From positions 1 to 31,688 of the forward strand of contig CAMMKE010000005.1 of the NCBI GenBank assembly GCA_946497375.1: DNA of 31,688 nucleotides, written 5' to 3'. Position 1 is the first letter of the stretch, and each line of letters begins with the position of its first letter. Source of the DNA: an uncultured Mycoplasmatota bacterium. Its GTDB lineage: Bacteria > Bacillota_I > Bacilli_A > RF39 > UBA660. Shown piece after piece: positions 1-31,688 of the stretch. The notes beneath the pieces are model-generated. The model had not been told where the DNA came from. It saw only the letters and a program-made list of their open reading frames with translations, and made no database searches. Position numbers and translations under genes: made by a program.

Positions 1-1607
1 ATTGTTTGGATAAGACTTCTCTCACTTCTTAAGAATCCTTCTTTATCAGCATCTAATATAGCGATTAAAGAAACTTCTGGAATATCTATACCTTCACGAA
101 GTAAGTTAATTCCAACAACGACATCATAGATACCACATCTTAAGTCATGAATAATTTGCAAACGTTCTAGAGTTTTTATTTCCGTGTGAAGGTATGCTAC
201 TTTAATATCTAAATCTTTTAAGTAGTTAGTTAACTCTTCACTCATTCTAATAGTTAAAGTGGTAATTAAGACTCTTTCATTCTTCTTAATACGTTCATTT
301 ATCTCTCCTACTAAATCATCTATTTGTCCTTCTGTCTTTCTAACTTCAATAGTTGGGTCGAGTAGTCCTGTAGGTCTAATGATTTGTTCAACAAATTTAC
401 CATGTGTCTTGTCAAGTTCATAATCACCTGGTGTGGCTGATACATAGATAGCTTGTTTTATCTTCTTTTCAAACTCATCAAATTTTAAAGGACGGTTATC
501 AAGAGCGCTAGGTAAACGGAATCCATAATCAACTAGATTTTGTTTTCTTGCTCTATCGCCATTATACATTCCTCTTACTTGAGGTAAGGTTACGTGGGAC
601 TCATCTACTATTAAAAGATAATCATCACCGAAGAAGTCCATAAGAGTTGTAGGAGTTTCTCCTGGTTTACGTCCTGCCATAGGAGCTGAATAGTTTTCAA
701 TACCATGACAAAATCCTGTTTCTTCTAGCATTTCTATATCATAGTTAGTTCGCTGTTCAAGACGTTCTGCTGCTAGCAACTTATTTTCTCTTTTAAGTTC
801 TTCCAAACGTTCTTGTAATTCATTTTTTATTCTTTTAATCGCTTCTTTTAATTTATCATCGCTAATTACAAAGTGACTGGCTGGAAAGATACTAATATTT
901 TTCTTATTAGAGATTACTGTTCCTGTTAAGACATCTATTTCACTAATTCTATCTATTTCACTACCAAAGAATTCTATTCTATAACCTGTTTGATTTTGAT
1001 TAGTAGGAATTATTTCTAAGACATCTCCTCTTACTCTAAAAGTACCACGATGAAAGTCTAAATCATTTCTTGCATATTGCATTTCCACAAGTTTTACTAA
1101 GACTTCATTTCTCTCTATTTCTTCTCCTACTCTTAGAGTTAACATTTTATTTTTATACTCTTCTACTTCTCCAATACCATAGATACAAGAGACACTAGCA
1201 ACAACGATGGTATCTTTTGATGATAATAGTGCAGAGGTTGCAGCATGTCTTAATTCATCGATTTCATCATTTATAGATGAGTCTTTTTCAATATAAGTAT
1301 CAGTACTAGGAACATAAGCTTCCGGTTGATAATAGTCGTAGTAACTGACAAAGTACTCAACATTATTTTCTGGGAATAATTCTTTCATTTCACTATATAG
1401 TTGTCCTGCTAGAGTCTTGTTATGGGCTAGTATTAAAGTTGGTTTATTAACTTCTTTAATTACATTTGCCATAGTAAAAGTCTTACCTGTTCCCGTTGCC
1501 CCTAGTAAAACCTGGGTTTTCTTGCCTTCTTTGACTCCTTCAACTAACTCTTTTATTGCTTCTGGTTGGTCGCCACTTGGCTTAAATTTTGATACTAATT
1601 TGAACAT
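1..1607 (-). CDS. uvrB: UvrB, excinuclease ABC subunit B (partial, C-terminus off the left edge)
   Basis: Damage-recognition helicase-like subunit of UvrABC nucleotide excision repair. Reading the minus strand from ATG at 1607 gives [18 protein letters not shown], then Walker [11 protein letters not shown] (about residue 37), the [12 protein letters not shown] beta-hairpin segment (about 95) that threads between DNA strands, a DESHVTLPQ helicase motif II, and [26 protein letters not shown] near the cut edge. About 535 of the usual ~660 codons are present, so only the C-terminal UvrC-binding part is missing. The start is set by GGAAGTG six bases upstream. A TATAAT-like -10 lies at about 1632-1639. 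No classical Firmicutes LexA box (CGAAC-N4-GTTCG) is seen in the upstream 100 bases. Confidence 0.97.
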
Positions 1608-1641
1608 TATTATCACTTCCTCTACATATTTATTATATCAA

Positions 1642-1726
1642 TTTTTGATGACTTGAGATGACTTTATTTTGGCTAAAAAACATCAAAAAATGCCATTACA
1701 CGAATAAAAGTCACAAAAAGTCACAA
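1642..1726. repeat. Two opposed pairs of RTGACTT repeats (possible integrase arm sites or operator)
   Basis: GATGACTT occurs twice in tandem on the plus strand (1647-1654 and 1657-1664). GTGACTTTT occurs twice in tandem on the minus strand (read at about 1706-1714 and 1716-1724). The two pairs face each other across about 45 bases. They sit between the uvrB start and a tyrosine-integrase remnant. Short tandem direct repeats of this kind are typical of arm-type binding sites next to tyrosine integrases. Part of the array also falls near the -35 position of the probable uvrB promoter, so an operator role is possible. Confidence 0.4.
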
Positions 1727-1793
1727 ATTTACTAGTTAGTACTAGATAATATTAATCATGTAAATACAGTAACATATTCTATCATCTTAATCA

Positions 1794-1822
1794 TAAGAAA
1801 ACAAGAATATTAGCATTCTTGT
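1794..1822 (-). terminator. Intrinsic terminator after the integrase remnant
   Basis: ACAAGAAT and ATTCTTGT form an 8-bp stem around a 6-base loop (1801-1822). On the minus strand the stem is followed by TTTCTT. It starts directly beyond the integrase stop codon. Confidence 0.6.
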
Positions 1823-2420
1823 TTATTTCATTAACTCATCATAGTATGAGTCTAAATCTACATTTATATTCGTATAATCATATACTATATCGTCTTGTTG
1901 TGGTGGTATAACACTCTCAATATATGGCTCTAATATTTCTAAACAGTCATATATTACTGTTTGAGTATCAATATAAACATCAGCTGTTACTATCTCTGTT
2001 GAATGTCCTAATAAAGTACTAATAGCCTTTACACTAAAACCTGCTTTAGCTAATAAAGTAGCATAAGTATGCCTTAAATCATGAAACTTAATATTTGGTA
2101 AATTTAAATCTTGTTTTAGTTTATTAAAATATTTAGTATGAAAGCCACGACTACGACTATGGCCATAAGTAGAACAACAAATATAATTTTCATCAATAAA
2201 AGGACTGTTTTTGTCATTAATTCTACGACGTTTATTTTTTTCATATATTTTTCTTTGCTCTAAAATAGCTTCAAACAATAAGTCTGGAATTTCATTTTGT
2301 CTCATGCTTGATTTAGTTTTTAATTTTATTCTTTGCTTTGTAACAGTCTTTTTCTTATATTTATCACTCGATTCTTTTGTTCGGCCTAATTGTTCTTTTA
2401 AATCTAACTTGCGATTAATT
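1823..2420 (-). pseudogene. Truncated phage-type tyrosine recombinase (integrase) remnant
   Basis: The frame (open from 2443) encodes only the catalytic C-terminal half of a phage or ICE integrase. Box II is HDLRHTYATLLAKAG, the final helix LLGHSTEIVTADVYID carries the H and the catalytic Tyr, and the segment around KKTVTKQRIKLKTKSSMRQ precedes them. Full-length relatives are about 380-400 residues; here the N-terminal arm-binding and core-binding domains and the first catalytic Arg are absent. The homology begins exactly where the sir2 reading frame ends, near 2420. The first residues (MNCLMIF) are simply sir2 DNA read in another frame, so there is no credible native start. It is most likely left behind by an excised or decayed element and inactive. 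Confidence 0.8.
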
Positions 2421-3023
2421 TTAAATATCATCAAACAGTTCACTTATAACGTTTTTAAGACTATCGTGAATAACTAATGTAGCTAAATTATCATATTGTG
2501 TTGAGTCTTTATTAATAATAACCATATTCTTACCATTAAATAATTTTACTAAACTACAAGTTGGTTCTACAGTGAGTGATGTTCCTGCTACGATTAATGT
2601 TTCTGCTTTAAAAATATATGAAGATGCTAAAGAGTATTCTTCTGAAAGCATTTCACCATATAGAACTACATTAGGCTTAATAATTCCACCACACTTACAT
2701 AGAGGAATACCCTTAGTGTTAAATACAAAGTCTGCACTATATTCTTTACCACATTTAACACAATGATTTTTATAAATAGTACCATGTACTTCTAATACAT
2801 TTTTACTGCCAGCTTTTTGATGTAATCCATCTATATTTTGGGTTACTATTGCTTTTAACTTTCCTTTTTGTTCTAATTTAGTTAAATAATAATGAGTTAT
2901 ATTAGGCTCAATATTTAATGAGTTCATATTAGTTTTATAAAAATTATAAAAATCTTGTGGGTTTTCATAGAAACATTTTACACTTAAGTAATATTCTGCT
3001 TGTTTATCATATTTTTGTATCAA
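2421..3023 (-). pseudogene. Sir2-family NAD-dependent deacylase, C-terminal part (split by an IS)
   Basis: This frame holds most of a sirtuin: TQNIDGLHQKAGSKNVLEVHGT with the catalytic His, a zinc ribbon (CVKCG about 35 residues before CKCGG), NVVLYGEML, and the NAD-pocket segment LIVAGTSLTVEPTCSLV. The N-terminal Rossmann motif is missing here and lies at 3595-3744, on the other side of an IS200-type insertion. The apparent start at 3023 is a TTG at the element/gene boundary, not a native start. Its sequence IQKYDKQAEYYLS continues the Sir2 alignment after GLYN. Intact sirtuins of this group are about 240 residues and remove acyl groups from lysine using NAD+. The 3' end abuts the integrase remnant. 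Confidence 0.88.
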
Positions 3024-3614
3024 CCACCCTGCACTTAAAGTACAGGGTTTGGAGTGAGGACTGAAACTCCTTCTATGCTAAAGCATACTATTGCCATCAT
3101 TTACAAATATATCTTCTATTCCATCCTTTTGATTTTCAATATATTCTTCTATAGTTTGTCTAGTTACTTGTCCTACACTTCTACAAAAATATCCTGTCGC
3201 CCACATATGTTGTCCCCAAAATTGCTTCCTTAATTTTGGAAATTCCTCTTGTAACTTTTTAGAACTTCTCCCTTTTAGATATTGCATTATTTGAGCTACT
3301 GACAAGGTTGGTGGTATACTTAACAACAAATGTACATGTTCTGGCTGTATATTACCTCTTATTATTGTTATTCCCTTTGCCGAACAACCTTGCATCAGTA
3401 GCTCTTTTAATCTATACGCAATTTTGTATGTTAATATTTTCTTTCTATATTTTGTTATCCATACTACATGTATTTGCAAATCATACTGTGTGTGGGCTCC
3501 TTTTTGCATCTTTCTCACCTCTGTTTTATCTTACTACTTTTTTTTCACAAAGGCTAGTCCTCAAAGGATTTATGTGACTGAAAGTCAATGGATATTATCC
3601 GCCAGTGCCTAGCA
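3024..3614 (-). mobile_element. IS200/IS605-family element (IS200 type, tnpA only)
   Basis: A single TnpA transposase gene is bounded by imperfect palindromes of the kind used by this family. At the 3' end CCCTGCACTT pairs with AAGTACAGGG (3027-3047, one mismatch). At the 5' end there are a TGACT-GAA-AGTCA hairpin (about 3575-3587) and a TCCT-CAAA-GGA hairpin. It has no long terminal inverted repeats and no evident target duplication, as expected for HUH transposition. It splits a sir2 gene: removing about 3024-3612 would join GLYNM to IQKYDK in frame. Exact ends cannot be fixed without an empty site. Confidence 0.8.
3078..3509 (-). CDS. tnpA: IS200-type transposase TnpA (Y1 HUH nuclease)
   Basis: Y1 transposase that cuts and joins single-stranded DNA at element ends. 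Visible motifs: IHVVWITKYRKKIL near the N-terminus, the HUH metal-binding pair in PEHVHLLLSIPP (about residue 60), a conserved LKGRSS segment, FWGQHMWATGYFCRSVG, and the C-terminal helix RQTIEEYIENQ with the nucleophilic Tyr. At about 143 residues it is full length for the family. The start at 3509 (MQKGAHTQYDL) is preferred because GAGGTG lies seven bases upstream; an in-frame GTG at 3518 overlaps that site. No tnpB lies next to it. It appears intact, so the element may be active. Confidence 0.93.
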   Translation of the reverse strand: MQKGAHTQYDLQIHVVWITKYRKKILTYKIAYRLKELLMQGCSAKGITIIRGNIQPEHVHLLLSIPPTLSVAQIMQYLKGRSSKKLQEEFPKLRKQFWGQHMWATGYFCRSVGQVTRQTIEEYIENQKDGIEDIFVNDGNSML

Positions 3615-3744
3615 TATTATATAGTCCGTTTTCTCCTTTAAAATCTTTTAATCCACTTTCAGTTGATACACCAGCTCCACCTAAAAATACTATATTATTT
3701 GAATTTTTTATTATTTCTTTTAATTTAATGATATCGTTATTCAT
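3595..3744 (-). pseudogene. Sir2 N-terminal fragment (other half of the split gene)
   Basis: Starting from ATG at 3744 the minus strand reads NIVFLGGAGVSTESGLKDFKGENGLYN, the NAD-binding GAG-S-SG-DF motif of sirtuins, then runs into the IS200-type element and stops at TAA 3595-3597 (49 codons). With the frame at 2421-3023 it reconstitutes a complete sirtuin of about 240 residues. An AAAGAAAAGAG ribosome-site-like stretch precedes the start. The gene follows the P-loop ATPase at 3775 by 30 bases and was probably co-transcribed with it. Confidence 0.85.
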
Positions 3745-3774
3745 ATATTTATCATCTCTTTTCTTTATATAGTA

Positions 3775-4224
3775 TTAATGAAGTAGTGGCTTTTCCATAG
3801 TTATAATTAAGTCTGCATATTCTTTAAATATATCATTACTATTAATAGAGTGTGAACTTTCACAAGAGCTTATTATAATAGTCTTATTTAGATTAACAGC
3901 TAACTCTTTTAATCGACTGAGTAAGGTAGTGGATTCTTTATTTAATGAACGTGATAGTAATTGAAGATAATCTATGATAATAATATCATAATCATTAACT
4001 AGTTTATCTATTATTGAGAAGTCATTTATAGGTTTGGTATATACATCTACATTATTATTTAATTTTAATCTACTAATAGTAGCACCCTCTAAATCTACAA
4101 AACATACTTTATTATCTTTTATAGAATTAGATATATCTACTAAAAAAGCAGATTTACCACTTCCAGCTTTTCCATTTACTATAATTAAATTCTTGTTTTT
4201 TAATGTCTCCATATATTTTATCAT
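3775..4224 (-). CDS. Small DnaB/RecA-like P-loop ATPase
   Basis: A compact single-domain ATPase of about 149 residues. The Walker A motif NGKAGSGKS lies near the N-terminus. The Walker B region DIIIIDYLQLLSR is close to the wording found in DnaB-type replicative helicases, and a sensor-like IIISSCESS follows near the C-terminus. It is only about one third of DnaB length and lacks the N-terminal primase-interacting domain, so it is not the housekeeping helicase. Similar short proteins occur on phages and plasmids. The frame is open from 4251, but ATG at 4224 has the better upstream AAAGAAAG; ATG at 4212 is also possible. It sits between small ORFs and sir2, probably in one transcript. The substrate is unknown. 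Confidence 0.7.
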   Translation of the reverse strand: MIKYMETLKNKNLIIVNGKAGSGKSAFLVDISNSIKDNKVCFVDLEGATISRLKLNNNVDVYTKPINDFSIIDKLVNDYDIIIIDYLQLLSRSLNKESTTLLSRLKELAVNLNKTIIISSCESSHSINSNDIFKEYADLIITMEKPLLH

Positions 4225-4300
4225 CTCTCTTTCTTTGAAATATAATATCATTTTTTTATCTTAAAGTATATATAATAAAAGATGAATTAATCTTTTATTA

Positions 4301-4453
4301 TTAAATCATCTTTATATTTAAAATATGTACATCATGTCCTGAATACTTTGTTAGTATTAACTGTTTTGCATTATATTCACTGGAAGCTGTTACTGTTTCT
4401 TCTGTTGTATTTGCTGAATTATCTACATAATATTTTATTAAATAAGTATGCAT
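4301..4453 (-). CDS. Small hypothetical protein (50 aa), strong ribosome site
   Basis: The minus-strand ORF begins MHTYLIKYYVDNSANTTEE and ends HDVHILNIKMI. GGTGGTGATT lies eight bases before the ATG, a much better ribosome site than a chance ORF would have. The pattern of a YLIKYYVD strand, an E-x-N-A-K-Q-L-I helix and a DVHILNIKMI strand resembles small beta-alpha-beta proteins common in phages and plasmids, but no function can be assigned. It lies 77 bases upstream of the P-loop ATPase and may be the first intact gene of that small operon. Confidence 0.6.
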   Translation of the reverse strand: MHTYLIKYYVDNSANTTEETVTASSEYNAKQLILTKYSGHDVHILNIKMI

Positions 4454-4491
4454 TTTTTAAAATCACCACCTTTCATAAATTTATTTAATAA

Positions 4492-4592
4492 TTAATTTTC
4501 GTCATCATCTGCAATTATTTTAGTTATATATCCTATTTTATGGAGTTCGTTAATCTTGTTAATTATTAATTTAAATCTTCTAATGTTATCAT
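4492..4592 (-). pseudogene. Frameshifted small ORF
   Basis: AAAGGAG lies five bases upstream of ATG at 4592, but that frame stops after eight codons (MITLEDLN). Adding one base near the AAATTAATAA run gives a continuous 33-residue peptide ending INELHKIGYITKIIADDDEN at the TAA at 4492. A near-perfect ribosome site together with the good second frame suggests a single-base deletion or sequencing error in a small gene. It is the first reading frame after the terminator of the M23 hydrolase gene. Confidence 0.4.
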
Positions 4593-4604
4593 ATTTCTCC
4601 TTTA

Positions 4605-4631
4605 TATTAAAAGCATAGGACTTGCCTATGC
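4605..4631 (-). terminator. Intrinsic terminator of the ftsEX-M23 operon
   Basis: GCATAGG and CCTATGC form a perfect 7-bp stem around CAAGT (4613-4631), followed on the minus strand by TTTTAATAT. It begins six bases after the M23 stop codon and separates ftsEX-M23 from the accessory small ORFs. Confidence 0.85.
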
Positions 4632-4636
4632 CATAA

Positions 4637-5794
4637 TTATCTTCCATTCCACCAAACTCTTAGTCCTGATGGAAATCCTATATATTGTCTTGGATTAATT
4701 GTACTTTTCTGGTATGTTGCCCAAGTACAACCACCACCTGCATGCCAATCACAAGTTGTAAGTTCTAGGTGTAAGTGTGCTCCGAAAGAGTATCCTGTAT
4801 TACCCATTCTACCAATTACAGTATCTGGTGTTACTACATCTCCTACATTTACATACCATGCTGACAAATGTGCATATGTTGAGTAAATATATCTACCATT
4901 AACATTATGTCTTATTTTTAAAACTAAAGCTCCATATGTGTCATAGTATTTTGCAAATACTACACCACTTGCTACTGGATATATTTCAATTGTTTTATTT
5001 GTATTTGATAAATCAATTCCTAAATGTCCAGCATTCATCCAATTTTGTGTAACATAACCACTAACCATTGGACGATAGAATCCTGATGCTGATGGAACGG
5101 AATTACCATTTACTCTCATTTCACAAGCAGTTATATCTTCGTTTTCCCCACATCCTAGTTTTTTATAATAAGCTAGTTGTTTTTCTGCTTCTTCTTTTTG
5201 TTTTTCAACACTTGGCATTGCATCTTTAATAGCAGCAGTTTCGGCATTAATCTTAGACTGTTCTGCTTCTAGTTCATCTGTTAATTTTTCCAACTCTTGA
5301 TTTTTTACAGCAAGTTCTTCTTTTCTTTGTTTATTATCTTCAATTAGTTTTGTAAGATCATCCATAACTTGCTCATTATATTCTGTTAATTGCTCAACTA
5401 TAGCCATACGATAAACCATATCAGTAACATCTGTCGCTCCAAAAATATACTCTACATAAGCATTTTCTCCTTCACTAACTTGAAGATATTGAAATAGAGA
5501 TTTACTTTGTTCACTTTTTTCAGCAATTTCTTTATTAGATTCATCTATTTCTTGCTCTAAAACTTCAGTTTCACTTTTTATTGAGCTAATTTGATTTTCA
5601 TAATCTGCTATTTTCTTTTTAATTTCTGCTACTTCTGCATCATTTGCAGCAATTTGATTATTCTTACTTTCAAGGTCTGCTGTAAACTTATTTACTTCAT
5701 CTTCTAGTTGTTTCAAAGTTTTAGCATTTGTATTAACTGGTATTATAAATACTGCTAATAAAATTAATAATATAACTGAACTTATCTTTTTCAT
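4637..5794 (-). CDS. Secreted coiled-coil M23 peptidase (PcsB/EnvC-like FtsEX partner)
   Basis: Peptidoglycan hydrolase, or activator of one, acting outside the membrane. Residues 1-24 form a signal peptide ending near NTNAKT. Residues 25-205 are a long Glu/Lys-rich coiled coil (KQLEDEVNKF onward). After a linker with a short Cys-containing stretch (CGENEDITACEM) comes the LytM/M23 domain, about residues 240-385. Zinc ligands are visible: H and D in GHLGIDLS, and the second site in GAHLHLE. The full HxxxD plus HxH set is present, so the domain should be catalytically competent. The 385-residue length and the position right after ftsE-ftsX (30-base gap) fit hydrolases that FtsEX gates during division or elongation. 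An unusual WHAGGGCTWAT insertion with cysteines lies near the C-terminus. Confidence 0.9.
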   Translation of the reverse strand: MKKISSVILLILLAVFIIPVNTNAKTLKQLEDEVNKFTADLESKNNQIAANDAEVAEIKKKIADYENQISSIKSETEVLEQEIDESNKEIAEKSEQSKSLFQYLQVSEGENAYVEYIFGATDVTDMVYRMAIVEQLTEYNEQVMDDLTKLIEDNKQRKEELAVKNQELEKLTDELEAEQSKINAETAAIKDAMPSVEKQKEEAEKQLAYYKKLGCGENEDITACEMRVNGNSVPSASGFYRPMVSGYVTQNWMNAGHLGIDLSNTNKTIEIYPVASGVVFAKYYDTYGALVLKIRHNVNGRYIYSTYAHLSAWYVNVGDVVTPDTVIGRMGNTGYSFGAHLHLELTTCDWHAGGGCTWATYQKSTINPRQYIGFPSGLRVWWNGR

Positions 5795-5824
5795 TGAAAC
5801 ACCTCCGTTTATTCTCTTTTTATC

Positions 5825-6724
5825 TTATACTTTTAAATATTTTCTAACAGCAGAAGCTGAACCTATCATACCTACAATTATACCTATTACTAAGACTATT
5901 CCTGATACCATATAGATAAATGGTTCTGGCTCGATTAAAGTTATCATTCTACTATATAAATAACCATCAAAGTGATTATATAGAGCGATATAGCCAAAGC
6001 ATACTATTAATATTGGAATAATTGAACCTAATAGTCCTAAGACCATACCTTCTATTATAAATGGTGTTTTAATTGTAAAGTTAGATGCTCCTACTAGTCT
6101 CATTATAGATATTTCTCTTTTTCTTGAAAAAATTGTTAGTTTAATTGTATTGATAATTAAGAATACTGTTACTAGTATTAAAGCTATTACCATTCCATAT
6201 GAGACATTTTGGGCTGCTTCAAATGCTTCTATTAAGTTATCTACCATACCTTCACCATATTTAACAGAACTTACTTTATCAATTTTTTCTATATTTTTAG
6301 CAGTATTTGATATTCTTTCAACTACTTTTACTTTTACTTGAAAAGTATCTTTTAGTGGATTATCTTCTTCATCCCAAGTACTCATTACTTCATTAAAGAC
6401 TTCATTTTCTTGACTCATTTCTTCTTTTACTGAAGCTTTACTTTGATAAGTCAAAGACTCAACATTACTCATAGATTCTAATTTATCTCTTATCTCTTCT
6501 ACTTCTTCTTCAGTTGTATCAGTATCTAAAAATACAACTATTGTTAAATCTTTTTCCATTTCTTTAGTAAAGTTTTGAACATTGAAAGTAACTATTATTG
6601 AAATTGCTACTATAATTAGTGTAATTGTTATACAAGAAATTGAGGCAAGTGAAAGGCTAAAGTTTCTAAAGACACTTTTGAAAGCATCTCTTATACTTCT
6701 TCTTAACATTCTAAAAAATTTCAT
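5825..6724 (-). CDS. ftsX: FtsX, permease-like subunit of the FtsEX complex
   Basis: Membrane partner of FtsE that passes ATP-driven conformational change to an extracellular peptidoglycan hydrolase. The 299 residues show the FtsX pattern: a cytoplasmic N-terminus (RSIRDAFKSVFRN), TM1 at about 23-48, an acidic extracellular domain up to about residue 170, then three TM segments (about 175-197, 222-248, 270-293). The conserved KREISIMRLVGAS segment lies after TM2. Its ATG overlaps the ftsE stop codon (ATGA), with GGAGGC upstream, indicating translational coupling. The M23 protein gene follows by 30 bases. Confidence 0.96.
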   Translation of the reverse strand: MKFFRMLRRSIRDAFKSVFRNFSLSLASISCITITLIIVAISIIVTFNVQNFTKEMEKDLTIVVFLDTDTTEEEVEEIRDKLESMSNVESLTYQSKASVKEEMSQENEVFNEVMSTWDEEDNPLKDTFQVKVKVVERISNTAKNIEKIDKVSSVKYGEGMVDNLIEAFEAAQNVSYGMVIALILVTVFLIINTIKLTIFSRKREISIMRLVGASNFTIKTPFIIEGMVLGLLGSIIPILIVCFGYIALYNHFDGYLYSRMITLIEPEPFIYMVSGIVLVIGIIVGMIGSASAVRKYLKV

Positions 6725-7410
6725 TCTTCATAGCCTCCTTTCTCAAGATGTTTAATAAGTCTACCATCCTTTAGGAGTACAACTTCTTTTTGCAATTTAT
6801 TAACTATTTCTTTGTCATGAGTTGCCATAATGATGGTTGTACCACATGTTTTATTGATTTCTTCTAGAACTTTGACTATTTCCATACTACGGTCTGGGTC
6901 AAGGTTTCCTGTTGGTTCATCACAAAGTAATATTCTTGGTTCATTAACAATCGCTCTTGCTATGGCAACACGTTGTTGTTCTCCTCCTGATAATTGGTCT
7001 GGGTAGTTATGTATCTTAGCTTTAAGTCCTACTAGTTCTAAAGCTTTTAAGACTTTTTTTCTTGTTTCCTGTTTGGTCGCACCGATTGACTCCATTGTAA
7101 AGGCAACATTTTCATAGACTGTTAGCTTTGGTAATAAACGATAATCTTGGAAGACAATTCCTAATTTACGTCTTAATTTATATACTTTACTATTTCTTAG
7201 TTTTGCAACATTAATACCACCTACATAGATTTCCCCACTAGTTGGTTTTTCTTCACGGTATAGCATTTTGATAAAAGTGCTTTTACCAGAGCCTGAACCA
7301 CCTATTACAAAGACAAAAGAACCTTTCTTTATATTAAGGTTTAAGTCATAGATAGCAGTTACACCATTTTTATATTGTTTATTTACATTTTTAACTCTAA
7401 TTAAATCCAT
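6721..7410 (-). CDS. ftsE: FtsE, ATPase subunit of the FtsEX complex
   Basis: ABC-type ATPase that drives FtsX. It has Walker [10 protein letters not shown] (about residue 36), Q-loop VFQDYRLLP, the ABC signature LSGGEQQR, Walker [13 protein letters not shown], and the switch His in IIMATHD. The 229-residue length is standard. The frame is open to 7443, but ATG 7410 (MDLIRVKNV) matches family N-termini and has AGG nine bases upstream. First gene of ftsE-ftsX-M23; a TATACT -10-like element lies about 25-30 bases before the start, with no clear -35. Confidence 0.97.
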
Positions 7411-7497
7411 TAACATCATCCTATTCATAGAATAGTATAACATATTTCGACAATATATGTATATAGTAAATTATTGGCAACTTTACATTTTAGAGTC

Positions 7498-7521
7498 AAA
7501 AAAAGAGGATTTATTTTCCTC
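7498..7521 (-). terminator. Intrinsic terminator after the second yitT
   Basis: GAGGA and TCCTC form a stem (7505-7521) followed on the minus strand by seven T residues. The upstream half overlaps the last codons of the yitT-like gene, so transcription of prfB-yitT-yitT probably ends before ftsE. Confidence 0.75.
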
Positions 7522-8356
7522 CTTTCACTTCATAAGCATCTGTTACTACAAAGAAGGCTTTAGGATCTATTTCTTTGATACCTTCTTTTAATCTAAAATA
7601 ATCTCTTGTAGGTACAACTGCTAGCAACACTCTTCTTTTCTTTTGTAAGAAACCACCTTTAACATCGAATATCGTAACTGTATGATGTAATTTATTTATT
7701 AGATATTCTTTTACTTGTTCTTCTTTACTTGTTGTTATATAGAAAGCTTTATTTTTAGATATTCCTAGTATTACTTTATCTATTACAAATCCGCTGATAT
7801 ATATAATTATAAAAGCATATAACATCATATTAAAGCCAAAGTAGACTCCACCTATTAGAACAACGATAAAGTTAATTACCATGGTTGTTTTAGCAAGAGA
7901 TATATGAAAATATTTATAGACTATTTGGCTAATTATATTTAGGCCACCATTACTAAAGCCTACTTTATACATGAGACCATTGGTTATTCCTAGTAGTATT
8001 CCTATTAAGATACTCATTAAGATTAAGTCACTAGTATCTATTACAATATATCTTGCTAAGGGTTCTGTTAGTGATACAAACAAGGGATAAACTATGGTTG
8101 CAACTAGAGAACCAGCTGTTTGGTCTAGACCTAAAAATAGATAACTTAGTCCTAATAAAAGGACTGAACCTATTAGAATAATTAACGATGGTGATATGTC
8201 GAAAATGTGATTTAATATTATGGCAACTCCATTCATTCCTCCTGTTACTAAGTCTGTTGGGTATAGTAAAAGATTAAATACTAATGATGAGATAAAAAGA
8301 CTAAATATTAAAACTCCATATCTATACCATAGTTTAGTCTTATCTATTTTTACCAC
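7511..8356 (-). CDS. YitT-family membrane protein (second of a tandem pair)
   Basis: Integral membrane protein of the YitT family. Five or six hydrophobic segments span about residues 12-195, followed by a cytoplasmic DUF2179-like C-terminal domain (VKEYLINKLHHTVTIFDVKGGFLQKKRRVLLAVVPTRDY). The NLLLYPTDLVTGGMNGVAIIL segment and the DAYEVKGGK end are typical. It shares the whole layout with the neighbour at 8359 (VKGGF, VVPTR-YY/F-KLKEGI, TDAYEVKGG), so the pair arose by duplication. It starts two bases after the first copy ends. The transported substrate is not established. Confidence 0.9.
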   Translation of the reverse strand: MVKIDKTKLWYRYGVLIFSLFISSLVFNLLLYPTDLVTGGMNGVAIILNHIFDISPSLIILIGSVLLLGLSYLFLGLDQTAGSLVATIVYPLFVSLTEPLARYIVIDTSDLILMSILIGILLGITNGLMYKVGFSNGGLNIISQIVYKYFHISLAKTTMVINFIVVLIGGVYFGFNMMLYAFIIIYISGFVIDKVILGISKNKAFYITTSKEEQVKEYLINKLHHTVTIFDVKGGFLQKKRRVLLAVVPTRDYFRLKEGIKEIDPKAFFVVTDAYEVKGGK

Positions 8357-8358
8357 TA

Positions 8359-9207
8359 CTAAGCACCACCTTTTACTTCATAGGAATCCATGGCAACAAA
8401 GAAAGCATTTTTATCTATATTATGGATTCCTTCTTTTAATTTATAGTATTCTCTTGTTGGAACAACACTCATAAGAACAGTTTGATTTTCACTGTTAAAA
8501 CCACCTTTAGCATTGAACTCTGTAACACCATGTTTTAATTCATTTATAACAAAGTCTTTAACTTCTTTTTCTTTACTAGTAATAATATAAAAAGCTTTAG
8601 AATCAGATATTCCTAAGACTACTTTATCTGTTAGGGTAGAGATTAGATAAAGTATAATTAATGAATACATTAAGTGATTAAAACCAAAGACAAAAGCTCC
8701 TATTACAATGATAGTTCCATCAGTAAAGAACATACTGTTACCAAGACTAATTTTAAATATTTTAGAGACTATCATATTTAGTATATCTGTTCCACCTGTT
8801 GAATAACCTGCTCTAAATATAAGACCGGCACCTATTCCTTGTAATACTCCTCCAAAGACAGCGATTAGTATCATTTCACTTTCTTTAAAACTTATATAAG
8901 TAGATAAATGTTCTGTTAAACTTACAAAAACAGGAAAAAGAATAGAGCCTAATATTGTCGCTTTAGTTTTTTCTTTTCCTAAGACTAGGAATGATAAAAT
9001 GATTAAGAAAACGTTAGCGATAGAGATAATTGTTGAAGGATTAAGTCCAAAGAAATGCTTTAATATTAAAGAAAAGCCACTTACTCCTCCTGCTACTAAG
9101 TTATTAGGAGACATGAAAAGATTAAAGGCTAGAGCTACTAAAAAACAACCTATGATAAATTCAATTAATTCTTTAATTTTTATCTTATGCTTTATCGTTT
9201 CTTTCAT
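8359..9207 (-). CDS. YitT-family membrane protein (first of a tandem pair)
   Basis: Same family and domain order as its downstream neighbour: membrane part of about residues 15-200 (NLFMSPNNLVAGGVSGFSLIL, GIGAGLIFRAGYSTGGTDIL) and a C-terminal DUF2179-like domain (VTEFNAKGGFNSENQTVLMSVVPTREYYKLKEGI). Its start overlaps the 3' end of prfB by 23 bases, and AAAGGAGG in the prfB end serves as ribosome site, so prfB-yitT-yitT is one operon. The C-terminal domain may bind a small ligand; the role is unknown. Confidence 0.9.
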   Translation of the reverse strand: MKETIKHKIKIKELIEFIIGCFLVALAFNLFMSPNNLVAGGVSGFSLILKHFFGLNPSTIISIANVFLIILSFLVLGKEKTKATILGSILFPVFVSLTEHLSTYISFKESEMILIAVFGGVLQGIGAGLIFRAGYSTGGTDILNMIVSKIFKISLGNSMFFTDGTIIVIGAFVFGFNHLMYSLIILYLISTLTDKVVLGISDSKAFYIITSKEKEVKDFVINELKHGVTEFNAKGGFNSENQTVLMSVVPTREYYKLKEGIHNIDKNAFFVAMDSYEVKGGA

Positions 9208-10304
9208 TTAGTCCTCCTTTTAGACTACTTTCAATAAACTCATCTATCTCTCCATCTAATACTCCTTTAGTGTCACTTGTTTCATAACCTGTCCGATGGT
9301 CTTTAACTAAAGAATAAGGATGTAAAATATAACTTCTTATTTGACTACCGAAGTCTATATTAGATTGAATACCTTTTTCTTTAGCAAGCTCTTGTTCTTT
9401 TTTTTGTTCCTCTAATACATATAACTTACTTTTTAAGACTTGCAAAGCTGTTTCTTTATTCTGAATCTGACTTCTTTCATTTTGACAAGTTACAACTATT
9501 TTAGTAGGTAAATGGGTAATACGAACAGCACTATCGGTAGTGTTTACTCCTTGACCTCCGGCACCTGTTGAACGATAGACATCTATTTTTAAGTCTTTTT
9601 CATTTATATCTATCTTAATATCTTTAGATATTTCTGGAGTTATATCGATGCTTGCAAAGGATGTATGACGACGATTAGATGAGTCAAAGGGAGATAGTCT
9701 AACTAGACGATGAACTCCTTTTTCATTTTTTAAATAACCATAAGCATATTCACCTTTTACTTTGAAAGAGACACTCTTAATTCCTGCTTCTTCACCTGCT
9801 TGATAGTCAAGTAGTTCTATTTTAAAGTTCTTTTTCTCACAGTATCTTGTATACATTCTATAAAGCATATTAGCCCAGTCACAAGACTCAGTTCCTCCTG
9901 CACCAGGATGTATTTCAATGATACAGTTATTTTTATCATATGGTTTATTAAATAGTAGATAGATACTTAAACTCTTTAAATCTTCTTTTATAGTTTTGTT
10001 ATCTTCCTCAATTGTTTGTAATAATTCTTTATCACTTTCTTCATCTAACATCTCTAGTAATTCTATAGAGTCAAATATTTTTTTCTTTAAGTCTATTAAC
10101 TTAGATGTTCTTTCCTTTAAACTCTTTAACTCACTAATAGTAGTCTCTGCTTTACTAGGATCACTCCAAAAGTCTTCTTTAGTAGTTTCTTTTTCTAGTT
10201 CTTCTAGTTCTTTAAGTTTTTTATCAGTGTCAAAGTGACCTCCATAAACTTAGTATTTCTTCTTTTTCACTTGTTAATTCTCTTAATAATTCATTTTTAT
10301 TCAT
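9185..10304 (-). CDS. prfB: Peptide chain release factor 2 (programmed +1 frameshift)
   Basis: Terminates translation at UGA/UAA. The gene starts at ATG 10304 (MNKNELLRELTSEKEEILSLWRSL) and meets an in-frame TGA at 10230-10232, codon 25. The slippery CTT-TGA-C is preceded by GGAGGT, the internal Shine-Dalgarno that pushes the ribosome +1. Reading then continues DTDKKLKELEE in the frame running to 9185. Total length is about 372 residues, normal for RF2. Motifs: SPF codon-recognition tripeptide in RLSPFDSSNRRH and GGQ in GAGGQGVNTTDSAVR. UGA reading by RF2 at its own stop gives autoregulation. Presence of RF2 shows that TGA is a stop codon here. Confidence 0.97.
10228..10246 (-). promoter_or_regulatory. 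prfB: prfB programmed frameshift site
   Basis: Minus strand GGAGGT-CA-CTT-TGA-C. The SD-like GGAGGT lies just upstream of the CUU P-site codon; the UGA stop (10230-10232) is followed by C. This matches the canonical bacterial RF2 recoding signal, in which low RF2 favours the +1 shift. Confidence 0.95.
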
Positions 10305-10373
10305 TCTTACCAACTCTCTTTATTAGTATTATACAAGATATTTATTTTTATAACAAATATTTAAAGATAAAAG

Positions 10374-10398
10374 AAGTCTACATTAGACAACTTTTTAT
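10374..10398 (-). terminator. Terminator after the hypothetical gene at 10395
   Basis: On the minus strand GTCTA and TAGAC pair with flanking AAAAG/CTTTT, interrupted by a two-base mismatch, and end in CTTTTATC. The hairpin arm AGAAGTCTA is also used by the terminator at 11476-11510, suggesting a shared origin. Confidence 0.6.
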
Positions 10399-11360
10399 TG
10401 TGAATTTATAGATTTTACTTTTTGATATGATGATAATGGTTTATCTATATCTAGTAAATCACTACCATCATCTAGAAAATCTAATTTGGTTTTAAAATGG
10501 TATTTGTTTTCATAATCATTTATACATTCTCTTAAGTTTCTAGATATTATAGTATCATATATATTTTCTTCCTCAGAATAGATAAAGTAAAAATATTTTA
10601 TTCTACCATGATTAATTATCTTACCATTTTCAAAGGAATTTTCTTTTCTAAATTCTACTGCACTATAACACAAATTATAAAAATCGGTATATGGTAATAA
10701 TGAAAGTTGAGGGCAACTTTTAGTCACATCGTATAAGTATTGTTTAGCTTTATCATCAAGGGCAAAAATTAGACAACTATGTGGTTCAATAACTCCAAAT
10801 TTATTATTTTCATCTATGGTTATTCCTTTTGATGTAGGAAGATAGATATCTACATCAGGATTTTCAACTTTTATTAATTCAGAAACAATAATTTTAACAT
10901 CTTTGTTAATAAAATCATCTGCTTTCTTTCCATAGTGGAAATCAGCATAAATAGAAAATATATCTCTGTATGATTTTATATAGTTTTCAAATTCTTCTTT
11001 ATCTTTTTTTTCAGTTGATGCATGCATCATTGACAAAAGCCGGCTCATATTTTTTGCATATTCTAAGCCTCTAAATTCATTAAAGCCAAAATTTGTTCCT
11101 CCAAATATTATATTCTTTGTATAAGTAAAATTCTCAAAGCCATTAGAAGACTTTGTATTAACAGATAGTCCTATAACTTTATCATTTTCTTTTATTGCAC
11201 CTACATAATATGTTTTGTCATTTTCTTTATACCAAATATGATTTTTATCGGCAGAAGCAATATTGTCATCTGTTAAATTCTTTCTAATTTCAAGTTGAGC
11301 GATTTTTAAAATATTTTCATCATCTGGTACACCTAATTCTATCAAAATATCTTTTAACAT
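10395..11360 (-). CDS. Hypothetical protein (321 aa)
   Basis: Not recognised. A soluble protein without signal peptide or membrane segments, rich in Asp/Glu, Lys and aromatic residues. Possible folding blocks: HIWYKENDKTYYVGAIKEND (paired beta strands), NIIFGGTNFGFNEFRGLEYAKNMSRLL (helix), a DVDIYLPTSKGITIDENNKFGVIEPHS segment and a C-terminal acidic tail. The frame is open to 11396, but ATG 11360 (MLKDILIELGVPDDENILK) follows GAGGGGAGA at six bases and is the likely start. It has its own terminator and lies in the accessory block between prfB and secA, downstream of a short radical-SAM gene that may share its regulation. Confidence 0.75.
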   Translation of the reverse strand: MLKDILIELGVPDDENILKIAQLEIRKNLTDDNIASADKNHIWYKENDKTYYVGAIKENDKVIGLSVNTKSSNGFENFTYTKNIIFGGTNFGFNEFRGLEYAKNMSRLLSMMHASTEKKDKEEFENYIKSYRDIFSIYADFHYGKKADDFINKDVKIIVSELIKVENPDVDIYLPTSKGITIDENNKFGVIEPHSCLIFALDDKAKQYLYDVTKSCPQLSLLPYTDFYNLCYSAVEFRKENSFENGKIINHGRIKYFYFIYSEEENIYDTIISRNLRECINDYENKYHFKTKLDFLDDGSDLLDIDKPLSSYQKVKSINSQ

Positions 11361-11475
11361 ATATACTCTCCCCTCATGTTGATACTTATTATACACTTTT
11401 TTTAATTAAAAGCAAGAAAATTTCTAATTCTTTGTTATGTTTATATAGCATTATTCTTATAATTAAAACAAATAA

Positions 11476-11512
11476 AAAGAAGTCTAAACTAGACAATAGA
11501 CTTCTTTTTATC
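11476..11512 (-). terminator. Terminator overlapping the end of the radical-SAM gene
   Basis: AAAAAGAAGTCTA and TAGACTTCTTTTT form a perfect 13-bp inverted repeat, with the T run included in the 3' arm on the minus strand. The radical-SAM stop codon lies inside the loop, so its last codons (KKKSIV) are made from terminator sequence. Confidence 0.8.
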
Positions 11513-12232
11513 GATTATAATTTTAGAAAAATCTTCTTCATTTAAATTTCCCCAAGAATTCTCATCTTCATCTTTATAAGGTCCACCTACTGCTGATGTT
11601 ACATTACCATTAGATGTTATTATTAATTCGTTTTTAATTGTAAGTTTATCCCTGTCCAATTTTATATCTATAGGAGATAGATAATTCTTATATGTTCTGT
11701 TACCACCTAATCCATTTTCTTTAGCTCTACCATCATTTAATATTTTTTCTTTAGGTATTTCTCTTTGTTCAAAGAAACTTTTATCAATATATGATAACTT
11801 TTTATATTTATCTAATACTTCTTTACTTGGCCTTTTATGAAACTGGTCATTAGATATTTCAAAGACTAATCTTGTATCTTTACAATTTTCTTTTGTTTTT
11901 AAATATTTCATTAATCTATCTAGGGAATCTATTATTTTCTCACTATAGATAAAACCATTTGTAATAAAATTAATATTACTAGTGATAGATATGTCTTCTT
12001 CGATGATGGTATCTATTAAATAGACAACAATATCAGGCACTAAAGTTGGTTCTCCTCCTGCTATTGCTAAATATTTCATTTCTTTAATCTTATAGTTTGG
12101 ATTTTTTAAGACTTTATCAATTATCTCTTTAGTCATATCAATAGACTCTGCTTTACCTTTACAACAATGAAGGCAACTCTCATTACATCTTCTAGTTACT
12201 TCAAAAGCAAGCATTCCTAAATTTATTTCCAT
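11489..12232 (-). CDS. Short radical-SAM protein, probably truncated at the C-terminus
   Basis: Radical S-adenosylmethionine enzyme core. The CNESCLHCC cluster motif (Cx3Cx2C, near residue 15) binds the 4Fe-4S centre, and AGGEPTL (about residue 55) is the SAM-binding GGE motif. Later blocks are NINFITNGFIYSEKI and VFEISNDQFHKRPSKEV. At about 247 residues there is no Cys-rich SPASM or Twitch extension. The last residues lie in a terminator stem, which suggests loss of the original C-terminus. The frame is open to a TTG at 12283, but ATG 12232 (MEINLGMLAFEVTRRCN) is closest to family starts. The substrate is unknown; no RiPP precursor was found beside it. Confidence 0.75.
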   Translation of the reverse strand: MEINLGMLAFEVTRRCNESCLHCCKGKAESIDMTKEIIDKVLKNPNYKIKEMKYLAIAGGEPTLVPDIVVYLIDTIIEEDISITSNINFITNGFIYSEKIIDSLDRLMKYLKTKENCKDTRLVFEISNDQFHKRPSKEVLDKYKKLSYIDKSFFEQREIPKEKILNDGRAKENGLGGNRTYKNYLSPIDIKLDRDKLTIKNELIITSNGNVTSAVGGPYKDEDENSWGNLNEEDFSKIIIDKKKSIV

Positions 12233-12268
12233 ATACTTCAACTTCTTGGTAGATATACTAACATTTTT

Positions 12269-12297
12269 TTGAAATTTGGGCAATTATTTTGTATATT
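12269..12297 (+). promoter_or_regulatory. Promoter for a plus-strand small RNA
   Basis: TTGAAA (12269-12274), exactly 17 bases, then TATATT (12292-12297), close to the sigma-A consensus on the plus strand. No protein gene follows on that strand, but a structured segment ending in a terminator does. Confidence 0.55.
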
Positions 12298-12303
12298 TTA
12301 AAC

Positions 12304-12399
12304 AAATCTGCATATAGTATTAATGAGGAAGGTTCACTGTTAAGTGTGAAGATCCTCATATATATAGATTGAGGAGCCAAATTGGCTCCTTATTTTTTT
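12304..12399 (+). ncRNA. Candidate small RNA with two hairpins
   Basis: About 95 bases lie between a sigma-A-like promoter and an intrinsic terminator on the plus strand. Hairpin 1 pairs ATGAGGA (12323-12329) with TCCTCAT (12353-12359) and inside it TTCAC (12333-12337) with GTGAA (12346-12350). Hairpin 2 is the terminator GGAGCC/GGCTCC. There is no ORF with a ribosome site. It runs antisense past the end of the hypothetical gene at 12390 and diverges from the radical-SAM gene. It could instead be a bidirectional terminator region. No known riboswitch family is recognised. Confidence 0.45.
12372..12399 (+). terminator. Plus-strand intrinsic terminator
   Basis: AGGAGCC and GGCTCCT pair around AAATT (12372-12390), followed by TATTTTTTT. 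The T run is on the plus strand only, so this ends a plus-strand transcript and not the minus-strand gene it touches. Confidence 0.8.
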
Positions 12400-13019
12400 A
12401 GCTTTTGTAATTTTTTATTATATAAATATTCTTCTATATGTATTTGATGATAATTAGAGTCATACTCACTTAAAGCATTATACATACTCATAAAAGCAAA
12501 GTTATAGGGATGGTATCTACTACCACTATTTCTAAAGCGAACACTATATGTAGGAAAATCATATTCTTCTTTACCTTGAAAAAATGTTATAGAATAAGTA
12601 TCTTCTTGTTTTTTTATTTCTAAACTACTAGCATTTTCTAACGGCATATCATCTGAATACCATTTAATAATGTCGTTTTGAAACAATTTTTCATAAGCAT
12701 AATCTACCTTTTTAGACTCATTTGAATTTCTTAAGTTTAATTCTAAAAAAGAAGTATACTCATCTTTATCTGTTTTTGGATAAGGACGTTGTTCTTTAAT
12801 ATTTTTATAAAGTTCATCAATTTTTTGATATAAAAAATAATTTTCTTTGGTAATAGTAAAAGTTTTCGATAAAGGCCAATCTTCAAAGTCTTCTTCTGGC
12901 CAATAAGACCAATACAAATCTAGATTACCTCCAAACATTATATCAAAACTTCCAGTATCTGTTATGATTTTAAATCTATCATAACCTTCTGCATCTTTTG
13001 TTTTATTTATTTCAAGCAT
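12390..13019 (-). CDS. Hypothetical protein (209 aa)
   Basis: Not recognised. A soluble, acidic, aromatic-rich protein: LDLYWSYWPEEDFEDWPLSKTFTITKENYFLYQKIDELY in the first third, and VRFRNSGSRYHPYNFAFMSMYNALSEYD near the end. It has no signal peptide or membrane segment. AAGGAG lies eight bases before the ATG, supporting the start. It lies 71 bases downstream of the ProRS-like gene and may be co-transcribed with it; no terminator is visible between them. Confidence 0.75.
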   Translation of the reverse strand: MLEINKTKDAEGYDRFKIITDTGSFDIMFGGNLDLYWSYWPEEDFEDWPLSKTFTITKENYFLYQKIDELYKNIKEQRPYPKTDKDEYTSFLELNLRNSNESKKVDYAYEKLFQNDIIKWYSDDMPLENASSLEIKKQEDTYSITFFQGKEEYDFPTYSVRFRNSGSRYHPYNFAFMSMYNALSEYDSNYHQIHIEEYLYNKKLQKLKK

Positions 13020-13090
13020 AATTACTATCTCCTTAATATGACCTTAATCATTTATATTATTAGATGTAATATTATAAGATCTAAAGTTTT

Positions 13091-14365
13091 TTATAAATTC
13101 TTAAAATAATCAACTATTTCAGATACTTTAACTGTATCAGTAGTATTATCTTTTGTATTTTCTATACAATAGTTTTCTCCATCAAATTTATTTCCTAATA
13201 TAATCATTTTAGGAGTACCTAGTACATATACATCATTAATTCTATTACCAATTGTTAGGTTTTCTCTATCATCGATAATGGCATTGATGTTATTATCTGT
13301 TAATTCTTTATATAAAGCTTCTGCTTTATCTTTATTGTTTTCATTATAAATGATTTGTACTTTATATGGAGCGATTTCATATGGTAGAGTTAATCCTTTA
13401 ATTTTATCATCTTTTCTAATAACATTATTTTCTATTAGACAAGCGATTATTCTACCTAGTCCTATTCCATAACATCCCATATAATAAGGTTTATTGTTGC
13501 CAAACTCATCAGTATAGAATAATTTCATACTTTCTGAATATTTTGTTCCTAATTGGAAATTGTTACCTAACTCTACGGCTTGATATTCTTTTAATTTACT
13601 AGTATCAGTGATATTTAATTGTTTTAAATATTCATCTTTATTATCAAATTCTAATACTTCTTTATTAATACCTAGATTTTGTTCTTCATCATATAGAACT
13701 GTATCTTCTCCAAGTTTAGTTGCAGCTTGAAACTCTTCAGCTACACTTCCACCTATGACTCCATTATCACTTACAGTAGGCATAATTTTAATACCTAGTC
13801 TTTTAAAGATATTTAGATAAGCTTTATGCATTAAGTCATATGTTTTTTTCATATCTTCTTCTGTTTTATCAAAAGAATAAGCATCCATCATAACAAAGGT
13901 TCTTGGTCTAAAAAGATAACCTCTAGTTCTAATTTCTTTTCTAAACTTCTCTCCTATTTGATAATATATAGCAGGTAAGTTCTTATAGGAAGGAAGTCTA
14001 TTGGCACCAAATAAGGTTGCACACTCTTCTGCAGTTGGAGCAAGGCCATATTCTCCTAGATTATTATCTAAGGTGAACATAATATCTCCTTCTTTTGTGT
14101 ACATATCCCATCTATTAGATTGTTCCCATATTTTCTTTGGTTGTAGTTTTGGAAACTCTACTTGAACACAACCTACTTTATCTAATTCTTCAATAATAAT
14201 ATTTTCAACGATTCGCTCTAATTTAGTCCAAAGATTTCCATATCCATAAATACCACTTTCATATTGGTATAGTTCGCCTAATTTCATCAAGATATCCTGT
14301 CCTGAATAATTTTTATCAATATCAATTAAGTTAATCTTTTTAATATTTAATCTACTAAGTCTCAT
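13091..14365 (-). CDS. Prolyl-tRNA synthetase-like protein lacking the editing (INS) domain
   Basis: Class II aminoacyl-tRNA synthetase of the bacterial ProRS type. Motif 2 region FRKEIRTRGYLFRPRTFVMMDAYSFD, the ATP/Pro pocket APTAEE, HIFQLGTKYSE-like VELGNNFQLGTKYSESM, motif 3 GIGLGRIIACLIE, then an anticodon-binding domain (APYKVQIIYNENNKDKAEALY, IDDRENLTIGNRINDVYVLG). Bacterial ProRS usually has about 565 residues with a ~180-residue INS editing domain between motifs 2 and 3; here only about 50 residues separate GGSVAEEF from VELGNN, total 424. Several usually invariant residues differ (RTRG for RPRF, GGSVAEEF for GGSGSHEF). It could be the only ProRS of a reduced lineage or a paralogue with a special role. 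A near-perfect promoter precedes it. Confidence 0.85.
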   Translation of the reverse strand: MRLSRLNIKKINLIDIDKNYSGQDILMKLGELYQYESGIYGYGNLWTKLERIVENIIIEELDKVGCVQVEFPKLQPKKIWEQSNRWDMYTKEGDIMFTLDNNLGEYGLAPTAEECATLFGANRLPSYKNLPAIYYQIGEKFRKEIRTRGYLFRPRTFVMMDAYSFDKTEEDMKKTYDLMHKAYLNIFKRLGIKIMPTVSDNGVIGGSVAEEFQAATKLGEDTVLYDEEQNLGINKEVLEFDNKDEYLKQLNITDTSKLKEYQAVELGNNFQLGTKYSESMKLFYTDEFGNNKPYYMGCYGIGLGRIIACLIENNVIRKDDKIKGLTLPYEIAPYKVQIIYNENNKDKAEALYKELTDNNINAIIDDRENLTIGNRINDVYVLGTPKMIILGNKFDGENYCIENTKDNTTDTVKVSEIVDYFKNL

Positions 14366-14390
14366 ACTATTTCCTCTTTTCTTTAATGAT

Positions 14391-14419
14391 ATTATATGTG
14401 TATTTTAATCATTCGTCAA
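14391..14419 (-). promoter_or_regulatory. Sigma-A promoter of the ProRS-like gene
   Basis: On the minus strand TTGACG (14414-14419), 17 bases, then TATAAT (14391-14396), 25 bases before the start codon. The leader is too short for a T-box, which often controls synthetase genes in Firmicutes. Confidence 0.85.
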
Positions 14420-14439
14420 ACAAAATAAGTTTTTTACTA

Positions 14440-14476
14440 TTAAAAGAAATCAAATAATAGGCATTTGATTTCTACT
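14440..14476 (-). terminator. Terminator after the Nudix gene
   Basis: AGAAATCAAAT and ATTTGATTTCT form an 11-bp stem (14446-14474) followed on the minus strand by TTTAATAG. It isolates the Nudix gene from the ProRS-like gene. Confidence 0.8.
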
Positions 14477-14485
14477 TTATTGTTA

Positions 14486-14893
14486 CTAAATTAAATTCAA
14501 ATCTTCTAGCATTTGCTTGTGGTCATATGCTAGTGTCATTTTTCTTACTTCTTCTTTTGAAAACCATCTTACTTCATCACATTCACTTACAGGTTTGGGT
14601 GTTCCACTTATAATATCACAAGTATGAGGCAAGCATATGAATGTTTTTGTTGGATGTCTACCTATTTTGTCATAATATCTACCAGTAAATTTAATATTTC
14701 CAAGTTCAACACCAATTTCTTCCATAGCTTCTCTTTTAAGTGCATCTTTTACTTCTTCGCCCCACTCTATAGCACCAGCGATTAATCCCCAATATCCAGT
14801 ATATGCACCTGCAGTTCTATGCATTAATAGTATTTCTCCTTTTTCATTAGTAATTATACAATCAACTCCAACATATGGATGATCTGATTTCAT
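14486..14893 (-). CDS. Nudix hydrolase
   Basis: Hydrolyses a nucleoside diphosphate linked to another group, with Mg2+. The Nudix box is complete: GAIEWGEEVKDALKREAMEEIGV, with G, E, the RE pair and EE-x-G at canonical spacing (about residues 43-65). The N-terminus YVGVDCIITNEKGEILLMHR and the segment AGAYTGYWGLIAG are typical of MutT/ADP-ribose-type members. At 135 residues it is full length. ATG 14893 is favoured over 14902 because AAAGGG lies nine bases upstream. It is a single-gene transcript with its own promoter and terminator. The substrate cannot be inferred. Confidence 0.92.
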   Translation of the reverse strand: MKSDHPYVGVDCIITNEKGEILLMHRTAGAYTGYWGLIAGAIEWGEEVKDALKREAMEEIGVELGNIKFTGRYYDKIGRHPTKTFICLPHTCDIISGTPKPVSECDEVRWFSKEEVRKMTLAYDHKQMLEDLNLI

Positions 14894-14915
14894 TATAAGC
14901 ATCCCTTTCTTTTTT

Positions 14916-14967
14916 ATGACGAAATGTCATATATAAGATTATATCATTTTTAGTAAATAAATTACAA
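14916..14967 (-). promoter_or_regulatory. Nudix gene promoter with a downstream palindrome
   Basis: On the minus strand TTGTAA (14962-14967), 18 bases, TATAAT (14938-14943). Between the -10 and the ribosome site lies ATGAC-N5-GTCAT (14916-14930), a short palindrome that could be a repressor operator. Confidence 0.5.
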
Positions 14968-15180
14968 AAATTATCAAAGATAACAATAATTTATGTTAAT
15001 TTACTTTTTATAATTGGACTTAAAATTATTTAATATAGGGGTTAATATTATTATTTTTAGACACTATTTATTAAATAATTATATTAAATACTGGTAAAAA
15101 GATTTAAACTATGTTATTTTAGATTTGAGGAGGGTAACTTATGACTTAAAATGATGCTAGCTGTGGATAATATATAAAAA

Positions 15181-15209
15181 TTCTATTACAATATGAAATG
15201 TAGTATAAT
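15181..15209 (+). promoter_or_regulatory. Probable promoter of the three-gene plus-strand cassette
   Basis: TATAAT at 15204-15209, with a weak TTCTAT 17 bases upstream, 26 bases before the ATG at 15235. The remaining intergenic stretch back to 14970 is AT-rich with no ORF carrying a ribosome site. Confidence 0.45.
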
Positions 15210-15234
15210 TAAATAGAAAGAAAGGAATATAAGA

Positions 15235-15684
15235 ATGGAAGAATTTAATACTTTAGAAAAAGTTAAAAAATTATTTGAAGAAAAAAATTGTATAGGTAAA
15301 GAAAATAATTATTTTGTTTTAATGAAAGATTATCGAAAATACTCTGGTGCCATATCAGGGATGAAATATCCTTTTGAAGCATTACTAATTAATCAAACAG
15401 AAGATGGTATAGGATTTTTTTATTTAGTGCAATCTAAGATTTCTTTAAAGGTAGAATTAAAGAGTTTAGTTGTAAATAAAGATTCATTTACTTTTTTAAA
15501 GAATGATTTTATTGCAAGTATAGAAGTTAAAAAGTTTGCACTATTAAATAAAAAGCTTAAAAGTGTTGTAATAAAGACTATAGATAGAAAAAAATATTAT
15601 TTATATGCAAAAATAAATGATGATACCTTACCTTATCAGAATGAAAACTTTTCTAAATTTATCGAAAAGTATAGTAAAATATAA
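15235..15684 (+). CDS. Hypothetical protein (149 aa), possible PH-like fold
   Basis: Not recognised by family. It is Lys-rich, lacks signal and membrane segments, and alternates short beta-strand stretches (FEALLINQTEDGIGFFYLVQ, SLKVELKSLVVNKDSFTFL, SIEVKKFALLNKKLKSVVIKTIDRKKYYLYA) before a final helix (FSKFIEKY). This pattern is compatible with a bacterial PH/GRAM-like barrel, but that is only inference. GAAAGGAA lies eight bases before the ATG. First gene of a plus-strand group of three, opposite to almost every other gene here; the next gene follows by 26 bases. Confidence 0.75.
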   Translation: MEEFNTLEKVKKLFEEKNCIGKENNYFVLMKDYRKYSGAISGMKYPFEALLINQTEDGIGFFYLVQSKISLKVELKSLVVNKDSFTFLKNDFIASIEVKKFALLNKKLKSVVIKTIDRKKYYLYAKINDDTLPYQNENFSKFIEKYSKI

Positions 15685-15710
15685 TAGAAAATGAAGGAGT
15701 GAAACTAAAG

Positions 15711-16169
15711 ATGTATTTTATAATATATGGAACTCGTTATTTTACGAAGTTTGAAGGCTTTTATGGAGAAAAAGAGGAATGTCCATATTGTCATAAGGTG
15801 TATAAAAAAGCATATGTAAAATATACTAAATGGGCACATATATGTCATCTACCAATTTTTCCGATTAAGAAAACATATTTTAAAATGTGTCCTATTTGTT
15901 CAAATGGTGTTGAATTAAAAAGCAAAGAAGGAAAAGAAGAAATGGAAAATGCAAATAATACAGATGAACAAAAATTAGAAGCATATGCAAAACATATTTT
16001 AATTAAAAAGCCAAAAGGAATACTGGAAGAAGATAGAAGTTATGAATTCTTCATAAAAGACTTAATTACAGGTGAAGAAATTTGTGTAGCTTCAGATTTA
16101 TCAAAGGACGATATAAAAAACATGAAAAAGGATAGAGGCTTAAAAAATATACAAATTATAGATGTATAA
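15711..16169 (+). CDS. Zinc-ribbon protein (hypothetical)
   Basis: The N-terminal part holds two CxxC knuckles, ECPYCHK (about residue 25) and MCPICSNG (about residue 62), separated by a hydrophobic/His-Trp stretch (KYTKWAHICHLPIFPIKKTYFK). This matches small zinc-ribbon proteins in which the ribbon is interrupted by a WxHxxxxPIFP segment. The C-terminal half is charged and ends in a compact block (YEFFIKDLITGEEICVASDLSKDDIKNMKKDRGLKNIQIIDV) that may be a separate small domain. An in-frame GTG at 15699 overlaps AAGGAG, so ATG 15711, 11 bases after it, is preferred. The function is unknown. Confidence 0.75.
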   Translation: MYFIIYGTRYFTKFEGFYGEKEECPYCHKVYKKAYVKYTKWAHICHLPIFPIKKTYFKMCPICSNGVELKSKEGKEEMENANNTDEQKLEAYAKHILIKKPKGILEEDRSYEFFIKDLITGEEICVASDLSKDDIKNMKKDRGLKNIQIIDV

Positions 16170-16196
16170 CATATTAATGCTTTTACGGAGATAAAA

Positions 16197-16604
16197 ATGT
16201 TAGAGTTTTGTTTAATTTCAATATTAAGTGTGGCTATGTGTATAGTAGTTCTTTCTATAATATTAAAAGTAGAAAAAAAACAAATTGAAAAAATAAAGAG
16301 AAGAATGTCTAAAGAAGATATAGAAAAAATTGGAAATCAAGAATTTCAAATATATGAAGAAAATAATAATTTCTTAATTGGAACAAGTTATATCTATGAA
16401 ATAAAAGAAGATAAAAATAGATATGAAATTAAGTTAATATTTGGTTATAATAGTTTTTTTAAACCTGCTAAAGAATATGCAACAACTACAGTTTATATGG
16501 ATAAAGAAAGTTTTAAAGAAAAAAATTTACAGGTTGGACAAATTGTTAATACACTTCATAATAGATCAGGTGAGGCACTTTATAGAATAAAACAAATTTT
16601 ATAA
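16197..16604 (+). CDS. Hypothetical membrane-anchored protein (135 aa)
   Basis: One N-terminal hydrophobic helix (about residues 3-23, FCLISILSVAMCIVVLSIIL) is followed by a basic stretch and a cytosolic or surface domain of beta-strand character (FLIGTSYIYEIKEDKNRYEIKLIFGYN, TTTVYMDKESFKEKNLQVGQIVNTL). ACGGAG lies six bases before the ATG. Last gene of the plus-strand group, 27 bases after the zinc-ribbon gene. No family recognised. Confidence 0.7.
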   Translation: MLEFCLISILSVAMCIVVLSIILKVEKKQIEKIKRRMSKEDIEKIGNQEFQIYEENNNFLIGTSYIYEIKEDKNRYEIKLIFGYNSFFKPAKEYATTTVYMDKESFKEKNLQVGQIVNTLHNRSGEALYRIKQIL

Positions 16605-16609
16605 ATAAA

Positions 16610-16656
16610 TTATAAATAGTGTTAGTGATTTATTCACTAGCACTATTTTTATTTAA
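16610..16656 (+). terminator. Terminator of the plus-strand three-gene group
   Basis: ATAGTG-T-TAGTGA pairs with TCACTA-G-CACTAT in a long stem (one G.T pair), followed by TTTTATTTAAC on the plus strand. Confidence 0.88.
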
Positions 16657-16701
16657 CAAAATAACTCCAGCTTTACATTTTAATAGAAATTATTTATATT
16701 T

Positions 16702-17763
16702 TTAGTTGTTAGACTCTTTTATATATTTTAACTCTCCCATACGAGATGTTGGAATAAAGCCAGCTTCACTTGCAATTACATCAGGAATTCTATTAACAAT
16801 AGCAGAACAAGTTAATCTTACGGTATCTGGTTTTTCAATTACTAGAACAGTGTCTGGTTCACCATAGATTGTCCATTCATTTCTATCAAACTCATCTTTA
16901 TTGTAAACCTTACCAATACATTCTGTCTCTAAAGTAATTCCTTCTTTTGTTTCTGTCGTAACAACTGCACTCATTCCTGTAGCCATGCCAGCTTTAACTG
17001 TCATTCCTAAAGTAGATGATTCAATATCATAATCATTAAACTGAGGAACACATTTTTGTCTTTGACTTACTACGGTTAAACCTAATTTATCACAAAGCCA
17101 ACCGTTAACGTTCCACATATATGATGGAGAGTAAGTTCCACTTTCTATTACTTTTTGTCGTTCTTCGTCACTTATTTCATCAGCTTTAGCTACTTGTTCC
17201 TCAAATTCTTCTTTAGTAAGTCCTGCTCCATGGGCTTTAGCAAGAGCGATACCATAGTCTTCTACATTGTAAGAAGAGCTTCCTTTTATCTTAGTGATAT
17301 TATGACTTGATCCAATTAAAGTAGTTATTAGATTACCCCAGAAAGCATCTTGATAACCACTACCTGTAATTGTACAATTATTCTTTTTAGCAAGTTTATC
17401 AATTTTTTCTGTTAAAGTAGGGTTAGAGTTCATTGGGAAGAATGCTTCTTCACAAGTAGTAATAGCATTAACTCCACATTTTGCACATACCATTAGGGCA
17501 TCTTCTACATCTGAAAGTAAACTCATAGTTGTAACGATAACACAATCAGGTTTTAATTCAGTTAGAAGTTCTTCTGCCTTATTAGCATTATCAACAACTA
17601 CTCCTACTTTATCTCCTCCCATAATTTCTCCGATATCTTTTCCTATAACACCTGGATTAATATCGACAGCACCAACTATAGTACCACCATTTTCTATGAC
17701 ATATTTCATAGTATAAACACTCATTTTTCCACAACCATATTGGAATATTCTTAATCCTTTCAT
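16702..17763 (-). CDS. 2,4-diaminopentanoate-dehydrogenase-like NAD(P)-dependent oxidoreductase
   Basis: The N-terminal Rossmann domain RIFQYGCGKMSVYTMKYVIENGGTIVGAVDINP resembles dihydrodipicolinate reductase, and the C-terminal domain resembles the dimerisation/substrate domain of 2,4-diaminopentanoate dehydrogenase (Ord), an enzyme of clostridial ornithine fermentation that deaminates oxidatively. Further blocks: TMSLLSDVEDALMVCAKCGVNAITTCEEAFFP and GSGYQDAFWGNLITTLIGSSHNITKI. At about 353 residues it matches Ord length. ATG 17763 (MKGLRIFQYG) has AAAGGA eight bases upstream and is preferred to 17787. No other ornithine-pathway genes (ortAB, oraSE) lie nearby, so a related amine dehydrogenase activity is equally possible. 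Confidence 0.8.
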   Translation of the reverse strand: MKGLRIFQYGCGKMSVYTMKYVIENGGTIVGAVDINPGVIGKDIGEIMGGDKVGVVVDNANKAEELLTELKPDCVIVTTMSLLSDVEDALMVCAKCGVNAITTCEEAFFPMNSNPTLTEKIDKLAKKNNCTITGSGYQDAFWGNLITTLIGSSHNITKIKGSSSYNVEDYGIALAKAHGAGLTKEEFEEQVAKADEISDEERQKVIESGTYSPSYMWNVNGWLCDKLGLTVVSQRQKCVPQFNDYDIESSTLGMTVKAGMATGMSAVVTTETKEGITLETECIGKVYNKDEFDRNEWTIYGEPDTVLVIEKPDTVRLTCSAIVNRIPDVIASEAGFIPTSRMGELKYIKESNN

Positions 17764-17823
17764 TTCTACCATCCTTTCTATATTCATTATAGCATTTTAA
17801 TTTTTATAAAATGTGTAATTAAC

Positions 17824-17857
17824 AAAAAAAGTTATACTTTTTAGCATAACTTTACAG
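17824..17857 (-). terminator. Intrinsic terminator after the gene graveyard
   Basis: AAAGTTAT and ATAACTTT pair around a 10-base loop, followed on the minus strand by a run of T (TTTTTTTG). It ends any minus-strand transcript of the rhuM/dinD remnants before the oxidoreductase gene. Confidence 0.75.
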
Positions 17858-17931
17858 TTTTTAGTTAGTAGATAAAACTATTCATGTTTTTCTTTATCAT
17901 CTATTTTATTACTTATAGCTTTTTTATTATC

Positions 17932-17958
17932 CAACATGTCGGAATTTCCGACATGTTG
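17932..17958. repeat. Perfect palindrome 1 (13-bp arms) within a rhuM-like fragment
   Basis: CAACATGTCGGAA, one central base, TTCCGACATGTTG. On the minus strand it encodes STCRKFRHV, a RhuM-type motif, with the central base being the third position of the Lys AAA codon. No T run follows on either strand, so it is not an ordinary terminator. Confidence 0.9.
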
Positions 17959-18020
17959 AGTTCTTATCAAGCTTTTTCACAATAGACTTTTTATATGATT
18001 TTTTCTCTATTGGCATTGGC

Positions 18021-18048
18021 ACCGTTTTGCCGACGTTGGCAAAACGGT
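18021..18048. repeat. Perfect palindrome 2 (11-bp arms, 6-base loop) within the dinD-like remnant
   Basis: ACCGTTTTGCC, six bases, GGCAAAACGGT. On the minus strand it encodes DRFANVGKTV of the DinD-like motif. GC content is far above the surrounding sequence. No T run. Confidence 0.9.
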
Positions 18049-18206
18049 CACTTACATTAATGTTACTAACATTACATGATATTTTTGATTTATTAATAAT
18101 CTTTTTAAAATTTCTCCATCTAGAATATCCTAAAGCTGTCATTAGTTATCTTACTTTCCAATATTTAGTTAATATCTTATCAATATTTCTAATATCATTG
18201 AAATGA

Positions 18207-18557
18207 TTATCTATACTTATTTAAACTAATTTTTAAAGTTTGACTAAGTATTTCCTTTATAACAATATTATTTAGATTTTTCTTACATATGCTATCAAAT
18301 AAAATGGTATTTTGTGAACAATGTTAACATTCCTATTTTCTTCTTTTTGAACTGTCAAGAATTTCTTGACAGTTGAAATTCTCACTTACCTCCCCTTCAT
18401 TAAAAATATTTTTTATATGCGAACTAATATTATGTTTACTTGTATCATATAAATCAACCATTTGTTGTTTGTTTTATCTTCTAATTTTACATCTATCTTT
18501 GTCTTACCGTCCTCTAATTGATATATTATAATGTTATTTTTCTTAAGGGAATGAATA
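18207..18557 (-). pseudogene. rhuM-family pseudogene
   Basis: Minus strand in three frames: NNIIIYQLEDGKTKIDVKLEDKT, then a shift to QQMVDLYDTSKHNISSHIK and NIFNEGEVSEN, then a shift (one extra T) to STVKKFLTVQKEENRNVN and IPFYLIAYVRKNL, ending SQTLKISLNKYR at TAA 18207-18209. RhuM proteins read IIIYQTEDGKTKIEVRLEDETVWLTQxQMAELF-TTKxNIxxHIKNIFEEGEL-ENSTVKKFLTVQxEGNR, then the FYNLDMII and WATQxLKEYL blocks. The start codon, the VWLTQ stretch and the C-terminal half are lost. Palindrome 3 sits exactly on STVKKFLTV and is intact although the surrounding gene is broken. Confidence 0.75.
18350..18374. repeat. Perfect palindrome 3 (12-bp arms) within the rhuM pseudogene
   Basis: AACTGTCAAGAA, one central base, TTCTTGACAGTT. 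On the minus strand it encodes TVKKFLTV, and the central base is again the third position of the Lys AAA codon. It occupies the same position in the protein motif as palindrome 1 with different arm sequence. No T run follows. Confidence 0.9.
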
Positions 18558-18679
18558 CTATATTTATATATTTTCTATAATATTAAATCACGAATATTTT
18601 GTAAAATAGTGTACTCGTTCTAATAGTTATGTGTATGTATTAACATACAGCTTTGCAAATGTATAGTATTATTTTTACA

Positions 18680-18716
18680 GAAAAAACACTTATGACTTAA
18701 TGAGGTCACAAGTGTT
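18680..18716 (-). terminator. Terminator after the RibD-like gene
   Basis: AACACTT-G-TGAC pairs with GTCA-T-AAGTGTT in a long stem (18687-18716), followed on the minus strand by TTTTTTCTG. The stretch 18560-18680 holds no ORF or other clear signal. Confidence 0.85.
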
Positions 18717-18732
18717 CTTAATATGTTTTTTA

Positions 18733-19425
18733 TTATCTAATTATTTTATATTTTAATTGAATATAAGAGTCTTCTAATTTATTACATTCAATTAATTGTA
18801 ATGCTTTCAACTTATTTAATTCATTTACTGTACTAATAGCATCTCCATCTATTAATGTAGAAGTATCTCTACCTCCTACTAATAATGGAGCAATTACAAT
18901 ATTAACATAGTCAATTAAATCTTCTCGTAAGAATTTTCCATTTAAATTTCCACCAGATTGGATTGTTATTTTTTCAGCATTATATTTTTGTTTCATATCA
19001 GTTAATAAAGTTTTTAAATCTAAAACTTCATAATAAAGAATATCTAAGTTTTCATACTTTTCTTTTAAGGAAAAAGCTATATGATTTTTATTTGTAGTTA
19101 CTAATATTAACTTTTCTACCCAATTACATAGATAATCAATTCCATGTTCATTTAAATGAGGTTTATTGTCAATAATTATAAAACTGATATCTACTTTCTC
19201 ATGATATTCTTTTCTATCATTAATGCCGATTTTAGCCATTACTCTACCAGTATTTAAAGAGTAATAATCTGTTGTTGCTTCTATTTCATAATATTGATGT
19301 AATCCTTCTTTTACACCTTTAATTTGACACCAATCTTTATCAGCATCTAAATTATCACTATTCCCACTATTTATTTTTCCATCTAATGATTCTAGCATAA
19401 ATAGCGTAGTTATAGGTCTTTCCAT
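18733..19425 (-). CDS. RibD C-terminal / dihydrofolate-reductase-fold protein
   Basis: NAD(P)H-dependent reductase fold of the RibD-C / DHFR-like group. RPITTLFMLESLDGKI matches the family N-terminus (RPxVTxxxxxSLDGRI), and the glycine-rich IQSGGNLNGKFLREDLIDYVNIVIAPLLVGGRDTSTL is the typical cofactor-site block near residue 155-190. There is no deaminase domain, so it is not bifunctional RibD; the true substrate may be a pyrimidine, a pterin or another compound. AAAGGAG lies seven bases before the ATG. It lies 48 bases downstream of secA without a terminator between, so read-through from secA is likely. Confidence 0.85.
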   Translation of the reverse strand: MERPITTLFMLESLDGKINSGNSDNLDADKDWCQIKGVKEGLHQYYEIEATTDYYSLNTGRVMAKIGINDRKEYHEKVDISFIIIDNKPHLNEHGIDYLCNWVEKLILVTTNKNHIAFSLKEKYENLDILYYEVLDLKTLLTDMKQKYNAEKITIQSGGNLNGKFLREDLIDYVNIVIAPLLVGGRDTSTLIDGDAISTVNELNKLKALQLIECNKLEDSYIQLKYKIIR

Positions 19426-19473
19426 TTTTTTCTCCTTTAATGCAATTTTACAAAATACTTATAGAATAAAGTT

Positions 19474-21972
19474 TTATTTATTTTTTCCACAACATTGTTT
19501 ATATTTCTTACCACTTCCACATGGACATGGGTCATTTCTACCTACTTTTTTAACTTTCTTAGGTGTTTTCTTGGTATCTTTAACATCATTAGTCTGTTGA
19601 TTCTTTGCAACTTGCTTTCTTTCGATGTTTTGTCTAATTTCTGCCTTTAGTAAGAAGACTGTTATATCTCTATCTATTTTTTGAAGCATATCATCAAATA
19701 GTCCATAACCTTCTGTAGTATATGCTCTTAGAGGGTCATCTTGTCCATACTGACGAAGGTAAATTCCTTCTCTTAAGTGACTCATTACATTTATTTGTTC
19801 CATCCAGTAATTATCTATAACTTGTAAAGATAATGCTTTTTCAAACTCATTACTAATTTCTACTGGTACTTCTTTAATCTTAGCTTCATATTCACCTTTA
19901 GCTTTTTCATAAAGATATTCTATTATTTCATCAGCGCTTTTATTTTCAAGTTCTACTTTTGTAATATCATTTTTAAGTAAGTTTTCATTAGCAAACTCTG
20001 TAATATTTTGTAATTCTTCATCTGGAATACCTCTGTCAATATCTCTAAGTTTAACTAAATCTGTAATATGATTGTGAATTGAGTTTAATACTGTTTCATG
20101 AATAGACTCACTATCTAAGATTTCATTACGTTTACCATACATGATTTCTCTTTGAGTATTCATAACATCATCATATTGTAGCAAATGCTTTCTGGCATCA
20201 AAGTTATTTCCTTCTACACGTTTTTGAGCAGTACTTATAGCTTTTGTAAAGGTTTTACTTTGAATAGCTTGGTCTCCAAAACCAAAGCTCTTCATCATTT
20301 CTCTAATATGTTCGCTACCAAATCTAATCATTAAGTCATCTTCCATAGAGACAAAGAATTGCGTATAACCTGGGTCTCCTTGACGTCCAGAACGACCTCT
20401 TAACTGATTATCGATACGACGTGACTCATGACGTTCTGTACCAATTACACAAAGTCCTCCAAGCTCTCTTATTTCATCTGATAGCTTAATATCTGTACCA
20501 CGACCAGCCATGTTAGTAGCGATAGTTACAGAACGATGTTCACCGATTTTAGAAATAATCTCTGCTTCACGAGCATGATTCTTAGCATTTAATATTTCAT
20601 GAGGTATATGAGCCTTCTTTAATAAGTCACTAATTAATTCACTAGTTTCAATAGCGATAGTACCAATTAAGACAGGTTGACCTTTATCATAACGAGATTT
20701 TACTTCATTGATAATTGCTTTATATTTAGCACCACGTGTTGCAAAAACTAAGTCTGGGGCATCTACTCTTATAACAGGTTTATTAGTAGGTATTTCAATA
20801 ACATACATATTATAGATATCTCTAAACTCTTCTTCTTCTGTTTTAGCAGTACCAGTCATACCTGATAGTTTTTTATACATTCTAAATAAGTTTTGGAAGG
20901 TAATAGTAGCAAGTGTTTTAGTTTCTTGGTTAATCTTAACTCCTTCTTTAGCTTCTATTGCTTGATGAAGTCCATCACTATAAGCTCTTCCTTTCATTAA
21001 ACGTCCAGTAAATTGATCTACTATTACTACTTCATCATCTTGAACAACGTAGTCTACATCTTTTTTCATAGCATAGTTAGCACGTAGAGCTTGATTAATA
21101 TAATGTAGGAGGGTAGCATTTTCTATTTCATATAGATTTTTTATCTTAAACATTTTCTCTGCTTTTTCACTACCTTCATCAGTTAGTGATACACTGATTG
21201 TACTTTTACCTGTCTCATCACAGATGTAATCAGTCTCTTCTTTAAGAGATTTAGCAAATTTATCAGCATCTATATATAGGTTGGCACTATGTTGTGCTCC
21301 TCCTGATATTATTAATGGAGTTCTTGCTTCATCAATTAGAATAGAGTCAACTTCATCGACAATAGCAAAGTTTAGAGGACGTTGTACTCTATTTTCTTTT
21401 CTAATTACCATATTATCTCTTAAGTAATCAAAACCTATTTCATTATTAGTTGAATATAAAATATCACAGTTATAAGCTTCTTGTTTCTCTTTAGGAGACA
21501 TATCTCTTGTATTAACACCTACAGTTAAACCAAGAAAACGATGTATTCCTCCCATCCATTCAGCATCACGAGTTGCAAGATATTCATTAACTGTAATAAT
21601 ATGAACACCTTTTCCTTCTAAGGCATTAAGATAGGCAGGCATAACACAAGTTAAAGTTTTACCTTCACCAGTTTTCATCTCTGCTATATTTCCATAGTGG
21701 ATTGCTAGGGCACCTAGTATTTGAACATAGAAAGGCTTTTCTCCAATAACACGGTATGCTGCTTCTCTTGCAACAGCGAAAGCTTCTACTAAAATATCTT
21801 CTAGTGTTTCACCGTTTGCTAATCTTTCTTTAAACTCTTCTGTTTTATGTTTTAGTTCATCATCACTTAACTTAGTCATTTCTTCATCAAGTGCGACTAT
21901 TTTGTCAGCTTGTGCTGTAAACTTTTTTAATTCTTTATATTCATGATCAAATAGTTTTCTAAATAATCCCAT
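19474..21972 (-). CDS. secA: SecA, preprotein translocase ATPase
   Basis: Motor protein that pushes secretory preproteins through SecYEG. It has Walker A MKTGEGKTL (about residue 103), the DEVDSILIDEARTPLIISG motif II region (about 205), the TNMAGRGTDI and RRIDNQLRGRSGRQGDPG motifs of the second nucleotide domain, and the C-terminal zinc/SecB-type tail DPCPCGSGKKYKQCCG. At 832 residues it is typical of Gram-positive SecA1. ATG 21972 (MGLFRKLFDHEYKEL) is chosen because AAGGAG lies nine bases upstream; ATG 21981 overlaps that site. In many Firmicutes hpf-secA-prfB are contiguous; here hpf-secA is kept, but an accessory block of about 8 kb separates secA from prfB. Confidence 0.98.
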   Translation of the reverse strand: MGLFRKLFDHEYKELKKFTAQADKIVALDEEMTKLSDDELKHKTEEFKERLANGETLEDILVEAFAVAREAAYRVIGEKPFYVQILGALAIHYGNIAEMKTGEGKTLTCVMPAYLNALEGKGVHIITVNEYLATRDAEWMGGIHRFLGLTVGVNTRDMSPKEKQEAYNCDILYSTNNEIGFDYLRDNMVIRKENRVQRPLNFAIVDEVDSILIDEARTPLIISGGAQHSANLYIDADKFAKSLKEETDYICDETGKSTISVSLTDEGSEKAEKMFKIKNLYEIENATLLHYINQALRANYAMKKDVDYVVQDDEVVIVDQFTGRLMKGRAYSDGLHQAIEAKEGVKINQETKTLATITFQNLFRMYKKLSGMTGTAKTEEEEFRDIYNMYVIEIPTNKPVIRVDAPDLVFATRGAKYKAIINEVKSRYDKGQPVLIGTIAIETSELISDLLKKAHIPHEILNAKNHAREAEIISKIGEHRSVTIATNMAGRGTDIKLSDEIRELGGLCVIGTERHESRRIDNQLRGRSGRQGDPGYTQFFVSMEDDLMIRFGSEHIREMMKSFGFGDQAIQSKTFTKAISTAQKRVEGNNFDARKHLLQYDDVMNTQREIMYGKRNEILDSESIHETVLNSIHNHITDLVKLRDIDRGIPDEELQNITEFANENLLKNDITKVELENKSADEIIEYLYEKAKGEYEAKIKEVPVEISNEFEKALSLQVIDNYWMEQINVMSHLREGIYLRQYGQDDPLRAYTTEGYGLFDDMLQKIDRDITVFLLKAEIRQNIERKQVAKNQQTNDVKDTKKTPKKVKKVGRNDPCPCGSGKKYKQCCGKNK

Positions 21973-22045
21973 TATAAACATCTCCTTGCATAAAGTATTT
22001 TATCAGAAAATTAAGATAATAAAAAGGTTTTAGGGAGATTTTGTC

Positions 22046-22077
22046 AAAAAAAAGAATGATATTTTTAATATCATCCT
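22046..22077 (-). terminator. Intrinsic terminator after hpf
   Basis: ATGATATT and AATATCAT pair around three bases and are followed on the minus strand by TCTTTTTTTTGAC. It lies just past the hpf stop and about 75 bases before secA. Confidence 0.85.
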
Positions 22078-22089
22078 CATTTTTTATCT

Positions 22090-22617
22090 TTACTCGGCTT
22101 CTATTATACCATAGCCACCATTTTTCCTTTTATAAACCACTGCTTCTTTATCAGTGTCAACGTTTTTAAACAAATAAAATTCATGACCTAGTAATTCTAA
22201 TTGAAGTATTGCCTCTTCTTCATCCATAGGTTTTACTTCTATTTTCTTATGTTTAATAGTATTATTTTCTTCATGTTCTTCTTCTTCAATATCAACGATA
22301 CTAAAGTCAATTCTAGTCTTAGCTTCTTTAGCTTTAATCTTAGTTTTGTTCTTTCTTATTTGACGCTCTATAACATCTATAGCTTTATCAACAGATGCAT
22401 AGAAGTCATCTTGAGTTTCTTCAGACCTAATAATAAAATTGTGAAGTGGAATAGTAATTTCGACAGTCTGCATGTGTCCTTTAACTTTCACTACTACGTT
22501 AGCACGTACACTATCACTATTTTCTAGATATTTCTCTAGTCTTTTCAATTTCTCATTAATGTAGTCTTTCATAGCAGCAGTTACTTCAATTTTGTCACCA
22601 CGAATAATTATTTCCAT
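22090..22617 (-). CDS. hpf: Long-form ribosome hibernation promotion factor
   Basis: Binds the 30S decoding region and pairs ribosomes into inactive 100S dimers in stationary phase. The N-terminal RaiA/S30AE domain is IIIRGDKIEVTAAMKDYINEKLKRLEKYL to about residue 105; after an acidic linker, the C-terminal dimerisation domain EVKPMDEEEAILQLELLGHEFYLFKN ends with the YKRKNGGYGIIE motif. At 175 residues it is the long form usual in Firmicutes. ATG 22617 follows GGAAGGTGAT; the frame extends to 22659 without a better start. It lies 50 bases downstream of the cold-shock gene and upstream of secA, a conserved arrangement. Confidence 0.95.
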   Translation of the reverse strand: MEIIIRGDKIEVTAAMKDYINEKLKRLEKYLENSDSVRANVVVKVKGHMQTVEITIPLHNFIIRSEETQDDFYASVDKAIDVIERQIRKNKTKIKAKEAKTRIDFSIVDIEEEEHEENNTIKHKKIEVKPMDEEEAILQLELLGHEFYLFKNVDTDKEAVVYKRKNGGYGIIEAE

Positions 22618-22667
22618 ATTATCACCTTCCTTGATATTACTATACCACAAAAGGAGCAAAAAACCAA

Positions 22668-22886
22668 CTATTTTGCTAAAGCTGGTTCTTTTATTGGTGT
22701 AACATCGACTGCTTGATATCCCTTGCTAGTTTCAAGTAATGTAAATTCTACATATTGACCTTCAGACAAAGTTTTATAACCGTCACAATTAATCGTTGAA
22801 TAATGAACGAAAATATCTTCATTTTCTTTGTATTCAATAAATCCATATCCTTTTTCATTATTGAACCATTTTACTTTTCCAATCAC
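22668..22886 (-). CDS. Cold-shock domain protein (CspA family), GTG start
   Basis: A small single-stranded nucleic-acid-binding protein. KVKWFNNEKGYGFIEY contains RNP1 (KGYGFIEY) and DIFVHYS contains RNP2. From GTG 22886 it is 72 residues (first codon GTG-ATT-GGA), with GGAGG eight bases upstream; the ORF extends five codons further only through the ribosome site. The C-terminal GYQAVDVTPIKEPALAK is slightly longer than in the smallest Csp proteins. It has a leader of about 80 bases or more, as cold-shock genes often do. Confidence 0.93.
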   Translation of the reverse strand: MIGKVKWFNNEKGYGFIEYKENEDIFVHYSTINCDGYKTLSEGQYVEFTLLETSKGYQAVDVTPIKEPALAK

Positions 22887-22949
22887 TAGGCTCACCTCCA
22901 CATCTTTTTATTCCTTTTTTTGCTAGAACTACTTTTCAAACGATGTGAG

Positions 22950-22998
22950 TCCATTATAGCAACTGCTATAAGGATATTTAGAAAATTGCCGTCAATTG
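22950..22998 (-). promoter_or_regulatory. Cold-shock gene promoter region with a palindrome
   Basis: On the minus strand TTGACG is followed after 18 bases by TTATAG; a second -10-like TATAAT lies further on. TATAGCA-GT-TGCTATA (about 22957-22972) is an inverted repeat overlapping the -10 region and may be an operator. Which -10 is used cannot be decided by reading. Confidence 0.4.
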
Positions 22999-23109
22999 TT
23001 ATTGTGAGGCCTTAAATGGTATTTTTAATGAAAAAGTATGTCGAAATATCTTTTAAAAGCTCATATTGTGTATTTCATGGAAAATTTATATTTTAAAATA
23101 TTATAGAGA

Positions 23110-23134
23110 TATAATGTTTATAGCATAGGAGGAA
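23110..23134 (+). promoter_or_regulatory. agrB promoter -10 and ribosome site
   Basis: TATAAT at 23110-23115 has no recognisable -35 at 16-18 bases, as expected of an activator-dependent promoter. GGAGGAA follows at about 23127, seven bases before the agrB start. AgrA (LytTR-type) boxes are not clear enough to mark. Confidence 0.5.
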
Positions 23135-23138
23135 TGGT

Positions 23139-23732
23139 ATGAAAGAGGTATTTTTAAATCATACTATGAACTTTATTGCTAGTAATCAAGAAAACTTAAA
23201 CGAAGAAAAAAAAGAAAAATTACAATATGGTTTAGAAGGGTTATATATGACTATAACTAAGCTTGTAGTAATCTTTCTGATAGCTTTCCTTCTGGGATTT
23301 ATTAAAGAATTTATTATTACCTTGATACTCTTTAATATTATAAGGTTTCCTGGTTTTGGATTCCATGCAAGTAAGTCTATAGTTTGTTTAATAACAAGTA
23401 CAATTTTAATTTTAGGATTACCTTATTTATTTACCAATATTGAGGTTGGTCTTACTATTAAAATAGTTCTATGTATAATTTCAGTTATAACATTTATAAT
23501 TTGTGCTCCTGCTGACACCTGGAAGAGACCTTTAACTAATAAGAAAAAAAGAATAATTAGAAAGGTATCTGCTTGTAGTTTGGCAATTATATACAGCATA
23601 CTTATTATAGTGTTTAATGGTATGGAAATTAGTAATTTATTAATGGCAGCTTTACTTATTGAAACAATATTAATATCTCCTATTATGTATTTAATATTTA
23701 AAGAACCATATAGAAATTATAAGAGGGTTTAA
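23139..23732 (+). CDS. agrB: AgrB, AgrD-processing membrane peptidase
   Basis: Membrane cysteine peptidase that cuts the C-terminal tail of AgrD and forms its thiolactone ring. The 197 residues contain the AgrB active site RFPGFGFHASKSIVCL: His and Cys seven residues apart, corresponding to the known catalytic His/Cys pair. Five or six hydrophobic segments follow (about 40-70, 85-100, 108-125, 145-162, 165-188). The short basic loop TWKRPLTNKKKRIIRK is typical. It lies 50 bases upstream of agrD on the same strand. Confidence 0.92.
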   Translation: MKEVFLNHTMNFIASNQENLNEEKKEKLQYGLEGLYMTITKLVVIFLIAFLLGFIKEFIITLILFNIIRFPGFGFHASKSIVCLITSTILILGLPYLFTNIEVGLTIKIVLCIISVITFIICAPADTWKRPLTNKKKRIIRKVSACSLAIIYSILIIVFNGMEISNLLMAALLIETILISPIMYLIFKEPYRNYKRV

Positions 23733-23782
23733 ACATATATAATGTTTAAATAAATAGTAGTAAAGAAAGGAATGAAAAGGGA

Positions 23783-23902
23783 ATGAAAAAAAGAATGGCT
23801 AAAGTTCTAGCAGCTGTTGCTATGTTAGCTACTGCAAGTGCTAGCGTAGGTTGTGGATGGTGGTTAATTGAAGAACCAAAAGCACTAAAAAATATGGATT
23901 AA
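23783..23902 (+). CDS. agrD: AgrD, cyclic autoinducer prepeptide (39 aa)
   Basis: A very short ORF: MKKRMAKVLAAVAMLATASA then SVGCGWWLIEEPKALKNMD. It fits the cyclic-lactone autoinducer family: an amphipathic basic N-terminal helix, a Cys-containing core, and an acidic tail beginning EEP that AgrB removes. By analogy with clostridial AgrD (core C-x-W-F-x), the ring is probably Cys-Gly-Trp-Trp-Leu, or one residue different, with an N-terminal tail. GAAAAGGGA lies just before the ATG. It is followed directly by a terminator. Confidence 0.9.
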   Translation: MKKRMAKVLAAVAMLATASASVGCGWWLIEEPKALKNMD

Positions 23903-23904
23903 TT

Positions 23905-23933
23905 AGAGTGTTATATCACTCTTTTTTTATTTC
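23905..23933 (+). terminator. Terminator of agrBD
   Basis: AGAGTG and CACTCT pair around TTATAT, followed by TTTTTTTATTT on the plus strand. It overlaps the 3' end of the convergent agrC gene, so the two transcripts end on each other with almost no spacer. Confidence 0.85.
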
Positions 23934-25205
23934 TAATTTTTGGATGAAATAATCTCCCATTACTTTAGTATCATTTGTAAATTCTGAAGAGTTATTTGTT
24001 ATTTTGTTGGCAAAATATAATCCTTTACCATGTTCTTTTCCCTTTGTAGTAAAACCTTTCTTAATAACATTTCTTAATTTTATTTTTCCTTTATATGTAT
24101 TAGTAATAACAAAAATTATGTTATGTCTTATCTTATATATTTCTAAAGATACTTGTTTTTTCTTAGAATCAACGGCTGCTTCTATAGCATTATCAAAATA
24201 AATACCAATTAACTGGCTTAATTCTCTGTTAGAGTTTATTGTTAATTTAAAATCATCTTGGTTTAGTTTAGGGCTAATATCAACTGATATGTTTAGTCCT
24301 TGTTTATTAGCTACTAATAGTTTGTAATAGATTAAGCTTTTTATTTCACCTTTTGGTATATGTTTAATTTGTCCTAAAATGTAATTATCTGTTGTTAAAT
24401 CTATCTTTAAAATATCACTTAACATCTTTATTACAGTTTCATCTTTAGTTATAGATATAATTTTTGATAATTGATTTCTATATTCATGTATTCTTAAATC
24501 CTGTTTTTCTTGATATTCCTCAACATTATTCATACATTCATAGAGAATATTATTTTGTATTAATAATTTGTCATATTTAATAATTTCATTCATATAAATG
24601 AATATCATAGCTATAAAAGTTAAAATAACAACATTAATTATAAAATAATTTTTTGTTGGTATAAACACCTTTGAAGCTATATAAAAACTTATTGCTATAG
24701 CAATATATCCAAATAAGCAATACATAATTATTTTTCTATTTTTAGGTTTTTGAATTTTATTTATACTATTATTTACTAAACTTTTAATTATGGAAATACA
24801 AAAAACTAAATATGTACATATAGATACAAAGGAATTACATATAAACATAATAATAAAATTACTTCTAATCTCATTTAAACTTAAAAAGTGAACAATTATA
24901 GTTGAACCTGCTAAATCAAAGAAAGCTGAAACAACCATAATATATAATGTTAATATAGAACTAGCTAAAATATCCATATCAAAAATATTTTTCAAAATGT
25001 AAATTAGAATCAGAAAGGTTAAAAAAGTAGTAAAGTCATAATCAGAACTGTAAAAAATAGCAGTTGGTAGCATACTTACAATAAACCAAATTATTGTTCT
25101 TAATGACAAAATCTTTTTTCTAGATTTCATTAATTTTTTCGTTATTAATATAGCAGTTAAGTTCATTACAGCTACACTAATAAATTTAATCAACATTGGT
25201 GACAT
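23916..25205 (-). CDS. agrC: AgrC-type sensor histidine kinase
   Basis: Receptor of the cyclic peptide. The N-terminal half (to about residue 215) is a six- or seven-helix membrane sensor domain. The cytoplasmic part has the HPK10-type phosphorylation motif RIHEYRNQLSKI (His at about residue 238) and an ATPase domain with LIGIYFDNAIEAAVDS (N box) and KEHGKGLYFANKI (G box). The length of 429 residues is typical. ATG 25205 (MSPMLIKF) overlaps the agrA end by 20 bases, with AAAGGAG ten bases upstream; the TTG six bases earlier is less likely. Confidence 0.92.
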   Translation of the reverse strand: MSPMLIKFISVAVMNLTAILITKKLMKSRKKILSLRTIIWFIVSMLPTAIFYSSDYDFTTFLTFLILIYILKNIFDMDILASSILTLYIMVVSAFFDLAGSTIIVHFLSLNEIRSNFIIMFICNSFVSICTYLVFCISIIKSLVNNSINKIQKPKNRKIIMYCLFGYIAIAISFYIASKVFIPTKNYFIINVVILTFIAMIFIYMNEIIKYDKLLIQNNILYECMNNVEEYQEKQDLRIHEYRNQLSKIISITKDETVIKMLSDILKIDLTTDNYILGQIKHIPKGEIKSLIYYKLLVANKQGLNISVDISPKLNQDDFKLTINSNRELSQLIGIYFDNAIEAAVDSKKKQVSLEIYKIRHNIIFVITNTYKGKIKLRNVIKKGFTTKGKEHGKGLYFANKITNNSSEFTNDTKVMGDYFIQKLEIKKE

Positions 25206-25917
25206 ACTCAATCAACTCCTTTTTACCTGCTCTAGATATTAAGTTAGTACTCATACCATTAACAAATAACACTTCATTTTCTTTGGTATCATATTCTCTT
25301 ATTTTATCTGTATTTAAAATTAGACTCTTATGTACTTTTAAGAATCTCTTATCTAATTCTTTTGATATTGCACTTAATGTATATGGAGCTTTAAATGTTC
25401 CATAATCTGTATGAATTATACATCTTTTACTATCTTGCTCTTTCTCAATGAAGATAATATTTCTAAGTTCAATTTTATAAATAGTGTAGTTATATTCGTA
25501 ACTAAGACACTTTTCTCTATTGTTATATTGTTTATATACTATTTTAAGTGTTTCTCTCAATTTAGTTTTACAATTATCAAACTTACTTATAAAGTCTAAT
25601 AGATATAACCTATTAGATAATGCTTCATATCTATATTCGGCAAAAGCAGTTACGATTATGATAATAGAATTCCAATCATCTAATTCTTCTCTTATAAATC
25701 TCGCAGCATCTAGACCTGAACCATTCTTCGTCTTAATATCAAAGAAGTAGACTTTAAAACCAATTTCTTTTCTTGCCAGAGTTTCAAACTTTTTCTCATA
25801 GTTTTCACATTCATATTTCTTATATTCAGTATCATAGTTCATCATAAACTTATCAATCTCACCTTTTATTAAATCTCTAAATTCCTTTTCATCATCACAT
25901 ATAATAAAACTTAACAC
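25186..25917 (-). CDS. agrA: AgrA-type LytTR response regulator, GTG start
   Basis: The receiver domain LSFIICDDEKEFRDLI contains the acidic pair (DD) and the phospho-acceptor Asp in VYFFDIKTKNGSGLDAA (about residue 58); IIIVTAFAEYRYEAL supplies the Thr of the switch. The C-terminal LytTR DNA-binding domain runs from about 140 to 240 (IYKIELRNIIFIEKEQDSKRCIIHT, LDKRFLKVHKSLILNTDKI). The GTG start is supported by GGAGGAGGT five bases upstream. The order agrA-agrC with an overlap is the reverse of Staphylococcus (agrBDCA), and the pair converges on agrBD. Confidence 0.92.
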   Translation of the reverse strand: MLSFIICDDEKEFRDLIKGEIDKFMMNYDTEYKKYECENYEKKFETLARKEIGFKVYFFDIKTKNGSGLDAARFIREELDDWNSIIIIVTAFAEYRYEALSNRLYLLDFISKFDNCKTKLRETLKIVYKQYNNREKCLSYEYNYTIYKIELRNIIFIEKEQDSKRCIIHTDYGTFKAPYTLSAISKELDKRFLKVHKSLILNTDKIREYDTKENEVLFVNGMSTNLISRAGKKELIEYVTNVD

Positions 25918-25985
25918 TACTACCTCCTCCTTTTATACTGCACACCTTTAAATTTTACCATATATTTCCAGTTTATAGGAATTTT

Positions 25986-26013
25986 GTCAAAAAAAAATAG
26001 TAGCTATTTAGCC
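25986..26013 (-). terminator. Terminator after the tagO-like gene
   Basis: AAATAG and CTATTT pair around CTA, then run into TTTTTTTG on the minus strand. The stop codon of the gene is part of the 5' arm. Confidence 0.7.
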
Positions 26014-27128
26014 CTATTTTTATTTTTTTTAGATTTAGGTTCTTTTTTAATAACTTCGCCTACTTTTTCGATTATATTATCTGTTACTTCTTTGTTCTTT
26101 TTAGAGATAACTGTTGTTCTTAAAACGAACCATACAACGATGATAAATATTATTATATATAATATTTTACCCATGAAAGGGTCTTTTAGGGAATAGAAAA
26201 TTGAAGCAAAGGCGAATAAGATATTAAAGCCATAAATAATTAAAACTGTAGTTCTTTGTGAAAAATTCATTCCCAATAATTGATGATGGATATGTTCTTT
26301 ATCAGGAGAGAATGGTGCTTGATGTTTAAGGAGCCTTCTTATAATTGCAAATAATGTATCTAGTATAGGTATTCCTAAAATCATTAAGGGAACAAATAAA
26401 CTAGTAAAAGCTGGGCCTTTAAACTCTAAAAGAGTAATTACTGCTATCATAAAGCCTAAGTACATGGCACAGTCACCACAGAATATTTTAGCAGGATAGA
26501 AGTTATGAAGTAAAAATCCTAATGTTGCTCCTAACATTATAAATGTTAATATCATAACTAAACTACCACTACGTCCTTGGAAAAATCCTATAATACCTAT
26601 TGTTAAGAAGAAGATACTACTAATTCCTCCACTTAAACCATCTAAACCATCAATTAAATTTATTATGTTTACACATGCTACTACAAAGAGAATTGTTAAA
26701 GGATAGGAGAACCATCCAAAGTTAATAGTATAACCAAAGGCCGTTATGTTATTTAATAGGAATCCTCCATAAAATACTAGGATAGAGGCTGCTATTATCT
26801 GGCCAATTAATTTTGTCCTTGCACGAATAGATTTTATATCATCGGCAATACCAGTTAATATTATGATAAAGCTTCCTATTAAGATAGAATTCATCTGAAC
26901 ACTTTCTGTTCCAAATAACATATAACCTATTAGGAAAGCTAAAAATATACCAACTCCTCCTAATTTAGGGGTAGCTTTAGTATGAATATGTCTATGTCCT
27001 TCATCACTTCTTGGTATATCCATTGCTCCTATATGTTTTGCTATTCTTTTCATAAAGGGCATTATTAAAGCAGAGCATAAAAACGTTGTTATAACAATTT
27101 TTAGAGTCTCTATTATTTGTTGATTCAT
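26004..27128 (-). CDS. tagO: Undecaprenyl-phosphate GlcNAc-1-phosphate transferase (TagO/WecA type)
   Basis: Membrane enzyme that starts wall teichoic acid or other surface-glycan assembly by moving a sugar-1-phosphate to undecaprenyl phosphate. Motifs: TPKLGGVGIF (residue ~53), GIADDIKSI with catalytic acidic residues (~92), NIINLIDGLDGLSGG (~153), and the WecA/TagO-specific KEHIHHQLL (~290), which separates it from MraY. About ten membrane helices. The segment usually read FxGDxGSxxLGF is FCGDCAMYLGF: the metal-binding Asp is kept but the Gly-Ser pair is changed. A lysine-rich tail ends the protein. It has its own promoter. Confidence 0.92.
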   Translation of the reverse strand: MNQQIIETLKIVITTFLCSALIMPFMKRIAKHIGAMDIPRSDEGHRHIHTKATPKLGGVGIFLAFLIGYMLFGTESVQMNSILIGSFIIILTGIADDIKSIRARTKLIGQIIAASILVFYGGFLLNNITAFGYTINFGWFSYPLTILFVVACVNIINLIDGLDGLSGGISSIFFLTIGIIGFFQGRSGSLVMILTFIMLGATLGFLLHNFYPAKIFCGDCAMYLGFMIAVITLLEFKGPAFTSLFVPLMILGIPILDTLFAIIRRLLKHQAPFSPDKEHIHHQLLGMNFSQRTTVLIIYGFNILFAFASIFYSLKDPFMGKILYIIIFIIVVWFVLRTTVISKKNKEVTDNIIEKVGEVIKKEPKSKKNKNRAK

Positions 27129-27151
27129 AGTTTTTCCTCTTTTCTAAAATA

Positions 27152-27180
27152 ATTATAACAAGTGGAATAGATTTTTACAA
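27152..27180 (-). promoter_or_regulatory. Sigma-A promoter of the tagO-like gene
   Basis: On the minus strand TTGTAA (27175-27180), 17 bases, then TATAAT (27152-27157), 24 bases before the start codon. Confidence 0.8.
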
Positions 27181-27183
27181 TAA

Positions 27184-27213
27184 AAGAAAAACAACTTAAT
27201 ATTTTTAGTTGTT
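27184..27213 (-). terminator. Terminator after mreB/mbl
   Basis: AACAACT and AGTTGTT pair (27190-27213), followed on the minus strand by TTTCTTTTATT. It separates mreB/mbl from the tagO-like gene. Confidence 0.75.
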
Positions 27214-28200
27214 ATCTTCTAATAATCTAATGTTATCTAAAAGTACTCCTGTTCCTTCTACTACACAAGTTAGAGGACTATCTGCAATTAGAACTGGAAC
27301 TTTTAATTCTTTCTTTAAGACTTCATTAAGTCCTTTAAGCATAGAACCTCCTCCAGTTAATATTATACCTTTATCCACAATATCTGCGGATAACTCTGGT
27401 GGTGTTTGTTCTAATACATTAGTCGCTGCTTTAACAATTTTATAAATAGATTCATGTAAAGCTTCTTCTGTTTCTTGTTCATTTATTTCAATAGTATTAG
27501 GTAAACCTGTTACTAAGTCTCTTCCTCTTACTTCAATTTTGTTCTTTTTATCAGGTTCATATAGGTTTGCAAATTCTATTTTTATATCTTCTGCTGTCTT
27601 TTCTCCTATTAGTAATTTATATTTATCTTTAATATATTTAACAATATCTTGGTCAAAAACGTTACCTGCAATACGAACTGAAGTGCTATTTACGATATCA
27701 TTTAAAGAAAGTATAGCTATATCAGTAGTACCTCCTCCAATATCTATTACCATGTTAGCACTAGGCTTAGATATATCCATACCTGCTCCTATAGCTGCTA
27801 CTTTAGGCTCTTCTTCTAAAAATACTTTTCTAGCACCAGTTCTCTCAGCTGCTTCTTTAATAGCATTTTTTTCAACAGGAGTTACATTAGTAGGACAACA
27901 TATCAATATTCTAGGTCTTGATAAAAAGTTCCTAGCATGTATTTTTCTTATAAAATAGTCTAACATTATTTCGGTAATCTCAAAATCAGCGATTACACCA
28001 TCTTTCATAGGCTTAATAGCTTTTACTTTCTCGGGAGTCCTACCTAGCATTTCACTTGCTTCTTTACCTACGGCTACTACTTTTTTATTATCAGTATCAA
28101 TAGCGACTACACTAGGTTCATTTAAAACTATTCCTTCTCCTTTAATATAAATTAATACATTTGCAGTTCCTAAATCTATACCAATATCTTTTGATAACAT
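27205..28200 (-). CDS. mreB: MreB/Mbl-family actin-like rod-shape protein
   Basis: An actin-fold ATPase forming membrane filaments that steer wall synthesis along the cell length. Phosphate-1 motif KDIGIDLGTANVLIY at the N-terminus, MVIDIGGGTTDIAILSL (phosphate 2, ~160), and KGIILTGGGSMLKGL (adenosine motif, ~290). The 331-residue length is standard. The family has paralogues (mreB, mbl, mreBH). The neighbourhood (SpoIIQ-like, DUF1146 and rpiB genes upstream) fits Mbl of Bacilli and Clostridia better than the mreBCD operon, since mreC and mreD are absent here. Confidence 0.95.
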   Translation of the reverse strand: MLSKDIGIDLGTANVLIYIKGEGIVLNEPSVVAIDTDNKKVVAVGKEASEMLGRTPEKVKAIKPMKDGVIADFEITEIMLDYFIRKIHARNFLSRPRILICCPTNVTPVEKNAIKEAAERTGARKVFLEEEPKVAAIGAGMDISKPSANMVIDIGGGTTDIAILSLNDIVNSTSVRIAGNVFDQDIVKYIKDKYKLLIGEKTAEDIKIEFANLYEPDKKNKIEVRGRDLVTGLPNTIEINEQETEEALHESIYKIVKAATNVLEQTPPELSADIVDKGIILTGGGSMLKGLNEVLKKELKVPVLIADSPLTCVVEGTGVLLDNIRLLEDNN

Positions 28201-28273
28201 TCTATCACGTCCTTTTACTGTTAATATTTTAGCAGAAATATAAACTATTGTAAATTACTTTTCTTAGAACATT

Positions 28274-28297
28274 TGAAATAAAATAAATTTTATTTCA
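28274..28297. repeat. Perfect palindrome at the edge of the tnpB element
   Basis: TGAAATAAAAT, two bases, ATTTTATTTCA: 11-bp arms. It may be the element's right-end hairpin or a site in the mreB/mbl leader. No T run follows on the minus strand. Confidence 0.7.
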
Positions 28298-28431
28298 CCC
28301 TTATCGTTACCTCCAAGGATTCCTACTTCATAGATAGAGTAACCCCTATTCTCCATAGGCTTAAACTCCGGTAGTCGCTACCGTACTAATTTGATTTTGT
28401 TATTTGATTATTATTTTATCTAAAGCATTAT
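28298..28431 (-). ncRNA. Candidate omega-RNA / right-end structure of the tnpB element
   Basis: Directly downstream of the tnpB stop the minus strand has CGGTAG-CGA-CTACCG (28369-28383) and CCTAT-N5-ATAGG (28345-28359), then a GGAGG-containing stretch before the element edge. In this family the 3' end of tnpB and the adjacent right end encode the guide RNA whose variable part lies just outside the element. The position and hairpins fit that; the exact ends and guide were not determined. Confidence 0.45.
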
Positions 28432-29517
28432 CTAAACTAAACTTTGCAAATTATAGTGTAACCTTAATCCTTCTAATAATATGTTTAAACTAGCATTTAT
28501 ATCTCTATCATTATGTGATCCACATTTTGGACAATCATATTCTCTTATACTTAAATCTTTTAACTTACTATTCTTATATCCACAATGACTACATATCTGA
28601 CTACTTGGATAATAAGTATTTATCTTATAATAAATCTTTTCTTTTATCTTACACTTCCACTCTATTAGAGAACATAATGTACTAACAGCAGCATCTGATA
28701 GACTTTTATTAAATGCTTTTTTCTTATCTTTAAACATATCTTTTACTTTTAAACTCTCTGTCACTATAATATCATGGTCATTAACTATTTTATTTGCAAT
28801 GGCATTTAAATAATTCTTACTTCCTTTTTCTCTTCTTGATAACTCTTTTTGTAATCTTTTTATTCTCTTTTCAAACTTCATTAATATTTTCTCATTCCTA
28901 TATTTAATACCATCACTTGTTATTACTAAATCTTTTATTCCTAAGTCTATTTCTACTATACTAGTAGGTGTAACTTTCTCTATTAAGATATCTTCTACTA
29001 CTACAACGCTTACATAGTATTTATTTGTTACATCTTCTATTATAGTTGCATTTAATATCTTTCCTTCTATTTTATCTTTAGTTCTAAAACCTCTTATTTT
29101 AACTTTTCCTAGTTTAGGTAATTTTATATTTCTAGTTAGTAAATCTACTTTTATATTACTATATTCTTTTTCTTTATAAGTACCTCTTACACAACTAGTT
29201 CTATAAGACTGCTTATTAAATCTATTTTTATATTTAGGATACCCTCTTTTTTAAGCATAATAATCATTAAAAGCTTTACATAAATCATCTACAGCAGAGC
29301 ATAATACACTTGAATCTACTTCTTTTAGAAATTCATTTTCTTCTTTTAATTTAGGTAAATCTTTATGTAAATCAAATCTATTTATACCATTATTATCTTT
29401 TAAATAATTAAGATAATGATTATATACAAAACGTTTACATCCTAAAGTTTTATTAATTAATATTTTTTGGTCATCTGTTGGATATAACCTAAATTTATAT
29501 GCTTTATATATTTCCAT
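28432..29517 (-). pseudogene. tnpB: TnpB RNA-guided nuclease with one in-frame stop
   Basis: From ATG 29517: MEIYKAYKFRLYPTDDQK, then KTLGCKRFVYNHYL, to AFNDYYA followed by TAA (29251-29253). The same frame then stays open: KRGYPKYKNRFNKQSYRTSC, EIDLGIKDLVITSDG (RuvC-I Asp), VTESLKVKDMFKDKKKAFNKSL (RuvC-II Glu), a zinc ribbon CSHCGYKN then CPKCG, and HNDRDINASLNIL (RuvC-III Asp), ending at 28432 after about 361 codons. All catalytic residues and Cys pairs are present, so the only visible lesion is the TAA in an A-rich run. It would make an N-terminal fragment of 88 residues; an internal ATG at 28881 cannot supply the RuvC-I Asp. Recently inactivated or a sequencing error. Confidence 0.85.
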
Positions 29518-29621
29518 AATCCAACACCTCTGTTTAACATTTGTAACTTAAGTGTACTTTATAGAAGATATGTTTGTAAACACAAAGTTTTGGTTTTTGT
29601 TAAAGGTCTCACGTCCCTTAT

Positions 29622-29647
29622 ATAAAAAAACGGCATTTACTCCGTTT
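29622..29647 (-). terminator. Terminator after the SpoIIQ-like gene
   Basis: AACGG and CCGTT pair around an 8-base loop, followed on the minus strand by TTTTTTTAT. The stem overlaps the stop codon. Confidence 0.85.
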
Positions 29648-30350
29648 CTTCATTAGTGTTACTATTATCGCTTGTATCTTCAGTAGTGGTATTATCAGAA
29701 GTACTTTTTTCAGTAGTATCACTAATTACTTGATCAAAGTATTTGCTAGGGTCTACTACTTCACCTGATTTGTAAAGTTCAAAATGTAAATGGTTTCCTA
29801 AATCTTGATCAATTGTATTTGTTCCACTTTTACCTATTACTTGTCCTTGTTTTACTGTATCGTTCTTTTTAACTGATACTTCACTTAGACTTTGATAACT
29901 ACTAATGAAGTCATTATCATGCTTTATTTCTACAACTGTTCCAAGAAGTTCATCTTCTCTTACATCTACTACTGTTCCATCTAAAACTGATACTATATCA
30001 AAGGTATTTTCTAGTCCAAAGTCCATACCAGAGTTTTGAATGTAAGTATTTTCATGATAAAGAATTGATTTTTCTTGGCTGTCGGCATTAGCTTGATAAT
30101 CATAGAAGTATTTAAGAACTTGGACATTTTCATCTGTATATGGCTTTACCATTTTAACGTCCTCTTTAATTACTTCTCTATCCTTTTCATCATCATCAAT
30201 TATAGATGAATTGACATATTCTATGTCTTCTTCAGTAGGATTATTCGCTTGCATATTTTGACTTACATAGAAAGCACTCATTCCTGTTAGTGAGAAAGCA
30301 ATTAGGTATGCTCCGATAATAGCTCCTTTTTTTAATCTTAATTTTTTCAT
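29637..30350 (-). CDS. SpoIIQ-like membrane protein with a degenerate M23/LytM domain
   Basis: One N-terminal membrane helix (about residues 10-31, GAIIGAYLIAFSLTGMSAFYV), a charged linker, an M23/LytM domain (about 100-210) and a Thr/Ser/Asp/Glu-rich tail. The domain keeps NHLHFEL (the HxH site), but the first zinc ligand is gone: the expected HxxxD is read NSGMD, with His replaced by Asn. The same kind of loss is known in SpoIIQ, which binds SpoIIIAH across the forespore septum and does not cut peptidoglycan. Gene order (rpiB, DUF1146, this gene, mreB/mbl) supports that origin. No other sporulation gene is seen here. ATG 30350 has GAGGTGAT seven bases upstream. Confidence 0.8.
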   Translation of the reverse strand: MKKLRLKKGAIIGAYLIAFSLTGMSAFYVSQNMQANNPTEEDIEYVNSSIIDDDEKDREVIKEDVKMVKPYTDENVQVLKYFYDYQANADSQEKSILYHENTYIQNSGMDFGLENTFDIVSVLDGTVVDVREDELLGTVVEIKHDNDFISSYQSLSEVSVKKNDTVKQGQVIGKSGTNTIDQDLGNHLHFELYKSGEVVDPSKYFDQVISDTTEKSTSDNTTTEDTSDNSNTNEETE

Positions 30351-30411
30351 TAATATCACCTCATTAAGAGTTTTAACGAAAATGAAAAAATTATACTTTA
30401 AATTTTAATTT

Positions 30412-30609
30412 TTAAATAATTATAGCAGATTCGTATAAGTCATAGATACAGTTTGTTACTAGGTAGATTAAGGAAATTGCTAAAAAGAAATAAAATACTC
30501 TTGCTTGCCAAATTTTATTTTTTTTTAAAATAGCATTGATATTAATTGAATCTAAACTCCAAATGACAATAATTGTTACGATAAAATATAAAAAGTATTT
30601 AACGCTCAT
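30412..30609 (-). CDS. DUF1146 family small membrane protein (YwzB-like)
   Basis: 65 residues with two hydrophobic helices (about 5-20 and 41-58) joined by INAILKKNKIWQARVF. The pattern W-SLDSINI-x2-x-KK-x4-QAR-x10-YLVTN-x3-D-L matches DUF1146, found in Firmicutes near atp, murA and spoIID. The function is unknown. Its ATG lies within the 3' end of rpiB (11-base overlap), with GAGGTAGGAA immediately upstream, indicating coupling. Confidence 0.8.
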   Translation of the reverse strand: MSVKYFLYFIVTIIVIWSLDSININAILKKNKIWQARVFYFFLAISLIYLVTNCIYDLYESAIII

Positions 30610-31045
30610 TTCCTACCTCATATTCTTTTATTTCATTTATTCTTCTAATATGTCTTTCTTGATTTGAAAATGGAGTTGTTATAAAGGTAATAATTAGGTT
30701 ATATGCTGTATCTACTGACATATTTTCATTTAAGCAAATGATATTTGCATCATTATCCCCTCGTGTTTCTATTACATCTTCTAGGGAGATGACTCTAGCG
30801 GCACGTACTCCTTTTACTTTATTACAAGCGATTGATATTCCTATTCCACTACCACAAATGGCAATACCAAAATCTATTTCTTTATCAACAAGTGCTTCTC
30901 CTAATTTAAAAGCATAGTCTGGATAATCAACATTTTCTGTTCCTTTAGCACCATAATCTATTACTTCGTAATCTTTTTTTAATTTTTCTAAAAGTTCTAC
31001 TTTTAATTTGTAACCTCTATGGTCATTAGTTATTCCTAATCTCAT
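30599..31045 (-). CDS. rpiB: Ribose-5-phosphate isomerase B
   Basis: Interconverts ribose-5-phosphate and ribulose-5-phosphate (or an allose/galactose phosphate in related enzymes). The family N-terminus is RLGITNDHRGYKLK. The catalytic Cys is in AICGSGIGISIACNKVKGVRAA (about residue 66), and the general base/phosphate site is in ETRGDNDANIICL. The 148-residue length is standard. The start overlaps the upstream stop (ATGA), with TTAAGGAGG upstream. Confidence 0.95.
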   Translation of the reverse strand: MRLGITNDHRGYKLKVELLEKLKKDYEVIDYGAKGTENVDYPDYAFKLGEALVDKEIDFGIAICGSGIGISIACNKVKGVRAARVISLEDVIETRGDNDANIICLNENMSVDTAYNLIITFITTPFSNQERHIRRINEIKEYEVGNER

Positions 31046-31577
31046 TTGTTTAACCTCCTTAATACTAGTGTTCCTCCCATTACTTGGTTAAGATGGGAAT
31101 AATCTATATAATTATCTTCTAGTTGCAATTTCATTTTGTAATTTAGTTCTTCTAATTCTGTAATGTTTGTTGGTAATAAATCATAATATGCTGGTTCTAC
31201 TCTAACACTTCTTTTTAGCACATATACTTTTTTTGTTGTTAAATTTTCCAGCATAGGACGATAATTTAAATAAAGTCCTCCTCTTTTAATCATATTACCA
31301 GAAAAATCACAAGTTATACCTGCTTTAGTATGATATTCTTTAATACTTTCATGAAGCAAAACTATATCTCCTATAAAGAAATCAGTATCTGTACTAGTAT
31401 TTATGGTCTCTTTTTTTAATATGGCTTCGTATATTTTATTTATACTTTCGCCATACATTTTTTCAGTTATTTGTCTTGCTATTCTATTAGTTTTTAAATT
31501 CTCTATTCATTATGATAGGTCTCATATAATTTTTTATTGTTAAGAGATAATATTTCTTCTAAAGTAAAATCATACAT
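31042..31577 (-). pseudogene. Hypothetical gene, probably frameshifted near its 5' end
   Basis: A 138-residue frame (31458-31042) begins MYGESINKIYEAILKKE. No ribosome site precedes that ATG, and the frame is open further upstream (IENLKTNRIARQITEKMYG). A second short frame from ATG 31577 (MYDFTLEEILSLNNKK and LYETYHNE, stop at 31503) has GGGGAA six bases upstream. One missing base near 31505 would join them into about 178 residues. The body (GITCDFSGNMIKRGGLYLNYRPMLENLTTKKVYVLKRSVRVEP) is beta-rich and contains no recognised domain. It overlaps rpiB by four bases, so one operon is likely. If the frame really is split, the 138-residue ORF may still be made. Confidence 0.55.
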
Positions 31578-31607
31578 CTTTATTCCCCTACTTTAGTATA
31601 ACATAAA

Positions 31608-31688
31608 ATAAAAGAAAAAAGCAGTAGGCACTGCGGTTCTTCCGAAAGTTTGCGGATTAACCAATAATAGGAAGTAGGATGTATTCCT
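31608..31688 (-). other. Structured region / terminator at the right edge
   Basis: On the minus strand GCAGT-GCCT-ACTGC is followed by TTTTTTC (31615-31634), an intrinsic terminator for something entering from the right. Upstream, GGTT...AACC and CGGA...TCCG form another stem, and AGGA...TCCT a third. No protein frame with family resemblance is seen, so it may be the 3' end of a structured RNA or an untranslated tail. The conserved SRP RNA, tmRNA and RNase P core motifs were looked for and not seen. Confidence 0.45.

Follow-up and report, generated by a model that had tools for sequence, protein, structure and literature searches.

Genes of the RhuM family carry, within the codons of their own DNA-binding domain, a 25-bp dyad whose base sequence follows the recognition helix of the encoded protein, and the pattern suggests that this palindrome is very probably the site bound by the gene's own product. 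Our computations gave a conserved DNA symmetry, an association between helix residues and bases, and no second site nearby that stood out. This is also a clear example in which the amino-acid sequence of a protein appears to be set by the DNA signal that it reads.

Palindromes and gene relics in the window

The starting point was a pair of palindromes in the window, i.e. the whole 31,688-nucleotide stretch of DNA that was analysed. Palindrome 1 (17932-17958, minus strand) is a 27-bp dyad with 13-bp perfect arms, a 1-nt centre and the core TCGG, coding STCRKFRHV, and palindrome 3 (18350-18374, minus strand) is a 25-bp dyad with 12-bp perfect arms, a 1-nt centre and the core CAAG, coding STVKKFLTV. 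In both, the centre is the third base of a Lys AAA codon on the minus strand; the preliminary description was accurate on the coordinates, the coded motifs and the centre. It had also placed the palindromes inside rhuM genes, and the motifs are indeed of the rhuM type, but both lie in broken relics and neither gene is intact. Both palindromes that it counted in the stretch are real, but a third was left unused: palindrome 2 (18021-18048, minus strand; 11-bp arms, 6-nt loop), which codes DRFANVGKTV within a dinD relic and occupies the place in the motif at which DinD-family genes carry their dyad.

Palindrome 3 belongs to a decayed rhuM relic (18326-18547, minus strand) recovered by tblastn with the RhuM proteins of L023 and L002. 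This relic corresponds to the N-terminal part with the helix-turn-helix; in place of an intact RhuM reading frame there are just N-terminal fragments interrupted by stops and frameshifts. Palindrome 1 lies in a short rhuM-like fragment (KLDKNSTCRKFRHVG; 17932-17979, upper bound approximate, minus strand), assigned by matching it by eye to RhuM motifs. The decayed, Bro-N-like dinD relic (18014-18211, minus strand) was identified by tblastn with the DinD of L116 (45% identity, E 1.3e-15) and has one internal stop. It shares a single open frame (ORF 17927-18142) with the fragment of palindrome 1, and this ORF matched the Bro-N profile with 16.1 bits (E 0.017), under the Pfam cut-off of 25.6. In the nearest compared genome, G001, a broken rhuM gene (L003) is found at the syntenic place, next to relatives of the two genes that neighbour the window rhuM relic, and the relic can be aligned to it. 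The core CAAG accompanies helices of the KQNIS type; the helix reads KQNISSH in L003 and KHNISSH in the window relic, and palindrome 3 is predicted to be the operator of the lost RhuM. The core TCGG of palindrome 1 accompanies helices ending in E-H, the helix part being missing from that relic.

With loops of up to 12 nt, the window contains eight hairpins with arms of at least 10 bp, three of them within the ~440 bp holding the palindromes. Twenty order-2 Markov simulations of the window with the same loop limit gave means of 0.85 (10-bp arms), 0.2 (11-bp) and 0.1 (12-bp) hairpins per window, and none longer. Elsewhere in the window, an inverted repeat with 15-bp arms and a 10-nt loop (11472-11511) overlaps the end of a frame that we take to be radical-SAM-like; a frame at 3078-3518 is presumably an IS200-type transposase, and frames at 28432-29517 appear to us to be pieces of a TnpB-like protein.

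DNA symmetry within intact rhuM genes

The rhuM genes compared came from three sources: the order to which G001 belongs, viral contigs, and 80 named genome contigs representing many phyla. Of the 212 distinct frames obtained, we anchored 205, taking as reference the third base of the codon that lies eight codons downstream of the Leu in the EL motif. RhuM corresponds to Pfam family PF13310 (Virulence_RhuM), for which L165 scored 372.5 bits against a curated cut-off of 33.7; the rhuM genes from the order of G001 also exceeded this cut-off. At least 8 of 10 pairs of the 25-bp dyad were found at the same codon in 191 of the 205 anchored genes. Complementarity amounted to 70% at offset 1 from the dyad centre, 78% at offset 2 and 80-95% at offsets 3-12, and dropped to 47% at offset 13 and 34% at offset 14, so the 25-bp dyad is sharply bounded. 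Fewer than 8 of 10 pairs were seen in 14 anchored genes, some of which have a shorter dyad in another frame, and a perfect dyad is absent from L001, an intact rhuM gene of the nearest genome.

The rhuM register pairs third with third codon positions, so that synonymous choice becomes visible. We redrew codons 200 times from each gene's own synonymous codons. The synonymous third-third pairs were complementary in 566 of 615 cases, against 236.7 expected, and 175 of the 205 genes had all three such pairs complementary, whereas the redraws gave 13.1 such genes on average and never more than 23. The contrast is weaker for single genes: in several (e.g. L010, L019, L025 and L034) 20 codon shuffles matched or beat the observed arm, since the amino-acid motif itself permits symmetry. 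The case therefore rests on pooling, and the pooled test shows a symmetry that protein constraint does not explain. The comparison of intact rhuM genes with synonymous codon controls, suggested in the preliminary description, thus came out strongly in favour of selection for nucleic-acid symmetry when the genes are taken as a whole, and symmetry beyond protein constraint is confirmed in intact genes of RhuM and of other families.

These counts also bear on the idea that the recognition helix and the wing strand touch each other in the fold and covary at the protein level, the palindrome being a by-product of the codons. Helix and strand residues do covary, but the complementarity of synonymous third positions goes far beyond the redraws, and we consider this explanation extremely improbable. 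Another possibility is that the symmetry is selected as an RNA stem acting on translation or stability. Compensated changes are compatible with any stem, and the innermost two pairs of the stem are the least kept. However, the mismatches at offsets 3-12 included at least 38 G.T/T.G and at least 52 A.C/C.A (counting at most the six commonest per offset), i.e. no G-U excess on the coding strand among the commonest mismatches listed. An mRNA hairpin is very improbable when the recognition helix, considered below, is also taken into account.

Corresponding dyads in related families

Dyads with 10 or more of the 11 pairs were also found near the anchor in 37 of 44 ORF6N genes (1.1% in synonymous redraws), 24 of 33 DinD genes (4.2%) and 10 of 14 Bro-N-type genes (2.1%); the same scan gave 101 of 111 for RhuM (7.6%). 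The remaining seven ORF6N, nine DinD and four Bro-N-type genes had fewer pairs. The dyad centre falls in codon register 0 in ORF6N (3 of 37 at register 1), 2.5 in DinD, 1 in the Bro-N type and 2 in RhuM, and these different codon positions in the four families indicate that the dyad is not one inherited codon string. KilA-N genes have a 28-bp version, with at least 10 of 11 pairs in 11 of 20 genes, many of the 20 being near-identical. The dinD gene of Escherichia coli K-12 has a 24-bp dyad in which 10 of the 11 pairs at offsets 2-12 are complementary, so that the idea is testable at once in that laboratory strain. Three Rha-type genes, the only ones in the dataset (L360, L361 and L362), have 10/11 dyads, and the Rha family may belong to the same group. 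In two ORF6N genes (L089 and L106), dyads with 19-bp arms were observed within NLKSQxGTSS, extending beyond the 25 bp apparently sufficient for binding.

Template switching is a known mechanism for the formation of quasi-palindromes, and by copying one arm onto the other it could perfect a palindrome that has no function. Palindromes 1 and 3, which are perfect even as relics, would fit such a process. However, perfect dyads were found in just 11 of 632 other long frames lacking a family motif in the fetched loci, and from a reading of their sequences five of these 11 are probably missed family members; furthermore, the codon register at the equivalent place differs among several families. Mutational self-perfection is accordingly a highly improbable source of the dyads, and it does not predict the link between core and helix described below, the helix being coded some 55-70 nt from the dyad centre.

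The dyad core follows the recognition helix

Protein positions are counted back from the conserved His of the recognition helix (H-1, H-2 and so on) and bases as offsets from the dyad centre. With few exceptions, the core of the rhuM dyad follows the helix: VRTINEH occurs with CCGG, VRTINYH with CCGA, xxTINEH with TCGG and xxTINYH with TCGA. Among genes with Thr at H-4, those with Arg at H-5 had CCGG in 17 of 17 cases when H-1 was Glu and CCGA in 16 of 19 when it was not; in those with another residue at H-5, the corresponding cores were TCGG (13 of 16) and TCGA (29 of 35). At offset 6, Arg or Gln at H-5 mostly goes with C, and Asn, Pro and other residues mostly with T. At offset 3, in genes with Thr at H-4, Glu at H-1 goes with G, and Tyr, Phe, Asp and Ala mostly with A. 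KNNIS helices pair with TAAG and KQNIS helices with CAAG, apart from one gene with CAAA.

Relatedness was addressed with 91 disjoint pairs of rhuM genes closest to each other in the C-terminal part, a test that falls short of a full phylogenetic model. It ranked 307 protein columns, after exclusion of 12 coded by or beside the dyad. The best of the 307 columns was H-4 for offset 4 (18/20 versus 1/71, p 7e-16), H-5 for offset 6 (27/28 versus 13/63, p 3e-12) and H-1 for offset 3 (28/30 versus 13/61, p 2e-11); H-4 was also best for offset 5, and H-6 and H-2 for offset 7. At offset 8, none of the five leading columns in this test lay N-terminal of the His, and the plain ranking was headed by a column distant from the helix. 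The wing residue beside the dyad led the columns for offsets 10-11, an association that linkage may explain, this residue adjoining the palindrome. Bases of the dyad could also be predicted from distant relatives. With training only on genes less than 50% identical in the C-terminal part and with the residue present in the training set, the correct base was obtained in 153 of 174 genes at offset 3 (majority baseline 93), 159 of 186 at offset 4 (41), 124 of 129 at offset 6 (102) and 184 of 185 at offset 10 (89); training below 60% identity gave 145 of 169 at offset 6 (105).

The helix rule also holds in RhuM subfamilies whose dyad lies in a different frame (STITEH with CGG; DRTVITRH with TGCA). 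The same core recurs in frames that translate it into different amino acids, and a rule kept across frames is not required by a protein-level cause. A comparable code was obtained for 36 ORF6N genes, in which INE with KNN or RNN goes with TCGAA, INE or LKE with RRN or KRN goes with TCGCA, xLxQ with KRN or KRH goes with TCACA, TINQ with KRN goes with TCCCA and, in one gene, INQ with KNN goes with TCAAA. DinD cores also vary with the residues around the DinD W..F helix.

The preliminary description had proposed a cruciform, a dyad operator or an RNA hairpin. The operator is favoured, since the sequence of the dyad, and not just its symmetry, tracks the recognition helix; neither a cruciform nor a hairpin predicts this, and a stem does not need bases that follow the helix.

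Structural model and proposed mechanism

An AlphaFold2 model of the L151 RhuM (36 sequences, pLDDT 74.9, pTM 0.54, medium confidence) was a winged helix, with helices at residues 54-61 and 65-77 and strands at 87-93 and 99-105. In this model the recognition helix is 65-77, the conserved His is residue 71, and the palindrome codes approximately residues 86-93, strand 87-93 being the first wing strand. Fold matches to the model were weak, the top one being DdrC, a DNA-binding protein.

RhuM, ORF6N, DinD and Bro-N-type proteins have a helix-turn-helix near the N-terminus, which takes the form of a winged helix in the RhuM model. In that model the bases of the palindrome code for the first wing strand, with the centre ~54 nt (18 codons) after the codon of the conserved His. 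A predicted dimer would bind physically and read the two half-sites, residues 1, 2, 4, 5 and 6 before the His going with bases 3-7 from the centre and a residue at the wing turn with bases 10-11. A change in specificity would then require that a base change in one half of the dyad be matched in the other and, because the site lies in the reading frame, that amino acids change in matched fashion too (R..R, K..L, A..A, S..E, E..S, V..T and C..H). If the palindrome is an operator, the DNA-reading helix and the protein stretch coded by the palindrome must evolve together.

The bound protein could block RNA polymerase within its own gene, such a roadblock amounting to repression by negative autoregulation. 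An in-frame operator would need no promoter of its own and would give rhuM feedback wherever the gene lands, which favours negative autoregulation by roadblock. Given that the site is real, we consider negative autoregulation its likeliest use and, from the arrangement of the genes, a reasonably probable one. If the operator reading is right, sequence would be sufficient to obtain binding sites for RhuM, DinD, ORF6N and KilA-N, whatever their function, and a natural protein-to-DNA recognition code could be read from about 200 rhuM genes.

Further copies of the site and gene neighbourhoods

An autorepressor normally has copies of its site on the promoter side, but none is conspicuous for RhuM: when the flanks of 182 genes were scanned with each gene's own dyad, the best additional match was no better than those for dyads of other genes, used as decoys. 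The one site tested genome-wide, that of L002, occurred once in the G001 genome with up to three mismatches allowed, in its own gene. Clear promoter-side copies were found in three of the 39 ORF6N genes searched (L075, L081 and L083, from viral contigs, two of them near-identical). In these, another dyad sharing the core of the first lies ~57 nt upstream of the start codon and looks like an ordinary autoregulatory operator. In L075 (1669-1745), the ORF6N gene with its promoter-side copy also has an imperfect extra copy of the core just before the main dyad. L129, L292 and L300 (DinD and Bro-N-type) each have a single upstream dyad with a matching core, which could be a relic of another gene. 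Two intergenic rhuM-type palindromes with the cores of other rhuM genes lie beside an intact rhuM in L024 (1359-1413) and are probably relics.

The neighbours of rhuM were checked with Pfam in six loci, partly chosen for restriction-modification (R-M)-like frames and thus not a survey. R-M neighbours were found in five of the six: hsdM in L162 and L196, hsdS in L173, L196 and L201, hsdR in L201 and a Res-like subunit in L163. The rhuM gene of L209 has a HipA-like neighbour, and several of these R-M or HipA-like neighbours adjoin or overlap rhuM.

The same site might serve another use, in which an effector protein acting in defence, as a toxin or against phages would mark or titrate self through its own gene, as aba does for BstA. 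We regard this main alternative as rather unlikely, although several lines of evidence agree with it. The accessible part of the BstA report describes a KilA-N-like protein suppressed by a short DNA element of its own locus, in cognate pairs (PMC8585504), and RhuM has been proposed to be a toxin domain that occurs in R-M loci and in frequent fusions to DOC (PMC3710099). The absence of a second site standing out near rhuM and the single genomic occurrence of the L002 site would also fit. However, bstA of BTP1 has no dyad above the synonymous redraws (the best, at codon 160, has 9/11 pairs, equal to the maximum of 9 in the redraws), and the ORF6N genes with a promoter-side copy resemble ordinary autoregulation. 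Autoregulation and self-recognition cannot be distinguished from sequence alone. A broader proposal, that the whole superfamily of phage-type regulators (RhuM, ORF6N, DinD, Bro-N, KilA-N and perhaps Rha) carries a self-address telling its own DNA from other DNA, is doubtful at present. If it were true, each gene would hold the one DNA word that its protein reads, this would constitute a general cognate self-immunity in restriction-modification islands and prophages, and BstA-aba would be a differently built special case.

Comparison with known systems

Autoregulated helix-turn-helix repressors have a dyad operator in the promoter, read by their own helix. The rhuM dyad resembles theirs in following the protein's own helix but sits in frame, where it shapes the protein sequence, and whereas their operators lie in promoters, no promoter copy stands out for RhuM. 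The lambdoid O protein has binding sites inside its own coding sequence, according to the portion of the source available (PMC7466680), and is in this respect, as a DNA-binding protein with sites in its own gene, like the proposed rhuM system. However, as described there, oriLambda consists of several iterons beside an AT-rich region and serves to start replication (PMC7466680), whereas rhuM has a single dyad in the DNA-binding domain; a family-wide helix-to-base code is not described for O in that portion (PMC7466680), and rhuM has one.

BstA, in turn, is KilA-N-like and has a cognate DNA element, aba, in its own locus (PMC8585504), an arrangement that rhuM-type genes would share. Unlike the rhuM dyad, aba is there reported to be 63 bp long, to overlap the start of the gene and to need CCCGCC direct repeats (PMC8585504); in bstA of BTP1 we found these repeats at -28 and +28 of the start. 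In the literature searched, an intragenic operator has not been described for Virulence_RhuM (PF13310). What appears to be new, as far as the portions of that literature available to us go, is the combination of a single dyad in the DNA-binding domain's own codons, its presence in several families and a legible code. The dyad is kept across several families and, for rhuM, across many phyla.
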